NCBI GenBank assembly: GCA_019429105.1
Contig: JAHYJE010000009.1
Coordinates: 1 to 64,000 of the forward strand
Direction of reading: 5' to 3'
From: Syntrophobacterales bacterium
GTDB lineage: Bacteria > Desulfobacterota > Syntrophia > Syntrophales > UBA5619
DNA: 64,000 nt
The notes beneath the pieces are model-generated. The model did not search any database and had not been told where the DNA came from. It worked only from the letters and a program-made list of their open reading frames with translations. The position numbers were made by a program, and so were the translations under genes. Within the stretch, counting starts at the first letter, position 1. Each line of letters opens with the position of its first letter. Below, in pieces: positions 1 through 64,000 of the stretch.

Positions 1-234
1 CCGGGGCTCGTTCCGCGCCGGATCGCACAGGGCAACAATTTTTTCCGCAGCTATTTCGTTGATGGAAGAGACACCGATAACCGCATCCGTAGGAAGATCC
101 CGGTATGTTGCGGACAAACCCACGAGGAGCCAGGAAAGACAATAGTCCCTTTCCAGAACCGCCTCGGGGGTACGGCGGCCTCCCTTTCTGGCGAGGCGAT
201 TTGACAGCAGCGAGAGATCGCGTTGCGGAATCAT
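1..234 (-). pseudogene. AbiEii/AbiGii-type nucleotidyltransferase toxin, core deleted, runs off left edge
   Basis: Translation from the ATG at 234 starts MIPQRDLSLLSNRLARKGG and ends, at the window edge, in INEIAAEKIVALCDPARNEP. Both ends resemble the AbiEii/AbiGii nucleotidyltransferase family: the N-terminal helix with ERDYCLSWLLVGLS, and the later helical segment that normally precedes RDLYDLW. The middle that should carry KGGTAL and the DLDF metal-binding motif is absent; LVGLS is followed directly by ATYRDLPTDAVIG. I infer an in-frame deletion of roughly the catalytic domain, so the product cannot be an active nucleotidyltransferase. Its ATG shares one base with the cas6 stop (TGATG), so the two are translationally coupled. 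Family assignment is from memory of the family; the remainder lies outside the window. Confidence 0.6.
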
Positions 235-1304
235 CAGGTCCTCACTGTTGAAAGCAGTTCGTCGGGAGACACATTCAGATCGGGCGAAGTTTCCTTCAGG
301 ACCGAAACAAGCGCTATCTTCCCCAGACCGAAGGTCGTCTGCTTGCCTATGTGCGCCTTTTCGCAAAAACGCAGCAGCGGCATAAATTCTCCAAGAGAGC
401 CGGCGTATGTGATCTCCCCGCCCATGCCGCCCATCAGCATCGCCTGATCCTGGCGGTTGGAATAACGTTTCCAGTCGAACCACCTGATTGTGGAGGATTT
501 GCTGGAAACCTCCGTCGCCCGCCGGACAAACCCCCGGTAGTCGAGCGCGGGCTCCCCGTTACCGAAAAACTGCTCCAGCGATGCAACCCTGCGGAGCATC
601 GCCCTTACCAGCAGATGAAACGGCAGCTCGGCCTTGAAATGATTCTCGAACTTCAGACGGAGGGGCGTTTGCAGGCGAATCGTTAGTTCGGACAGGGCCG
701 GTTGATCGGCCTCCGCGGGAAAGCCGGATTTCGCGCCCTCCGGCGGCGTCAGCAATAGCTCTTGGGTGAAAGGCCCTTTGCGGATTTTTCTGTCGCTAGG
801 GTCGAAGACCAACTGCCTCCCCGCAGTCACCCGGTTGAGGTGGAAGGAGGCGCGCTTGCCGTTAATCGCCTTTCCCACGCCAAGCTTGCCCATCTCGTTG
901 AATGAATAGATGAAATACGCCAGATAATCGTTCACGCCTCCGAAGAGCAGGAGCGTGAAATCGAGGGACTCGCCGTTGCGATACCGGGTTCGGCTGTCCT
1001 CGGCGGGTTCGATGACGTAGGGATGGGGCGGGGCGACGAGGCGTTTTCTGACCTCCGGGCTAGGCGCGGGAGCACCTTCTGTTCTTTCGCCGCGCTTTCC
1101 GACCGCGTCCGTCTGCATTTCAAAAACCTGAAAATACACGCATTTTTTATTGAGCAGGCAATCGGCGCATTCCTGCTGTTTCAGGGCGCAGACGACCTTT
1201 TTGAGGGAATGCCCAAAAATGCCGCGAAAGGTAGAACCCTTGTATTCGGGAAGGACGGCGTCATCGTCGAATGTAAGTGAGAAGGAATAACTGCCAAAAA
1301 GCAT
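234..1304 (-). CDS. cas6: CRISPR pre-crRNA processing endoribonuclease Cas6
   Basis: RAMP-fold endoribonuclease of 356 residues that would cleave CRISPR repeats in pre-crRNA. The N-terminus (LPEYKGSTFRGIFGHSLKK) and Cys-rich loop (CADCLLNKKCVYFQVF) match Cas6 proteins of the type I/III-associated group. The C-terminus carries the glycine-rich RNA-binding loop (GKQTTFGLGKIAL, about residues 325-337) after GGEITYAGSLGEF. I chose the ATG at 1304 because GGAGAG precedes it by 5 nt; a longer frame to 1421 has no such site. No CRISPR array or other cas gene is visible here, so it is either the edge of a locus continuing leftwards or a solitary Cas6. It overlaps the AbiEii-like relic by one base. 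Confidence 0.85.
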   Translation of the reverse strand: MLFGSYSFSLTFDDDAVLPEYKGSTFRGIFGHSLKKVVCALKQQECADCLLNKKCVYFQVFEMQTDAVGKRGERTEGAPAPSPEVRKRLVAPPHPYVIEPAEDSRTRYRNGESLDFTLLLFGGVNDYLAYFIYSFNEMGKLGVGKAINGKRASFHLNRVTAGRQLVFDPSDRKIRKGPFTQELLLTPPEGAKSGFPAEADQPALSELTIRLQTPLRLKFENHFKAELPFHLLVRAMLRRVASLEQFFGNGEPALDYRGFVRRATEVSSKSSTIRWFDWKRYSNRQDQAMLMGGMGGEITYAGSLGEFMPLLRFCEKAHIGKQTTFGLGKIALVSVLKETSPDLNVSPDELLSTVRT

Positions 1305-1527
1305 CGCTACTCTCCAATCTGCAAAAGGCGCCTTGTAAAATGCACCGGCGCTCTTCCGCCACGGGGCGCTCTGTCTGAACCGATACGATACGCAATCGTC
1401 GTAAAATGTAAAGAGGCGCAACGTTGCAAACCGCCTGGTTGACCAAAAGCCGAAAAGGCGGGGATGCGCAATTATTTTGCGCCCATCCGCCGGTCCTGCT
1501 TTCTGGAAACGCTACAACAAACCGTTG
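1305..1527. other. non-coding stretch upstream of cas6
   Basis: No convincing reading frame. It holds the cas6 ribosome binding site and an imperfect hairpin (about 1457-1490, arms GGCGGGGATGCGCAA and TTGCGCCCATCCGCC with internal mismatches) whose role cannot be told from sequence. Confidence 0.5.
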
Positions 1528-1790
1528 CTATGTTGGATACTTAAAATTGAGCCTGCAGCCCGTCTGAAAATATAGACTGTGGCGTTTCGTAGCACACATC
1601 GAGACCGATGGCAACCCAAGACTTTCCTGAAAATTGTCGGGATAGGCGAAGTTTTTGCCGGGGTTGCAGGGCGGATCGCGGTAGATGAGCTTGACCTTTC
1701 CGGCAGGTGCGAAGGGGTCAGGGCCAGTTGGTGGGCTGTTTCAGGGTTTCGATATTTTCCGCAATAATGTCTGCTGGTTGTCGATTTAAT
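1528..1790 (-). pseudogene. DNA methyltransferase (Mod-like) N-terminal relic
   Basis: Two short stretches on the minus strand read as the N-terminal part of a site-specific DNA adenine methyltransferase: NRQPADIIAENIETLKQ (about 1730-1787) and, in another frame, GKVKLIYRDPPCNPGKNFAY (about 1640-1701), followed by PDNFQES and non-homologous sequence to a stop at 1528. The second is the catalytic motif region, normally IYIDPP(F/Y)NTGKDF; here the aromatic residue of DPPY/F is Cys and the Thr of NTG is Pro. The frames are broken between the two pieces. It faces away from the C-terminal relic next door, so it could be the inverted front half of the same gene or a second gene. Confidence 0.6.
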
Positions 1791-1823
1791 TGTAGGGGCA
1801 CAACGTCATCGCCAATGCACACA

Positions 1824-2367
1824 ATGCCGTGGAAATGGTTGGATCGCGAAGGCCGTCTTAACTTCTCGAACAAAGGTGGTATTCGGTTCAAAGTATATTT
1901 AAATGAGGGAGCCAATTGCAAAACCATTTGTCATTCCCGAAAGCGCAGCTTAATGTCCATAATGTCTCTATCGGGAATATGGTTTTTTCAAGCAGTTAGA
2001 ACCAGATTATGAACATTAAACTTCGTTTTCCCGCTCAGAATCGTTGCGGGAATGACAAGAATGGGGAGTTTTGCAATTGCCTCGAGGTAATGAGTTAAAA
2101 GGCATGCCGTGCCAATCCGTTTGGGACGAAATTGATCCGGTTAATTAACAAGCTGCTGAAAGAGAAGACTACGCAACACAAAAGCCTGCGGAGTCACTGG
2201 AACGTATAATCAACGCATCTTCCAACCCGGCGCAGACAATGGCGAAGATATTCAGCCTCATCGAAGAATTCAAAAAGCGCGAGGAACTGGAGCTGGGCGA
2301 CTTCCGGGACAGCGGCTTGCCGGGACCGTCGAGTGTTTTTACAGCGCCCGCATCCACTCCGGTTTGA
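1824..2367 (+). pseudogene. DNA methyltransferase (Mod-like) C-terminal relic, split by a MITE
   Basis: 1824-1907 reads KWLDREGRLNFSNKGGIRF then KVYLNE; 2089-2145 reads NELKGMPCQSVWDEIDPVN; after an in-frame TAA at 2146 comes QAAEREDYATQKPAESLERI then INASSNP. Together these match the late region of adenine methyltransferases of the ...GVPLQDVW..IPPINSQAAERLGYPTQKP...LLERII group, with the Ser codon of INSQA turned into TAA. Sequence after NASSNP departs from the expected GD.VLDPFCG motif. Removing the 181-bp element and one 6-bp target copy restores the frame exactly (YLNE-LKGMP). The gene is dead: element insertion, a nonsense codon and loss of the SAM-binding motif. Confidence 0.7.
1902..2094. 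mobile_element. MITE-like element, copy 1 (181 bp, 1908-2088) with 6-bp target duplication
   Basis: The element spans 1908-2088 and is flanked by AATGAG at 1902-1907 and 2089-2094. Ends are inverted: GCCAATTGCAAAAC on the left and GTTTTGCAATTGCC on the right. Inside lie nested complementary pieces (TGTCATTCCCG near the left, CGGGAATGACA near the right), so the transcript could fold into a long hairpin. It has no coding capacity. A related 140-bp copy occurs at 61536-61675. It is presumably mobilised in trans by a transposase not in this window. Confidence 0.75.
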
Positions 2368-3235
2368 GCCCGATCTCGCCGCGCAAGGCCGCATCGATCA
2401 GCGCCAGCGCCTTTTGTTTGCCTTCGGGCAGTCTGGCCTTCACGGGCAGGTAATTCGAGGCATGGTTGGAGAAAAAATATCCGCCCGTCAGATCGGTATG
2501 GGCGATCATTTCCCGCAATTCCCTGAGCATTCCGGCCTCGTCGGGGAGCGCAAAGGCGCCGCGCCGATAATCCTCATACAGGGGCGTCCCGGGGGTAAGC
2601 ATCAACGTCAAGGCCCCGACATAGTCGGGATCTATCGCGCTCAAGAGCTCGCCTGTGGCCTTCGCATGGCGCAACGAAAGGCGCTCGCCGCCGATGCCGA
2701 GCAGTACCGTGACTGACAGCAGGATGCCCGCCTCTTTTACCCTGCGTCCCATCTCGATGCACACTGCGGCGGTAGAGCCCTTCTGGATGGACATTCTGAT
2801 CTCGTCGTCGCCCGTTTCGATGCCGTAATAGAGGATGCCCAGATTGCGCTGCCGCAGTTCCTTCAGCTCTTCGACAGATTTTCGCTTGATGCCCTTGACA
2901 TTTGCGTAGGCGCCGACCCTCTTCACCCAGGGCAGATGCGTCGCAATCTGCTCCAGGATTCCCAGCAGCTTTTTTTGCGGGATGATCAGGGCATCGCCGT
3001 CCATCAGGAAGATACGCTCCTGGCTGCGCATGTACCGGGAGGCATAGAGGATATCGTTTTGGATAACCTTGTCGTCCTTGATAGCGAAGCGTTTGTCGCT
3101 GTATGACCCGCAAAAGGTGCAGCGGTTGTGGGAACAACCCAGCGTAACCTGCAGCAGAATGCTGTCGGCTTCGCTGGGCGGCCGAATGCAATACCCCTCG
3201 TAGTGCATGCCCTCTTCTTGGGAGGCTAAAACCAT
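2339..3235 (-). CDS. radical SAM protein
   Basis: 298-residue radical S-adenosylmethionine enzyme of unassigned reaction. The cluster motif near residue 30 is GCSHNRCTFCGSYSDKRF, i.e. Cys-x4-Cys-x2-Cys rather than the textbook Cys-x3-Cys-x2-Cys; this spacing is usual for this B12-independent subfamily. GIETGDDEI (about residue 128) and LLGIGGE continue the TIM-barrel pattern. It starts at the ATG at 3235, preceded by AAGGAG; a longer frame to 3376 lacks a site and would overlap the neighbouring gene. The 3' end abuts the methyltransferase relic, whose tail overlaps it on the opposite strand. The substrate cannot be inferred. Confidence 0.85.
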   Translation of the reverse strand: MVLASQEEGMHYEGYCIRPPSEADSILLQVTLGCSHNRCTFCGSYSDKRFAIKDDKVIQNDILYASRYMRSQERIFLMDGDALIIPQKKLLGILEQIATHLPWVKRVGAYANVKGIKRKSVEELKELRQRNLGILYYGIETGDDEIRMSIQKGSTAAVCIEMGRRVKEAGILLSVTVLLGIGGERLSLRHAKATGELLSAIDPDYVGALTLMLTPGTPLYEDYRRGAFALPDEAGMLRELREMIAHTDLTGGYFFSNHASNYLPVKARLPEGKQKALALIDAALRGEIGLKPEWMRAL

Positions 3236-3320
3236 TCTTTTTCTCCTTTGCCGCTTGCACCTGGAGACAGTTCCGATTCGTATCTTCGGGACACGCCGGA
3301 GTGCGAAGCGATCTGTCAAT

Positions 3321-4091
3321 TCATTCTTCCCGTTTGCCGAAATGCTCCAGTGAAAAGCGACCGTTTTCGCATACAAGGTAGGTGTAACGGGTTATCCAGT
3401 CCCCGAGGGTTGCAAATGTCCGCTTTTCCCCGCCATTTTGTTCTTGACCCAATATCTCGGCATGGGAATGGCCCAGAATAACGGCGTCAAACCCCTCCCT
3501 GAACTTTTCTTCGGCAAAAAGGCGCATTTTTGCGACTATCCTCTCCTGGGCGCTGACAGTCATTCCCCGACTCAGGCCGGAGCTGGCCCGCGCGACGGCA
3601 AAGAGCAGCGACAGGGGGACCATTCTCTGCAGCCGATAGGTAAAGGAACTGCGGAAAACCCTCCGCAACGCGAGATAGCGGCGGTTTTCCCGATCCACCG
3701 TATCGCCGTGAGAGACAAAGACCCGCAACTCATCGATTGAGAGCTCCAGGGCCTCGGGATAAACCTCGATGCCGAGACTCCTGGTAAAATAATCGGAAAG
3801 GAAAAAGTCGTGATTGCCCTCGCAGAGGCAAATTCTTACCCCTTCGTCCTTCAACCTGGCGATATTTTTCACAATCGGCTGAAATTTCGGATAAATGCGG
3901 CCCTTGCGCTCAAACCAGAAGTCAAAAAAGTCACCGGCAATAACGATCAGATCAATCTTGTTGCCCTTTACCCTTTCAGACCCGGGAAACGTTCCGGCGC
4001 CATGCAACCCGGCAAAAAATTCCAGGCATTTCTTATATCCCGGCGCCGCAGGACCCTTCAGATGCGCGTCGGCAAGAAAAATCGTCCTCAT
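3321..4091 (-). CDS. UDP-2,3-diacylglucosamine diphosphatase (LpxH-like metallophosphoesterase)
   Basis: 256-residue calcineurin-type phosphoesterase. The metal-binding motifs are in order: FLADAHL (residue 5), GDFFDFW (about 53), GNHDFF (about 92), SHGD (about 126) and GHSHAE (about 211). The FDFWFE and GNHDFFL wording is that of LpxH, which removes UMP from UDP-2,3-diacylglucosamine in lipid A synthesis at the inner membrane face. This fits the outer-membrane Mla genes nearby. It lies 85 bp upstream of the radical SAM gene on the same strand. A different metallophosphoesterase function is possible. Confidence 0.8.
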   Translation of the reverse strand: MRTIFLADAHLKGPAAPGYKKCLEFFAGLHGAGTFPGSERVKGNKIDLIVIAGDFFDFWFERKGRIYPKFQPIVKNIARLKDEGVRICLCEGNHDFFLSDYFTRSLGIEVYPEALELSIDELRVFVSHGDTVDRENRRYLALRRVFRSSFTYRLQRMVPLSLLFAVARASSGLSRGMTVSAQERIVAKMRLFAEEKFREGFDAVILGHSHAEILGQEQNGGEKRTFATLGDWITRYTYLVCENGRFSLEHFGKREE

Positions 4092-4356
4092 TGGTTTTCA
4101 CCCGTCTCAACGGCATTTCCAGAAGCTCTCTTTAGATAATAATGTTCGTCCATGGTCTGTTTACCTATCAGATTCAAAACATCTATTCAATGCGGCAGAT
4201 AAGATTTTTGCCATTACCCGGGTTATTCAGACCAAAGACTGTTCGTCTGATTGGTTGCGGTGCATAAATCATTGACAAGCCTGTCCATATTGGATACTCA
4301 GCGCGTGCGTTTGACAAAGAGGCACTGAGCGAAAATCCCATTCGGAGGGGCATTAA

Positions 4357-5034
4357 TTGATAGGCACTTATGTAAATACCGGAACGATATTGGGTGGAAG
4401 CCTGATCGGACTGGCCATCGGCAAGCATCTTCCGGAACGGTTAAAAACCACCATCATGCAGGCGTTGGGGCTTGCGACACTGCTTATCGGCATGCAGATG
4501 GCGCTTTCCGGGGGCTCCCCCCTAACGGCCATAGCCTGCCTGCTTGCAGGCGCCGTCACAGGCGAACTGCTGAAAATCGAACAGGGGATAGAGCTTGCGG
4601 GAGAATGGCTGAAAACAAAGACAGGCTTGGATTCGCCTACTTTTGTCCAGGGATTCGCCTCCTCGTCAATCCTGTATTTAAGCGGGGCGATGATGATTGT
4701 CGGCTGCATCCAGGACGGCGCGGCCGGCGACCCCCATACCCTTTACGTCAAATCGCTCCTTGACGGTTTTGCCGCTACCGCCCTAACCGCAACGCTGGGG
4801 GTAGGAGTCGCCTTTTCAGCCTTTTCCGTCTTGTTGGTACAGGGGGCAGTGACCCTGCTTGCCGCGCAACTCGCCTTTTTACGGGAGGCAGCCCTTCTAA
4901 CTGCCGTTACGGCAACCGGCGGCCTGATGATCGTCGGCATCAGCCTCAACCTGCTTAAGCTTACAAGGATTCGCATCGGCAATTTTATCCCGGCGATATT
5001 CTACGCGATAGGCTGGTCGTATTTTTCCAGATGA
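4357..5034 (+). CDS. DUF554 family membrane protein (TTG start)
   Basis: 225-residue polytopic protein of the DUF554 (YdfK-like) family; function unknown, possibly transport. The N-terminus GTYVNTGTILGGSLIGL and motifs GELLKIEQ, FVQGFASSSILYLSGAM and LDGFAATALTATLG are typical. About seven hydrophobic segments are seen. The start is TTG at 4357 with GGAGGGG six bases upstream; no ATG lies nearby in frame. It stands alone between the minus-strand LpxH-like gene and the end of the mla operon, and converges on mlaA with only 17 bp between them. Confidence 0.85.
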   Translation: MIGTYVNTGTILGGSLIGLAIGKHLPERLKTTIMQALGLATLLIGMQMALSGGSPLTAIACLLAGAVTGELLKIEQGIELAGEWLKTKTGLDSPTFVQGFASSSILYLSGAMMIVGCIQDGAAGDPHTLYVKSLLDGFAATALTATLGVGVAFSAFSVLLVQGAVTLLAAQLAFLREAALLTAVTATGGLMIVGISLNLLKLTRIRIGNFIPAIFYAIGWSYFSR

Positions 5035-5051
5035 CATGACATCAAAGTCCG

Positions 5052-6062
5052 CTAACGCTCCGGCTTTTCGCCTCTTGCCGGGGCGTAGAATCCATCCCGG
5101 CGCTTCACCTTGTTGAAACGGTACTGGACATAGGCGTCGCGCACCGCCACATACGGATCAAGCGCCGCCTGTTTGAGCGCCTCGTAATCGCCAATGCTGA
5201 AGGAGACGTCATTTATCCTTTCATAAGCGCCCACTCCTGCCGACTCGTACCACTGATCGAGATAGGAAAAGGGATTGAGAAATCCGTCCCCGGCCATCCC
5301 AATCGTGTCGCGGGGGCTGGAGGGTCCGAATATGGGCCAATGGATGTAAAAACCGTGTCCGATTCCATATAAGCCCAGAGTCTGCCCAAAATCCTCGCCG
5401 TGTTTCGCCAGATTTATCTCCTTGTCGGAAGCGGGATCAAACATGCCCCCAAAGCCCACCAGGGTGTTCAGGGCAAAGCGGCCGACCTCGCTTGCGGCGC
5501 CCGTCAGGTTCGCCTGCAGCAGACAATTTACAAAACGCGCCGGGAAGGCCGCATTTGAGAAAAAGTTTTTGACAACCACCCGGACATCCTCGTGAACCAC
5601 CTTTTTGTAAGCCCGGGCTACCGGTTTGAGCACCCAGAAGTAAAGCTTGTCGTTGAACTGAAACATCGCCCGGTTAAAGGGTTCGAGCGGATCGGCAATG
5701 GTTAATCTTGTGCCGTTTTCCCCTTGGCCGTTCTTTTCGGAATTATCTGTACTCTGATAATCACCAGGTTTACGCAACTCCTCCGGCTCCTGATAGTCCC
5801 CCTCAAGCTCCGCAGCGGCGCTGCTGGCATTACCGACATTGCTTGCAGAAACAATCTCAGCGCTCTGTTGTTTTTGCGCCAACGGAACCGCTGCTCCTAT
5901 TGATTGCGGAGCGGTCGTCTCTGACTGAGCGGCAGGAGTCGGCGCTTGCTCTATCGTTGTTTGAGCAGGCGATTGATTGGGATAAGCAGTGGGCGCCGGG
6001 CTGTGGGCGCAGCCGATGGCGAGAAAAAAAAGCAGCAATAGAGGAAATGCATTTATTTTCAT
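5052..6062 (-). CDS. mlaA: MlaA/VacJ outer-membrane lipoprotein of phospholipid transport
   Basis: 336-residue lipoprotein: signal peptide with lipobox LAIGC (Cys about residue 18), then a roughly 110-residue Pro/Ala/Gln-rich linker, then the MlaA domain (DPLEPFNRAMFQFNDKLYFW through GFGGMFDPAS, GHGFYIHWPIFGPSSPRDTIG). MlaA sits in the inner leaflet of the outer membrane and takes mislocalised phospholipids out. It is the last gene of the mlaE-F-D-C-A transcription unit. The start is the ATG at 6062, which opens with the signal peptide; frames extending to 6104 would bury it. The long low-complexity linker is unusual compared with the short E. coli protein. Confidence 0.9.
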   Translation of the reverse strand: MKINAFPLLLLFFLAIGCAHSPAPTAYPNQSPAQTTIEQAPTPAAQSETTAPQSIGAAVPLAQKQQSAEIVSASNVGNASSAAAELEGDYQEPEELRKPGDYQSTDNSEKNGQGENGTRLTIADPLEPFNRAMFQFNDKLYFWVLKPVARAYKKVVHEDVRVVVKNFFSNAAFPARFVNCLLQANLTGAASEVGRFALNTLVGFGGMFDPASDKEINLAKHGEDFGQTLGLYGIGHGFYIHWPIFGPSSPRDTIGMAGDGFLNPFSYLDQWYESAGVGAYERINDVSFSIGDYEALKQAALDPYVAVRDAYVQYRFNKVKRRDGFYAPARGEKPER

Positions 6063-6125
6063 AAGCTTAATGATCCCCTGAACACATTGGAATTTATAGT
6101 ACAAAAAAAATTACGCCCTTCTTTG

Positions 6126-6722
6126 CTATTTTTCCTTAATCTTTTTTCTGAGAATTTCCAGAAGCTCTTCGGTCGTATTTTTGGCCAGAATCTCGTTGAA
6201 CTGGGTTCGATAGTTCTGCACCAGGCTTACATTCTCGATAACCACATCATACACCCTCCAGACGCCGTTTTTCTGGATCATCATGTAGTTAACGGGGATT
6301 TCCTTGGAGGCGGTAACAACCCTTGATTGAATCTCGGCAATATTTGCGGAGAGCATCGTCTCCCGGTCGAAAAGAACCTTCTCGTCATTATAGGAGACAA
6401 TTTTATCGCCATAGGCCCGCTCCAGCACCTGCCGGAAAAGCCTTACAAATTCCTGGCGCTGGGGGACGCTGAGATTATTCCAGTTTCTGGCCAGCGCCCG
6501 TTTTGACAGTTCGACATCATCGAACATTTTTTCGTAAACACTTGATATTTTATCGCCCTTTATCTCTTTGGCAAACTCCGCTTTTCTGACCGGGTCCTTT
6601 AATACATCGAGAACCTCGGTTACATCTTTGCGAAGCTTTTCCAGCGGCACCCCGGCATAGGCCGCAACCGAGACAAATAAAATTAAAATAACGCCACCCA
6701 GTATCAAAGAAAATCTTTTCAT
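6126..6722 (-). CDS. mlaC: MlaC periplasmic phospholipid-binding protein
   Basis: 198 residues with a signal peptide (about residues 1-23, ending AAYA). The mature part is the MlaC/Ttg2D fold: LSVPQRQEFVRLFRQVLERA, VNYMMIQKNGVWRVYDVVIE and SLVQNYRTQFNEIL. It ferries phospholipid between MlaA in the outer membrane and the MlaFED complex in the inner membrane. It lies between mlaD and mlaA, 30 bp after mlaD. Confidence 0.92.
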   Translation of the reverse strand: MKRFSLILGGVILILFVSVAAYAGVPLEKLRKDVTEVLDVLKDPVRKAEFAKEIKGDKISSVYEKMFDDVELSKRALARNWNNLSVPQRQEFVRLFRQVLERAYGDKIVSYNDEKVLFDRETMLSANIAEIQSRVVTASKEIPVNYMMIQKNGVWRVYDVVIENVSLVQNYRTQFNEILAKNTTEELLEILRKKIKEK

Positions 6723-6752
6723 CGCCTTCTCTCCCTTACCCGCCTATTATCG

Positions 6753-7208
6753 CTATTTTTTCTTGACATCGCCAAAGGCGTACTTCCCGATCAAATCGGC
6801 GATATCCAGGGGCGGATGTGTTTCAATGATCACCCCGCCGCTCTTGAGCAGCTCCCCTGAACCTCCCGGATCGACACTCAAATAACTGTCGCCGATAAGT
6901 CCCTCTGTTTTGATCGAGGCAATCGCATCGTCATATACCTGTATGTCCTTGTTAATCTGAATCTTTACAATCGCCTTCTGATTTTTCTGATCGAGGGAAA
7001 GATCCTCCGTCTTGCCGACCTTGAGCCCCAGCATATAGACAGGGCTGCCCTTTCTCAACCCGGTAACGGATGAAAAACGGGCCGAAAGGGGATATGTCTC
7101 ATCGGCAAAAAATGATACATGTCCAAGCGTTACGGTCATATAGGCGATCATGATCAAGCCCAGAACAATAAAAATGCCGACCGTCGTTTCCATTGAGTAT
7201 TTCTTCAT
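6753..7208 (-). CDS. mlaD: MlaD MCE-domain protein
   Basis: 151 residues: one N-terminal membrane helix (about 8-28) and one MCE domain (PLSARFSSVTGLRKGSPVYM through IKTEGLIGDSYLSVDPGG). It forms the periplasmic ring on the MlaFE transporter that passes lipid to or from MlaC. Start at the ATG at 7208 with GAGGAGG 8 nt upstream. It follows mlaF by 4 bp. Confidence 0.93.
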   Translation of the reverse strand: MKKYSMETTVGIFIVLGLIMIAYMTVTLGHVSFFADETYPLSARFSSVTGLRKGSPVYMLGLKVGKTEDLSLDQKNQKAIVKIQINKDIQVYDDAIASIKTEGLIGDSYLSVDPGGSGELLKSGGVIIETHPPLDIADLIGKYAFGDVKKK

Positions 7209-7212
7209 AAAA

Positions 7213-8448
7213 CTACCTCCTCGCAGCACAGTGAAGACGCGCTGTTTCTTTTTGTTGAGACCGGGCAGACGCTATAACGGTTTCTATCTCATCAGCAGGG
7301 AATCCCTCCGCTATGCCCATAAGCAGCGCAAAATCCCCGCCCTCGCCGTCTTGTTCATGTCCGGCGCCGCTTACGCCCCCTCGCCCACCCGTTTTTGTCT
7401 TCAGAGAGTCAACAAAATCACGGGCAAGGTCTTTTGCCTCCGCTATATTGGAATAGGGAAGGACCGTAACAAATTCGTCCGTTTTAAGACGGGTGGAAAA
7501 ACCTCCCGCGGCGGTGAAATATTCAGCTACGCAGTTTTCGACTCCCTTCAGAACCTCCTCATGAGCTTCTTTCCCGCCAGTCGCAGCATCTTCCCTCAAA
7601 GTATGCACAAGAACGGCGTATATGTCCCCTTCCCCGGTTCGCTTCATCCGCGCATGATTCTGCATCTTGAACTGCCTTTTTGAATACATGCCGGTCAGTT
7701 CATGTTGAAGCCCCTCCAGGCTTCGAATAACCTCCGTCTGGAAGGGATGGTCGAAATCCTCAAACTCCTCGGGGGAACCCTGAAAGACGATCTTCTTTTG
7801 ATAAAGGGCAAGAATGCGGTTGGAGATAAAATAGACGTCCGGAATCTCGTGGCTGACAAGAATTGCGGTAAAGCCAAATTTTCTCTGATACTGGGCGATC
7901 ATGCTCAAAATGGCGTTTTTCCGCACCGGGTCCTGACCGGTTGTCGGTTCATCAAAAAGAACGACCTTGGGATCTGTCACCAGCACCCTCGCCAGGGCAG
8001 CGCGCTTCTGCATACCCCCGGAAAGCTCGGAAGGATAACGTTGGGCAGCTTCCGCAAGCTCCGTCTGCTCTATTCGAACCGAGACCTTTTTGTCTATTTC
8101 GGCCTTTGTCATATTCGTTGTTTCCCGGAGGGGAAGGGCGATGTTTTCGTAAACAGTCATTGAATCAAAAAGGGCGTTCCCCTGAAACATATAGCTTACC
8201 TGGGAAAGGGTCTTCTGCAGTTCACCCTTGCTCATCTCGTGGAGGGGTTTGCCCTCAAACAAGATAACGCCGCTGTCGGGCTTGAGCAACCCGATTATAT
8301 GCTTCAGCAAGACGCTTTTCCCCGAGCCGCTGAGTCCGATGATTGTTGTTACCTCGCCTTCGTAAATCTGGAAATTGACGTCTTCCAGAACGGCCAGCGA
8401 ACCGAATCTCTTGGTTATATTCCTGAATTCTATGAAAGGGGCAGCCAT
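7213..8448 (-). CDS. mlaF: MlaF ABC ATPase with a C-terminal degenerate GGDEF-like extension
   Basis: 411 residues, against about 245-270 for usual MlaF. Residues 1-250 are the ABC ATPase: Walker A GLSGSGKS (about 38), signature LSGGMQKR (about 143), Walker B VVLFDEPTTGQDP (about 165). Residues 255-411 are additional: DIYAVLVHTL..., then RLKTDEFVTVLPYSNIAEAK (about 320-339). This looks like the GGDEF motif region of diguanylate cyclases (RxGGDEFxxLLP) with the two glycines replaced by Lys-Thr, so it is unlikely to be catalytic but could bind a nucleotide or regulate. It follows mlaE by 4 bp. The ATPase assignment is firm; the tail assignment is by motif only. Confidence 0.92.
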   Translation of the reverse strand: MAAPFIEFRNITKRFGSLAVLEDVNFQIYEGEVTTIIGLSGSGKSVLLKHIIGLLKPDSGVILFEGKPLHEMSKGELQKTLSQVSYMFQGNALFDSMTVYENIALPLRETTNMTKAEIDKKVSVRIEQTELAEAAQRYPSELSGGMQKRAALARVLVTDPKVVLFDEPTTGQDPVRKNAILSMIAQYQRKFGFTAILVSHEIPDVYFISNRILALYQKKIVFQGSPEEFEDFDHPFQTEVIRSLEGLQHELTGMYSKRQFKMQNHARMKRTGEGDIYAVLVHTLREDAATGGKEAHEEVLKGVENCVAEYFTAAGGFSTRLKTDEFVTVLPYSNIAEAKDLARDFVDSLKTKTGGRGGVSGAGHEQDGEGGDFALLMGIAEGFPADEIETVIASARSQQKETARLHCAARR

Positions 8449-8452
8449 TATC

Positions 8453-9307
8453 CTAACCGCCTATCAGAAGGGAGGTAACTACATAATCGGAAACCAGGAT
8501 CAAGACGCAGGACAGAACGACCGCCGCCGTAGTGGAAAGGCCAACGGCCTTGGCGCCATGACCATCGGTGCGCATGTGGGCGAAATAGCCCTGGTAACAG
8601 CTTACCGTGGAAACGATGATGGCAAAGACGATTGCCTTGATGAATCCGTCGGCAACATCGCCAATATCCGTATTGGACTGAATTCGATAAATATAAGAGG
8701 CTGAATTTGCCCCCATCAGCAGAACCCCGGAGATATAGCCGCCAAAGATTCCGACTACATCAAAGATCGCGGTAAGGAGGGGAAAGCTGATAATGGCGGC
8801 GGCGATGCGGGGGCTGACCAGAAAGCGCAGCGGATCGATCCGCATGGTATAAAGGGCGTCAATTTGTTCGGAAATACGCTGAATCCCTATTTCCGCGGTG
8901 ATGGCCGAACCGGCCCGGGCGGTTATCATAATTGCCGTAAGCACCGGCCCCAATTCCCTGATCAGCGTCAGCGAAACCAGGGTGCCCAGCGCCCCCTCGG
9001 CGCCGAATTGAACAAGCGCGTGGTAGGACTGAAGCCCCAGCACCATCCCGGTAAAAAGGCTGACAAGGGCGATAATGCCAAAGGATCTTGCGCCTATATA
9101 GTAAATCTGATGGAGGATTTTGCTCAGTTGCTTCGGGCGGAAAATGCCGGTAAAAGCCAAAAAGAGAAAGATTCCCGCTGCGCCCAGACTATTTACCAGG
9201 TGAATTGCCTGCCTGCCAAGCGCGGCAAGAGGGGAAGTCAGCAGCTTAACGATTGCCGGACGGTCATCGTACTTATCAGACGTTGGAATGTCTTCTCTAT
9301 TCAGCAT
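8453..9307 (-). CDS. mlaE: MlaE phospholipid ABC permease
   Basis: 284-residue permease of the MlaE/YrbE family. The hallmark is ELGPVLTAIMITARAGSAIT (about 145-164), followed by AEIGIQRISEQIDAL and five to six membrane segments. First gene of the mla operon. I prefer the ATG at 9307 to a TTG at 9316. The order E-F-D-C-A is that of many delta- and epsilonproteobacteria; no STAS-domain mlaB gene is present. Confidence 0.92.
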   Translation of the reverse strand: MLNREDIPTSDKYDDRPAIVKLLTSPLAALGRQAIHLVNSLGAAGIFLFLAFTGIFRPKQLSKILHQIYYIGARSFGIIALVSLFTGMVLGLQSYHALVQFGAEGALGTLVSLTLIRELGPVLTAIMITARAGSAITAEIGIQRISEQIDALYTMRIDPLRFLVSPRIAAAIISFPLLTAIFDVVGIFGGYISGVLLMGANSASYIYRIQSNTDIGDVADGFIKAIVFAIIVSTVSCYQGYFAHMRTDGHGAKAVGLSTTAAVVLSCVLILVSDYVVTSLLIGG

Positions 9308-9497
9308 AACTTGCAATCCGTCGTTGGCAAACTGTTTTTAAAGACATGTACAGAGGCGACTAATAAAAGGTTTGCCTGAAGCAACACCCCAATATTTTAG
9401 GCCAATCATTTTGCCGGGTGGCAATTTCATCCTTATTTTGTGCCCTGCTTCGGGCTTCGGGGCTAATATTAATCCGTCGCCGTTTCCGCTTAGCGGT

Positions 9498-9525
9498 ATA
9501 TTATCAGTCGCTCAGGAAATGTCAA
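9498..9525 (-). promoter_or_regulatory. sigma70-type promoter of the mla operon
   Basis: On the minus strand TTGACA (9525-9520) and TAATAT (9503-9498) are separated by 16 bp, close to consensus. It predicts a leader of about 185 nt before mlaE. Confidence 0.6.
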
Positions 9526-9529
9526 TCGT

Positions 9530-9547
9530 AAATTACATCTGTAATTT
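9530..9547. promoter_or_regulatory. perfect palindrome next to the mla promoter
   Basis: AAATTACATCTGTAATTT: 8-bp perfect arms with a 2-bp centre, placed 4 bp upstream of the mla -35 box. The position suits an activator or repressor dimer; the regulator is unknown. Confidence 0.5.
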
Positions 9548-10210
9548 GCAAATGGCTCCAAACGACCAACAGTTCCCGTTCCTTCCGGCTGGCAATATAA
9601 AGAAACAGCCGAACGCCGCTGATATCAATAATTATTATAACAGCTTATCATACCGCTGGGATCGCATAATGAGCCAGAAAGCTTGGAGTGATTAACCATC
9701 CCTGCCCGATGCGCCGGAGAAGCGAGTGTTAATATATTTAACACATTTTTACGGTAACGCAGCAGTAGCCCCCCTCCGGAAACTACGGCTTTTTGTTACT
9801 AACCACACGACATAAAACAACATTTAATTTTGATACAATAAATTATTTATTTAATGCATTGATATTTAAAGGAAATTAACAATCTTCTCAATTTCCCTGT
9901 TATTCCTGATGCTTACAGATACTGTTAATATTCTATACATGTGCATGTAAATATAATTAACAGTATCTGGCGTGTCTCTTCCCCGGCGTCCTTCTACCAG
10001 TAGATATTCATCAATATAAGCTACCGTTTATACACTGTAATTTAATTATTATCAGCTGTTTATATTTTCTGGCATGAATCATGTTTATCAGAAAGCAAAG
10101 GGTAAAAGTAGCGGTGAATAAGCAAAGCATAAAAGGGAGAACGGAAAATTCAATAGCGGCGGACGCACATTGACACTCAAAAATGAGAAATCATAGAAAA
10201 GGAGGACACC
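9548..10210. other. AT-rich intergenic control region
   Basis: About 660 bp with no credible gene on either strand, distinctly richer in A+T than its surroundings. It contains one large palindrome (listed separately). The GGAGGACACC ribosome binding site of the downstream redox module lies at its right end. Presumably it is the promoter/leader region of that module; I could not place a convincing -35/-10 pair that also leaves room for the ribosome binding site. Confidence 0.5.
9916..9969. repeat. large perfect inverted repeat upstream of the redox module
   Basis: CAGATACTGTTAAT (9916-9929) is repeated in perfect inverse as ATTAACAGTATCTG (9956-9969) around a 26-bp centre that itself contains ACATG-TG-CATGT. 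No T-run follows, so a simple terminator is unlikely. It could be an operator pair or an mRNA leader hairpin. Confidence 0.6.
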
Positions 10211-10444
10211 ATGAGTACAGCAGTCATCATCATTCTTTTAGCGTTAGGTTTAATCATGCCCCTGTTTTGGATTATAGGCGCCATGACGTCTGTAGGATAT
10301 GTTGCGATATCCAGGGGAATGGACATCTTAACGAGGGCCAGGGAAAGGGACGGCGAGGTTAATGCCGTGGCTTTCAAAGGGCAGCTCGGCGTAACAATGG
10401 CCGACGGCGGCGCGGCAATTGAGAAAGAGAAAGAGAAAAAATAA
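10211..10444 (+). CDS. small membrane protein with C-terminal LGVTMADGG motif
   Basis: 77 residues: one N-terminal membrane segment (about 3-33), a charged helix (DILTRARERDGEV), then LGVTMADGG (59-67) and a Glu/Lys-rich end. GGAGG precedes the ATG by 5 nt. It is the first gene of the redox module and is not a known family to me. The same LGVTMADGG nonamer ends the NrfD-like subunit, with nearly identical DNA, which points to one complex. Inference: an accessory or assembly subunit. Confidence 0.75.
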   Translation: MSTAVIIILLALGLIMPLFWIIGAMTSVGYVAISRGMDILTRARERDGEVNAVAFKGQLGVTMADGGAAIEKEKEKK

Positions 10445-10588
10445 AATGTGTTCATTTACAGGATGCCGCCTGTCGGATCCGACGAAAAAAGGAGAGACAG
10501 ACGGCAAAAAAGGCGAGAAACGAATCTTGAAGCGTTCCGGCATAAACGGGGCGACAGAAAAAATCGAGAAGAAAAGGAGCTAGTGATT

Positions 10589-11470
10589 ATGGGAATCGAC
10601 AGGAGGACTTTTCTAAAAGGCATGGGTGCGGGCTTCGGCGTAAGCGCGGCCGGCGCATTGTTGCCGGTAAAGGCGGAGGCGAGCGCCCCGGTATCGGATA
10701 AAGAATTCGTAGGAGTGCTCGTCGATACGACGCGCTGCGTCGGTTGCAGGAGCTGTGAAAAGGCGTGCGCCGAGGCGCATGGCCTGCCAGTTCCCAATAT
10801 CGACGATTCTTCCGTTTTCGACAAAAGAAGGACCACCAATGCGCACCAGCTTGAGGCAGTAAACCGTTTTCAAACAAACAAAGGAGAGGTTTTTGTCAAG
10901 AAGCAGTGCATGCACTGCAACCAGCCCGCCTGCGTTTCGGCATGTCCCGTCAAGGCGATGGAAAAGCATGATGAAGGCGCCGTCACCTGGAATGACAACT
11001 GTATCGGCTGCCGTTACTGCATGACGTCCTGCCCCTTCGACATTCCGAAATTTGAACATTCCGCCTTCCCGGAACTGCACAAATGCGACATGTGCTACAG
11101 CCGGACGCAGAAGGGTCTGGAGCCTGCCTGCGTGGAAGCGTGCCCCGCATTCGCACTTACCTTCGGCACGAGAAGAGAGATGATCGACGAAGCCAACAGG
11201 CGTATTTACAGCGACGAAAAGAATTACTACCACCACATCTACGGCGAAAACGAGGCCGGCGGCACCGGTTATATGTACATCTCGGCGGCGCCTTTCGAAC
11301 AGATCGGATTCAGAAACGACATTGGAACAACGGCTTATCCCGAATATACAAAAGGCTTCCTGTACAGTGTGCCTGTCATACTGCTTTTGTGGCCCGCCTT
11401 TATGAGCGCGATAGCTACGATAACCAAACGCAAGGCAAAAGTAAAAGTTGAAGAGGGAGGGATGAGATGA
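10589..11470 (+). CDS. Tat-exported 4x[4Fe-4S] ferredoxin subunit (HybA/DsrO/HmcB-like)
   Basis: 293 residues. The twin-arginine signal RRTFLKGMGAGFG (residues 5-17) sends it across the membrane folded. Four Cys clusters follow: CVGCRSCEKAC, CMHCNQPACVSACP, CIGCRYCMTSCPF and CDMCYSRTQKGLEPACVEAC. A C-terminal hydrophobic segment (about 257-277) anchors it. This is the electron-wiring subunit that pairs with NrfD/HybB-type membrane proteins. Start ATG at 10589, preceded by AAGGAG 8 nt upstream; a longer frame to 10448 would hide the Tat signal. Its stop overlaps the next start by 4 bp. Confidence 0.9.
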   Translation: MGIDRRTFLKGMGAGFGVSAAGALLPVKAEASAPVSDKEFVGVLVDTTRCVGCRSCEKACAEAHGLPVPNIDDSSVFDKRRTTNAHQLEAVNRFQTNKGEVFVKKQCMHCNQPACVSACPVKAMEKHDEGAVTWNDNCIGCRYCMTSCPFDIPKFEHSAFPELHKCDMCYSRTQKGLEPACVEACPAFALTFGTRREMIDEANRRIYSDEKNYYHHIYGENEAGGTGYMYISAAPFEQIGFRNDIGTTAYPEYTKGFLYSVPVILLLWPAFMSAIATITKRKAKVKVEEGGMR

Positions 11471-12810
11471 ACAGCTTAGCGACTAACCGGGAAACAAAGA
11501 GTTTCAAGGAACTTCTGACTTTTTTGAAGGGTGAATTAAAACCGAAGGGTAGGGTTCTCACCCCGTTCAATATCATTTCCGGCGCCATAATTTTTACCGG
11601 CATCCTTTTGGTTATTTACCGGCTCGCGATGGGGCTGGGCTCGGTAGTGAATGAAGTCCCTGAATACCCTTGGGGAATCTGGATCGGGTTCATCGTGATG
11701 GTCGGGGTTGCCTTCGCCGGAGGGGCGTATGTAAGCGCCTTTGTCGTTTACGTGCTGGGAGGCGAAAAGTATCACGCCATAGTCAGGCTGGCTGTCCTGA
11801 ATGGGTTTCTGGCGTATATGTTCTACGCCGGGGCAATTCTGCTCGATTGCGGACGCTGGTGGCAAATCTACAATCCGATCATCGGCAACAAGTTCGGCGT
11901 CAATTCCGTCCTGTTTCTGATCGCCTGGCATTTCCTGCTCTACATGATCGCGCAGTTCTTCGAGCTGGCCCCGGCTTTCGCTGAATGGCTGGGCTTGAGG
12001 AAGATGCGCAAGTTCTTCATGTCGGTAAGCCTCGGCGCAGTCATCTTCGGGGTTACGCTCTCCACGCTGCATCAGTCGGGTCTGGGCGCGCTGTTCCTGA
12101 TGGCCAAATGGAAGGTACATCCCTTGTGGTACAATGAGTTCATCCCCCTGCTGTTTTTTGTCTCGAGTATTTACGCCGGGCTTTCCGTAGTCATCTTCAT
12201 CGGCAATTTGAGCTTCCGCGTCTTCGGCAAGGATCGGGTTGACGAGGAGTATCGCGAATCGTGGAAAAATATCGAGATCGACTTGGGCAAGGCCTGCGCG
12301 GTCGGCATGTTCGTTTACTTTTTCCTGCAGGTGATTCTGCTGGTTCACGGCCAGCACTGGAATCTTCTGAATACCGGAATGGGCTACTGGTATCTGACGG
12401 AAATGTTCGGCTTCCTGCTTCTCCCGATTGCCCTGTTCACCTGGGGCGTAAAAAAGGCCAACCGAACGCCTATCCGGGTTGCCGCCTACATTACCATGGC
12501 GGGGGTGATCTTCAACCGGATCGACTATTCGATACTTGCCTTCAAATGGTACCTGCCTTTTAGTGAACGGTATATCCCGACCTGGATGGAGGTAACCATT
12601 ACCGCGTCGATCGTCCTTTTGATGGTCTGGGTTTTCCGATGGCTCGTAAATCGGCTGCCGATATTGAAGCACTCCCCGCAATGGGCGGTGGAACAGGATC
12701 GGGAAATGGAAGCTGAAGCCAATGCTCCCGCGCTTGCCCCGGGCCTGGGCGTCACGATGGCCGACGGCGGCGTGCTGCTTGAAAAAGATAAAAACACTAA
12801 ACGTTCCTGA
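11467..12810 (+). CDS. NrfD/HybB/PsrC-family integral membrane quinone-interacting subunit
   Basis: 447 residues with about ten membrane helices. The family pattern is clear: EYPWGIWIGFIVMVGVAFAG, LLDCGRWWQIYNP and LSTLHQSGLGALFLM. Such proteins exchange electrons between quinone and the Fe-S subunit on the outer face. The C-terminal tail (about 425-447) ends GLGVTMADGGVLLEKDK, the tag shared with the 77-residue protein. It overlaps the ferredoxin gene (ATGA). No catalytic molybdenum, hydrogenase or cytochrome c subunit is encoded beside it, so its partner enzyme is unknown. Confidence 0.9.
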   Translation: MNSLATNRETKSFKELLTFLKGELKPKGRVLTPFNIISGAIIFTGILLVIYRLAMGLGSVVNEVPEYPWGIWIGFIVMVGVAFAGGAYVSAFVVYVLGGEKYHAIVRLAVLNGFLAYMFYAGAILLDCGRWWQIYNPIIGNKFGVNSVLFLIAWHFLLYMIAQFFELAPAFAEWLGLRKMRKFFMSVSLGAVIFGVTLSTLHQSGLGALFLMAKWKVHPLWYNEFIPLLFFVSSIYAGLSVVIFIGNLSFRVFGKDRVDEEYRESWKNIEIDLGKACAVGMFVYFFLQVILLVHGQHWNLLNTGMGYWYLTEMFGFLLLPIALFTWGVKKANRTPIRVAAYITMAGVIFNRIDYSILAFKWYLPFSERYIPTWMEVTITASIVLLMVWVFRWLVNRLPILKHSPQWAVEQDREMEAEANAPALAPGLGVTMADGGVLLEKDKNTKRS

Positions 12811-12831
12811 TAAAGAAAGGGGGATTATATA

Positions 12832-13527
12832 ATGGAAGGGTTCACCTACGTTGACATATTCGCCACCAAGGGCATTGAATATCTGGTGATAATCGCGGTG
12901 CTGGCTACCTTTGTCGTGTTCTGGAATTTTTTGAAAGGACCCGCTGAGGCCGTTTACCAAGGGGTTGCCAACGCCGTTTCGGCAATCGGCAACTGGTTCA
13001 GCATGCCGGCCCAGGGGATGTTTTTCCACCAGGGGCATAGCTGGGCTGCGCTCGAGGAAGGAAACATCATGAAGGTGGGAATGGATGACTTTGCCCAGAA
13101 AATGCTCGGGAAAATAGATTCAATCAATCTTCCGCAGGTTGGCGCTGAAGTCGCCCAGGGAGAAAAGGGGTGGAGCGTACAGGTAGGCTCCAAACTGATT
13201 GATATGCTCTCCCCCGTTGACGGTAAAATAGTTGCCGTGAACGAAGCCCTGCTGAAATCTCCCGCCGGGGTGAACAGCGATCCCTATGGGCAGTCCTGGC
13301 TGATCAAGGTTCAATCCCCGCGGGTTTCATCCAACCTGAAAAATCTTCTGACCGGGGATTTGGCCATAAAATGGATGGACGGCGTCAGGGACAGCCTTCT
13401 GACTCGGGGAAATTACAACCTGGGCGCCCTTTCCCAGGATGGTGGTGTGCCGGTGGACGGCATTGCCAGAAACATGGATCCGGAGAACTGGGATAAGCTG
13501 GTAAAAGATTTCTTCCTGGTTTCTTAG
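12832..13527 (+). CDS. membrane-anchored GcvH-like (H-protein fold) protein without lipoyl lysine at the standard site
   Basis: 231 residues: an N-terminal membrane helix (about 14-32), then an H-protein-like domain (GHSWAALEEGNIMKVGMDDF, LPQVGAEV, LSPVDGKIVAVNEALL, SDPYGQSWLIKV). In GcvH the lipoylated Lys stands eight residues before the Pro of the (S/A)P motif. Here that position is Ser, with a Lys one residue later (GSKLIDMLSP). The C-terminus has LGALSQDGG (about 197-205), a variant of the module tag, then ENWDKLVKDFFLVS. Strong AAAGGGGG site upstream. Possibly a structural or carrier subunit; glycine cleavage genes are absent. Confidence 0.8.
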   Translation: MEGFTYVDIFATKGIEYLVIIAVLATFVVFWNFLKGPAEAVYQGVANAVSAIGNWFSMPAQGMFFHQGHSWAALEEGNIMKVGMDDFAQKMLGKIDSINLPQVGAEVAQGEKGWSVQVGSKLIDMLSPVDGKIVAVNEALLKSPAGVNSDPYGQSWLIKVQSPRVSSNLKNLLTGDLAIKWMDGVRDSLLTRGNYNLGALSQDGGVPVDGIARNMDPENWDKLVKDFFLVS

Positions 13528-13558
13528 ATAGAGACTTGAAGGAACAAAAGGTGCAGAG

Positions 13559-14350
13559 ATGGATTCAATTAGCTCAAAGTGCAAAGGTTATCCCCTGATT
13601 CCAGCAGAAGAAAACAAATGCGTCTGGATGAAAACAGGGCTCGTATCCTACAAGCTGTGCGACAGAAACGACCACTGCGAGACCTGCCCTTTCGACCGCG
13701 CAATGAAAAACGGGGGGGACAGTAATTTCTCCGAATCATCGGAAATAGAAGAGGAGGGGTCGTTTTTCGACGATCCGTCATCCCAGCTCGACAACGGCTC
13801 CTTCCTCTTTCATCCTGATCACTGCTGGGTAAAGGTGGAAAGCCACGAAAAGGTGCGGATCGGTTTGGATTCACTGATCACGATGCTTATCTCCAACGTG
13901 CAGTTGGTAATCCTGCCCGCGGAGGGCTCTTTCACCGGCGCCGGAGAATGTTTTGCCCACATTATTCAGGGAGATTACGTATTGCCGGTGATTTCTCCCG
14001 TTTCCGGGGTCATTATCGCGACGAATTACCGTCTTAAAAACAACCCGGGGCTGCTCACCTCCGATCCGCAGGGAAATGGCTGGCTCGTTACGATCAAACC
14101 GGACAATCTCGAAAACGATTTTAAAAAACTCTTTTTCGGGAGAAAAGCGCTCTTCTGGAAACACCGGGAGGAAAACGATATCGCCAACAGGGTTTGCTCG
14201 CTTGTGAAAATGAGCTCGCCCCAGGTCGGCCCCACCATGCAGGATGGAGGCGCCCAGGTAACCAACCTGAGAGACCTGCTCCGTTCGATCAATTCAAAAC
14301 AGCTTGTCCAGATTCTGGATTCGGTTGTTTCCCGGCATAAAGCCTACTGA
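13559..14350 (+). CDS. soluble GcvH-like protein with N-terminal Cys motif, lipoyl lysine replaced by Asp
   Basis: 263 residues. The N-terminal region has Cys 8, 21, 34, 40 and 43 in CVWMKTGLVSYKLCDRNDHC then ETCPFDRAM, suggesting a metal or Fe-S site. Residues about 90-195 are H-protein-like (HPDHCWVKVESHEKVRIGLD, ISPVSGVIIATN, SDPQGNGWLVTI). The residue at the lipoyl-Lys position is Asp (GDYVLPVISP), so lipoylation there is impossible. VGPTMQDGG (about 223-231) is the module tag. It has no membrane helix, so it would be a cytoplasmic partner. Last gene of the module, followed by hairpins. Confidence 0.75.
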   Translation: MDSISSKCKGYPLIPAEENKCVWMKTGLVSYKLCDRNDHCETCPFDRAMKNGGDSNFSESSEIEEEGSFFDDPSSQLDNGSFLFHPDHCWVKVESHEKVRIGLDSLITMLISNVQLVILPAEGSFTGAGECFAHIIQGDYVLPVISPVSGVIIATNYRLKNNPGLLTSDPQGNGWLVTIKPDNLENDFKKLFFGRKALFWKHREENDIANRVCSLVKMSSPQVGPTMQDGGAQVTNLRDLLRSINSKQLVQILDSVVSRHKAY

Positions 14351-14359
14351 CATCGCATC

Positions 14360-14394
14360 CCCTTTGCCGAAACCCTAACGGAAAAGGCAAAGGG
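14360..14394. terminator. hairpin after the redox module
   Basis: CCCTTTGCC (14360-14368) and GGCAAAGGG (14386-14394) are perfect 9-bp arms just after the last gene. No T-run follows, so termination is only probable. Confidence 0.45.
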
Positions 14395-14424
14395 AATGCA
14401 CTATCGCACCTCTCCATGAAGATT

Positions 14425-14450
14425 CCCTGCCTCTCTAAAGTTCGGCAGGG
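14425..14450. terminator. second hairpin after the redox module
   Basis: CCCTGCC (14425-14431) pairs with GGCAGGG (14444-14450) over a 12-nt loop. Together with the preceding hairpin it separates the module from the MBL gene. Confidence 0.3.
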
Positions 14451-14613
14451 GATCGCTCCCGACGACGGGATCCTCATCCTGCACCCATAAAAAATCCTCA
14501 GCAAATGGACATTTTTCCATAAATTGTGTTATGTCCCCGTCCGCACGAGAAAAGGCAGGATAAATTGGAGAACCCTTGCTTGGCGCTCATCCAGACAGAT
14601 ACGGAGAATGAAA

Positions 14614-15357
14614 ATGAAGATCGTCTTTTTAGGGACAAACGGCTGGTACGATACAGAAACCGGAAACACACTTTCAACCCTTGTCCAGACCGAAAGCTTT
14701 GATATCATCTTCGACGCCGGAAACGGCATTCAACGGGCCGACCGCTACCTCAGCGGCGATAAACCGGTTTTTATCTTTATCAGTCATTTTCACCTCGATC
14801 ATGTGGCGGGACTGCACATCCTGGGAAGGTTCAATCTGCGGGAAAAACTCACCATCTGCGGGCCGAAACACAGCAGGCAAATTCTGGACACTTTTCTCAA
14901 TGCCCCCTTCACCATGCCGCTTGCCCAACTGCCCTTTCCCAGCGGCGTAATGGAAATGCCGGAGGACTCTTCCTCGCTTCCTTTCCTTGTCCAGGCGCTG
15001 CCGCTGCGTCACTCATCACTGACGCTTGGCTACCGAATAGAGGTTGACGGAATGGCAATCAGCCATTGCTCCGACACCGGCTATTGCGAAAATGCGGTCT
15101 CGCTAGGCAATCAAGCCGATCTGCTGATCACCGAATGCGCTTTTAAAACCGGGCAGGCGAATGAGGCATGGCCGCACTTGAATCCGGAGACGGCGGCCCG
15201 AATCGCCGCCGAGGCCAGGACAAAACGCCTCGCCCTCACCCACTTCGACGCTTTTTTGTATCAAACCCTCGAAGAGCGAACCGAGGCAAGGCGAACCGCC
15301 GCCGCAATATTTCCGCAAACAATCGCCGCAACGGACGGAATGGAGATAACGATTTGA
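14614..15357 (+). CDS. MBL-fold metallohydrolase (RNase Z-like)
   Basis: 247 residues of the beta-lactamase-fold hydrolases closest to the RNase Z/AtsA side. FLGTNGWY at the start, SHFHLDHVAGL (about 53-63) as the zinc motif, SDTGYCENA and LTHFD supply further ligands. The substrate could be an RNA 3' end, a cyclic phosphodiester or an ester. I chose the ATG at 14614 (GGAG 7 nt upstream) over 14608 or 14524. It converges with the patatin-like gene. Confidence 0.8.
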   Translation: MKIVFLGTNGWYDTETGNTLSTLVQTESFDIIFDAGNGIQRADRYLSGDKPVFIFISHFHLDHVAGLHILGRFNLREKLTICGPKHSRQILDTFLNAPFTMPLAQLPFPSGVMEMPEDSSSLPFLVQALPLRHSSLTLGYRIEVDGMAISHCSDTGYCENAVSLGNQADLLITECAFKTGQANEAWPHLNPETAARIAAEARTKRLALTHFDAFLYQTLEERTEARRTAAAIFPQTIAATDGMEITI

Positions 15358-15417
15358 CCGCCGGATCATTTTCTCGCCGTTTTTTCCAGTTGCTGTCCAG
15401 TTTTTTAAAACTCCCCG

Positions 15418-16353
15418 TCACTCAGCATTTGCCATCAGCTCCCGAAGAGCCGGAATATATATGTCCATCTCCCTTTTGCCTTCATCAATCGCCTCGGCAG
15501 CGCGATTGAACTCCATCAGGCCGATATCGGAAAGTTTGGGACGGATGACGAGGTCCGGCGGATCCTCAAGGAGCCGCTGCTGATTTATCCTGTCCTGCAT
15601 GATATTAACGGATGTGGCCAGGACATCGAAGAGCGTCGGGCTCCGGTCCGGCAGCTCCTGAAACATCTGCCCGAAGAGCTTTAACTTGCCGTTAAGTTTC
15701 CCCTGTTTGAGAAAATCGGCCCACCTCCCCTGCGCGGGTAGCGAAGTCCCGTTTTCTTCCCCTTTCGGGGGAGCAGCCATCCGCTGTATCCTCTTTTTCC
15801 CCATGATATCGGAATTAAGATCAACGGCGACGACAATATCGGCCCCCATCGCCCGACAAAGCGAAGTCGGGACCGGATTCACCAATCCACCGTCAACAAG
15901 CCACTGTCCGTTGCGCCCGCAGGGGGTGAAAATTCCCGGAAGCGAGATGCTGGCCCTGACAACCTCTATCAAAGATCCTTCCCTAAGCCAGACCTCCCTG
16001 CCGGTTTTCAGATCGGTCGCCACTGCGGCAAAGGGTACAGGAAGATTCTCGATCAGGGGATCGGTAATCATTTCGCGTAAATATCCGGATATTTTTTCTC
16101 CCTCGATCAGCCCTGAACGGGGGATCTTCATGTCCATGAAACCAACAATATGCGACCACGAAAGCCGCCTTGCCCAGCGGTCGAGAGGTTCGAGAAAACC
16201 AGCGGCAAACGACCCGGCAACAAGGGCGCCGATCGATGTTCCACAGACAAAATCGACCGCAATTCCCGCTTCGACGATGCTCTGCAATACGCCGATATGC
16301 GACCACCCCCGGGCGGAACCGCTTCCCAGGGCTATGCCGATTTTTTTTGTCAT
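15418..16353 (-). CDS. patatin-like phospholipase (RssA/NTE family)
   Basis: 311 residues. Glycine-rich oxyanion loop GSGSARGWSHIGV (about 10-22), nucleophile GTSIG (about 39-43; Ser) and catalytic Asp in VDGGLVNPVP (about 168-177) form the Ser-Asp dyad of patatins. It is expected to hydrolyse acyl esters of phospholipids or lysolipids near the inner membrane. Start at the ATG at 16353. It lies 71 bp downstream of the activase on the same strand and may be cotranscribed. Confidence 0.88.
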   Translation of the reverse strand: MTKKIGIALGSGSARGWSHIGVLQSIVEAGIAVDFVCGTSIGALVAGSFAAGFLEPLDRWARRLSWSHIVGFMDMKIPRSGLIEGEKISGYLREMITDPLIENLPVPFAAVATDLKTGREVWLREGSLIEVVRASISLPGIFTPCGRNGQWLVDGGLVNPVPTSLCRAMGADIVVAVDLNSDIMGKKRIQRMAAPPKGEENGTSLPAQGRWADFLKQGKLNGKLKLFGQMFQELPDRSPTLFDVLATSVNIMQDRINQQRLLEDPPDLVIRPKLSDIGLMEFNRAAEAIDEGKREMDIYIPALRELMANAE

Positions 16354-16424
16354 ATTATCCAGAAAAGAATCGTGCACTCGATAAGCATCATGCAAACAGC
16401 GCAAGTAACAATTTCTGCCGTCAA

Positions 16425-19400
16425 TTATTCCCCCTCGGCCCTGAGCCGCGGCCTCTTCATTTCCGCCTGAACAGACATCACCATCAGGTGGAGGCGATTC
16501 AGGATATTGACCTCGGTTGTCCCCGGGTCCATGTCAATATACAGCAGGTTGAGCTGCGGATACAGCTTCTTCAGCCTTTTTTCCACTCCCTTGCCGATGA
16601 TGTGATTTGCCAGGCAGCCGAACGGCTGCAGACAGACGATATGGTCAACCCCCTGGCGCACCATCGCAATGATTTCGGCCGGCAGCAGCCACCCCTCGCC
16701 GGCCTGATTGGCAAGGCTTGTCACCTTGCCCGCCTCCCGCGCCAGTTCCTTCAAACTGCAGGTCCTCCGGTAATAACGGAACCCTTTCATGACCCGTTCG
16801 ACGCGATAAAGGTAAAAGCCGATATAGCGATCCAGCAGGCCCAGAACCACCCGCTCCCGAAGGTAACTTTTCATGAAAGCCTGCTGATCGAATTCCTCAT
16901 TGACGAAACGCTGCTCGAAAAAACTCAGCAGCGGGGGGACGACCACCTCAACCCCCTTTGTCCGGAACCAGTCCACGATGTTGTTATTGGAAAATTCATT
17001 GTGTTTGACGAATATCTCTCCGAGCAGCCCGATTACGGGAACCGAATCATCATGAACCGGAATGATATTGAAATCGCGGATGGCCGCCTTCAGCATGGCG
17101 AGGAGAAGTCCGAAGTCTTCCCGGCTTATGAGGATGCCCAGCTCGTCAAGATACTTCTTTTGCAGGGCCATGGCCGAGCCGGAATGGAGCTCGCGCGGCG
17201 CTGTTGCCAGGGTCATTTTCGACAGGGGATCGGCAAACATCAGCCCCAGCGCCAGTCGTTTTACCAGTCTTTTCTGATCGATCGGGATGCCCGCCTGACT
17301 GAGCGTATCCCCCTCGGAAAGGGAAACAACCGGCACCTCGCCAAACCCCGCCGCGATAAGCGCCTTCCGGGCAAGCGGTACATAGCTTGACGCCCGGCAC
17401 TGGCCAAAGGTCTGGGTAAGCAATACGGTAGTTTTCATGGGGTCCCATTTGCCTGATTGCAGGGCCTTGACAATATCCCCGATAACGATCAGCGCCGGGT
17501 AGCAGACGTCGTTGTTTACATATCGGAGCCCCACATCCACCGACGAACGTTCCTGAGGGGCGAGCAGCTCCACCTTATAGCCCAGCGAGGCAAAGATAGC
17601 AGGAATTGCCGGCGAATAAAAGGGAGAAAACCAGGGAACAATAATCGTCCTGTCCGCTTCCTTTCCTTCAATCCGCTCGGCGGAAAAAGGCGGCAATGCA
17701 TGCGGTGTTGAGCTTTGCGACCTCTCTTTGGCTATATCGAGCATGGAGCGCAGACGAATTCTTACCGCTCCGAGATTGGAGATCTCGTCCATCTTGATGA
17801 GCGTATAAACCTTCCCCTTTTCAGTAATGATAGCCCTCGCCTCGTCGGTGGAAATGGCATCAAGGCCGCAGCCGAACGAGGTGATCTGAAGCAGTTCGAG
17901 ATGGGGATTGGCAGCGACAAACCGGGCGACGGCAAGTATCCGATTGGTGTATTCCCACTGGCTCAGGACGCTAATATTTTTGAGTATATGCCCGTCTTTA
18001 GCAACCGGAACTGCACTCTCGGGGATAACATCCACCCCCATCCCCGCGAGCATTTCGGGAAGGCCGTGGTTCACCAGCGGATCGGCATGGTAGGGTCGGC
18101 CGGCAACGACCACGGCAAAACGCTTTGCCGCGCGGGCCTTTTCGATCAAGGCGACCGCCCGCCGGGACATTTCCTCCCGCACCCGTTGCTGCGCATCTCT
18201 GCCCTTCGTTACCGCCGCGGAGATTGTTTTTCGGGCGATCCCGTAACCCTTGAAAAACGAGTAAAGCTGTTTTTCGAGAAGCTCCCGCGACCTGAAACTG
18301 ACCACAGGACAGTCGAGCGGGACTCCATATCGCCCCTCCGGGTCGATCGCGCTGCGGATAACATCCGGATATCCGGTAACAACGGGGCAATTAAAACTGT
18401 TCAGCGTGTCCGCATCCTCCTTCGCCTCGAAGACAACGATCGGGTAGAAAATTCGCTCAACCCTTTTTTCTATCAGATCGAGGATATGACCATTGGCAAG
18501 CTTTCCCGGAAAACAGATATTGTCGGACATGACCGTTCGTATCCCCCGTTCAAACAGCTTCGTATCGGACGGGGCGGAAAGGACAACCTTAAAGCCGCAG
18601 GCGGTCAGAAAATTAGCCCAGAAGGGGAAGTTTTCGAACATGTTCAAGGCGCGGGGAATGCCAAAGGTCAGACGCGGCTTCTGTTTTGGCAGGAGGGGCT
18701 GGTCGAAAATCAGCTTCAGACGGTCGATAAAGAGATTCTCTCCGGTTGGGGACAGATTGGCAATCTGTCCCCCGGCGCCCTTGTTGCTGAAGTGGCGTTC
18801 GCAGCGATTGCCGGTAAAATAGTTCCGCCCGCCGCTGAAGGTTATCCGGGCAACCTTGCAGTTATTTTCGCAGCCGCTGCACCGTAACTCCCTTTTCCCG
18901 ATGATGTTTTCCTGTGTCTCGGCGTCCAGCCCCGGAAATGTGGAAGCCCGCGTCGGTTCCGCAAGACGGTCCTGCAAGGCCGTCAAGGCGGCGCCGTAGG
19001 CCCCCATTGCCTCCGAGATATCCGGACGGACCACCTGCCGGCCAATCTCCCGCTCAAACGCCCGCAGCACCGCCGGATTGCGGAATGTCCCTCCCTGCAC
19101 GACAATTTTATCGCCCAGCGCCGAGGGATCGTGCAACTTGAGAACCTTGTAGAGGGTATTGCCGATCACCGAACTCGCGAGTCCCGCGGAAATATCCCCA
19201 ACGGTGGCCCCTTCGCGCAGCGCCTGTTTTACCCGGGAGTTCATAAAAACCGTGCAACGCGTCCCCAGATCAAAGGGCGCCTCTGCCCTGCAGGCAACCC
19301 CGGCAAAATCGGAGACGCTGATATTCAGGGAATTGGCAAGCGTTTCTATGAAAGAACCGCAGCCCGATGAGCAAGCCTCGTTTATCTGAATATCGGCTAT

Positions 19401-20732
19401 TCCCCCGTCGCGCACATAAATCGCCTTCATGTCCTGACCGCCGATGTCAAGGATGAATGAGACCTCGGGCAGAAAATGGCGGGCCGCGCGATAGTGGGCA
19501 ACCGTCTCCACCACGCCGTCATCGATGGCAAACGCAGCCCTGATCAAATCCTCTCCATACCCGGTAACGGCCGTCCTGGCGACAAAGGGGGCAACACCCG
19601 CCGCGCGACAGGCATCCCTTAAAAATAAAAGCCCCCGGCGGACGGCGCCGATGGCATCGCCCCCATTCAACTGATACCAGGTAAGGGCAACCCGCTTTTT
19701 ATCGTCAATCAGGACAAGCTTCGTTGTCGTTGATCCGGAATCGATCCCCAGAAAACAGGGCGCCCCTTTCAGCTCCGCAACATCTACCCGGCAAACGCGT
19801 TTTTGATGATGCTCCTCCTCCCAGATTTCCACCTCCCGCTGCTCGGAAAAAAGGGGCGGGAGCCTTTTCTGATCCTCCTTGCACCCCTGCATTGTCCCGT
19901 TCCGGACAAGCTGAAGGCATTTTTCAATTTCGATCACAAGGCCCTCTCCCTCATGGCAAAGAGCCGCCCCCACTGCCGCCATCAGTTCCGGATGTTCACC
20001 CGCGGCGATATCCTGTTCGGGATCAAGCTGAAGCAGGCGGATAAAGGCCGCCCGCAGGGAAGGAAAGAAGGTCAGCGGTCCTCCGGCAAAAAGCACTTTT
20101 TTTTCAATGTCATGCCCTCGGGAAAGGGAGGAGATCACCTGAATCGCCATCGCATGAAACACCGATGCGGCAATATCCTCCCGGGAAACGCGATTGCTCA
20201 GGAGGGCCTGGACATCGGTCTTGGCAAAAACCCCGCAGCGGGAAGCTATCGGATAGAGTGCGCTGCTTTTTTGGGCCAGTTCGTCCAGTTTGTTCAAAGG
20301 CTCATTCAGCAGCACAGCCATCTGCTCGATAAAGGCGCCCGTTCCGCCCGCGCAGTTTCCGTTCATGCGGATGTCCGGCTGAAAACGATTGTCAAAAAAG
20401 GCGATTTTCGAATCCTCGCCCCCTATCTCTATCAGCGTTCGGACATCCGGCCAGCGGCGCTGGATAATTTTTGTCGAGGCGACAACTTCCTGTATAAAGG
20501 GAAGCTGAAAAGACTCGGCAACCCCCATCCCGGCGGAACCGGTGAGAACAACATCGAGGACGATATTTCCCAGCTCCTGCCTTGCCTCAATCAGCATTTC
20601 CGCTATCGTCCCCAGCGTCAACGAATGGTGGCGGCGATAACGGGAAAATAAGATGCTCCCGTTTTGAGCGCAGACAACCAGCTTTACCGTTGTAGAACCG
20701 GCATCTATTCCTGCTTTGTATATTTCCGCCAT
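16425..20732 (-). CDS. giant CoA-dehydratase activase (BadF/BcrD/HgdC ATPase, tandem) with DUF2229
   Basis: 1435 residues. Two ASKHA ATPase modules of the 2-hydroxyacyl-CoA dehydratase activator type lie in tandem: AGIDAGSTTVKLVV (about 6) with GNCAGGTGAF, and FLGIDSGSTTTKLVLIDD (about 324) with NEACSSGCGSFIE. The Cys of each is the [4Fe-4S] ligand position. Then come a Cys-rich segment (LRCSGCENNCKVARITFSGG), a DUF2229 domain (GIPRALNMFENFPFWANFL, SDNICFPGKL) and a C-terminal HgdB-like region. Family members fire electrons by ATP hydrolysis, but no dehydratase subunit is adjacent, so the client is unknown. The ATG at 20732 leaves a 50-nt leader from the mapped promoter; the alternative at 20771 would leave about 11 nt. 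Confidence 0.88.
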   Translation of the reverse strand: MAEIYKAGIDAGSTTVKLVVCAQNGSILFSRYRRHHSLTLGTIAEMLIEARQELGNIVLDVVLTGSAGMGVAESFQLPFIQEVVASTKIIQRRWPDVRTLIEIGGEDSKIAFFDNRFQPDIRMNGNCAGGTGAFIEQMAVLLNEPLNKLDELAQKSSALYPIASRCGVFAKTDVQALLSNRVSREDIAASVFHAMAIQVISSLSRGHDIEKKVLFAGGPLTFFPSLRAAFIRLLQLDPEQDIAAGEHPELMAAVGAALCHEGEGLVIEIEKCLQLVRNGTMQGCKEDQKRLPPLFSEQREVEIWEEEHHQKRVCRVDVAELKGAPCFLGIDSGSTTTKLVLIDDKKRVALTWYQLNGGDAIGAVRRGLLFLRDACRAAGVAPFVARTAVTGYGEDLIRAAFAIDDGVVETVAHYRAARHFLPEVSFILDIGGQDMKAIYVRDGGIADIQINEACSSGCGSFIETLANSLNISVSDFAGVACRAEAPFDLGTRCTVFMNSRVKQALREGATVGDISAGLASSVIGNTLYKVLKLHDPSALGDKIVVQGGTFRNPAVLRAFEREIGRQVVRPDISEAMGAYGAALTALQDRLAEPTRASTFPGLDAETQENIIGKRELRCSGCENNCKVARITFSGGRNYFTGNRCERHFSNKGAGGQIANLSPTGENLFIDRLKLIFDQPLLPKQKPRLTFGIPRALNMFENFPFWANFLTACGFKVVLSAPSDTKLFERGIRTVMSDNICFPGKLANGHILDLIEKRVERIFYPIVVFEAKEDADTLNSFNCPVVTGYPDVIRSAIDPEGRYGVPLDCPVVSFRSRELLEKQLYSFFKGYGIARKTISAAVTKGRDAQQRVREEMSRRAVALIEKARAAKRFAVVVAGRPYHADPLVNHGLPEMLAGMGVDVIPESAVPVAKDGHILKNISVLSQWEYTNRILAVARFVAANPHLELLQITSFGCGLDAISTDEARAIITEKGKVYTLIKMDEISNLGAVRIRLRSMLDIAKERSQSSTPHALPPFSAERIEGKEADRTIIVPWFSPFYSPAIPAIFASLGYKVELLAPQERSSVDVGLRYVNNDVCYPALIVIGDIVKALQSGKWDPMKTTVLLTQTFGQCRASSYVPLARKALIAAGFGEVPVVSLSEGDTLSQAGIPIDQKRLVKRLALGLMFADPLSKMTLATAPRELHSGSAMALQKKYLDELGILISREDFGLLLAMLKAAIRDFNIIPVHDDSVPVIGLLGEIFVKHNEFSNNNIVDWFRTKGVEVVVPPLLSFFEQRFVNEEFDQQAFMKSYLRERVVLGLLDRYIGFYLYRVERVMKGFRYYRRTCSLKELAREAGKVTSLANQAGEGWLLPAEIIAMVRQGVDHIVCLQPFGCLANHIIGKGVEKRLKKLYPQLNLLYIDMDPGTTEVNILNRLHLMVMSVQAEMKRPRLRAEGE

Positions 20733-20788
20733 ACCGTTTCGCCTTTTTACCCGACCGACCCCGCTCGCCATCCGCTTATTGGAGACTG

Positions 20789-20817
20789 GATATAATCCCC
20801 GTTTCCGCCATTGTCAA
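20789..20817 (-). promoter_or_regulatory. sigma70-type promoter of the activase gene
   Basis: On the minus strand TTGACA (20817-20812), 17 bp, then TATATC (20794-20789). It supports the internal start of the activase. Confidence 0.55.
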
Positions 20818-20864
20818 CAAACAAAATTCTATTGTTTGCAAATAGGTTGCATCCATGATAAATA
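20818..20864 (+). promoter_or_regulatory. Fur/Zur gene promoter with overlapping palindromes
   Basis: TTGCAA (20836-20841), 17 bp, TAAATA (20859-20864) form a plausible plus-strand promoter. TGCAA-ATAGG-TTGCA (20837-20851) is an inverted repeat on the -35 box, and CAAACAA/TTGTTTG (20818-20824, 20832-20838) is a second one between the divergent promoters. The layout fits autoregulation by the Fur-family repressor encoded next; the binding consensus is not verified. Confidence 0.45.
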
Positions 20865-20898
20865 GCTCTGGAAGATTAACCTGGAAAGGGAAAATGCG

Positions 20899-21384
20899 AT
20901 GAGAACAGAACAGTGCGACGCTTCTGAAACCCTCAAAAATTCCGGACTTGCAAAGACAGCGCAGAGAATGGCCGTTCTGGAATCGCTGCTCGGCGCCGAC
21001 CGCCCGCTCAACGCGAATGAAATCCTCCAGCAAACGGCCGGGGAAATCAGGATCAACCGGGTTACCGTTTACCGCATCCTTTCATCCCTTCGTGACAGCG
21101 GCATCATCAGGGAAATAGAGAACGGACATGGAATCAGCTCTTATGAAATGGCCTGCGCCCATAATCCGGTTCATCCCCATTTCCGCTGCCGGAGCTGCGG
21201 GCGCATCATCTGCCTGCCTTCGTTAACCCTTTCTCAAGCCTGGGATTGGCTGGCCCAGCCCGCCGATTTTTCGATCGAGAAAATCGACGTGCAACTGACG
21301 GGGATTTGCGCGCCCTGCCAACAGACAGAAAATAGCAACACGCTTGCATACATTCCTGCTGGCCATACTGAGCATCAGCGCTAA
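20899..21384 (+). CDS. Fur-family transcriptional regulator, probably zinc-responsive (Zur)
   Basis: 161 residues: winged helix (AQRMAVLESLL, INRVTVYRILSSLRDSGII) and C-terminal dimerisation domain with HPHFRCRSCGRIICL and a closing GICAPC, the two CxxC structural zinc pairs. Being 17 bp upstream of znuA, it is most likely the zinc uptake repressor. GGAAAGGGAAAATGCG precedes the ATG. It shares a divergent control region with the activase gene. Confidence 0.85.
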   Translation: MRTEQCDASETLKNSGLAKTAQRMAVLESLLGADRPLNANEILQQTAGEIRINRVTVYRILSSLRDSGIIREIENGHGISSYEMACAHNPVHPHFRCRSCGRIICLPSLTLSQAWDWLAQPADFSIEKIDVQLTGICAPCQQTENSNTLAYIPAGHTEHQR

Positions 21385-21401
21385 CAAAAGATAAGGATAT
21401 A

Positions 21402-22241
21402 ATGAAAAAACAATTTCCCGTCACTATTACGGCATTTTTACTGTTTTTTGCAACATTCCCCGCCATCGCCGCCTCCGAAAAGATCGACATCGCCGTCAGC
21501 GTCCCGCCGCAGGCCTATTTCGCCGAACGGATCGGGAAAAATCACGTCTCTACTCATGTCATGATCCCCGGCGGCGCGAATCCGGACACCTACGAACCAA
21601 CCCCCCGACAGCTCGTCAACCTTTCCCGATCACGAATGTATGTAAAGGTCGGAGCGCCGACTTTCCCCTTCGAGAAGAAATTCCTCTTGACCTTCCTCGA
21701 TCGCAATCCCCGCCTGACCATAATTGACTCCTCCGCCGGGCTGAAATTGCGCACGGGCGACCCGCATACCTGGACCTCGCCGGCCTCGGTACGAATCGCC
21801 GCCGCTAACATTGCCAAGGCCCTTGTAATTTATGACCCTTCCCACAAGAATGAGTATGAAAGAAATTTGGCGGAGTTTCTGACCGAGATCGAGCGTCTGG
21901 ATCAGGGGATCAGAAAGTCGCTGCAAGGCAAGGGCGGCTACAGCTTTATGGTTTACCACCCGGCCTGGGGATACTTTGCCGACGAATACAACCTCGTTCA
22001 GATCCCGATTGAAGAAGAGGGAAAACCGGGCAATGCCGCCCGCATCCGCGGCATTATCGATCTCGCGCGCAAAAAGGGCCTGCGCGACGTGCTGGTTCAA
22101 AAAGGTTTTGACGCCCGGAACGCCCGAACGATTGCCCGTGAACTGGGGGGGGGGATTTTCGAGGTGAATCCGCTCGGGCGCGACTGGCCAGGCGAGTTGA
22201 GAACATTCACAGACGCGCTGACGCACGTTCTGACAAAATAG
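21402..22241 (+). CDS. znuA: ZnuA-like zinc/manganese ABC transporter binding protein
   Basis: 279 residues with a signal peptide (about 1-23, TFPAIAA). Cluster A-I signature: VSVPPQAYFAERIGKNH, VMIPGGANPDTYEPTP, DPHTWTSPAS (metal His) and MVYHPAWGYFADEY (metal His). The His-rich loop of many ZnuA proteins is missing. It delivers metal to ZnuBC. Zinc is inferred from the Fur-type neighbour; manganese cannot be excluded. Confidence 0.85.
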   Translation: MKKQFPVTITAFLLFFATFPAIAASEKIDIAVSVPPQAYFAERIGKNHVSTHVMIPGGANPDTYEPTPRQLVNLSRSRMYVKVGAPTFPFEKKFLLTFLDRNPRLTIIDSSAGLKLRTGDPHTWTSPASVRIAAANIAKALVIYDPSHKNEYERNLAEFLTEIERLDQGIRKSLQGKGGYSFMVYHPAWGYFADEYNLVQIPIEEEGKPGNAARIRGIIDLARKKGLRDVLVQKGFDARNARTIARELGGGIFEVNPLGRDWPGELRTFTDALTHVLTK

Positions 22242-22254
22242 GGGCGAAATTGTA

Positions 22255-23010
22255 ATGGAAAGCATCATTAAGGTTGAAAACGTCGCCTATGGCTACGGGA
22301 AAAGGGCCGTCCTGGAGGATGTGTCGCTAAAGGTCCGGGAACGAGATTTTATCCTCATCATCGGCCCGAATGGGGGAGGAAAGTCAACCCTGCTCAAATT
22401 GATCCTCGGCATTCTCACCCCCTGGTCGGGAAAAATAAGTTTCCGCGGCGAAGCCAAAAATCGCCTCGGCTATGTCCCTCAGACGACGGGCTTCAACCGA
22501 AGCTTTCCTATTTCCGTTCTGGACATGGTCCGCACCGGCTGTATCCACGGGGACAACTATCTGAAGCAAAGCTCCCGGGAAAGCATTGAAAAAAGCAGAA
22601 GCATTTTGCAGAAACTTTCTCTTGACGATAAACTGAACGACAACATCACCGACCTTTCCGGCGGCCAGTTGCAGCGGGTTCTGATCGCCCGCGCCCTCGT
22701 CGCCGCCCCGCTCGCCCTGTTCCTCGACGAACCGACAACCGCCCTGGACATAGCCTCGCAGACCGACCTGATCGACATCCTGGGAAAATTGCAGCAGGAA
22801 ATGAGCATCGTCGTCGTTACCCATGACCCGACCCCTTATGCAAATATCTATCAACACATAGCCTGTCTCAACACGAACATCTACTGCCATGAACGGGGGG
22901 AATTGAGCGAAACGACTCTGGAGAAGGTTTACGGCTGCCCGGTGGAACTGCTGGGACACGGAATCCCCCATACGCTCCTGCCCTCTCATCAGGGGGTGAA
23001 AAAAACGTGA
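22255..23010 (+). CDS. znuC: ZnuC-like zinc ABC transporter ATPase
   Basis: 251 residues. Walker A GPNGGGKST (about 36-44), signature LSGGQLQRV (about 136), Walker B LALFLDEPTTALD (about 157) and the switch VVTHD. It powers metal uptake with ZnuB. It starts 13 bp after znuA, and its TGA overlaps the GTG start of znuB. Confidence 0.9.
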   Translation: MESIIKVENVAYGYGKRAVLEDVSLKVRERDFILIIGPNGGGKSTLLKLILGILTPWSGKISFRGEAKNRLGYVPQTTGFNRSFPISVLDMVRTGCIHGDNYLKQSSRESIEKSRSILQKLSLDDKLNDNITDLSGGQLQRVLIARALVAAPLALFLDEPTTALDIASQTDLIDILGKLQQEMSIVVVTHDPTPYANIYQHIACLNTNIYCHERGELSETTLEKVYGCPVELLGHGIPHTLLPSHQGVKKT

Positions 23011-23864
23011 CCGACATCTTATCCTACGAGTTCATGCAAAACGCGCTTTTCGCCGCCATCCTGGCCAGCATCGCCTGCGGCCTGATCGGCCCTTTTATCG
23101 TTGCCCGGAGGATGGTTTTCATCAGCGGCGGGCTCAGTCACACCGCCTTCGGCGGACTCGGCATCGCTTACTGGCTGGGGATAAGGCCCATTTACGGGGC
23201 AACTGTCTTCGTCCTTGCGGCAGCTCTCTTTCTGAGCTCGCTCGAAGAAAAAAAACTCAGTCAAAACGACCTTTTCATCGGGATATTTTGGGCTGTAGGC
23301 GTCGCCATCGGCATTGTTTTTGTCCATCTGACGCCCGGCTACGCCCCCGATCTGCTGAGCTTCCTTTTCGGAAACATCCTGACCGTTCCCCGAACGGATG
23401 TAGCTGTCATGCTCATCATCGTTTTTATCGTCGTTTTAACCGTCGCGATCTTCTACAAAGGTTTTGTCGCCATCGCCCTCGATGAGGAATTCGCCCAGGC
23501 CAGACATCTGCCTGTTCAGGAACTGAAAACCGGCCTTACCGTCCTTGCCGCCCTCACTATCGTGACCTTGATCCAGGTCGTCGGCATTCTTCTCGTCATC
23601 GCCCTTCTGACCATCCCTGTTGCGATTGCCTCCGAGCTGTCCATGAACTTCCGCAAAATTATTGTCCTTGCCATTTTCTTCGGAATCGCGAGCTGTCTGC
23701 TCGGCCTTTTTCTCTCATACTCCCTTGAGTTTCCCTCCGGCGCCGCGATTATCCTCACCGGCGGGATATTGCTGGCCATCATCAAGAGTGTGAAAGGGAT
23801 AGCGAAACGAAGCAAATCAGCTTATGTTAAACAAGAAATCGGGAATCCCCCCCGGTTTCACTGA
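23007..23864 (+). CDS. znuB: ZnuB-like zinc ABC transporter permease (GTG start)
   Basis: 285 residues of the ABC-3 metal permease family with about eight membrane segments. IVARRMVFISGGLSHTAFGG (about 31-50), LSFLFGNIL and TIPVAIA are typical. The start is GTG at 23007 within a GTGA overlap with znuC, so translation is coupled. Last gene of the zinc operon. Confidence 0.9.
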   Translation: MTDILSYEFMQNALFAAILASIACGLIGPFIVARRMVFISGGLSHTAFGGLGIAYWLGIRPIYGATVFVLAAALFLSSLEEKKLSQNDLFIGIFWAVGVAIGIVFVHLTPGYAPDLLSFLFGNILTVPRTDVAVMLIIVFIVVLTVAIFYKGFVAIALDEEFAQARHLPVQELKTGLTVLAALTIVTLIQVVGILLVIALLTIPVAIASELSMNFRKIIVLAIFFGIASCLLGLFLSYSLEFPSGAAIILTGGILLAIIKSVKGIAKRSKSAYVKQEIGNPPRFH

Positions 23865-23967
23865 GGCTAAGCGGGATTTCTTGACTTTAATTCAAATATC
23901 TGTTTGTAGTAACCAGCCCTTTGCAGATAATCACCGTTGCCAAAGACATCGTCGCTAAAGGCGCACC

Positions 23968-24894
23968 ATGAGCACCCTGAACGGGTTGTTGCGAAATAGA
24001 AATTTCATCTTTATTGCAGCTTTGGTTCTGGGGCTGTTTTTTCCCGGGGCCTCCGGGACCACGAGTCAACTAATCCTGCCGGCGCTCGCCCTGGCAATGA
24101 TCCTCTCGACCATGGAAATCGGCAATGACCTCTTTGGCCGGCCCCGCACACTCCTTTTGCCCGCCTTTATCGGCATCCTCATGAACTACTTCCTCTTGAG
24201 CGGCATTATTATCGTGCTCGGCGCCGTTTTGCTGAAGGATGAAAAACTCTGGGCCGGCACTGTCCTGCTCGCAGCAGTCCCTCCCGCTGTGGCTGTTATA
24301 CCTTTTTCTGGTTTTCTCAAGGGAAACAGAGATTTATCTTTAATAGGCACAGCCGGCGCCTACCTTGGGGGGCTGGTTGTCATGCCGCTGATTGCCTTTA
24401 CGCTGCTCAGTCCGGAGGCTTTTGCACCACTCAAACTGCTGGTGGTCGTACTTGAGCTGATAATCCTGCCGCTCATCATCTCGCGCCTTCTGCTCTGGAG
24501 GGGCTGGAGCAAAAAAATATCCCCCCGGGCGGGCGGAATAACGAACTGGAGTTTCTTTCTGGTCATGTACACGCTGGTGGGATTGAACAGCGCTGTCTTC
24601 CTCAGCCTTCAGCCCGTTTTACTGGCCGTAGCGGTCATCCCCTTTTCAACAAACTTTATCCTCGGCTTTCTGATAGAAAGAATTGGCGGGTTTTTAAAAA
24701 TCCCCGCGCCCACGCGCACGAGCCTGGTTTTGCTCGGTTCCCTGAAAAATCAGGGCATGGCGGGCGGCCTTGCCCTGACACTGTTTGGAAAGGAGGCCGC
24801 CATTCCTGCGGCCGTCTGTACTGCGTCAATGATAGTATATATTATCTGGCTGGATCTGCTGAAAAAGGCTAATTTCAAAAAGGCGAACAGATGA
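23968..24894 (+). CDS. BASS-type (bile acid:sodium symporter-like) transporter
   Basis: 308 residues with nine to ten hydrophobic segments. LPALALAMILSTMEIG, AAVPPAVAVIPFSG and LLGSLKNQGMAGGLAL (conserved SBF-domain pattern) suggest the bile-acid:Na+ symporter/AEC superfamily, transporting an organic anion. The substrate is unknown. It is separated from znuB by 103 bp and probably has its own promoter. Confidence 0.65.
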   Translation: MSTLNGLLRNRNFIFIAALVLGLFFPGASGTTSQLILPALALAMILSTMEIGNDLFGRPRTLLLPAFIGILMNYFLLSGIIIVLGAVLLKDEKLWAGTVLLAAVPPAVAVIPFSGFLKGNRDLSLIGTAGAYLGGLVVMPLIAFTLLSPEAFAPLKLLVVVLELIILPLIISRLLLWRGWSKKISPRAGGITNWSFFLVMYTLVGLNSAVFLSLQPVLLAVAVIPFSTNFILGFLIERIGGFLKIPAPTRTSLVLLGSLKNQGMAGGLALTLFGKEAAIPAAVCTASMIVYIIWLDLLKKANFKKANR

Positions 24895-24937
24895 AACAGT
24901 GACGAAAATTTCCTGTAGGAGGTGACGATAAAGGACA

Positions 24938-25633
24938 ATGACAAATACCGTGGATGAAAAAGATTACAACAGCGGCCATCGCCAGCGGCTCAAAATGAAA
25001 TATATAAAGGCGGGGATAGAGGCGCTCCACGATTACGAGGTCGTGGAGCTGCTTCTCACCTATGCGCTTTCCCGCCGTGACATAAAACCGCTCGCCAAGG
25101 AGCTTTTGTCGCGGTTCGGCTCCCTGAAAGGGATTATTGATGCGGAGCCAGCGGAATTGAAGAAGATTGACGGCATAAGCGACCATACGGCAATCCTGTT
25201 TAAGCTGCTCAAGGAGGTCTCCGCCTTGTATTTGCAGCAGAAAGCCAAAGAAAAGCCGCAGATCTCCTGCACCTCCGAGCTTATCAACTTCTGCCGGACG
25301 ACCCTGGGCGGCAAAAAGGATGAGGAATTCTGCGTTATCTATCTCGATGTGCAAAACCAGATAATCGAATTTGAAACGCTGCAGAAAGGAACGGTTAATC
25401 AGGCAACGGTATATCCCCGACAGGTGCTGGAAAATGCCCTCCGGAAAAAGGCATCGGCCATCATCCTTGTCCATAACCACCCGTCCGGACATGTGCGCCC
25501 CTCGGAGGCGGACCTGCGGATTACCAAAACGATCAGTGAAACGGCGCGGCTCCTCGACATCAACGTTCACGACCATATCATCGTCGGCGAAGACCGCTTC
25601 TTCAGTTTTCGCGAAGAGGGAATGATGACCTGA
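24938..25633 (+). CDS. radC: RadC/YicR family JAB-domain protein
   Basis: 231 residues: N-terminal helix-hairpin-helix region (DYEVVELLLTYALSRRDIKP, IDGISDHTA) and C-terminal JAMM metal site HNHPSGHVRPSEAD (about 170-183) with a preceding Glu. Known as DNA repair protein RadC, though its real role is unsettled. Follows the BASS transporter by 43 bp. Confidence 0.92.
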   Translation: MTNTVDEKDYNSGHRQRLKMKYIKAGIEALHDYEVVELLLTYALSRRDIKPLAKELLSRFGSLKGIIDAEPAELKKIDGISDHTAILFKLLKEVSALYLQQKAKEKPQISCTSELINFCRTTLGGKKDEEFCVIYLDVQNQIIEFETLQKGTVNQATVYPRQVLENALRKKASAIILVHNHPSGHVRPSEADLRITKTISETARLLDINVHDHIIVGEDRFFSFREEGMMT

Positions 25634-25760
25634 ACCGGTTACAGGCGTCAGGCAAAAGACACACCCAAGCTGCAAAACAAAGGCAAACCTTCGACCAGTA
25701 ACAATCACGGCTTGCCTGCATTAAGCTATCTGTAGAAATTATGAATAACCGGCGGAAGAA

Positions 25761-26042
25761 TTAACGTCTGCCGTCAACCCTTTCCTTGAGTTCCTTGCCA
25801 ACTTTAAAGAAGGGCAGCTTCTTGGGGGAAACCTTTATGCTTTTCCCTGTCTTGGGGTTTCTGCCGGTGTAAGCGTCGTACTCTCGGACAACGAAACTGC
25901 CGAAACCCCGAATTTCAATTCTTCCGCTCTTCGCCAATTCCTCGGAAAAACCGTCGAAAACGAGATTAACCACGTCCATTGCCAGTTTCTCAGTTAATTC
26001 TTCTTTTTGGCTCAGCGCCTCGATAAGCTCTGATTTGTTCAT
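25761..26042 (-). CDS. HU/IHF-family DNA-binding protein (IHF-like)
   Basis: 93 residues. The beta-arm GRNPKTGKSIKVSPKKLPFF (about 61-80) with the intercalating Pro and FGSFVVREY mark the HU/IHF fold. The N-terminus MNKSELIEALS resembles IHF subunits. Bends DNA as a dimer. Own promoter at 26147-26174; AAGGAGG 7 nt upstream of ATG. Confidence 0.92.
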   Translation of the reverse strand: MNKSELIEALSQKEELTEKLAMDVVNLVFDGFSEELAKSGRIEIRGFGSFVVREYDAYTGRNPKTGKSIKVSPKKLPFFKVGKELKERVDGRR

Positions 26043-26146
26043 TAATTCCTCCTTAAATTATTGCTGCCGGCGGCACCCGCCCTGATAATAAACCCGCTTT
26101 GTGACGGGCTGAAACAAAATTGGTAAAACACCTTTGTTTTTCGGGG

Positions 26147-26174
26147 ACTATATTTATTTTACCGTTAATGTCAA
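26147..26174 (-). promoter_or_regulatory. sigma70-type promoter of the HU/IHF gene
   Basis: On the minus strand TTGACA (26174-26169), 16 bp, TATAGT (26152-26147). The -35 box overlaps the last codons of rluB. It predicts a leader of about 100 nt. Confidence 0.65.
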
Positions 26175-26917
26175 GCTAATTTTTTGCTGTTTTTTTGCGC
26201 TTGGGACTGGGCCATCAACTGTCCGACTTCTCCATGACGCAGCGCTCGCCACTCGCCTTCGCCGAGAGAATCGAGGGTAAGATCGCCAAAAGAGACGCGG
26301 ATCAGACGGGTAACGGAATGGCCAAGCAAATCAAAGGCCCGTCTTATCACACGATTTCTTCCATCATGGATGGTAAGCAACAGCCAGGTGCTTTTCGGAT
26401 TGACCTTTTCCATAATGACTGAGGACGGGGCAAACTTCCCATCGGGAAGCTCCATTCCCTTTTCCAGGCTTTGCAGTTCAAGCCTGTTCAGACGCCCTTC
26501 GATCTTAACGCGGTAGGTTTTGGGAACCTTGAAGCGGGGATGCTGAAGGCGCTGGGCAAAATCGCCGTCATTGGTCAAAAGGAGCAACCCCTCCGAGTCA
26601 TAGTCGAGACGTCCCACGGGGAACACCCGCTCGGCAACCCCACTGAGAAGATCCGTTACGATCGGCCTTCCCTCCGGATCGCTCAGGGTGGTTACATACC
26701 CGCTCGGTTTATTCAGAACGATATACACCTTTTCCGTTTCGCAGGAGATAAGCTTGCCATCCACCCGAATTTCATCGCGATCGGCATCAGCCTTCGTTCC
26801 CGGTTGGCGTACAACTACTCCGTTTACCGATATTCTGCCATCGGAGATCATTCTTTCCGCCGCACGTCGCGATGAGACGCCGGCGCCGGCGAGAATCTTC
26901 TGCAATCTCTCTTCCAT
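26171..26917 (-). CDS. rluB: 23S rRNA pseudouridine synthase RluB
   Basis: 248 residues: S4 RNA-binding domain (RLQKILAGAGVSSRRAAERM) then RsuA/RluB catalytic core with the catalytic Asp in VGRLDYDSEGLLLLTNDG (about 102-119) and NRVIRRAFDLLGH. It modifies 23S rRNA near U2605. ATG at 26917 preferred over a GTG at 26926. It follows scpB in the scpA-scpB-rluB order common in bacteria. Confidence 0.9.
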   Translation of the reverse strand: MEERLQKILAGAGVSSRRAAERMISDGRISVNGVVVRQPGTKADADRDEIRVDGKLISCETEKVYIVLNKPSGYVTTLSDPEGRPIVTDLLSGVAERVFPVGRLDYDSEGLLLLTNDGDFAQRLQHPRFKVPKTYRVKIEGRLNRLELQSLEKGMELPDGKFAPSSVIMEKVNPKSTWLLLTIHDGRNRVIRRAFDLLGHSVTRLIRVSFGDLTLDSLGEGEWRALRHGEVGQLMAQSQAQKNSKKLA

Positions 26918-26974
26918 GATGAACACCCTTTCCTTAAAAAACCGCTGCCGCTGCTCCGTCTTCCGCCTGAGCTT

Positions 26975-27523
26975 TTACCCCTGACCTTCGGTTTCCCCGG
27001 CAGGGCGAAAATCCCTCATTTCCCGCAGCGTCGGCAATTCGGCAAGGTCCTTCAAATTGAATACCTCAAGGAATTTCTTCGATGTTCCGTAAATAATTGG
27101 TTTTCCGGGAACGTCCTTTCTCCCTACTATCCTTACCAGTTTTTTTTCCAAAAGCCCCTTCAGCGCACCGCCCGTATCAACACCCCTGATCCGGTCTATT
27201 TCCACTTTCATAACCGGCTGCCGATAGGCGATAATCGCCAGGGTCTCCAGAGCGGACGGAGAAAGGGAAGTGGGGCGAACCACCTTCAATTTAGCGACCC
27301 AGGATGCCATTTCGACTCTTGTCTGAAAGCGAAACCCCCCTGCCACCTCCTGAAGCGAGATGCCCCCTTCCCGCCTCTCATATTCGCCCGCCAGTTCCTG
27401 AAAAAGACTGAGTATTTCAGACTTCTTGAGAGCGGGAAAAATATCGACGACCCTCTCTACGGCAAGGGGTGTTTCCGAGGCAAAAATCAACGCCTCCAGG
27501 ATAGCGATTTTCTCTTCCATCAC
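26975..27523 (-). CDS. scpB: segregation and condensation protein ScpB
   Basis: 182 residues, double winged helix. ILEALIFASETPL at the start and LSPSALETLAIIAYRQPVMK (about 91-110) are diagnostic. It forms the SMC-ScpAB condensin. It overlaps scpA by 4 bp (ATGA). Confidence 0.93.
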   Translation of the reverse strand: MMEEKIAILEALIFASETPLAVERVVDIFPALKKSEILSLFQELAGEYERREGGISLQEVAGGFRFQTRVEMASWVAKLKVVRPTSLSPSALETLAIIAYRQPVMKVEIDRIRGVDTGGALKGLLEKKLVRIVGRKDVPGKPIIYGTSKKFLEVFNLKDLAELPTLREMRDFRPAGETEGQG

Positions 27524-28284
27524 ACCTCGGCATTTTCCAACATCTTCGGTGTTTCCAGTTCCTCTTTGACAGCCAGAAAAAGCCTTATCTCGCCAAACGG
27601 CGCTGCCTGGCGCACCTTTGCCATCCGCAATTTTATAAGCTCCAGAATGGCAAGGAATGTATAAACTACCATTTTTCTATGGGTTCTGTCTATGACCAGC
27701 TCAGAAAAGGAAATCTGCCCCTTCTTAGCCAGGACCTCCATAATTTCGTTGATCCGCTCGGCCAGGGAAAGTTTTTCGGTGCTGAACTCGAGCCCTTCCC
27801 CGACTTCAAGACCGGCAACAATCCGGCGGAAGGCCTCCACAAGTTCAAAAAGATCGACCTCCAGCAAGCCCATCTCCATTTTTTCCGGATCGGGAAGCAG
27901 CTCCGGATAAGCGCCCAGTTTAAAAACATCCCTTTCGAGAAGAGGCCGGGCGGAAAGAAGCCGGGCAGCTTCCTTGTAAACCTGATACTCCAGAAGCTGT
28001 TTGACCAGTTCCGCACGGGGGTCCTCCCCCTCCTCCTCATCGCCGCCCTCATCTGTCACAGGCAGCAGCATCCGTGATTTGATATGGGCAAGCGTCGCCG
28101 CCATTACCAGATATTCTCCGGCGAGATCGAGATTCAGGGAACGCATTTCGCCGAGATATCCGAGATACTGACTGGTAATGAGGGCTACCGGGATATTGTA
28201 GATGTCAATCTCGTTCTTCCGAATCAAATAAAGTAAAAGATCGAGCGGACCTTCAAAGACATCGAGTTTGATCTCATAACTCAT
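27520..28284 (-). CDS. scpA: segregation and condensation protein ScpA (kleisin)
   Basis: 254 residues. N-terminal FEGPLDLLLYLIRKNEIDIY (about 10-29) is the SMC-head contact; GEYLVMAATLAHIKSRMLLP follows. A C-terminal winged helix is present (VVYTFLAILELIKL). It bridges the SMC heads. The start overlaps the end of trpS by 11 bp. Confidence 0.93.
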   Translation of the reverse strand: MSYEIKLDVFEGPLDLLLYLIRKNEIDIYNIPVALITSQYLGYLGEMRSLNLDLAGEYLVMAATLAHIKSRMLLPVTDEGGDEEEGEDPRAELVKQLLEYQVYKEAARLLSARPLLERDVFKLGAYPELLPDPEKMEMGLLEVDLFELVEAFRRIVAGLEVGEGLEFSTEKLSLAERINEIMEVLAKKGQISFSELVIDRTHRKMVVYTFLAILELIKLRMAKVRQAAPFGEIRLFLAVKEELETPKMLENAEV

Positions 28285-29275
28285 GTTTTATCTTCATGAC
28301 TTCGCGCACCTCGGCCAAGGTCGAAGCGGCGATGCGACCTGCCCGAATGTTGCCGTCCTCAATAATCTCCCGCACCTCCCGGGGGTGGGCAAGATAGTAT
28401 TCCCGTCTTTCGTGAATGGGCCCCATGCCCGCGGCGATAGCCTCGGCCAGCCGCCTTTTGCATTCGATGCAGCCAATGGCGGCGCTTCGGCAGGCGGCAG
28501 CTATCTCCAGCACCTCGGCCGGCGTTGAATATAACCCGTGCAAGGTATAAACATTGCAGAGCTCAGGGCGCCCGGGATCACTTTTGCGCTGTCGCTGCGG
28601 ATCTGTAAACATGGACGCAACCTTCTTTTTCAGCTCCGCGCCCTTGTCACTCATGAATATCGAGTTGTCGTAAGACTTGCTCATCTTTCGCCCGTCCGTA
28701 CCCAAAAGCTTCGGCACCTCTGCCATGAGCGGCTCCGGAATCGGGAATATCTCGCCATAGAGAAAGTTAAAACGGCGGGCGATCTCGCGGGTCAGCTCGA
28801 CGTGGGGAAGCTGATCGATGCCGACCGGAACACCGAAAGCCTTGTACATGATGATATCCGCCGCCTGCAGGACCGGGTATCCAAGAAAGCCGAATGTCGA
28901 AAGATCCTTTTGGGCAAGCTCCTCCTTGACCTCCTTGTAGGTGGGATTCCTCTCTAACCAGGCCAGCGGGGTGATCATGGATAAAAGGAGGAAGAGCTCT
29001 GCATGTTCCTTGACCGAGGACTGGATGAACAGCGTGCTTGGGCGCGGTTCAAGACCGGCGGCCAGCCAATCGATAACCATGTCAATTGTATTGGCCCTTA
29101 TACTTTCGGTCGTCGCGTAATCGCTGGTAAGCGCGTGCCAATCGGCAACAAAATAAAAACATTCGTAATCTCCATGATTCTGCAAAGCTACCCAGTTAGC
29201 AAGCGCCCCGTGAAGATTGCCGAGATGAAGTTTCCCTGTAGGCCGCATGCCGCTCAATATTCTTTTCTGAGACAA
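28274..29275 (-). CDS. trpS: tryptophan-tRNA ligase (TTG start)
   Basis: 333 residues, class I aminoacyl-tRNA synthetase. HIGH-type motif GKLHLGNLHGAL (about 13-24), AWLERNPTYKEVK, and KMSKS in GTDGRKMSKSYDN (about 195-207). Start is TTG at 29275: GAGGAGG lies seven bases upstream and no ATG precedes the conserved RILSGMRPTG. First gene of a trpS-scpA-scpB-rluB run, all on the minus strand. Confidence 0.93.
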   Translation of the reverse strand: MSQKRILSGMRPTGKLHLGNLHGALANWVALQNHGDYECFYFVADWHALTSDYATTESIRANTIDMVIDWLAAGLEPRPSTLFIQSSVKEHAELFLLLSMITPLAWLERNPTYKEVKEELAQKDLSTFGFLGYPVLQAADIIMYKAFGVPVGIDQLPHVELTREIARRFNFLYGEIFPIPEPLMAEVPKLLGTDGRKMSKSYDNSIFMSDKGAELKKKVASMFTDPQRQRKSDPGRPELCNVYTLHGLYSTPAEVLEIAAACRSAAIGCIECKRRLAEAIAAGMGPIHERREYYLAHPREVREIIEDGNIRAGRIAASTLAEVREVMKIKHEL

Positions 29276-29428
29276 AAAAACCTCCTCTGTATTAGCTGTT
29301 TCCCTTTAGCTGATCATCGCCGATGAACCCCGGGGAAATACTATCAAAATGATTAAAAATCGTGGGATTCATAGCAGAAATGTCCGGTCGTGTCAATGAA
29401 TGGACAGATGGCAAATCTGTCTCCAAAT

Positions 29429-29465
29429 AAAAAAGGCCCCCTTGCCGCGCCGGGAGCCTCTTTTA
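29429..29465 (-). terminator. rho-independent terminator of the HU gene
   Basis: Minus strand: AGGCTCCC (29459-29452), loop, GGGGGCCT (29441-29434), followed by TTTTTT. It sits 25 bp after the HU stop. Confidence 0.75.
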
Positions 29466-29483
29466 ATTTTTTTGTTGCGAAAA

Positions 29484-29756
29484 CTACTTTACTTTGCTGG
29501 CCAGAGCTTTGCCAACCTTGAACTTAACCACCTTCTTGGCCGGGATCTTGATCTTCTTGCCGGTCTGCGGGTTTCTGCCTTCGCGCGCCTTCCTCTTGAC
29601 AACCGAAAAAGCGCCAAATCCGACCAGTCCGATCTTGCCGTTTTTCTTGAGTTCCTTTGCTACCGTTCCCACGTAGGCCTCAAGAGCCTTTGCCGCCGCA
29701 GCTTTGGTGATTTCAGCCTCTTCCGCTATTACCGCAATCAATTCCGCTTTTGTCAT
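29484..29756 (-). CDS. HU-family DNA-binding protein
   Basis: 90 residues, closer to HU: MTKAELIAVIAEEAEITKAA, GFGAFSVVKRKAREGRNPQT and a Lys-rich arm GKKIKIPAKKVVKFKVGKAL. A nucleoid dimer. It is a paralogue of the IHF-like gene at 25761. GAAAGGGGGAAAAAGGG precedes the ATG. Confidence 0.93.
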   Translation of the reverse strand: MTKAELIAVIAEEAEITKAAAAKALEAYVGTVAKELKKNGKIGLVGFGAFSVVKRKAREGRNPQTGKKIKIPAKKVVKFKVGKALASKVK

Positions 29757-30098
29757 CCCTTTTTCCCCCTTTCAATAATGGTTTGATGGATTACAATGTC
29801 ACCACCCCTCTGGTGGGTTAATAACTGCTGCGAAGCGCTTGTAAGAATAAAAAAAGGAACGAAAAATTACTGATAGTTTGCATGCCTGCTAACACAAACA
29901 AATACAGGAATCAAGAAAAAAATGAATTTTTTTAATAAATATTTCATTGGTTACGCCAAATATCTCCGACAACTTGATCACCAAGCCGCAAGACCGAGCA
30001 AATTTCGGCAAGAAAAAAATGGCTTTCCCCTTTTCAAGAGACCATTTCTACCTCCCCGACGCTGCCGCAGCACAGTTCGATACAGCCGTTCAAACATG
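29757..30098. other. AT-rich intergenic region upstream of HU
   Basis: About 340 bp without a credible gene. A small hairpin (CACCA/TGGTG near 29800-29815) lies in the presumed HU leader. Nothing else recognised. Confidence 0.5.
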
Positions 30099-30557
30099 TC
30101 AAAGCTCCAATATCATTGATATTTCATCGCAGAAATCGGGATATTTGGGACAACGCAAACAGTCCGACCATACCTTTTGCGGCAGGGTATCGCGATCTAC
30201 ATACTGAAAACCCAGCTTCAGAAAGAACTCCCGCTGGTATGTAAGCGCGAATATCCGATAGAGTTCCAGCGTAACCGCCTCGGATATGCAGGCCTCGACC
30301 AGTTTGCGTCCAATCCCCTCTCGTCTTTGCCCTTCTGCGACGTTAAGGGATCTGATTTCGGCGAGGTTTTCCCAGGTTATGTTCATTGCGCAGGTGCCGA
30401 CAATCTCACTGTCTCCTTCGTTGTAATAGACAAAAAAATCCCTCAGGCTTCCGTATATGTCCATTAGTGAACGGGGCAGCATCTCCCCCTTGCCGGCGGA
30501 GATATTGATCAGCCTGTGAATGGTCTTTACGTCGCCGATGCGCGCTTTTCTAAGCAT
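30099..30557 (-). CDS. N-acetyltransferase (short N-acetylglutamate synthase-like GNAT)
   Basis: 152 residues with the GNAT acetyl-CoA loop REGIGRKLVEACI (about 78-90). MLRKARIGDVKTIHRLI, EIRSLNVAE, LTYQREFFLKLGFQ and the CLRCPKYPDFCDEI end match stand-alone NAGS proteins of deltaproteobacteria (arginine synthesis). It follows recN by 25 bp. Other GNAT substrates are possible. Confidence 0.75.
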   Translation of the reverse strand: MLRKARIGDVKTIHRLINISAGKGEMLPRSLMDIYGSLRDFFVYYNEGDSEIVGTCAMNITWENLAEIRSLNVAEGQRREGIGRKLVEACISEAVTLELYRIFALTYQREFFLKLGFQYVDRDTLPQKVWSDCLRCPKYPDFCDEISMILEL

Positions 30558-30582
30558 TTTTCATCCCTTGCTTTTCAATAAT

Positions 30583-32262
30583 TTACCGGGCGGTAAAAAG
30601 CATCTCCCGGGCGTGCTCTCTCGTTTTTTTAGTCAATTCCACCCCGCCCAGCATTCGGGCTATCTCTTCGACGCGTTCATCATCAGAAAGAATGGAGACA
30701 CTGGCACTCGTGCGGTTTTCAATAACATGTTTGGCTGCCAGATAATGACGCTCCCCGCGGCAGGCAATCTGGGGGAGATGCGTTATACAGATGACCTGAT
30801 GACTACGGGCAACTTCCTGAAGTCTTTTGCCGACGATCTCCGCTGTCGCCCCGCCGATTCCGCTGTCCACCTCATCGAAAACGATCGTTCCTACTGAACC
30901 GGTCGTCGCCAAAACCTTTTTAAAGGCGAGCATGATCCGGGAAAGCTCTCCGCCGGATGCCACATTCCGCATTGGTTTCAGCTCTTCGCCGACATTCGCC
31001 GCCAGGTAAAATTCCGGGAAATCGTTCCCCTTCTCCTGGGGAGCGTCCTCACCGTTACTTTTTTCGCGTTCCTGAAAAACAACCACAAATCTGGCATTGT
31101 CCATTCTCAATGATCTGATCTCATCCTCGACTGAACTCATCAATACCGACGCGGCCTGTCGCCTCTGCGCGGAAAGCTCGGCCGCCGCCGCCCATAACCG
31201 TTTCTTTTCCTCAGCGATGCGGCCCGCCAGCGCGGTTATCTCATACTCCACCGTCGAAATCGCTTCTATCTCCTTCTTCGCCTCACCAAATTTTTCCAAA
31301 ACAGCCAGGAGCGTTCCCCCGTATTTCCTTTTCAAGTTCCCCAAAAGCTCCAGCCGCTCTTCAATCGCCTCCAGCCGGAGTTGATCGAAGGTAAGATGAT
31401 TGGCGTAATCGCGTAGCGTCAGGGCAGCCTCCTCAATCCGGTAATAAAATTCATCCATTTCCTGCCCTGACAATCCCAGGGAAGGATCGATCTTTCTTAT
31501 TTCCTTAACCGCGGCAACTACCTCGTGCAGCCCGGCAAGCACTGATTCCCCTTTGGAATAAAGTGATTCATAAGCTGACTGCGACAGATTCGCAAGCTTT
31601 TGAATATTGATGAGGATATTCTTTTCCTCAAAGAGGGCCGCATCTTCGCCGGCCAGGATCTCGGCGCGGCCGATCTCCGCAATTTGATAGCGCAGCAGTT
31701 CCTCCCGCTCGGCCCTTTTTCCCTGTTTCTCCTCAAGGAGACGCAATTCGCCTCCCAGCAGGCGATAATAGTCGTAAATTTTTCGATACTCCTCGCGCAG
31801 CGGCAAAAGGCCGCCAAATTCATCAAGTATATCTATCTGGTTATCCGTCTGCAGGATCGTTTGATGGGCATTCTGAGAGCAGATATTGATCAGCGATTCC
31901 CCTATTTCGGCCAGCGAAGACAGCGCCCCGATCCGGCCGTTGATATAAACACGGTTCTTCCCGGAACGGGAAACGACCCGACGAATGATGATCTCGTCTG
32001 CTTCTCCAAACCCCATTTCGCTAATCCTTGCCTTAAGGGTCTTTTGCCCGCGAATATCAAAAAGAGCCTCGACTACCGCCTCGTCCTTCAGGGAACGGAT
32101 CATGTCGGTGCTCGCCCTCTCCCCCAGAAGAAGCCCCACCGCACCGATGAGAATCGACTTCCCCGCCCCCGTCTCCCCGGAAATAACGGTCAGACCTTCG
32201 GTAAATCTCACCTGCAGTTCGTCGATAATGGCGAAATCGCGGATATTCAACTCAGAGAGCAT
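30583..32262 (-). CDS. recN: DNA repair ATPase RecN
   Basis: 559 residues, SMC-like. Walker A SGETGAGKSIL (about 28-38), long central coiled coil, signature ASGGELSRIMLAFK (about 449) and Walker B IVFDEVDSGIGG (about 477). It helps tether DNA at double-strand breaks. It overlaps nadK by 11 bp. Confidence 0.94.
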   Translation of the reverse strand: MLSELNIRDFAIIDELQVRFTEGLTVISGETGAGKSILIGAVGLLLGERASTDMIRSLKDEAVVEALFDIRGQKTLKARISEMGFGEADEIIIRRVVSRSGKNRVYINGRIGALSSLAEIGESLINICSQNAHQTILQTDNQIDILDEFGGLLPLREEYRKIYDYYRLLGGELRLLEEKQGKRAEREELLRYQIAEIGRAEILAGEDAALFEEKNILINIQKLANLSQSAYESLYSKGESVLAGLHEVVAAVKEIRKIDPSLGLSGQEMDEFYYRIEEAALTLRDYANHLTFDQLRLEAIEERLELLGNLKRKYGGTLLAVLEKFGEAKKEIEAISTVEYEITALAGRIAEEKKRLWAAAAELSAQRRQAASVLMSSVEDEIRSLRMDNARFVVVFQEREKSNGEDAPQEKGNDFPEFYLAANVGEELKPMRNVASGGELSRIMLAFKKVLATTGSVGTIVFDEVDSGIGGATAEIVGKRLQEVARSHQVICITHLPQIACRGERHYLAAKHVIENRTSASVSILSDDERVEEIARMLGGVELTKKTREHAREMLFTAR

Positions 32263-33145
32263 CGGTTTTTTTGCGGGAGAGTCCTGTCTGGGAGCCGCCC
32301 CATCCCAATTTAGTCCTCAAAATTTCCAGATAGCCTCGCTGGGGAGAGGAAACCAGTTTCGTTACCTGTTCTGATCTTTTAATTAGAACCCTGTCCTGAT
32401 AATTTATCGGGAAAGATATCTGCCCGTCCATGGTGACCGTCGCCCCCGATTCCCGGGTATTTAGGATCACCTCCACGACAACATCTTCCGGCAGGATCAC
32501 CGGCCTGTTTGTCAGCGTGTGGGGGCAGATGGGATTGATAATGATAGACCCCAGCTCCGGAAAAACAATTGGTCCCCCCGCAGCAAGAGAGTAGGCCGTA
32601 GAGCCGGTCGGGGTTGCCACAATCAGGCCGTCCGCATTGAAGGTCGTCAGATAACTGCCGTCAACCGACGTCTCCAGTTCCACCAGTCGGGAAAGATTGC
32701 CCCGATTGATGACAACGTCATTGAGCACCGAGCCCGCGTGCAAAAGCGCGTCGCCTTTCAGAATCTCCGCATGCAGCATCATCCGCGTTTCGACCTGAAA
32801 TCTTCCGGAAAGAATCTCCTCCAGCGCCCTGTACATCTCGTCGAGGTTCACCTCGGTGAGGTACCCGAAAACGCCGAGGTTGACGCCGACAATGGGTATA
32901 TCGTGTTCCGCAAGCAAACGGGCCGTCCGCAGTATCGTTCCATCGCCGCCAAACACGACGATCAGCTCCGCCTGCAGCCAAAGCCTGCTTTTCTCAGGTT
33001 CCAGCAGGCCTATTTCCGCGGCAATTCCCTCTTCGAGATAAACCTCCAGACCGCGTTTGAGCAGCCATTCCCGCAGAGCGACCGTATAACCGCTTGACCC
33101 TTTTTTGGCAGTATTCGCGATTATTCCCACCTTGTTTATAGTCAT
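32252..33145 (-). CDS. nadK: NAD kinase
   Basis: 297 residues. GGDGTILRTARLL (about 69-81), GVNLGVFGYLTEV and NADGLIVATPTGSTAYSLAA (about 168-187) are the NadK signatures. It makes NADP from NAD and ATP. I chose the ATG at 33145 (GGGAAT upstream) because MTINKVGIIAN is the usual start; longer frames reach 33274. Confidence 0.92.
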   Translation of the reverse strand: MTINKVGIIANTAKKGSSGYTVALREWLLKRGLEVYLEEGIAAEIGLLEPEKSRLWLQAELIVVFGGDGTILRTARLLAEHDIPIVGVNLGVFGYLTEVNLDEMYRALEEILSGRFQVETRMMLHAEILKGDALLHAGSVLNDVVINRGNLSRLVELETSVDGSYLTTFNADGLIVATPTGSTAYSLAAGGPIVFPELGSIIINPICPHTLTNRPVILPEDVVVEVILNTRESGATVTMDGQISFPINYQDRVLIKRSEQVTKLVSSPQRGYLEILRTKLGWGGSQTGLSRKKTDAL

Positions 33146-33234
33146 CGGATTCCCATAAAATAATTTCGGGTGTTTTCCTATCATAATACAACGCCTTTGT
33201 CCAACCGCATTATCGAAATTCCGCCAGACAGACC

Positions 33235-33263
33235 TTGACATCATCCCGACAAGTAGGTTAGTG
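33235..33263 (+). promoter_or_regulatory. possible promoter of the rdgC-like gene
   Basis: TTGACA (33235-33240), 17 bp, TTAGTG (33258-33263). The -35 is perfect, the -10 weak. It sits about 27 bp before the ATG. Confidence 0.35.
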
Positions 33264-33289
33264 TCCTTGGGCAAATAGAGGAGACGTTT

Positions 33290-34405
33290 ATGGGTTTTTT
33301 GAAGGGAACAGTAACTTTTTCACGGTATCGCATCGCCGGTCCGCTTCCGGACGGCTTTAATGATTTCTTTGACGAACGGATAAAACGCTTTGCCTTTCAG
33401 GACAGTTGGCGCACGGCGGACGAAAAGATAGCGGGCTGGATTGCGATTGAAAACTGTCTTGACACCGATTTCCCCTACGCCGCTTATGCACAGGGCAAAT
33501 ACATGCTCTTTTCACTCCGGATAGACCGCAAGTCTGTTCCCCCCTCGCTCTTCCGCATCCGGGTAATGGAGGCCGAGCGAAAAGCGCTTGCCGAAAGCGG
33601 GCAGCAAAAGCTTTACCGGGAACAGCGCGAGGCGATCCGTGAGTCGGTCAGACTTGAATTGCTTGCAAAAACCCTGCCTGTCCCGGCCTTTTATGAAATC
33701 TGCTGGTCGGTCTCCGACCGGCTGCTGACTTTCTGCACCCTCTCCGACAAAATTGGCAGCGAACTACAGGAAATGTTTAGGGAATCATTTGGACTCACGC
33801 TGTTTCCCCATGCGCCCTGGAACAGCGAAGAAAAAAATCTTACCCAAAAAGAAACGCCTGCACTGCCTCAACCCCTTGACGCACCCTCGCCAGCGCTTCC
33901 GGCGGACATCGATCCCCTGACCATCGGCAGAGAGTTTCTCACCTGGCTCTGGTTTAAAAGCGAGGAGCGAAACGGCATTATCGGCAACGCGGCCGGCGGG
34001 GAAGACGAGATAATTTTTCTGCGGCGGCTGGTTCTGGAATCAGGAGAGGGGGAATACGCCGAAACGATTATCTGTCAGGGACTCCACGCCGATCTCAAAG
34101 AGGGAAAAGAGGCGCTTCGGCAGGGAAAGAAGATAACCACGGCCCGGCTTAGAGTCTCCCATGATCAGGATGAGTGGGAATTTACCTTCAAGGCTGACCG
34201 CTTTCATTTTCAGTCGATGAAGCTCCCCGCCCTTTCCGAGGAAGATGAGGAAGACCGGGAGGGACAAATCCTGGAGAGGATTTATCTGATTGAAAAGGCC
34301 GCGGCGACAATGGACAACCTTTTTCACTCGTTTTTGAATCTGCGGCAAACAGCAGACTGGGCGAAGGAGCAGGAACGGCTGGCAAAATGGATTTCCCAGC
34401 CGTAA
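33290..34405 (+). CDS. RdgC-like recombination-associated protein
   Basis: 371 residues. The opening GFLKGTVTFSRYRI, a central PVPAFYEICWSVSDRLLTFC then LSDKIGSELQEMFRESFGL segment and C-terminal helices resemble deltaproteobacterial RdgC, a ring-shaped dsDNA-binding protein that moderates RecA. Similarity to E. coli RdgC is by pattern only (GW motif near residue 48, FGLTLFPHAPW). A Pro-rich linker (about 190-210) splits the protein. It stands just ahead of der, 40 bp away. Confidence 0.55.
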   Translation: MGFLKGTVTFSRYRIAGPLPDGFNDFFDERIKRFAFQDSWRTADEKIAGWIAIENCLDTDFPYAAYAQGKYMLFSLRIDRKSVPPSLFRIRVMEAERKALAESGQQKLYREQREAIRESVRLELLAKTLPVPAFYEICWSVSDRLLTFCTLSDKIGSELQEMFRESFGLTLFPHAPWNSEEKNLTQKETPALPQPLDAPSPALPADIDPLTIGREFLTWLWFKSEERNGIIGNAAGGEDEIIFLRRLVLESGEGEYAETIICQGLHADLKEGKEALRQGKKITTARLRVSHDQDEWEFTFKADRFHFQSMKLPALSEEDEEDREGQILERIYLIEKAAATMDNLFHSFLNLRQTADWAKEQERLAKWISQP

Positions 34406-34445
34406 TGGAAGCGATCCCTCAAAAAACTACAAGAATCGTGAAAAG

Positions 34446-35762
34446 ATGAAACCAGTAATCGCGATCATTGGCCGACCCAACGTCGGCAAATCAACCCTGT
34501 TCAACCGCCTGCATCGCCGGGGGAAGGCCATCGTTATCGACGAACCGGGAGCCACCCGCGACAGAAACTATGCCGATTGCAACTGGCTGGATCACCCTTT
34601 CATCCTGATCGACACCGGCGGTTTTGAACCAGCCTCGACCACGGAGATTCTGACCCAGATGCGCGAGCAGACCCTGCTTGCCATTGAGGAAGCCGACCTC
34701 ATCATCTTTTTGATGGACAGCCGGGACGGACTTGCGCCCGCCGATCAGGAGATCGCAAAACTGCTGAGAACAACGGACAAGCTGGTCTTTTACGCTGTCA
34801 ATAAAATCGACGGCCCCCGGTACGAAACCCTGCTCGCCGACTTCTACCGTCTCGGAATCGGGCAGCTTTACGCCGTCTCCGCGCAACATGGCGTTGGCAT
34901 TGACGAATTGATGGACGAAGTCGTCAAGTTCATTCCCAAAGGAACTGAGCTGCCGCCGAGTGATGAAGATGTCATCCGGATTGCCGTAATCGGCAAACCC
35001 AATGCCGGCAAGTCGTCGCTGGTCAACCGGATACTCGGCTACGAACGAACAATAGTCAATCCGCTGCCGGGAACGACCCGGGACGCCATCGACACCGAGT
35101 TTACCAGAAACGGCAGAAAATACCTGCTGATAGACACGGCCGGCATCCGCCGAAAAAGCCGGATCAGCCTGAATCTTGAAAAATATTCGATCGTTCAGGC
35201 CATCAAGGCAATCGAACGGGCCGACATCGCCCTGCTGATGATCGATGCCGTAGATGGAATCAGCGATCAGGAACTGAAAATAGCCGGCCTTGTGCTCGAA
35301 CGGGGGACCGCCTGCATTATCGTCGTAAACAAATGGGACACGATAAAAAAGGACAACAGCAGCGTTCCCGAATATACCGAAGACATCCGTTACAAGGCCA
35401 AGTTTCTGGATTTTGCTCCCATTATTTTCGTCTCGGCTACCTCCGGCCAAAGGGTTGAAAAAATTTTCCCCCTTGTCGAAAAAATTTACGCCCAGTATTC
35501 CCAGAGAGTTGAAACGGGCGAGTTAAACAGAAAAATGCGGCAGATTATCGACATGCACCCCCCCCCGGGGATGGGCGACCAGCCGCGCCTCTTCAAATAC
35601 ATAACCCAGGTCGCGGTAAAACCACCGACCTTTATTCTTTTTCTGCAGAACAAGGGAAGCTTGCACTTCTCCTACGAGCGTTATCTTGTCAACCGGATTC
35701 GGGAAACGTTCGGTTTCTCTGAAATCCCGATTCGCCTCTATTTCCGGAAGAAGGATGCCTGA
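34446..35762 (+). CDS. der: ribosome biogenesis GTPase Der (EngA)
   Basis: 438 residues: two tandem GTPase domains, with P-loops GRPNVGKSTLF (residue 8) and GKPNAGKSSLV (about 184), each followed by G2-G4 (DTGGF/NKID and DTAGI/NKWD), and a C-terminal KH-like domain. Required for 50S assembly. Confidence 0.95.
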   Translation: MKPVIAIIGRPNVGKSTLFNRLHRRGKAIVIDEPGATRDRNYADCNWLDHPFILIDTGGFEPASTTEILTQMREQTLLAIEEADLIIFLMDSRDGLAPADQEIAKLLRTTDKLVFYAVNKIDGPRYETLLADFYRLGIGQLYAVSAQHGVGIDELMDEVVKFIPKGTELPPSDEDVIRIAVIGKPNAGKSSLVNRILGYERTIVNPLPGTTRDAIDTEFTRNGRKYLLIDTAGIRRKSRISLNLEKYSIVQAIKAIERADIALLMIDAVDGISDQELKIAGLVLERGTACIIVVNKWDTIKKDNSSVPEYTEDIRYKAKFLDFAPIIFVSATSGQRVEKIFPLVEKIYAQYSQRVETGELNRKMRQIIDMHPPPGMGDQPRLFKYITQVAVKPPTFILFLQNKGSLHFSYERYLVNRIRETFGFSEIPIRLYFRKKDA

Positions 35763-35806
35763 GTCGTTGCCCGGGGGAGGCAGTTTAAAAATTAAGTGAG
35801 GAAGTA

Positions 35807-36343
35807 ATGGAAAACAGCAAGACAGTTATGGACGCCGAAGGGATAGACCGCTCCCTGACCCGCATCGCCTACGAGATCCTCGAAAAGAACAAAGGGGGTG
35901 AAGAACTGGCGCTGATCGGGATCCGGAGCCGCGGAGTTTTTTTGGCGCGGCGGCTGAAGGATAAGCTCGCCGCGATCGAAAAAAGGGAGATACCGCTCGG
36001 CATCCTCGATATAACCCTTTACCGGGACGACCTGCAGTCCTCCCACCCGAAACCGGTTTTGGGAAAGACAGAGATTCCCTTCTCAATAGACGGCCAGAAA
36101 GTCGTCCTTGTTGACGACGTCCTCTTCACCGGACGCACCATCCGGGCGGCGATGGACGCCTTGATCGACTTCGGCAGGCCCAAAATGATCCAGCTTGCCG
36201 TACTGATCGATCGGGGACACCGCGAGCTTCCCATTCGGGCCGATTTCGTCGGCAAAAGCCTCCCCTCGTCGTTATGGGAGGCCATTAACGTCCATCTTGT
36301 CGAAAAAGATGGCAGAGACAATGTTACTGTGGAAATAAAATAA
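35807..36343 (+). CDS. pyrR: PyrR bifunctional regulator/uracil phosphoribosyltransferase
   Basis: 178 residues. The PRPP loop VVLVDDVLFTGRTIRAAMDA (about 98-117) and the N-terminal RSLTRIAYEILEKN match PyrR. It heads pyrR-pyrB-pyrC, as in Gram-positive-type pyrimidine operons. In those it binds an mRNA attenuator, but only 44 bp separate it from der and I see no antiterminator/terminator pair, so regulation may be lost or act elsewhere. Confidence 0.9.
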   Translation: MENSKTVMDAEGIDRSLTRIAYEILEKNKGGEELALIGIRSRGVFLARRLKDKLAAIEKREIPLGILDITLYRDDLQSSHPKPVLGKTEIPFSIDGQKVVLVDDVLFTGRTIRAAMDALIDFGRPKMIQLAVLIDRGHRELPIRADFVGKSLPSSLWEAINVHLVEKDGRDNVTVEIK

Positions 36344-36372
36344 ACAAAAACCTTTAATTAGAGGCTTTTGAC

Positions 36373-37320
36373 ATGGAAACGCCGCTTAATGTTCGCAAGC
36401 TTGACCGAAAAGACATTCTGGGGATAAAAGAACTGTCCGTCGAGGAGATAAACCTGATTCTCGCAACGGCAGACTCGTTCGTCGAGGTCTCCACCCGGGA
36501 AATCAAGAAGGTGCCGACCCTCCGCGGCAAGACGATTATCAACCTCTTCTACGAGGCAAGCACCAGAACAAGAACATCCTTTGAAATAGCAGGAAAACGG
36601 CTGAGCGCCGACACGGTAAACATATCCGCCTCGACCAGCAGCGTCGTCAAGGGGGAGACGCTGATCGACACGGCCAGAAACCTCGAAGCGATGAACCCGG
36701 ACATCATCGTGATCCGGCACAGCGCCGCCGGCGCCCCCCAGATGCTGGCCCGGATTCTGCGCCAGTCGATTATCAACGCCGGGGACGGGGCCCATGAACA
36801 CCCGACGCAGGCACTTTTGGACATGATGACGATAAAAAGCCAAAAAGGCGGCATCGCCGGACTGAAGGTGGCGATAATCGGGGACATCGCCCACAGCCGC
36901 GTCGCCCGTTCCAACATCCACGGCCTGACAAAGATGGGCGCCCGGGTTTTTATTGCGGGCCCGCCGACGATGATTCCTTATGATATAGAAAAAATGGGGG
37001 TAACGGTGCACGCCCGGATCGAGGAGGCCATCCGGGACGCGGATGTCGTAATGGCCCTGCGCATCCAGACAGAGCGGGAGAAACAGTGCATATTTCCGTC
37101 TTTAAGAGAGTACGCGCAGCATTTCTCGCTCAATAAAAGAAATATCTCTCTGGCCCGCAAGGATGTCATGATCATGCATCCCGGCCCGGTCAACCGGGGG
37201 GTAGAAATCTCCCCCGAGCTGGCCGATTCCGCAAACTCCGTCATCCTTGACCAGGTGACCAACGGCGTGGCGGTGCGCATGGCGCTTCTCTATCTGCTTG
37301 CAGGGGGCGGCAACACCTGA
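36373..37320 (+). CDS. pyrB: aspartate carbamoyltransferase catalytic subunit
   Basis: 315 residues. Carbamoyl-phosphate loop [17 protein letters not shown] (about 58-74), [11 protein letters not shown] (about 143), and [12 protein letters not shown] (about 270-281). It forms carbamoyl-aspartate, the second step of UMP synthesis. No pyrI regulatory subunit is present. Confidence 0.95.
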
Positions 37321-37351
37321 ATATTGACACTTTTCAAGAGGTTGGCAACTT

Positions 37352-38635
37352 ATGAACTTATTGCTTAAAGGCGGCAGGGTTATCGATCCCTCAACCGGCG
37401 TGGATCAGGTTCAAAACCTGCTGATCAAAAACGGGAAGATCGCCGGAAGGGGTGAGGAAGCGCAGGTTCTGAATGATCCGGAACTTGGCGTTATCGACAT
37501 TACCGGGAAAACCGTGGTTCCGGGCCTGATCGACATGCACACCCATCTACGCGAACCGGGGGACGAGTACAAGGAAACCATTGCCTCGGGAAGCGAAGCG
37601 GCGGCGGCCGGCGGCTTCACCTCGATTGCCTGCATGCCGAATACGCATCCCGTCAACGACAACCGCTCCACGACAGAATTCATTCTGAAAAGGGCGGCGG
37701 AATGCGGACTTGTAAATATCTATCCGCTTGCGGCGATCAGCCTGAAATCCGAGGGCGCAATACTTTCCGAATTCTGGGATCTCAAGGAAGCCGGCGCGGT
37801 CGGTTTTTCCGATGACGGCAAACCGGTCACAAACTCCGCCTTGATGCGCAGAGCCCTCGAATACGCCTCTTCCCTCGACATGCCGATCATCTCGCACTGC
37901 GAAGATGTCAACCTCTCGGCGGGAGGGGTGATGCACGAAGGCGCCGTCTCCGCGGAAATCGGGCTCATCGGCATTCCCGCGGCGGCGGAAGAGATAATGG
38001 TAGCCAGGGATATCCTGCTTGCCGAATATACCGGCGCCCGCATCCATATTGCCCATGTCAGCACAAAGGGCTCCGTTCGCCTTATCCGCGAGGCAAAGGC
38101 CCGGGGAATCCGCGTCACCGCGGAGACGGCCCCCCATTACTTCATGCTGACCGATGAGGCGCTGCGCAACTTCGACACCTTCGCCAAGGTTTACCCGCCC
38201 CTGCGCGGGGAAAAGGATCGGGAAGCCATCCGGGAGGGGCTGAGCGATGGAACCATCGACACGATCGCCTCCGACCACGCCCCCCACGCCCGCACCGACA
38301 AGGAGCTGGAGTTCGACTATGCGGCAAACGGCATCACCGGCCTGGAGACCTCGCTTTCCCTTTCTCTCTCACTGGTTCAGGGGGGAACCCTCACCTTGCC
38401 CGAATTGATCAAGAAAATGACGCTCAATCCCGCCCGGATTCTGCATGTCCCCAAGGGAACGCTCGCCGTCGGCGCAGACGCGGATATCACCGTCATCGAC
38501 ACCCAAAGGGAATGGATCGTCGATCCCCGGATGTTTCGCTCCCGCGGTAAAAACACCCCCTTTCAGGGACAGCAGCTTCGGGGGAAGGCCGTTCTGACCA
38601 TTGTCGGCGGCGAAATACATTTTCGCGATCTCTGA
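37352..38635 (+). CDS. pyrC: dihydroorotase
   Basis: 427 residues, type I amidohydrolase. Metal ligands DMHTHLREPG (about 58-67), later His in IISHCED and HIAHVS, and the catalytic Asp in ASDHAPHAR (about 307-315). It closes carbamoyl-aspartate to dihydroorotate. It follows pyrB by 31 bp. Confidence 0.94.
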   Translation: MNLLLKGGRVIDPSTGVDQVQNLLIKNGKIAGRGEEAQVLNDPELGVIDITGKTVVPGLIDMHTHLREPGDEYKETIASGSEAAAAGGFTSIACMPNTHPVNDNRSTTEFILKRAAECGLVNIYPLAAISLKSEGAILSEFWDLKEAGAVGFSDDGKPVTNSALMRRALEYASSLDMPIISHCEDVNLSAGGVMHEGAVSAEIGLIGIPAAAEEIMVARDILLAEYTGARIHIAHVSTKGSVRLIREAKARGIRVTAETAPHYFMLTDEALRNFDTFAKVYPPLRGEKDREAIREGLSDGTIDTIASDHAPHARTDKELEFDYAANGITGLETSLSLSLSLVQGGTLTLPELIKKMTLNPARILHVPKGTLAVGADADITVIDTQREWIVDPRMFRSRGKNTPFQGQQLRGKAVLTIVGGEIHFRDL

Positions 38636-38684
38636 GAAGCTTTAGCGTTTTAAAAAACTTCATTATTTAAGGCATTTACAATTA

Positions 38685-39458
38685 ATGAATGTCCGCATCC
38701 AGTGCAAGACCGAGGCCATTGTCCTCAAGACCATCGACTATGGCGAATCGGATCAAATCGTTACCTTCTATACCCGCGAATACGGAAAGATCAAAGGGAT
38801 CGCCAAGGGGGCGCGCCGCAGTAAAAAACGCTTCGTAAACGCCCTGGAACCGTTTTCCTGCTCGGAAATAAACTTTTCACGACAAAACCCCGAGCATCTT
38901 GATTTTATCGATGGATGCGACGTGTCCTGCCACTTTCCGGAAATACGCTCCAACCTCGAAAAAACCCTTTCCGCCTCTTACCTGATTGAATTGATGGATC
39001 AGTTCACACCGGAAAATAAAAAAAGCGAGGGTTCATTTCAACTGCTGCACGATTTTCTCGTGCTTTTGGAAAAGAGGTCCCCCTCAGACACTCTGTTGCG
39101 CTTTTTCGAGATCCGCCTGCTGAGAGTAGCCGGCTATGACCCGGTTCTTGATTACTGCCTCTCTTGCAGGATGCCGCTCGCAAACGGGACAACATACCGT
39201 TTTGACTCCGTAAAAGGCGGCATTGTCTGCAACTCCTGCAAGACGGGCAATGCCGACGCAATCCCCGTGTCGCTGGGAACGATTAAAACCCTGCTTATGG
39301 GACGGGAGCTGGAAACCGAAAACCTGGGGCGCTTGCTTTTAACAGCTCAATCCGCGGAGGAGAGCCGCCTTATCCTCAGCCATTTCATCCGCCATATCCT
39401 GGGACGCGAACTGAAATCCCTGCGGGTACTGAATGAAATAAACCGCCTGCAGAGATAG
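38685..39458 (+). CDS. recO: DNA repair protein RecO
   Basis: 257 residues: N-terminal OB fold (TEAIVLKTIDYGESDQIVTF, FYTREYGKIKGIAKGAR) and a C-terminal helical part with zinc Cys pairs CLSCRMPL and IVCNSC. It loads RecA with RecR. It precedes the glycyl-tRNA synthetase genes, a usual order. Confidence 0.92.
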   Translation: MNVRIQCKTEAIVLKTIDYGESDQIVTFYTREYGKIKGIAKGARRSKKRFVNALEPFSCSEINFSRQNPEHLDFIDGCDVSCHFPEIRSNLEKTLSASYLIELMDQFTPENKKSEGSFQLLHDFLVLLEKRSPSDTLLRFFEIRLLRVAGYDPVLDYCLSCRMPLANGTTYRFDSVKGGIVCNSCKTGNADAIPVSLGTIKTLLMGRELETENLGRLLLTAQSAEESRLILSHFIRHILGRELKSLRVLNEINRLQR

Positions 39459-39545
39459 TGGAAACCTCCGACCGGTTTTTTACTGTTTATTTTTCCATAT
39501 AGCCAGCTTTTCAAAGGCGTGTTCGACGGCGTCAAACTGATCCGC

Positions 39546-39574
39546 TTGACATCAGGGTGGCAGCGTGTTAGAAG
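39546..39574 (+). promoter_or_regulatory. sigma70-type promoter of glyQS
   Basis: TTGACA (39546-39551), 17 bp, TAGAAG (39569-39574). It lies about 55 bp before the GTG start of glyQ and excludes an upstream start at 39565. Confidence 0.5.
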
Positions 39575-39630
39575 CCGCCCACGAAATGACTGTAATATCA
39601 AGAGAAAATGCAATTTCAGAGGGAGGAAGT

Positions 39631-40500
39631 GTGACATTTCAGGAATTGATATTCGCCCTTCAGGGTTATTGGGCAAAACAGGGTTGCGTCATCCAGCAGC
39701 CCTATGATGTGGAGGTGGGGGCAGGAACCTTCAACCCGGCCACCTTCCTGAGGGCGCTGGGACCGGAACCATGGCGGGTCGCCTACGTTGAACCATCGCG
39801 CCGGCCCACGGACGGACGCTACGGGGAAAATCCCAATCGCCTTCAGCACTACTATCAGTACCAGGTAATCATGAAGCCCTCCCCCGAGAACATCCAGGAG
39901 TTGTACCTTGATTCCCTGAAAAGCTTCGGGATCGACCCCCTGCACCACGATATCCGGTTTGTTGAAGACAACTGGGAATCGCCGACTTTGGGCGCCTGGG
40001 GTCTGGGATGGGAGGTATGGCTCGACGGTATGGAGATATCGCAGTTCACCTATTTCCAGCAGGTCGGCGGATTTGATTGCCGACCGGTCAGCGCCGAGCT
40101 TACCTACGGAACGGAGCGAATCGCTATGTACCTTCAGGGCGTGGACAACGTCTATGATCTCCAGTGGACGGAGAAAATCAAATACGGAGACGTCCACCAT
40201 CAAAGCGAGGTGGAGTGGTCGGTTTACAATTTTGAGGTCGCCGACACCGACCAATTGCGGCAGTTGTTCGACATGTTCGAGAAGGAGGGCATCCGCGCCG
40301 CCGAAAAAGAACTGGCGCTCCCCGCTTACGACCACTGTCTGAAGTGTTCCCATGCCTTCAATATGCTGAACGCCCGCGGGGCGATCAGCGTTGCGGAAAG
40401 AACCAGCTATATCGGCAGGGTCAGAAATCTCGCCCATCTCAGCGCGGAATGCTATCTGAAGCAGCGCGAAAAAAAGGGATATCCCCTTTTGAGCCGATAG
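39631..40500 (+). CDS. glyQ: glycine-tRNA ligase alpha subunit (GTG start)
   Basis: 289 residues. [20 protein letters not shown] at the start, [32 protein letters not shown] and [10 protein letters not shown] are class II motif regions of GlyQ. It charges tRNA-Gly together with GlyS. Start is GTG at 39631 with GGGAGG five bases upstream; homologues begin at this TFQELI. Confidence 0.95.
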
Positions 40501-40538
40501 TGAACGCAAACGATAATTTAAAAACTGGAGAAAAATCA

Positions 40539-42608
40539 ATGGGCAAGGAACTGCTCCTCGAAATAGGAACCGAAGAAATACCAGCCGCCTTTTTTCCCAA
40601 GGCGCTGACAGACATGGCGGAGATAGCCAAACGCGAGCTCGCCGATAGCCGCATCCCGCACGGGGCTGTTAAAACGCTGGGAACGCCCCGCCGCCTTTTT
40701 CTATCGGTTGCGGAGGTCGCCGAGCGGCAGGAGGATCAGGAAACCGAAAAGCTGGGGCCGGCCAAACGGGCCTGCTTTGACGAAACAGGGAATCCCACCC
40801 AGGCTGCCTCCGGTTTTGCCAGAGGACAGGGGATCGCCGTTTCCGAATTAGCAACAATCGTCACCCCGAAAGGGGAATATGTCTGCGCACGAAAAAAGAT
40901 TGTCGGCGTGCCGACCGCAGAACTGCTGCCGGCAATATTGACAAAACTGATTTCCTCCCTCCCCTTTCGCAAATCCATGCGCTGGGCCGATTTTGATTTT
41001 CGCTTCGCGCGCCCCATTCACTGGCTGCTTGCCCTCTATGACGGGAAAATCATCAACTTTGGCATCGGGGGGGTGCAAAGCGGCAACATCAGTTATGGCC
41101 ACCGTTTTATGAGTCCCGCCGCATTTTCTCCGGCAAACGGCGAAGGGTACGTTTCCGAATTGCGGGAACGTTTTGTCATAGTCGATCCCGTCGAGCGGGA
41201 AGAAAAGATCGCCAACGAGACAAAAAAGGCCGCCGAAAATGCCGGCGGCCACCTTTTCCCCGCGCCGGGGCTGCTTTCGATGGTTACCTTCCTGACCGAA
41301 TATCCTAACGTTGTTTGCGGAAGTTTTGATCCGGAGTATTTGAAACTGCCCCGGGAGGTTCTCACCACCACCATGATCTCCCATCAGAAATACTTCCCGC
41401 TTGTAGATGGAAAGGGCTCGCTCCTTCCCCGCTTCATAACGGTCAACAATACGCTTCCCGATGATCCCGACGTTGTAAAACGCGGCAACGAAAGGGTTAT
41501 CCGGGCCAGATTGGCCGATGCCCGGTTTTTCTTCGAGGCGGACAAAAAAATCACGCTGGAAACGCGCGTGGATGATCTGAAAAAGATAGTTTTTCACACG
41601 CTCTTGGGGACATCATATGAAAAAACACTGCGGTTCCAAGAACTTGCCGTATGGATCGCGGATATTGTCGCCCCTGCTGCCCTGCCCCGCGTAAAGAGGG
41701 CGGCCCTCCTCGCCAAGGCCGATCTGGGTACGCAGATGGTCGGGGAATTTGCCGAACTCCAGGGGATCATGGGGCGTGAATACGCGCTCCTTTCCGGCGA
41801 AGATCCGCTTGTGGCAAAGGCCCTTTACGAACATTATCTGCCCATTGTGGCCGGAGGCGAGCTCCCGGAAACGGAGGAAGGCGCCATTATCGGCATTGCC
41901 GACAAACTGGATTCCATTTGCGGGTTCTTTGCCGTCGGCCAGCTGCCGACAGGAACAGCCGATCCCTACGCGCTCAGGCGACAGGCGCTCGGCATTATCA
42001 ACATCATTCTCGCCAAGCGCTACCCCCTTTCCTTAGGCGCAATGATCGACAAGAGTCTGGGAATCCTCGCCCCGCTCTTAAAAAAGCCGGCGAGTGAGAC
42101 AAAAGAAGCCGTCTTGGAATTCTTCAAAGGCCGCCTGCAGAATCAGCTCGCCGCCCAGTCTTTTTCCTACGACGTAATTGACGCCGTTTTGTCCACCGGC
42201 ATTGACGATCTTGTCTCAACGTACGAAAAGATCGAGGCGATGGAGACCTTCAAGGCCGACAAGACTTATCTAACCCTGGCGCTTGCCTTCAAGCGGGTCG
42301 AAAATATCACCCGCGGCTTTGGCGCCGGTTCGGTTCATCCCGAAGCATTTTGCACGCCGGAAGAAAAACGCCTCCACGAATCATTTCTGGCAATCAGGGA
42401 AACCGTTTTTAAAGACATTGCCGACGGCGATTACAGCAGAGCACTCAATAACATCGCCCGCCTGCAGAAACCGGTGGACGAATTCTTTGACACCGTTCTG
42501 GTCATGGCCGAAGAGGAGGAGATACGCGTTAACCGCCTGTCGCTTCTCAAGAATATCTCCGTTCTTTTCCACAAATTGGCCGACTTTTCAAAAATTGTAA
42601 CTGAGTAA
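40539..42608 (+). CDS. glyS: glycine-tRNA ligase beta subunit
   Basis: 689 residues. LLLEIGTEEIPAAFFPKAL at the start, GTPRRLFLSVAEVAERQ, FVTEY-type motif VTFLTEYPNVVCGSFDPEY and C-terminal anticodon-binding DALR-like domain. Partner of GlyQ in the alpha2beta2 enzyme. ATG at 40539 with GGAG upstream, 38 bp after glyQ. Confidence 0.95.
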   Translation: MGKELLLEIGTEEIPAAFFPKALTDMAEIAKRELADSRIPHGAVKTLGTPRRLFLSVAEVAERQEDQETEKLGPAKRACFDETGNPTQAASGFARGQGIAVSELATIVTPKGEYVCARKKIVGVPTAELLPAILTKLISSLPFRKSMRWADFDFRFARPIHWLLALYDGKIINFGIGGVQSGNISYGHRFMSPAAFSPANGEGYVSELRERFVIVDPVEREEKIANETKKAAENAGGHLFPAPGLLSMVTFLTEYPNVVCGSFDPEYLKLPREVLTTTMISHQKYFPLVDGKGSLLPRFITVNNTLPDDPDVVKRGNERVIRARLADARFFFEADKKITLETRVDDLKKIVFHTLLGTSYEKTLRFQELAVWIADIVAPAALPRVKRAALLAKADLGTQMVGEFAELQGIMGREYALLSGEDPLVAKALYEHYLPIVAGGELPETEEGAIIGIADKLDSICGFFAVGQLPTGTADPYALRRQALGIINIILAKRYPLSLGAMIDKSLGILAPLLKKPASETKEAVLEFFKGRLQNQLAAQSFSYDVIDAVLSTGIDDLVSTYEKIEAMETFKADKTYLTLALAFKRVENITRGFGAGSVHPEAFCTPEEKRLHESFLAIRETVFKDIADGDYSRALNNIARLQKPVDEFFDTVLVMAEEEEIRVNRLSLLKNISVLFHKLADFSKIVTE

Positions 42609-42614
42609 GGTTAT

Positions 42615-42645
42615 TGGGACGATTTCACAAAATCTCGTCTTTAAA
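42615..42645 (+). terminator. weak hairpin after glyS
   Basis: GACGATTT pairs with AAATCTCGTC (bulged stem) followed by TTT. Position right after glyS suggests a terminator. Confidence 0.35.
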
Positions 42646-42814
42646 AAATATCATTGCAATTCGGCAAGATAATGCATTATCATTCGCGGCGATTTGCTAT
42701 TTCAACTAACATCCTCTAAATGGCAACATCATTGGATAATTATGGCAAATGGCGCCCTCAAAATTAAAAGGAACACAAAAGGGGAAAAACGGCAGCTTCT
42801 AAAGGGAGGCATTG

Positions 42815-45109
42815 ATGGCATACCAGCCCCAAAGTACCGATATAAGAGATCTTGAAGAAAAACTGCAACTCCGGCAGGCGCTTTTGGAGATCACCAACCG
42901 CATCCACGCCGCCCAGAATATCAAGCAGATCCTCGTTGACCTCAGAGATGGGATTTTAAACCTGTTTAATGCCCACTCGCTCACCATCTACGTCGTGGAT
43001 CGCACCCGCAATGAGATATATTCCATGTTTCTCGTCGGCGCGCAGGTCAAGGAAATCCGCGTTCCCATCAGCAATAAAAGCATCTCCGGATTTGTCGCCA
43101 ATACCGGAAAAATAGTAAATATAGTTGATGTTTACGATCTCGAAGAGCTAAAGAAAATCGACCGTGAACTCTGTTTTGATGCAAGCTGGGACAAAAAAAC
43201 AGGGTTTCGCACCAGACAAGTGCTGGCCGCTCCGATCTTTCACAATAAAACCCTGATGGGGGTTATTCAAATCCTGAACAAAAAAGTAGGCGTCGGCAGA
43301 TTTTCCGATGATGAAACCGGTTTCGTCAAAGAAATATCCGAAGTTCTCGGCATCGCTTTCTTCAATCAGGAGCGCTTCACAAGGCGCCGCAAAACCCGCT
43401 TTGACTATTTGATAAGTCACGACCTGCTAAAGGATGAAGAACTCGAGACCGCCTGGGAGGAATCGCGAGAGGCCAAGGAGACCGTCGAAAACTTCATAAT
43501 GAGTAAATATAAAATCTCCAAAGAGGACCTTGGCCGTTCCCTGGCGGAGTTTTTCAACTGCCGGTTCGTTCCTTTTTCCGACAAGACGCCCATTCCCGGA
43601 GATTTGCTGGTCAATCTGAAGATGGAATTTCTCCGCAGGGAGCTTTGGGTGCCGCTGGAAAAAAAGGATGGGGTAATCAACATCATCATTGACGACCCCA
43701 ACAACATCCTCAAGCGGGACATGATTGAAAACCTTCTGAAAACAAAGTCTGTCAAATACGACGTTTCCCTGCCGGAAGATATCCTCAAATTTGTAAGACA
43801 TTTCTACCAGTCATCCGGCGATGAAAGCACCCTGAGCGATATCCTCGAAAAACTGGATGCGGAAGAGCAGGTTGTAGAAGAGGACAGCAATGCCGTCACC
43901 GAGTCCGACAGCGTCATCATGCAGCTCGTCAACAAGATTATCCTCGACGCCCAGAACAAACGAGCCTCGGATATTCATATTGAACCAAATATAGGCAAGA
44001 GAAACGTGGAGGTGCGCTACCGGGTCGATGGAAATTGCGCAATCTACCAGACACTTCCTTTCAATTACCGGGCCGCGGTGATCTCCAGGATCAAGATCAT
44101 GTCCAATCTGGACATTACCGTAAAGCGTCTCCCCCAGGACGGAAAAATCAAGTTCAAGAAACCGGGTGGCGATGACCTCGAACTGCGCGTCGCCACCATC
44201 CCGACGCAAGGAGGGGTAGAGGATGTCGTCATGAGAATCCTGGCCAAGGCCGGCGATACGCTCCCGCTTACCGCCATGGGAATGTCCGAACGCAACTTCC
44301 GGGAAATGACGGCTATTATCAACAAGCCCTACGGCATGGTGCTGGTGGTGGGGCCAACCGGTTCCGGAAAAACGACAACGCTGCATGCGGCGCTGCACGA
44401 GATCAATACCCCGGACAAGAAGATCTGGACGGCGGAGGATCCTGTCGAAATAACCCAGTACGGGCTCCGGCAGGTGCAGGTGCAGTCGAAGATCGGTTTT
44501 GACTTCGCCGCGGCCATGCGCGCCTTTCTCCGCGCCGATCCGGATGTGATCATGGTCGGCGAAATGCGCGATTTTGAAACGGCCAAAACCGGCGTCGAGG
44601 CATCCCTGACCGGCCATCTCGTCTTCAGTACGCTCCACACCAACAGCGCCCCGGAAACTATTGTCCGGCTTTTGGACATGGGGATCGACCCGCTCAATTT
44701 CGCCGACGCCCTTTTGGGGATTTTGGCCCAGCGTCTCGTCAGAACCCTCTGCAAAAAGTGCAAGGAGGCCTACCATCCCGATCGCACCGAATTTGACGAG
44801 ATTGTCCAGGTTTACGGCGAAAAATCTTTTCAGAGACTCAACATCGCCTACAATGACGACTTAAAGCTTTACCGGCCCAAAGGCTGTGAAGCCTGTGATA
44901 ATACAGGGTACAAGGGCAGGATGGGAATACACGAACTGCTGATCGCCACCGATGAAATAAAACGGCTCATTCAGAAACATGCGACGGTCGAGGAGATGCG
45001 CGATATTGGGATGGAGCAGGGGATGACTACCCTCCTTCAGGACGGAATTTACAAGGCATTTCAGGGACATACCGACATAAAACAGGTGGAGCGGGTCTGT
45101 ATCAAGTAA
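42815..45109 (+). CDS. GAF-domain PilB/GspE-type secretion ATPase
   Basis: 764 residues. A coiled start (about 5-35), a GAF domain (about 20-190: [53 protein letters not shown]), a T2SS N-terminal-like domain (about 215-335) and the ATPase: Walker [16 protein letters not shown] (about 511-525), Asp/His boxes, Walker [14 protein letters not shown] (about 575), then zinc Cys CKKC...CEAC. It drives type IV pilus or type II secretion assembly. No pilus genes flank it. ATG at 42815 with AGGGAGG upstream. Its 3' end overlaps mutS by 8 bp tail to tail. Confidence 0.9.
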
Positions 45110-47729
45110 GGCGTTTCTTCCAGTCGCTGATCTGTTGCAGCGCCGCAAGCGGCGTCATGTTCAAGACATCGCTTTTCGTTATCTCATCCAATACCCAATC
45201 CTTTTCCGGCTGGAAAAGATTGAGTTGATTGTCGTTTTGCCGTTTCGTCTTTTTGCCGCGGGCGATCTTCGGCATTCCGGCTTCATCCAGCTCCCCCTTT
45301 TCCAGATTGAGAAGTATTTCCTTTGCCCGTGCAATAACCTCCTCGGGGACACCGGCCAGACGGGCAACCTGGATGCCATAGCTGCGGTTGGCGCCCCCGG
45401 TGATGATCTTCCGGAGAAATATTATCTTCTCCCCCCATTCCCGGACGGCAACATTGAAATTACTGACACCCTCCTTGGTTGCGGCAAGATCGGTAAGTTC
45501 ATGGTAATGGGTGGCAAAAAGCGTTCGGGCGCCCAGCGCCGGTGAATCGTGGATGTATTCCGCAGTCGCCCAGGCGATGCTCAGACCGTCAAAAGTGCTG
45601 GTGCCGCGACCGACCTCATCGAGAATGATTAGGCTTCTTTTCGTGGCGCTCTTGAGTATCTCCGCCACCTCGGTCATCTCCACCATGAAGGTGCTCTGTC
45701 CGCGGGCCAGGTTGTCGGCCGCCCCGATGCGGGTAAAAATCCGATCGACAACGCCGATTCGGGCCTTCGCCGCAGGGACAAAACTGCCGGCCTGAGCCAT
45801 GAGCACGATCAGCGCCACCTGCCGAATATATGTTGATTTGCCAGCCATGTTCGGGCCGGTAATAATCAAAAAACGATTTTTATCCATATCCAGGAGGATG
45901 TCATTGGGCACAAAGCCGCTTCCCCCTGCAAGGCTTTCCACGACTGGATGACGACCGTCGGCAATCTCGATTGTCTCCCCCTCGTCAACAACCGGACAGC
46001 AGTAGCCGCGCCGCTCGGCAACCTCGGCCAGCGAGGCGATGGCGTCAAGATCGGCAATGCAGGCTGCCGTTCTCTGGATTCTTGGTATCTCCAGCGCTGC
46101 CTTGTCCCGGATTCCGACAAATATCTCATATTCCCTCTCCTGCAGGCGCTCCTCGGCATGCAGAACGGTCCCTTCATACCCCTTTAGTTCCTCGTTTATA
46201 TACCGCTCGGCATTGACCAGCGTCTGCTTGCGGATATAATCCGGGGGCGCCAGCGCAGAATTGGCCTTTGTTATTTCAATATAATAACCAAAAACACTGT
46301 TGAAGCCGACTCTCAGCGAGTTTATCCCCGTCCGCCGCCTTTCCTTCTCCTCAAGGGCGGCGATCCACTTTTTCCCGTCACGGGCAACTGAGATCAGACC
46401 ATCGAGCTCCGGATCATAGCCTTCCCGGACGATTCCCCCCTCGCGGATCGTAAAAGGCGGGGCATCTACAATGGCGTTTTCAATTAATTCACGGAGATCC
46501 TGCATCTCATCGATCCCGTCATGAATGGTCTTTAAGAGCGGCGCCTCACAACCGGCGATCAGGGTGCGGATTTTCGGAAGAACCGCAAACGAAGTCTTCA
46601 GCGCGACGAGGTCGCGACCGTTGGCAAGACCGACGGAGATTCGGCTGCCGAGCCTCTCCATATCGTAAACAGAATGGAGGGCAAAGCGGAGCGATTCGCG
46701 AAGCAGATGTTCTTCCTTTATTTCCGAAACGGCAGCCAGCCTCTCCCGAATGCGCAGGGGATCGCGCAACGGGCGCCCCAGCCACCAGCGAAGTCTCCTT
46801 GCGCCGGGCGCTGTTACCGTTTCGTCAATTACACTAAAAAGTGAATTCCCTTTTTTGCCGTCGGAAATGGTGGAGAAGAGTTCGAGATTCCTCTCCGCCG
46901 TCCCGTCCAGCACCAGGCAATCGGCACTCTGATGCCAGGAAAGGGAGTTTATATGACGGAGGCGATCCTTCTGGGTCTCGATCATATAAGCAAGCACCGC
47001 GCCTGCCGCCCCCAGTGCCGCCGGATGGTCTTTCAGGGACATCCCCGAAATTTTTTCCTCGGAGAAATGGCGATATATAACGTCTTCGGCCGTTTGCGCT
47101 GCAAAATACCCGGAAGGAAAGCGGTTTACCAGACAACGACCCGCCCCCCTTCCCTCTCCGGAGATATTCATAATCAGGCTTTCATCGCCCAGCTCCTGAT
47201 TTACCAGCAGCTCGCTGATCTCGAGCCCCGCGGTCTGCACCAGAAACAACTCGCGATCGCCCGTTTCGGCTATGCGGAATTCCCCCGTGGAGATATCGAC
47301 AAAGGCCAGCGCGTATTTTCCGGCGGCTTTCGTAAGCGCGGCAAGATAGTTATTCTCCTTCGCTTTCAGGTTCGCGTCATCGAGCAGCAGTCCGGGGGTG
47401 ACGACGCGCACCACCTCGCGCCTGACCACCCCTTTGGCAAGCTTTGGGTCCTCGACCTGTTCGCAGACAGCCACCTTGAACCCTTTTTCGATCAGCTTTG
47501 TGATGTATGAAGATACCGCGTGATAGGGAAAACCGCAGAGAGGAACTGCATCCTTGCTGTTTTTGTTTCTTGACGTCAGTGTTATTTCGAGCGCCTTCGA
47601 GGCCGTCAGGGCGTCCTCGAAGAACATCTCGTAAAAATCGCCCATGCGGAACAGGAGGATGCTGTCCGGATAACTGCTCTTGACCTCGGCATACTGCTTC
47701 ATTGCCGGGGTCAGATCGCTCACTCCCAT
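45102..47729 (-). CDS. mutS: DNA mismatch repair protein MutS
   Basis: 875 residues. Mismatch-binding [14 protein letters not shown] (about 27-40, with the Phe-x-Glu), connector, lever, clamp and ATPase: Walker [16 protein letters not shown] (about 623), Walker [21 protein letters not shown] (about 700). Full family length. It overlaps the holin-like gene by 10 bp. Confidence 0.96.
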
Positions 47730-48121
47730 TTTCCGCCCCGTTTTTGCAGATCTATATAATCGTAGCGCTCCACCCGACCCTTTCCGCCGATGAAGAGATT
47801 CAAGAGCCAGCTTACACCGCCGATAATGATCGCCCCGAAGACGGCAGTCCAGAAATCCCGAACATCAAAGCCGACAACAAGGGCGGAAACTATCTTCAGC
47901 AAAAAGGCGTTTACCACAAAGGTGAAAAGACCGAGGGAGAGGATGTTGATAGGAAGGGTTAGAATGATCAAAAGCGGGCGCAGCAACGCGTTCAGAATGC
48001 CGAGGAGCCCGGCGGCAAAGAGCGCCGGCAGAAATCCGCCGACGTGAATGCCGTCCAGAAACCAGGATGAAGCCAGAACAGCCGCCGTCAACACCAGCCA
48101 GCGCAGAAGCACACCTCTCAC
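47720..48121 (-). CDS. phage-holin-family membrane protein (PF04020 type, GTG start)
   Basis: 133 residues with four membrane helices. [20 protein letters not shown] (about 40-59) then [17 protein letters not shown] is the pattern of the YvlD/holin-4-like family; a cellular protein of unknown function, not a phage marker. Start is GTG at 48121. Its end overlaps the mutS start, so it may be cotranscribed. Confidence 0.85.
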
Positions 48122-48277
48122 AGCGATAACCCCTCTTTTCCGATAAAAACGCCCCTGCCCGGAGCGAACACAACGAATAATGAAAACGAAGTTTAATTTT
48201 CCCAGTCTTCTTCTCGTTTCTCCGCTGAAGCTTGAAAACGAGAAGCGCCTAAATACCAGCCGCAGAGCGGCGGCATT

Positions 48278-48766
48278 TTAATAGGCCTTGAATTTTTCCT
48301 TGCCGGCGCCGCAAACCGGACAGCTCTCCGGGAGGACTCCATCGGCGATGTAACCGCAAATCAGGCACACATAATAAGCCGTTTCCCGCTCTTCGAGGAG
48401 ATGGTTCATGGCCTCCTTGTAGAGTTTTGCGTGCGTCTCTTCCACGTCCCGGCTCTGGCTGAAATGAAGAACCGCGGCCTGGTTTCCCTCCGCTTCGGCC
48501 TCCTTGACAAACTGGTTGTAGGCTACTGCCGCCACCCCCCGTTCAGACTGAAAACTCTCGGCAAGATTACCTTCGGTCGTCTTTATCTCCTTGAGCGCCC
48601 TCAGCGCCCGCTTGCCATGAATCTCTTCCGAAAAAGAAATCACCCGAAAGAGCTTCGCTATCTGCGGCAAACTTTCTTCGTCCGCCTTTTCCGCATAAAC
48701 CTTCAGCCGCAGGGCCGCTTTGGCCTCGCCTGCATAGGCCTGCTGCAGGGCCTCTTTTGTTCCCAT
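48278..48766 (-). CDS. rubrerythrin
   Basis: 162 residues. Ferritin-like diiron domain (AYAGEAKAALRLKVYAEKA, SFSEEIHGKRALRALKEI, RDVEETHAKLYKEAM supply the Glu/His ligands) and a C-terminal rubredoxin-type FeS4 site CLICGYIADGVLPESCPVCG. It reduces hydrogen peroxide in anaerobes. The rubredoxin gene lies just upstream on the same strand. Confidence 0.94.
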   Translation of the reverse strand: MGTKEALQQAYAGEAKAALRLKVYAEKADEESLPQIAKLFRVISFSEEIHGKRALRALKEIKTTEGNLAESFQSERGVAAVAYNQFVKEAEAEGNQAAVLHFSQSRDVEETHAKLYKEAMNHLLEERETAYYVCLICGYIADGVLPESCPVCGAGKEKFKAY

Positions 48767-48835
48767 AACAAATCCTCGGTATCAGGCAAAATCAAAAAAA
48801 TAAACTCCCCGGACAGGGCAGCCGACGATAATATT

Positions 48836-48997
48836 CTACTCTTCCGGGGAGAATTCTTCCTTGGAAGCGCCGCACACCGGACATGTCCAGTCCTCGGGAA
48901 GGTTGGCAAAGGCCGTCCCCGCAGGGATGCCTCCCTCCGTGTCTCCCTCCGCCGAATCATATATGTAACCGCATACATCGCATACGTATTTTCCCAT
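48836..48997 (-). CDS. rubredoxin
   Basis: 53 residues, full rubredoxin length: [19 protein letters not shown], then [20 protein letters not shown] and SKEEFSPEE. The four Cys (CxxC at 6/9 and 39/42) bind one iron. It is the electron donor for the adjacent rubrerythrin, 69 bp downstream. AGGAGG precedes the ATG. Short but unmistakable. Confidence 0.95.
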
Positions 48998-49187
48998 GAC
49001 CTTCCTCCTTGTGAATTAGTTTACCATATTAGTGACTATAACTTTTACTGACTATGCCGCTTCTGCTTTTATGAGGATTATATCTACACGAGCAGCGGCT
49101 TTCCTGTCAATCACAAATCCATTGCCCGCTTCAGGAAGCTAAATCCATATTGCCGCACGAGGAAATAAAAAATTTACGACTTCCCTG

Positions 49188-49219
49188 TTGACAAAAGCCG
49201 CTTCTTATATTAAGAAGCG
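49188..49219 (+). promoter_or_regulatory. promoter and hairpin of tRNA-Asn
   Basis: TTGACA at 49188-49193 with TAAGAA (49211-49216) after 17 bp. A perfect inverted repeat CGCTTCTTA/TAAGAAGCG (49199-49207, 49211-49219) covers the spacer and -10 region, so a protein could bind over the promoter. Confidence 0.5.
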
Positions 49220-49234
49220 ACCGCTATAGAGTAT

Positions 49235-49310
49235 TCCCCAGTAGCTCAGTCGGTAGAGCAGATGGCTGTTAACCATCTTGTCCGTGGTTCGAGTCCGCGC
49301 TGGGGAGCCA
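49235..49310 (+). tRNA. tRNA-Asn (anticodon GTT)
   Basis: 76 nt including encoded CCA. Acceptor arms TCCCCAG/CTGGGGA pair fully; D-arm AGCTCAGTCGGTAGAGCA, anticodon loop CTGTTAA, T-arm GTGGTTCGAGTCCGC. No inserted element at its 3' end. Confidence 0.97.
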
Positions 49311-49350
49311 AAAATAATCCGCCGCTCTGGCGGTTTCCGATTAGTGGCAG

Positions 49351-49376
49351 GACCCCGGGAGACTACGCCCGGGGTC
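49351..49376 (+). terminator. strong hairpin after tRNA-Asn
   Basis: GACCCCGGG (49351-49359) and CCCGGGGTC (49368-49376), perfect 9-bp arms with an 8-nt loop, then TTGCGTTTT. Likely terminator of the tRNA transcript. Confidence 0.65.
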
Positions 49377-49442
49377 TTGCGTTTTGAGCCGCCTTGGTCC
49401 AGTTTTTATAGACGTATTGTTCCATTAATTCACAATTTTTCG

Positions 49443-49799
49443 TTATGACTCCGGGGATAAAACCCTTGAGTTGTGCCGATGAACAATCACCCGTACCTTT
49501 TCGAGCGTCACCATCCCCTCGGCGACCAACTGATTCAGATCGGGTAAAAAAGCCTCTATTTTTTCCTCGGCATCAACGATCTCGATTACCATCGGCAGAT
49601 CCTCGGAAAGGCGCAGGATCTTGGCAGTATGGATTCGGCTGTTGGCGCCAAAACCAAGAAACCCGCGCAATACCGTAGCCCCCGCCATTCCCCGTTTACG
49701 TGCCTCCTCGACAATGACTTCATGAAGCGGGCGACCGTTGGTCTTGTCGCTTTCGCCGATAAAAACACGCAATAATACCGATTCATAAGGAAGCTTCAT
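49443..49799 (-). CDS. DUF190 family protein
   Basis: 118 residues, PII-like fold. LLRVFIGESDKTNGRPLHEV (about 9-28), GATVLRGFLGFGANSRIH (about 40-57) and IVDAEEKIEAFL are the family signature. DUF190 genes often accompany crcB/fluC fluoride channels; none is seen here. GGAGGATGAAAA before the ATG. It follows the broken orf by 13 bp. Confidence 0.9.
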   Translation of the reverse strand: MKLPYESVLLRVFIGESDKTNGRPLHEVIVEEARKRGMAGATVLRGFLGFGANSRIHTAKILRLSEDLPMVIEIVDAEEKIEAFLPDLNQLVAEGMVTLEKVRVIVHRHNSRVLSPES

Positions 49800-49812
49800 T
49801 TTTCATCCTCCG

Positions 49813-50194
49813 TCACAGTACCCTTCCCGGTGCCATCCCCGCCAGTAAAACGGCGAGCCCCAGGCCATTCAGGAAAACCAGATTGTTGACCATCCCGAGG
49901 TCATAGATCTCGAATTCCGGTTTTGTCGTCCGGGAGGAGAATTTTTCCAGAAACTGCCGCATCGTCAGAAATGTGTTGGGAAAAATGAAATCCTCGGTGG
50001 ACTGCAGATAAGACTTTTCCCAGTCGTATTGCCAATCCTGGTAATTGCTCGCGATGTGAAAGAGGGCGAAATTGAGGGAACCGGCGAATCAGCTTGTTTG
50101 AATAGATGTCATGGCGAATATAGTTATTGAAATTATTCTGATGCCTCGTTGTTGCGCTGCGGTAAGGCACAATAAATCTGTCACCTTTTACCAT
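49813..50194 (-). pseudogene. frameshifted orf downstream of nrdD
   Basis: The ATG at 50194 overlaps the nrdD end by 7 bp and reads MVKGDRFIVPYRSATTRHQN, then NFNNYIRHDIYSNKLIRRF. Near 50081-50090 the sensible reading shifts frame to SLNFALFHIASNYQDWQYDW, EKSYLQSTEDFIFPNTFLTM, ... EIYDLGMVNNLVFLNGLGLA and stops at 49813. Both halves look like one about 130-residue protein, the end possibly a membrane helix. The junction could arise by losing one copy of an 8-nt tandem repeat, or be a sequencing error. I do not recognise the family; position suggests a link to nucleotide reduction. Confidence 0.6.
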
Positions 50195-52260
50195 ACCCGG
50201 CGGCGGTCGTTGAGCTCGGCGCGCTTCCCTCGATTCCATCCGGAGGTGAAGCTGTAATATTGGGTTATGCGCGCCAGGCCATCCACCTCTTTTGAACCAC
50301 AGAAACTGCACGCCGCGCGAAGACCCCGCATGGCGGCCCCACAGCTCAGGCAGGAGGTAAATTCCGGGGAAAAGACTATCTGGTTGTTCCTGGTTTCGCG
50401 AAAGGCACGCATGATAAGTTCGGCAAGCTCCGACGCCGGCGGCTCCGACGCGCCCAATTCTATGTTGGTAACCGAGCCGGCCTGCACAAAAGGGTGGAAA
50501 TGCCCCTCCCGGAGGATCCGCGTCAGGGGATCAACCGGCGCCGAGGGACGAAGGTGGGTGGAATTCGTATAGTAAATCTCATTTTTTGCAATATTGCCAA
50601 GCACATAATGCCCAGCCAGCGGGGAGAAGCTCTTCAGGTCAAGGCGGGCAAAGCGGTAGGCGGTTGTCTCCGCGGGCGTCTGTTCCAGCAGGAATTTCAT
50701 CCCGTGGCTTGCGGACAATCGCTCCACCTCTTCCTTCATATACCCGATGATCGCCATACCCAGGACGAGCGCCTCCTCGGAATCGTGCAGTTCCCCTTTT
50801 GTCCTTATCTTCACCAGTTCATTGAGACCCGTCATCCCAACCAGATAAACCGCATCGGACATCCGGAGGTAGGCCAAACCGTCGCTTTTCATGCCGAGCA
50901 TCGCCAGCGGTCCCGAATCGCCGGAGGCAAGCAGTCGCTCGATGAAATCCCTTTTTTGCAGATGCGCTTTGACGGCCTTCGCGAGGGTTTCGTCAAGCAG
51001 GGAAAACAGCCTGTCGTCATCCATCTCCAAGGCGCGATATCCGAGCCGGGGAAGATTGATCGTAACATTCTGAATCGACGCATAGCGCCTTTTACAGGGT
51101 TCTTTTGCCTCTACCCCGGGAAAAGCGAAGCCCGCTCCGGGCGCAAGGCCGACCGCCGCCCCCCGCTCCAGCACAAAACAGGGATTGCCCATGGCCGCGG
51201 CAGCACCGCACGCCTCCTCCAGAAATGCCTCGTGTCCCGCGGTCTGGAAAAATCGCTCCGTAATATGGACAATAGGCCGGGGAAAGATGAACGGCTTGCC
51301 CGCCGCGTCGCCCTTCCGGTAAACCCGCATCAGCGCCCGGGCAAAGCGCCGCGCGTCCTCGCCATGCTCCCTAAAGGTGCGGCCGGTAGGCTTTCCGCCC
51401 GGGCCGATGGCGGGAAGTTCGGAAATAAAATCAGGAACTTCCCAGTACAGATGGATATCGGTAAAGATCGCCTGTCCGCCACGCGACGAGGTTAGCTGCG
51501 AGAATTCGTAAACAAGCATCTGCGCAAACTGCTCGATCTGGCCGTCTTCCATCCCCGCTAAGTAGGGGGCAAAAGAGATGTTTACCGCGTCCCAGCCGAT
51601 CATGCCGGAGATATGCCCCTGCAAGGAGGCGCCAAAGCGCACCATGTGGGCCAAAAGCACCTCGGGATGGCGGGCAGGGGCGGCTACTGTCACAAAATTG
51701 GGCAGTTTCAAGCCAAATAGCTTGAGATATTCGAGCGATTGAAAAAAGCCGTAGGGACGGTCAACGTAACCCAAGCCATGCAGATGGATGTCGCCCGAAA
51801 CATGGGCTTCGACAATCTCCCGGGAAAATACATCGTGCAGGGCGTATTCGCGTTTTATCCCCTCGACAAGGGCCAGATTTGTCCCTTCCGGGTCATGGGG
51901 AACGTTGGCGTTTTCCTTGTTGCGATGAAAGATGAGCTGTCGGACATCGTAGAGGGGAAAGCCGAGTCGGGCGTGCAGACGTCGTGCCTGCTCCATCCCC
52001 CTTTCGATCAGGCGGGCGTCAACAAGTTCCCGGATGAGCGCCGTGGTCAGCATGCCTATCCCGGATGCAAAAATCTGTTTCTCCACCTCCTTGCTGATCT
52101 CATCGGCGGTCGCCTCGTCGAGCTGCGCCTCACGGATAAGTGCCTCGACGATCATGCGACGGTTCCACTGGGCGCTCTCCTCGCCGGAGGTACGGACAAA
52201 AAGGGTGATATCGGTTGTTTCCGCGTTGCGCCGCCGTTCCTGTTCCAAATCAGAGCTCAT
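50188..52260 (-). CDS. nrdD: anaerobic ribonucleoside-triphosphate reductase (class III)
   Basis: 690 residues: N-terminal ATP-cone (TDITLFVRTSGEESAQWNRR onward, about 17-100), glycyl-radical barrel (GDIHLHGLGYVDRPYGFFQS, MIGWDAVNISFAPY, YASIQNVTINLPRLGYR) and a C-terminal Zn site CLSCGAAMRGLRAACSFCGS. The usual radical loop R-V-x-G-Y reads RITQYYSFTSGWNRGK; Gln replaces Gly in RITxYY, and the nearest candidate glycine is in TSGW. It makes dNTPs without oxygen. No nrdG activase lies here. ATG at 52260, 2 bp after the HD gene stop. Confidence 0.92.
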   Translation of the reverse strand: MSSDLEQERRRNAETTDITLFVRTSGEESAQWNRRMIVEALIREAQLDEATADEISKEVEKQIFASGIGMLTTALIRELVDARLIERGMEQARRLHARLGFPLYDVRQLIFHRNKENANVPHDPEGTNLALVEGIKREYALHDVFSREIVEAHVSGDIHLHGLGYVDRPYGFFQSLEYLKLFGLKLPNFVTVAAPARHPEVLLAHMVRFGASLQGHISGMIGWDAVNISFAPYLAGMEDGQIEQFAQMLVYEFSQLTSSRGGQAIFTDIHLYWEVPDFISELPAIGPGGKPTGRTFREHGEDARRFARALMRVYRKGDAAGKPFIFPRPIVHITERFFQTAGHEAFLEEACGAAAAMGNPCFVLERGAAVGLAPGAGFAFPGVEAKEPCKRRYASIQNVTINLPRLGYRALEMDDDRLFSLLDETLAKAVKAHLQKRDFIERLLASGDSGPLAMLGMKSDGLAYLRMSDAVYLVGMTGLNELVKIRTKGELHDSEEALVLGMAIIGYMKEEVERLSASHGMKFLLEQTPAETTAYRFARLDLKSFSPLAGHYVLGNIAKNEIYYTNSTHLRPSAPVDPLTRILREGHFHPFVQAGSVTNIELGASEPPASELAELIMRAFRETRNNQIVFSPEFTSCLSCGAAMRGLRAACSFCGSKEVDGLARITQYYSFTSGWNRGKRAELNDRRRVW

Positions 52261-52262
52261 CG

Positions 52263-53678
52263 TCAAATATTCGTCCGGGAAATCCCGCCCAGGGAGGCAA
52301 GGGCGCGTTCCGCCGCGCGGGCCAGCAGATCGTCATGCTCGTGATCGAGGGAAAAGACCCGGAGCTGGACAATCCGGGCCGGGATAAAGCGGTATATGTC
52401 CCGCAGAGGTTCCATGGAGATCGCGCCCGTCGCCGGCTCAAATATATTGACCTTTTTTTCCGTATCCGCCATCGGATTGAGCGGGCGGGGATCCTGGGTA
52501 GCCAAATCAACACGGAAGACCTTTTTCCTCAGGGATGAAGGCAAAAATGAACGGATTCTGGCTTCATAATCGGCGGCCCCGGCGAAGCCCGTTCCCTTCT
52601 GGAGCTGGTCTATCGATAACTCCGCGGCGAAAGACATTTTCCATTTTACCTCCCGGTTGTGAAGTTTTTCCCATTCCCGGGCCAGCCGCCGCTTTTGAGA
52701 ATCGGGGCTTTTCAGCCACAAACGCACCTCGCCAAAAAGGCGCCACTCGTCGAAATCGAGGTAAGCTTCCAGATTGAGGGCCGGGCTTACGGGCATAATC
52801 AGCGCCACCGTATCACGAAATATCTCGTGGAGATGCAGATCGAGCGCCCGGGTTGTGCGATGAAAATAGACATTGGAATAGAGGTTCAAACGGGCGTTAA
52901 GAAAGCGGTTGAACGCGGAAATCCCGGCCTGGTGCAGCGTAAGTCCGTCTTTCGTAAAGAAGGTGTAAAAGCAGAGGCGCTCGATATCGACAATATCGAG
53001 GGAAAATCCCGTCATGAAAGCGTCGCGCTGCACGTAGTCCATGTTATCGACAGTATATGTTCCGGAAAAAAGCTGACGAAGCATCTGCAACCAGCGAGGC
53101 ATCTTATCATCTCCGCCCTGGGGCTTGCGAATCAGAAAGGCCGCCATTTTCGGATCAAGCAGCTCGCCTTCGGCAAAAGCGCCGGACGGGCTGCGGCCGA
53201 TCCGGGAGATAATACGTCCCAGCTTCCGGCAGATGATCAGCCGGCCGAGATCCTCATGAGTCATATTGTAGCTGTCAAGAAAATTGTCGTCAAAGAAATG
53301 GCCGTACGGACCGTGGCCCACATCGTGCAAAAGACCGGCAACCCGCAGCAGTTCTTCGATAAAATTCTGGGAAGGAACATCCGGGCATACCTCCTTCAGG
53401 GAAGGATAGAGGCGCCGCCCGAACCCGCCCGCCATATGCATGGTTCCCAGGGAGTGCTGGAAGCGCGTGTGCTCCGCGGCTGGATAAACCCAGCGGGCGC
53501 TCTGGAGCTGGTAGATCCGCCGGAGCCGCTGCACCCAGGGCGAGTCGATCAGGTCTTTTTCGGTCTTTTCGCCGTCATTGCCGCACGGCACTGTAAAGGA
53601 TGCATAACGGTAAATCGGATCGGCGATCAGCGCCGTTCCCTGATAGATGCCCGCGTATCCCGACAAAGGTGTTTTCAT
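52263..53678 (-). CDS. HD-domain phosphohydrolase (SAMHD1/dGTPase-like)
   Basis: 471 residues. HD motifs: RFQHSLGTMHMAGGFGRRLY (about 73-92), LLHDVGHGPYGHFFDD (about 116-131) and DNMDYVQRDAFMTGF (about 207-221). SAMHD1-type enzymes remove triphosphate from dNTPs. Directly upstream of nrdD with a 2-bp gap, it may balance dNTP pools made by NrdD. TAGGAG precedes the ATG. Confidence 0.85.
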   Translation of the reverse strand: MKTPLSGYAGIYQGTALIADPIYRYASFTVPCGNDGEKTEKDLIDSPWVQRLRRIYQLQSARWVYPAAEHTRFQHSLGTMHMAGGFGRRLYPSLKEVCPDVPSQNFIEELLRVAGLLHDVGHGPYGHFFDDNFLDSYNMTHEDLGRLIICRKLGRIISRIGRSPSGAFAEGELLDPKMAAFLIRKPQGGDDKMPRWLQMLRQLFSGTYTVDNMDYVQRDAFMTGFSLDIVDIERLCFYTFFTKDGLTLHQAGISAFNRFLNARLNLYSNVYFHRTTRALDLHLHEIFRDTVALIMPVSPALNLEAYLDFDEWRLFGEVRLWLKSPDSQKRRLAREWEKLHNREVKWKMSFAAELSIDQLQKGTGFAGAADYEARIRSFLPSSLRKKVFRVDLATQDPRPLNPMADTEKKVNIFEPATGAISMEPLRDIYRFIPARIVQLRVFSLDHEHDDLLARAAERALASLGGISRTNI

Positions 53679-53840
53679 GGGGTTCTCCTACAATATTCGC
53701 GCCTAAATAGCAACCAGGATGATGTGCTCTGGATAGTTAAACAAAATCATTGCGCCCGTCAAAAAAGGTGTGCTATCTCTCCCCCGCAGCTTTTACAGCA
53801 ACAGACGGGCAATAAAGATTCGCAGCGACAGGAAAATGCT

Positions 53841-55256
53841 TTGAACCCAGCGATTAGTTCGAAAAAAGAGATCAATAAATCCGTCATCGCCCTGATCGCC
53901 GCGCTGAGCTCCTTTTTGACCCCCTTCACGTCTTCCTCGGTCAATATTGCCCTGCCGTCAATCGACCGGGAGTTGTCGCTAAGCGCACTTTCGCTCGGCT
54001 GGATCGCCACGTCGTATCTGCTTGCCGCAGCGATGTTTTTAGTCCCTTTCGGGCGGATCGCCGATATTTACGGAAGAAAAAAGATTTTTCTCGCCGGCAT
54101 CATCATCGATTCCGCGGCCTCCGTCATGTGCGCCCTGCTGTCTTCGGAAGCCGGCCTGATCTTCTTTCGCGGGATGCAGGGGCTCGGCGGCGCAATGATC
54201 TTTGGAACCGGAATCGCGATTTTGACCTCCGTTTATCCGCAACAGGAACGGGGCCGGGCGCTCGGCATCAATGTTGCAGCCGTATATACCGGCCTGTCGG
54301 TGGGGCCCTTGCTCGGCGGACTGCTGACCGAGCATCTGGGCTGGCGGAGCATTTTCTTTCTGAATGCCTTGCTGGGCTTGCTCATCACCATCCTCGTTTT
54401 CTGGAAAATGACCGGAGAGTGGCGAGAGGCAAAGGGAGAAAGATTCGATCCCGCCGGGGCCCTGATCTACAGTCTGTCGCTGGTCGCCCTGATGTACGGT
54501 TTTTCCATCCTGCCGACGCTGTCCGCGGGAGCGCTGATTTTGGGAGGATTGGTCGGGCTTTATGGATTCGTCGTCTGGGAAAAACGAGCATTGAATCCGC
54601 TTTTGGACATCACCCTGTTCAGCAAAAACCGGACCTTCAAATTCTCGAACCTGTCCGCCTTTATCCACTACGGGGCAACCTTTGCGATCATCTTTCTTTT
54701 GAGTCTCTACCTTCAGCATATCCACGGTCTGACTGCCGAGCATGCCGGGATGATCATGATTATCCAGCCGGTCATGCAGGTCATTTTTTCCCCGCTTGCC
54801 GGCAGCCTCTCCGACAGAATGGAACCGCGCCTGCTGGCGTCGGCGGGAATGGGGGCGACCACGCTGGGGCTTGTCCTTCTCTCTTTTCTCGAAAAAGAAA
54901 CCAGCCTCGGATATGTTGTTTTCTGCCAGGCCGTTATGGGAATCGGCTTCGGCTTCTTTTCGTCGCCCAACACCAACGCGGCGATGTCCTCCGTTGAAAA
55001 AAGGTTTTACGGCGCCGCCTCGGGGATGCTGGGAACCATGCGGCTGACCGGCCAGATGTTCAGTATGGGAATAATCATGCTGCTCTTTTCCCTCTACCTC
55101 GGCAAGGTGCAGATAACCCCTGAATACCACGACATCTTCATGAAATGCGCCCGGACAGGGTTCACTGTTTTCGCCGCTCTTTGTTTTGCCGGCATTTTTG
55201 CCTCTCTTGCCAGGGGAAACCTGCATAAAACGACTAATTCTGAAAATCATCAATAA
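53841..55256 (+). CDS. MFS drug-efflux-type transporter (EmrB/QacA, TTG start)
   Basis: 471 residues with 14 predicted membrane helices. N-terminal NKSVIALIAALSSFLTPFTS then SSVNIALPSIDRELSLS, motif A GRIADIYGRKKIFLAG (about 72-87) and motif C GLSVGPLLGGLL identify the DHA2 family; proton-driven export of a drug-like or lipophilic compound. The frame is open far upstream, but that part is antisense to the HD gene. The TTG at 53841, with AGGA 7 nt before, gives the standard start. Confidence 0.85.
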   Translation: MNPAISSKKEINKSVIALIAALSSFLTPFTSSSVNIALPSIDRELSLSALSLGWIATSYLLAAAMFLVPFGRIADIYGRKKIFLAGIIIDSAASVMCALLSSEAGLIFFRGMQGLGGAMIFGTGIAILTSVYPQQERGRALGINVAAVYTGLSVGPLLGGLLTEHLGWRSIFFLNALLGLLITILVFWKMTGEWREAKGERFDPAGALIYSLSLVALMYGFSILPTLSAGALILGGLVGLYGFVVWEKRALNPLLDITLFSKNRTFKFSNLSAFIHYGATFAIIFLLSLYLQHIHGLTAEHAGMIMIIQPVMQVIFSPLAGSLSDRMEPRLLASAGMGATTLGLVLLSFLEKETSLGYVVFCQAVMGIGFGFFSSPNTNAAMSSVEKRFYGAASGMLGTMRLTGQMFSMGIIMLLFSLYLGKVQITPEYHDIFMKCARTGFTVFAALCFAGIFASLARGNLHKTTNSENHQ

Positions 55257-55351
55257 ATACAAAAGAACAATTGCAATTGCCCGAAAATCAGGAATAACGG
55301 CAGAGCCGCAACTGAAATTATATCCGGCTTCGCTGCCCCTTGAGCATATTC

Positions 55352-55855
55352 TTATATTGCTTTCATTAAGGATCGCCCATAGGCCATTTTCCCGAATTTT
55401 TTTAGCAAACTCACGATTGTTTCAATTTCCCCGAATGAAAATCTCAATTTATCATCTTTTTTTTCGGCTGTGGCGGAAAAACCGCCTGCCGCGTTATAAC
55501 CATGTATTCTCTGAGAAGTGGGGAAACTGCCTTCGGGCGTACCGTTATATTCGGGGGAGGTTGTATCGACAAGATCATCAATAGACGAAAAGATAATCTC
55601 ATATCCCTCCGTCCTTAATCCAGCCACCAAATCATCAAGCAGCTTTGACGCCTTCTCATAGGAATGAATCTTGGCAAAAGTAAACCAGAGGGTGATTCTT
55701 TTATTTTTTATAATGCCTGCATCAGTTGAGTCAGAAAAAATTTCGCTGATGCTCCCAAGTTGTTTGCCCGCTTCGTCAATATCCCCATAAAACCTTATTC
55801 CAAAAGCATCAACTTTATCGCCGCTTTTGCCAAACTTTATTTTCATTATTTTCAT
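55352..55855 (-). CDS. hypothetical protein
   Basis: 167 residues, not recognised. MKIMKIKFGKSGDKVDAFG, RITLWFTFAKIHSYEKASKL and FSFGEIETIVSLLKKFGKMA suggest a soluble alpha/beta protein without signal or membrane segment. ATG at 55855 chosen because the sequence before it is AT-rich and low in coding quality. AT-richer than neighbours; may be an acquired gene. Confidence 0.55.
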   Translation of the reverse strand: MKIMKIKFGKSGDKVDAFGIRFYGDIDEAGKQLGSISEIFSDSTDAGIIKNKRITLWFTFAKIHSYEKASKLLDDLVAGLRTEGYEIIFSSIDDLVDTTSPEYNGTPEGSFPTSQRIHGYNAAGGFSATAEKKDDKLRFSFGEIETIVSLLKKFGKMAYGRSLMKAI

Positions 55856-56232
55856 TGTATTGCCTGCCCTTAAGTGCAGAATCTTTCTCTGCCTGTTTAA
55901 AATCAATAGCGCCAGCTTGTTCATGTGCATCCATACCATATATCCTGGATTAATAAAATGCGAACTAAATTTTTTCAGAGCCAAGCGGGGCTAACCAATG
56001 ATGAAAATCCGTCATGAGTATCCTGCCTTCTTGCGGCATAGAATTGCGTACCGTGCCTTGCAAAAGCGCAAACCGAATTTCTGCTTGTCAGACATTCTCT
56101 TAAATGGTAAGAGACGTCACTAATAAAGCTATTTTAAAAATAGCCTCATTGTTCAATGTAAAGGCAATAATTACAGAAGGATAGTTCCAGATATCCCATC
56201 AGGAAAAGTTATCCCATCAGGAGGTAAGGTCG
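55856..56232. other. intergenic region
   Basis: About 375 bp, AT-rich, without a credible gene. A direct repeat TATCCCATCAGGA occurs twice just before the next gene (near 56190-56221), the second copy forming its ribosome binding site. Nothing else recognised. Confidence 0.5.
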
Positions 56233-56535
56233 ATGTCCATGCTCATCAGCGGCATTGTTTCGGTTGTTCTTGGCATCATTGGGTTTTCCCTGTGGTGGAG
56301 CGCTTTTATCATCGCCTTGAAGGGCATTATCCCCATCCTGCTGATCCTCGGCGGCATCCTCGCGGTTTATATAGGCTTGGACTCGATTGAAGACCAGACA
56401 CGGGAAGAGCGGAAAAAACAAGAGGAAAAACTGCAAAAGACAAGAAATGAGATGGAGCAGATCAAGGTTCAGGCCGAACAGTACCGTGAGGAACTTGAGC
56501 GGTTAAAGCAAGACGTTAAAAAAGACAATCCCTGA
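56233..56535 (+). CDS. small two-helix membrane protein with coiled-coil tail
   Basis: 100 residues: two membrane helices (about 3-22 and 28-50, with GFSLWWSAFIIALKGIIPIL between and across them), then a charged coiled coil (about 55-95, EERKKQEEKLQKTRNEMEQI). The helix pair resembles MamI-like small membrane proteins (GxxxxWWxxxxxxLxGxxPIxL), but no magnetosome genes are near and this is pattern memory only. AGGAGG 8 nt before ATG. Confidence 0.65.
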   Translation: MSMLISGIVSVVLGIIGFSLWWSAFIIALKGIIPILLILGGILAVYIGLDSIEDQTREERKKQEEKLQKTRNEMEQIKVQAEQYREELERLKQDVKKDNP

Positions 56536-56577
56536 AGGCAAAGAGTCTATTAGATATTAACTTCACAAACGATTTCC

Positions 56578-56615
56578 AAACTTGGCGGACGCGTCGGAGC
56601 GCGTCCTCCAAGTTT
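56578..56615. terminator. long hairpin between convergent genes
   Basis: AAACTTGGCGGACGC (56578-56592) and GCGTCCTCCAAGTTT (56601-56615) pair with one mismatch. It lies between the small membrane protein and the DUF35 gene ends; a bidirectional terminator is likely. Confidence 0.6.
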
Positions 56616-56672
56616 AGCGAACAGAAATAGTATTATGCTGCCATTTATCGCCATTTACCGGAAACCAGGACT

Positions 56673-57107
56673 TCATGCCTTGTGGAAAACGAAGTTTATC
56701 TGGCCGTTCGGCAAATTGTTCACTGCGGCTTTCATCTCCATGCCTACCTTTATCTCCCCCTCGGGGACATCTCCGGCAATGCGCCCGAAAACCTTATAGG
56801 CGCCGTAATCCAAAACCGCAATCGAGTAAGGCAGGTCTCCTTCGAAGCCAACCGGGGCATACTGAAGCTTGCTGTAGGTAAGAAGTTTGCCTGTGCCGGA
56901 GACGGGGAACCATTCCATATCACTGGAAACGCAGTTGTAACAATCCGCACGGGGCGGGAAGTACTCCCTGCCGCATGTCCGGCAGCGGGTCGCCATAACC
57001 TTGTCCTCTTCGAGGTAAGTTATAAAATCGTTGGTTTTTGTAAGGGAGGTGAAGCTTACCGTCCCGAATTTTTTGAAGCGTGCATCTACCTCTTTTTTGT
57101 TGTTCAT
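56673..57107 (-). CDS. DUF35 Zn-ribbon/OB-fold acyl-CoA-associated protein
   Basis: 144 residues: a zinc ribbon ATRCRTCGREYFPPRADCYN (about 39-58; C-x2-C...C-x2-C) then an OB fold (GTGKLLTYSKLQYAPVGFEG, KVFGRIAGDVPEG). Such proteins are partners of thiolases, as here: the start follows the thiolase by 2 bp. Likely holds acyl-CoA for the thiolase. GGGAGG before the ATG. Confidence 0.9.
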   Translation of the reverse strand: MNNKKEVDARFKKFGTVSFTSLTKTNDFITYLEEDKVMATRCRTCGREYFPPRADCYNCVSSDMEWFPVSGTGKLLTYSKLQYAPVGFEGDLPYSIAVLDYGAYKVFGRIAGDVPEGEIKVGMEMKAAVNNLPNGQINFVFHKA

Positions 57108-57109
57108 TT

Positions 57110-58276
57110 CTACCTCCCCAAAATGGTGACGTTCCCATAAAGACCGACGCCGCCTATGTTGTGCACCAAGCCAATCTCCGGATCCTTTACCTGCATTCCC
57201 CCTGCCTCGCCTCTCAACTGCAGGACGATTGTCCTTATCTGAGAACCTCCTGTGGCGCCAATGGGATGGCCCTTGGAGAGCAGTCCGCCATCCACATTCA
57301 CGGGGATGCTCCCCTCTTTGTAGGTTTCCTTGCTGCGAATCAGGTCTCTTCCCTCCCCCGGTTTGGCGAAGCCGAGGTCTTCGTAGGCCATCATCTCGGC
57401 AATGGTAAAGCAATCGTGCACTTCCGCCACATCAACATCTTTGGCGGTAATGCCGGCCATTTTGTAGGCCTGCGCAGCAGACGCACGCGCGGCGGCAAGA
57501 CCGGAAAAGGAGTCGCGCCCCGCCATGTTTACCGGCGCGGTTGCCGACCCAAGTCCCATGATCCAGACGGGTTTCTTGCAAAATGCCTTCGCTTTTTCCT
57601 CATTGGCCACAATCACGCAGGAACTGCCGTCCGCGTTGGCGCAGCAGTCTCCCACCCGCAAAGGGGTGGCCACGGGACCGGCCATGGGGCTATCGGGCTG
57701 GGAAAACATTTCCAGCGTCACGCCCTTGCGATACACGGCCTTCTCGTTATCCTGACCGTATGTTCCTGATTTAACTCGAATCAAGGCCAGATCCTCGGAG
57801 GTTGTCCCATATTTTGCCATGTGCGCCTGGGCATGCATGGCGTAGTAGGCCGGCATCATGGTGCCAAAGGGGCTTTCCCACTGGATGTCGGCGCCGCGCC
57901 CCATTCGCTCCTGGGATTCGGCGGAAGAGATTTCCGACATTTTTTGAAAACCGATCACCGCCACCACGTCGTGCAATCCGGAGGCAACAAGCGCGTAGGC
58001 CATTCTCAAGCCCATGCTGCTCGATGAACAAAGGCTTTCCACGTAAAATGTCGGCTGGGGGTTAAGACCGAGATACTCGGCCAGAACACCGGCCGGCGAG
58101 CGCTGTTTGTCGTATTCCGGCGCGGAACAAATGATGGATGCGCCAATGTCGGCAGTTTTTATTTTGACGTCCTGCATGGCCTCCTTAAAACCCTCGAAGG
58201 CCAACTCTCTGATCGATCCGGGATAACTCCGGACGAAGGTACTTTGTCCAACACCTATGATTGCAACCTTTCCCAT
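57110..58276 (-). CDS. thiolase (acetyl-CoA C-acetyltransferase, SCP-x type)
   Basis: 388 residues. Nucleophile Cys in VESLCSSSSMGLRMAYALV (about 79-97, Cys 82), VHDCFTIAEMMAYEDLG (about 280) and GHPIGATGGSQIR (about 335, catalytic His). These SCP-x thiolases with a DUF35 partner act in CoA-thioester degradation or synthesis, fitting a syntrophic lifestyle, and may instead act in ketone or aromatic metabolism. Promoter possibly TTGACA at 58337-58332 on the minus strand. Confidence 0.92.
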   Translation of the reverse strand: MGKVAIIGVGQSTFVRSYPGSIRELAFEGFKEAMQDVKIKTADIGASIICSAPEYDKQRSPAGVLAEYLGLNPQPTFYVESLCSSSSMGLRMAYALVASGLHDVVAVIGFQKMSEISSAESQERMGRGADIQWESPFGTMMPAYYAMHAQAHMAKYGTTSEDLALIRVKSGTYGQDNEKAVYRKGVTLEMFSQPDSPMAGPVATPLRVGDCCANADGSSCVIVANEEKAKAFCKKPVWIMGLGSATAPVNMAGRDSFSGLAAARASAAQAYKMAGITAKDVDVAEVHDCFTIAEMMAYEDLGFAKPGEGRDLIRSKETYKEGSIPVNVDGGLLSKGHPIGATGGSQIRTIVLQLRGEAGGMQVKDPEIGLVHNIGGVGLYGNVTILGR

Positions 58277-58435
58277 AATTCCTCCTGACGTTTTATTTCT
58301 TACTGAGTCAATAAAGAAAAACCCTAAGGAATGTCAAGAAAAAAACGCCCGCTCGCTTCAAATATCTCTTGAACCTGCGATAGAAAGGATGTATAAACTC
58401 CGACGGTAAAGAAAAAAACAAGGGAGATCAACAAC

Positions 58436-59275
58436 ATGGCCACTATCTTAAAGGACTCTTTACGGACGATCCAAAGTCATCGCTCCTTGAATCCCCAATA
58501 TGCAGAGCTGCTTGATATACTGGAAGAGATTCTGATCCTGCGCGAGGAATACCGGCGCCGGATACAGAAGGAAATATTCGCCGTCGATGCAAAGCTGATC
58601 AAGGCAAAGGTAGAGGGAGGTTTCCCGCTTATCGATTTTTCTTTCGCGGATTATGATCTTTCCGAACCACAGGATTATTTCCTTGAACTTTTAAAGATCG
58701 CGGAAAAGCGGGCGCCGGGTGAAACCAAAGAAATGGCCGCCAAAATAACCGGCGGCGAAGTCCTTTTCAACGATCTCATCTACGAATCTTTCAACCAGGG
58801 TCCGGAAGAAAATGAATTGGAAAAAACCGGAGAGGAGGATGCCTCATTCGACCTGGTGGAACTTTTCCTCGAAGAGAGCCTGCGGCCGGCCCTCGAAATA
58901 GTCGCATCCGCCTATGGTAAAACAATCAGCAAAATCGGCTGGCAGGAGGGATATTGCCCCGTTTGCGGTCGGGAGCCAAAAATCGGCGAAGTCAGGGGCG
59001 AAGCGGAAAACCGCTATCTTTTCTGCAATCAGTGCGGATTCGAATGGCAGTATGAGGCGATCAAATGTCCCTTCTGCGGGAATGAGGAGCAACAGACCCT
59101 CGCCTATTTTACCATCGAAGGCGATGAACACTATCGGGTGGACGTCTGCAATAAATGCAAGCGCTATATAAAGATGGTTGACTTCCGCCACACGAACAAG
59201 AAAGTGGACCTGGACGTCGAAGACATTGCGACCCTCCATCTGGACATGCTGGCCAACGACGAAGGTTATGAATAA
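58436..59275 (+). CDS. fdhE: formate dehydrogenase accessory protein FdhE
   Basis: 279 residues. Four CxxC pairs in the C-terminal half: [12 protein letters not shown] (about 178), [11 protein letters not shown] (about 198), [11 protein letters not shown] (about 210) and [10 protein letters not shown] (about 238), as in FdhE/FdhA accessory proteins, which bind iron and help formate dehydrogenase mature. No formate dehydrogenase genes are in the window. Confidence 0.88.
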
Positions 59276-59286
59276 ACCCGGGGGTT

Positions 59287-59943
59287 ATGGACAATCTTTC
59301 TATCGGAACCATCATCGGACTGATTGAGGAGGCGCTCGAAAAAAAAGAGCTGCCGGTTGTTACAAAACTGGCGGAGGAACATCGCGATCCCTTTGCAATA
59401 CTTATCTCGACCCTGCTTAGCCTGCGCACGAAAGACGAGGTAACCGCGCTTGCGACCGCAAGACTCTTTTCCCTCGCCGACACGCCCGCGGCAATGGCGG
59501 CGCTGACAACAGAGGAGATAAGGAGGGCTATCTACCCGGTTGGCTTCTACCGCAACAAAGCGGAAACTATTCACGAAGTCTGTCTGACGCTGATTGACCG
59601 CTACGCCTCCCGGGTGCCGGACAGCATTGAGGAACTCCTCACGATGCGCGGAGTCGGCAGAAAAACGGCCAATCTCGTCGTGGCCATCGGCTTCAACGGA
59701 CCGGGTATCTGCGTGGACATACACGTACACCGCATCTCCAATCGCCTCGGGTATGTGCAGACAAAGAACCCGGAGGAAACAGAGTTTGCCCTCCGGAAAA
59801 AGCTGCCGAAACAGTACTGGATAAAGTACAATACGCTGCTGGTTTCCTTCGGGAGAAACATCTGTAGGCCCGTTTCGCCAATCTGCAGCATCTGCCCGGT
59901 TTCTCCCTGCTGCCACCGGGTCGGCATAACAAAAAGCCGTTGA
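59287..59943 (+). CDS. nth: endonuclease III
   Basis: 218 residues. HhH motif [17 protein letters not shown] (about 119-135, catalytic Lys), catalytic Asp in [15 protein letters not shown] (about 141-155) and the [4Fe-4S] loop C-x6-C-x2-C-x5-C in [17 protein letters not shown]. It removes oxidised pyrimidines. 11 bp after fdhE. Confidence 0.94.
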
Positions 59944-60034
59944 AACAATCATCGGGTACTCAAGACCTGGATAAACACAGCCGTTTTTTTCTCTTCAACC
60001 ATTAATTTTTTATTAAAAGAAAGGATGGTCGCTT

Positions 60035-61309
60035 ATGAGTCAGGTAGAGGTTTTTGAAAACAGAAAACCGGTTCTGGGAATAAACAGCTTGGGAAGGATA
60101 GGGAAACTTACGCTCTGGCACCATATCGGAAGAAAATATTTTCAGGAAATTGTCGTCAATCTGGGGCGGGAGGTCGGCACCGGGCTTGCCGCAATTGCCC
60201 AAACGATCGAAAAAGATGCGACCTACGGGCCCCTGCACAAATTTCTGTACGGCATCAAAGCGGAAAGACTTGTGAAAATCGTCGATGATAAGAAGGGTGA
60301 ACTTCTGATCGACGGCATCCCCGTAAAAATTTTACGCGAATCAAGAAATCCCGCAGAAATCGCCTGGCGGGACTACGGCGCCGATGTTGTTGTGGACTGT
60401 ACCGGGAAATTTCAGGATCCGACGCTGCCGGCGGATGAAAAAAACGGCTCCCTGCGCGGGCACCTGGCCGGAGGGGCGAAGATTGTCATCAACTCCTCGG
60501 CGTTTAAAATTAAAAATAAGGCTCTGCCGATGCCGGGCGAAGCGGTAACAATGATTTACGGCATCAACCATACCGCATTTGACCATAAAAAACACCAGCT
60601 TGTCTCCGCGGCATCCTGCACGACCACGGGTCTGGCGCACATGCTGAAACCACTTCTGGAAGAGGAGGCGACCAGCAGAATCCTCACCGCCTCGATGTCA
60701 ACGATTCATGCGGCAACCAATACGCAGAGCATCCTCGACAAGACGCCGAAGGCCGGGGAAAAGGATCTTCGGAAAAACCGCAGCACGTTGAACAACATCA
60801 TCCTGACTTCCACCAATGCCGCCGAAGCCCTGATCCAGGTGATCCCGGAGGTAAAAGACATCGGTTTCATGGCGGATTCGATCCGGGTGCCGACGACAAC
60901 GGAATCCCTGATCGTCCTGAACATCACCTTTCCGGCGCCTAAAAACGGCGGGGCAACCCCGCTCAACCGGAACAGCCTCAACAGCATCTACAAAAAGGCA
61001 TCCGCCAATGATCCCGAACATCTGGTTGTCTATTCGGAAGAACAGAACGTACCCACCGACTTGATTGGCATGGATGCCGCCATCGTCATCGAGGGGCAGT
61101 TCAACCATACCCGGACGGCCTTTATCGATTTCGATCTCTCGGACATCCCCAATCTGCCGGCGGCGGTTCATGAAGCGCTCGAGGAAAAGAATGTTCGCAT
61201 TCCGGTAATTCACGCGAAGATCTTCGGATGGTACGACAACGAATACGGCAGCTACACCAACCGCCTCGGCGATCTGACGACATACATTCACAAAAATTTG
61301 AATCTGTGA
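60035..61309 (+). CDS. gap: glyceraldehyde-3-phosphate dehydrogenase, long form
   Basis: 424 residues, against about 335 for classical GAPDH. Rossmann start VLGINSLGRIGKLTLWHH, catalytic Cys in SAASCTTTGLAHML (about Cys 195), SIRVPTTTESL and GWYDNEYGSYTNRL near the end. Insertions lie in the N-terminal half (residues about 40-75) and about 300-350. It oxidises GAP to 1,3-bisphosphoglycerate; NAD/NADP preference not visible. Confidence 0.9.
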   Translation: MSQVEVFENRKPVLGINSLGRIGKLTLWHHIGRKYFQEIVVNLGREVGTGLAAIAQTIEKDATYGPLHKFLYGIKAERLVKIVDDKKGELLIDGIPVKILRESRNPAEIAWRDYGADVVVDCTGKFQDPTLPADEKNGSLRGHLAGGAKIVINSSAFKIKNKALPMPGEAVTMIYGINHTAFDHKKHQLVSAASCTTTGLAHMLKPLLEEEATSRILTASMSTIHAATNTQSILDKTPKAGEKDLRKNRSTLNNIILTSTNAAEALIQVIPEVKDIGFMADSIRVPTTTESLIVLNITFPAPKNGGATPLNRNSLNSIYKKASANDPEHLVVYSEEQNVPTDLIGMDAAIVIEGQFNHTRTAFIDFDLSDIPNLPAAVHEALEEKNVRIPVIHAKIFGWYDNEYGSYTNRLGDLTTYIHKNLNL

Positions 61310-61329
61310 GAGAGTAAAAAGCCTACAGT

Positions 61330-61371
61330 CCAGGCTTCTCAGGCAGGGTGAGGCATGCCTGAGAAGTCTGG
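61330..61371 (+). terminator. rho-independent terminator after gap
   Basis: CCAGGCTTCTCAGGCA (61330-61345) and TGCCTGAGAAGTCTGG (61356-61371): 16-bp stem with one G-T pair, followed by CAATTTTCTCTT. Confidence 0.8.
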
Positions 61372-61394
61372 CAATTTTCTCTTCCATACCTCTC

Positions 61395-61534
61395 ATGAAT
61401 TGGAAAAGCCTACCCACATAGCCTTATCACTTGCCCTGAAGGCATGTCCGGTCGGTTTGAGCATTTACTTTACCACGATGGAGGAGCTGATCGGAAAAAG
61501 GATTAAGAAGATGGCATATTCTTTAATGCAATAA
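61395..61534 (+). pseudogene. IstB (IS21 ATP-binding helper) relic
   Basis: The frame reads ELEKPTHIALSLALKACPVG then SIYFTTMEELIGKR and stops at 61534. This is the segment after the Walker A of IstB (GTGKTHLA.ALGLKA...YFTTMEDL). The P-loop itself and both ends are gone. It marks a former IS21-family insertion. Confidence 0.6.
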
Positions 61535-61680
61535 TGGAGAGGCAATTGCAAAACTCAGTGTCATGCCCGAATGCTTTTGTCGGGCATCCATGATTTCAGA
61601 TAGTTAAAAACTGGATTCCCGCCCAGAAGCGTCGCGGGAATGACAGCGTTGGGAGTTTTGCAATTGGCTCTGGAGATAAT
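61531..61680. mobile_element. MITE-like element, copy 2 (about 140 bp, 61536-61675)
   Basis: Ends GGCAATTGCAAAACT and AGTTTTGCAATTGGC are inverted repeats; ATAAT flanks at 61531-61535 and 61676-61680 are a probable target duplication (AATAAT is also possible). The right third (about 61615-61665) matches copy 1 closely: CCCGCCCAGAAGCGTCGCGG then GAATGACA. No coding capacity. Confidence 0.7.
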
Positions 61681-61686
61681 AATCTG

Positions 61687-64000
61687 ATGACAAGCGCCTC
61701 TATCAGAGATAACCATCAATACGGCAATGTCGGTAATTTCTTGCAAGAGATTATAAAAAGCAATTCGAATGTTTCCATTGTCTCCGCATATTTTACAATC
61801 TACGCATATCATCATTTGAGATCTGAGCTTGATCAAATAGAGCGCCTGCGGTTTTTATTCGGCGAACCTACCTTCATAAAATCTGTTGATCCCGGCAAGA
61901 AAAATCATCGAAGTTTTAAAATAGAAGACGACCAATTGATTATTCCCATTGAACAAAGGCTAACCCAAAAATCTGTTGCCGTTGCCTGTTCAGACTGGAT
62001 TCGGGAGAAGGTAGATATTCGATCAATGGTTAAACCAAATTTCCTGCATGGGAAAATGTACCATGTTACCCAGGAAAGTGGCATTGAAAAAGCCATTGTC
62101 GGCAGCTCAAACTTTACTGTTAATGGTCTTGGCCTGGGGGGAAACAATAATATCGAGCTGAACATGATAATCGACAGCGACCGGGATCGCCAGGAATTAA
62201 AACAGTGGTTTGACGGAATATGGAATGACGCATCCGGTCTTGTGGAGGATGTCAAGGATGACGTTTTAAAGTACCTGGCTCAACTCTATGCGGAAAATGA
62301 ACCTGAATTCATTTACTTTAAAACGCTATACCACATTTTTGAAAACTATCTGGATGACCAGGCCAGAGGCGGCCTGCTCAACGAAAGAACCGGTTTTTTT
62401 GAAAGCGAGATATGGAATGCCCTGTATGATTTTCAAAAGGACGGCGTTAAAGGCACCATCAATAAGATATTGAAGCTCAACGGCTGCATTATCGCCGATA
62501 GCGTTGGGCTTGGCAAAACCTTTGAGGCATTGGCGGTTATTAAGTATTTTGAATTGTCAAACAGCCGTGTTCTCGTACTTTGCCCGAAAAAGCTTACCGG
62601 AAACTGGACTATTTACCAGGCGGGCCAGAATCACGCACTCAATCCTTTTGTTAAAGATCGTTTTAATTACACGGTTCTTTATCATACCGATATGGGGAGA
62701 AATTCAGGACGGTCTGACGCGAACGGAATCGATCTGGACAACTTCAATTGGGGCGCTTATGACCTTGTCGTCATCGATGAATCACACAACTTCAAAGGCA
62801 ATCCTGTAGAGAGAACAAAGGATGATGGAACCACCAAGATGAATCGTGCCAAGTGGCTCATGGAAAAGATCATCAAATCGGGTGTCAAGACGCGGGTCTT
62901 GATGCTGTCGGCGACACCGGTCAATAACACATTGCGCGACTTGAGAAATCAAATTGCCCTGATAACGGAGGGAAGAGACGATGCATTGTTTGAATCATGC
63001 GGCATCAAAGATATTTCCCTGACGCTGAAGACTGCGCAGGCAAATTTTACAACCTGGGCGGATCGCAAGCGAACCAGGCAAAGGACACTGAAAGACCTTT
63101 TAGAACGTCTCGATTCAGCATTTTTCAAACTGCTTGATGAATTAACGATCGCGCGCAGCCGCAAGCATATTAAATCTTTTTATAAACTTGAATCCATTGG
63201 ATCATTTCCCGAAAGGCTCAAACCATATTCCGTTTACCCGGTAATAGATTTAAAAAATAGATTCCCGACGTATGACCGTCTGAACAAGCAAATTTTAGAA
63301 TACAAATTATCCATCTTTAATCCTTCGGCTTATGTGCAAGAAGAAAAGAAGCAAAAGTATGAGGAGTTGGCCGGTACAGAGGTTCTCGCCTTCAAACAGG
63401 CAGATCGTGAAAACTTTCTAATCGGCATGATGAAGGTCAATTATCTGAAGAGGCTTGAAAGTTCCATTGAATCATTTGAGATATCGCTGGATAGGACTAT
63501 TCAAAAGATCGAAAGCCTGGAAAAGAAAATTGCATTATTCATCAAGAATAAAATTTCTTCCCAGGAGGAAACTCTCGAAGACGTGCAACCCGACGAAGAA
63601 GAGCTTGAAGAGGACGGGGAAGATGTTGAGCAGTGGCAGGTTGGTAAAAAACTCAAGTTTGACCTCGCCGATCTGCGACTGAATGAATGGCTTACGGATT
63701 TGGGCAAGGATAAGGCCGCGCTCGTCGATCTGTATAATAACGCCAAAGCCGTTACCCCGGATAGAGACGCAAAACTGCATGAATTGAAGAAGCTCATTGA
63801 AAATAAAATCAGGCATCAGACGAATAAAGACAATAAAAAGGTGCTTGTCTTTACGGCCTTTGCGGATACCGCTCAATATCTTTACGATAATTTGTCAGGG
63901 TGGATAAAAAATAGCATAGATGTGAATTGTGCGCTGGTTTCGGGAAATCATACACGAACAACCTTCGGCAAAAATGATTACGACAGTATTTTGACCAACT
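61687..64000 (+). CDS. PLD-nuclease/SNF2-like helicase, runs off right edge
   Basis: 771 residues visible, no stop before the edge. N-terminal phospholipase D-like domain: NFLHGKMYHV (about 118-127) and VGSSNFTVNGLGLGGNNN (about 138-155). Then superfamily 2 helicase motifs: CIIADSVGLGKTFEA (about 267-281), VVIDESHNFKG (about 361), LMLSATPVNNTLRDL (about 403) and the start of the second lobe VLVFTAFADTAQYLYDNL. A charged coiled segment lies before the second lobe. Such proteins act in restriction-like defence; the partner methylase, if any, would lie beyond the edge. AT-richer than its neighbours. The TGGAG ribosome site lies inside the MITE end, 11 nt from ATG. Confidence 0.85.
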   Translation, partial: MTSASIRDNHQYGNVGNFLQEIIKSNSNVSIVSAYFTIYAYHHLRSELDQIERLRFLFGEPTFIKSVDPGKKNHRSFKIEDDQLIIPIEQRLTQKSVAVACSDWIREKVDIRSMVKPNFLHGKMYHVTQESGIEKAIVGSSNFTVNGLGLGGNNNIELNMIIDSDRDRQELKQWFDGIWNDASGLVEDVKDDVLKYLAQLYAENEPEFIYFKTLYHIFENYLDDQARGGLLNERTGFFESEIWNALYDFQKDGVKGTINKILKLNGCIIADSVGLGKTFEALAVIKYFELSNSRVLVLCPKKLTGNWTIYQAGQNHALNPFVKDRFNYTVLYHTDMGRNSGRSDANGIDLDNFNWGAYDLVVIDESHNFKGNPVERTKDDGTTKMNRAKWLMEKIIKSGVKTRVLMLSATPVNNTLRDLRNQIALITEGRDDALFESCGIKDISLTLKTAQANFTTWADRKRTRQRTLKDLLERLDSAFFKLLDELTIARSRKHIKSFYKLESIGSFPERLKPYSVYPVIDLKNRFPTYDRLNKQILEYKLSIFNPSAYVQEEKKQKYEELAGTEVLAFKQADRENFLIGMMKVNYLKRLESSIESFEISLDRTIQKIESLEKKIALFIKNKISSQEETLEDVQPDEEELEEDGEDVEQWQVGKKLKFDLADLRLNEWLTDLGKDKAALVDLYNNAKAVTPDRDAKLHELKKLIENKIRHQTNKDNKKVLVFTAFADTAQYLYDNLSGWIKNSIDVNCALVSGNHTRTTFGKNDYDSILTN

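Follow-up and report, generated by a model that had tools for sequence, protein, structure and literature searches.

Archaemetzincins (AMZ) occur in archaea, bacteria, and animals. According to PMC3427221, their natural substrates are unknown, the enzyme of M. kandleri is inactive on ordinary substrates and was proposed to have a stringent specificity, and CarG of Myxococcus is an AMZ-like protein that works as a transcriptional-regulator subdomain; other members of the family cleave casein and peptides (PMC4681839). Here we describe a five-gene membrane redox cluster whose proteins share a short peptide tag, show that the same tag accompanies a distinct subfamily of archaemetzincins in related bacteria, and consider what may read it. 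We know of no system that combines a portable tag with an archaemetzincin/two-component module, and a literature search, thin on subscription papers, found none.

Results

The cluster lies in a window of 64,000 nt, i.e., the whole stretch of DNA analysed (Table 1). The preliminary description had pointed to a motif, L/V-G-x-x-x-x-D-G-G, in four of five adjacent proteins, and each of the four copies was recovered at its position. It had also noted that the DNA of the first two copies is nearly identical and that only the ferredoxin lacks the motif: 24 of 27 bases are indeed the same in the two cores (75% identity over a 57-nt stretch), and the ferredoxin is the sole untagged protein of the five. 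A search for sigma-54 promoter sites upstream of the cluster gave nothing convincing; the long intergenic region there holds a 26-nt imperfect palindrome (9916-9969). Farther downstream, a 1448-aa ORF (16425-20771, minus strand) has, judged by eye, the look of a double activase/2-hydroxyacyl-CoA dehydratase-type protein.

Table 1 Features of the tagged cluster, in window positions
Feature	Position	Strand	Details
p77	10211..10444	+	one TM, predicted N-out/C-in; LGVTMADGG and E/K-rich tail at end
DGG tag 1, LGVTMADGG, in p77	10385..10411	+	
HmcB-like 4Fe-4S protein, Tat-exported, tail-anchored, untagged	10589..11470	+	NF045715 E 1.6e-95; C-terminal helix
HmcC/NrfD-like quinone-interacting membrane protein, C-tail tagged	11467..12810	+	NF045714 E 2.1e-108; PF03916
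DGG tag 2, LGVTMADGG, on NrfD-like C-tail	12745..12771	+	
GcvH1: HmcD-like membrane helix, GcvH-fold domain, tagged C-terminal segment	12832..13527	+	NF045712; PF01597 E 7.6e-26
DGG tag 3, LGALSQDGG, in GcvH1	13420..13446	+	
GcvH2: Cys-rich N-terminal region, GcvH-fold domain without lipoyl lysine, tagged C-terminal linker	13559..14350	+	PF01597 E 1e-17
DGG tag 4, VGPTMQDGG, in GcvH2	14225..14251	+	low-confidence loop of model
Short inverted repeat right after GcvH2	14355..14399	.	possible terminator

Among the 278 predicted ORFs of at least 60 aa in the window, the pattern [LVI]G....DGG matched only the four cluster proteins, and shuffling the five proteins 20,000 times gave at most one matching protein per shuffle. 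At the DNA level, the pattern G-x-T-M-x-D-G-G occurred three times in the whole genome of the window, always inside the cluster. A search of 61 related genomes returned 21 matches in eight genomes, vs three for the reversed control, and nearly every match fell in a homologous cluster, in contig-split pieces of one, or beside an AMZ gene.

Conservation of the motif was then checked across orthologues, and DGG was invariant in 14/14 GcvH1, 13/13 GcvH2-like, and 12/12 p77-like sequences. The consensus is L/V-G-x-T/V-M/Y/S-x-D-G-G, placed in tails or linkers, and the carriers belong to at least four unrelated protein families, including p77-like anchors, NrfD, GcvH-like proteins, small single-helix proteins (G081 and G374), and transporters of the major facilitator superfamily (MFS). 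Conserved, confined to tails and linkers, and shared by such unrelated families, the peptide does behave as the common tag first suspected. Since a tagged NrfD is confined to some members of the Syntrophales lineage and to G081 (there as NGG), and since its tail resembles that of p77 where it is tagged, the sequences suggest that one protein can acquire the tag as a copy from another. Hydropathy, the positive-inside rule, and family topology would place it in the cytoplasm.

The cluster was initially taken for an uncharacterised complex built around GcvH-fold proteins in place of a cytochrome, and neither half of that view was supported. The ferredoxin, the NrfD protein, and GcvH1 match the HmcB, HmcC, and HmcD models, respectively, although below the equivalog cut-offs (319.7 bits against 420 for NF045715; 363 bits against 550 for NF045714; and, for GcvH1 residues 10-36, 25.9 bits and E 7e-6 against 34 for NF045712). 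A Tat 4Fe-4S ferredoxin adjoining an NrfD/HybB-type membrane protein, together with an HmcD-type helix, makes up a broadly defined Hmc-like core; the HmcA 16-heme cytochrome, HmcE, and HmcF were not recognised by eye among the window ORFs neighbouring the cluster. The GcvH proteins do not replace a cytochrome, because relatives encode a c-type cytochrome with the cluster: related lineages have an extra tetra- or pentaheme cytochrome, and some of them encode cytochrome b561 together with a multiheme cytochrome. The HmcD-like helix is a stand-alone 46-residue ORF near HmcB-/HmcC-like genes in G031 and G047, so that the cluster is, on sequence grounds, an Hmc-type core whose HmcD gained a GcvH domain. 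These two loci (L101 and L102) are natural counterparts with neither tag nor AMZ, and L102 includes a cytochrome with 16 CxxCH motifs. As the ferredoxin carries a Tat signal, its folded part is periplasmic, which may be one reason for the missing tag. The redox core represents a known type in variant form; what is new is the tag.

GcvH1 has an invariant lysine, Lys121, one residue off the canonical lipoyl column and close to the modelled hairpin tip, and GcvH2 is probably non-lipoylated. Structure models (pLDDT 79 for GcvH1 and 71 for GcvH2) have a secondary structure consistent with the GcvH fold, and the GcvH2 tag is placed past the domain. No Pfam or NCBIfam family was found for p77. After its single membrane helix come the tag and a charged tail, predicted from hydropathy and charge to be cytoplasmic, and its orthologues conserve little besides the tag; as far as its alignment tells, p77 is a small family that amounts to little more than an anchored tag. 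Elsewhere, larger GcvH-like proteins (~340 aa) with the variant motif GPLSADGG lie near AMZ (L163, 13532-14581; L166, 8307-9320), and AMZ and GcvH genes often pair up where HmcB and HmcC genes are absent (L133, L143, L145, L147, L149, L152, and L153).

Gene neighbourhoods in relatives revealed a recurrent companion of the cluster, a protein of ~190 aa that is an archaemetzincin (peptidase M54; PF07998, E 1e-18 to 3e-27) at loci L004-L008, L011, L013, and L015. Its gene usually comes with those of a histidine kinase and an NtrC-type sigma-54 response regulator. The protein scores above the PF07998/NF033823 cut-offs and has the catalytic motif; in L004-L006 it starts at about the position of the window's inverted repeat. 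Of the single unseen partner originally postulated for the peptide, this AMZ/histidine kinase/response regulator module is the likeliest candidate, while the idea that one specific partner serves in every case did not stand; the peptide may thus have a further reader or a structural function within the complex.

We next surveyed the phylum, in which 145 of 394 genomes encode AMZ. Sixty AMZ loci picked blind to the tag yielded 30 tagged ORFs at 16 loci, vs none for the reversed motif and 0-2 for altered variants, and many AMZ loci had no tag nearby. The TMADGG pattern matched in 16 of the 394 genomes, 14 of them AMZ-positive (Fisher p 3e-5; two control matches). Matches of the tag pattern in G393 and G396 were dismissed as chance, the former because it lies in a small doubtful ORF and the latter because its neighbourhood holds no tagged ORF. 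All 30 tag-linked AMZ fell in one subclade (48 of 77 members; support 94/91), and all 30 keep the motif HExxHxxGxxHCx4Cx[M/L]...CxxC, with Met replaced by Leu in the MFS-linked members, whereas 12 of 48 AMZ without a tag link do not keep the catalytic motif. Six loci (L117, L125, L161, L165, L167, and L168), none of them tag-linked, hold an AMZ whose ORF, as called, shows no recognisable motif of the HExxH type, and these proteins are possibly non-proteolytic, by analogy with CarG. Tagged single-helix proteins also occur with an 8-heme cytochrome, a histidine kinase, and a response regulator, with no adjacent AMZ, in G081 (L192, 9492-13924) and G374 (L193, 8983-14102).

The tag is not peculiar to the redox complex, since lactate-type MFS transporters carry it too. 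In five genomes (G043, G277, G217, G175, and G150), the AMZ operon lies beside an L-lactate-type MFS transporter that ends in the tag and exceeds the cut-off of the L-lactate transporter model NF049980. Among the best 30 MFS homologues of one survey, all four beside AMZ were tagged (G277, G217, G150, and G175, ending in LGxTMADGGEK) vs none of the 26 others, which include copies located away from AMZ in AMZ-positive genomes; the p-value of 3.6e-5 overstates this evidence, because the AMZs of the five transporter loci form one supported subclade and the contrast probably reflects a single origin. The fifth transporter, of G043, has LGLAMADGG. Both G043 and G277 have tagged transporters, yet their only GcvH proteins are of standard length (138-154 aa) and GcvH1 and GcvH2 are absent, and GcvH2 was accordingly rejected as a universal reader of the tag.

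The kinases encoded with AMZ differ with the client. A single CxxCH between two membrane helices was present in 9/9 kinases examined from redox-client or same-subfamily loci, two of these coming from G001, which showed no client. None of four kinases from transporter loci had CxxCH, and the one checked for it (L148) has sCache_2, a small-molecule sensor family. Taken together, the periplasmic CxxCH of redox-type kinases and its lack at transporter loci suggest that the sensor fits the client, i.e., that a heme-c type appears with the redox complex and an sCache type with the transporter. The G001 locus (L099, 3369-8824), from the genus of the window, encodes two CxxCH-sensor histidine kinases, a sigma-54 regulator, and AMZ, and no tagged client was found within 18 kb of it or by pattern search of the genome.

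The window's own genome (G000, ~100% complete) has no AMZ found by Pfam model or protein search, and candidates for a kinase orthologue were rejected as paralogue-level kinase-domain matches only. Neither AMZ nor the kinase orthologue was found in G003. Between these two genomes, the 27 tag codons differ by two non-synonymous and 11 synonymous changes, and the 158 flanking codons by 52 non-synonymous changes; by this comparison, the tags of the window's genome look selectively maintained. Hence, either the tag persists in the absence of AMZ or both genomes have lost AMZ recently, and a second partner may exist. No AMZ was found in the genomes of L009, L010, and L012, which may be incomplete.

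Discussion

We propose, tentatively and with slightly less than even confidence, that this AMZ subfamily recognises the tag in the cytoplasm and probably cleaves it there, under the control of the paired kinase and regulator. The five genes would encode an Hmc-type quinone/periplasmic-cytochrome oxidoreductase core, a second GcvH protein, and a small anchored-tag protein, and the peptide would mark client proteins on their cytoplasmic tails as a portable recognition tag. In most of the bacteria that have this tag, a cytoplasmic AMZ, its gene grouped with those of a histidine kinase and a sigma-54 regulator, would bind it and probably clip the tagged clients; a signal would thereby set how much of a respiratory complex or lactate-type transporter is present, or how active it is. 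In the window's lineage, AMZ would have been lost or replaced, and the tag would have to serve with another partner. That AMZ reads the tag, and that it does so by cleavage, is our inference; the inactivity of the M. kandleri enzyme on ordinary substrates and its proposed stringent specificity would fit a short dedicated site. A more general form of the proposal, to which we lend a shade less credence, is a modular signalling-proteolysis system in which the sensor kinase is interchangeable and a sigma-54 regulator is coupled to an AMZ that recognises a portable DGG tail on the membrane proteins under control, these being an Hmc-type respiratory complex, a lactate-type transporter, and small anchored tags.

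Other readings account for part of the same observations. The tag could serve assembly or docking inside the complex, where a GcvH-fold or other core subunit would bind it, with AMZ only a co-regulated neighbour: tagged subunits share one operon, GcvH proteins accompany most tagged clients, and the tags are under constraint in the AMZ-less G000 and G003. However, the tagged MFS transporters of G043 and G277 occur without GcvH1 or GcvH2, and the GcvH proteins are themselves tagged, which makes docking an unlikely, if serious, explanation. The constraint in G000 and G003 would be equally accounted for if a general housekeeping protease or insertase used the tag as a degradation or processing signal and the link to AMZ were one of shared regulation, but a general signal would be expected on many proteins, and the matches in the 61 related genomes are nearly all linked to the cluster or to AMZ; we therefore regard this reading as improbable.

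A different division of labour, in which the kinase/regulator arm reads the tag or AMZ is used non-proteolytically, has a precedent in CarG (PMC3427221) and draws on the near-constant association of the AMZ subfamily with a histidine kinase and a response regulator. The catalytic motif, kept in every tag-linked AMZ and missing in a quarter of the unlinked ones, speaks against a non-proteolytic role, and the kinase orthologues are missing along with AMZ in G000 and G003, so that this division is also improbable, if marginally less so than a housekeeping signal. As for coincidence or low-complexity similarity, the motif is short, but the shuffles and reversed-pattern controls rule out such an origin, and conservation across lineages and the comparison of tagged with untagged MFS transporters further reduce its probability to next to nothing.

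If AMZ does read the tag, bacterial archaemetzincins would gain known natural substrates: the nine-residue peptide, which occurs on unrelated membrane proteins and tracks with one distinct AMZ subfamily, is a testable candidate substrate, and it would give these enzymes a defined setting, that of lactate uptake and anaerobic respiration among Desulfobacterota and their relatives. The analysis also defines an Hmc-type complex that includes GcvH-fold subunits, along with a small family of proteins conserved mainly in the tag. Should AMZ not be the reader, what would remain is a variant Hmc complex with a conserved tag shared among its proteins.

Compared with described archaemetzincins (M54; AmzA, AMZ1/2, and AMZ-tk), the tag-linked proteins of relatives fit the Pfam and NCBIfam models with an intact active-site motif, but differ in their linkage to a histidine kinase and response regulator and to a client tag, neither of which appears in the titles, abstracts, and available passages of the AMZ literature, and the window's genome lacks AMZ. 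GcvH1 and GcvH2 share their fold and PF01597 with the glycine cleavage H protein, but GcvH2 is without the lipoyl lysine, the lysine of GcvH1 is shifted, and the proteins have a membrane anchor (GcvH1) or a Cys-rich N-terminus (GcvH2); no glycine-cleavage genes were seen beside the cluster. Modules of a tail-anchored Tat ferredoxin with HybB/NrfD share the Tat signal, C-terminal helix, NrfD partner, and c-type cytochrome, but the available part of PMC10924467 describes no GcvH proteins, tag, or archaemetzincin with them. Literature on GcvH together with Hmc/NrfD in this composition was not found, in a search again thin on subscription papers. Another related system is the Hmc complex of sulfate reducers (HmcABCDEF), whose HmcB, HmcC, and HmcD models match the ferredoxin, NrfD protein, and small helix, and whose HmcA resembles in its C-terminal part, as does TmcA, the c-type cytochrome accompanying the cluster in relatives. 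The cluster differs from it in scoring below the equivalog cut-offs, in the fusion of HmcD to a GcvH domain, and in lacking HmcA, HmcE, and HmcF alongside, and it adds GcvH2, p77, and the DGG tags; untagged Hmc-like sets without AMZ also exist (L101 and L102).
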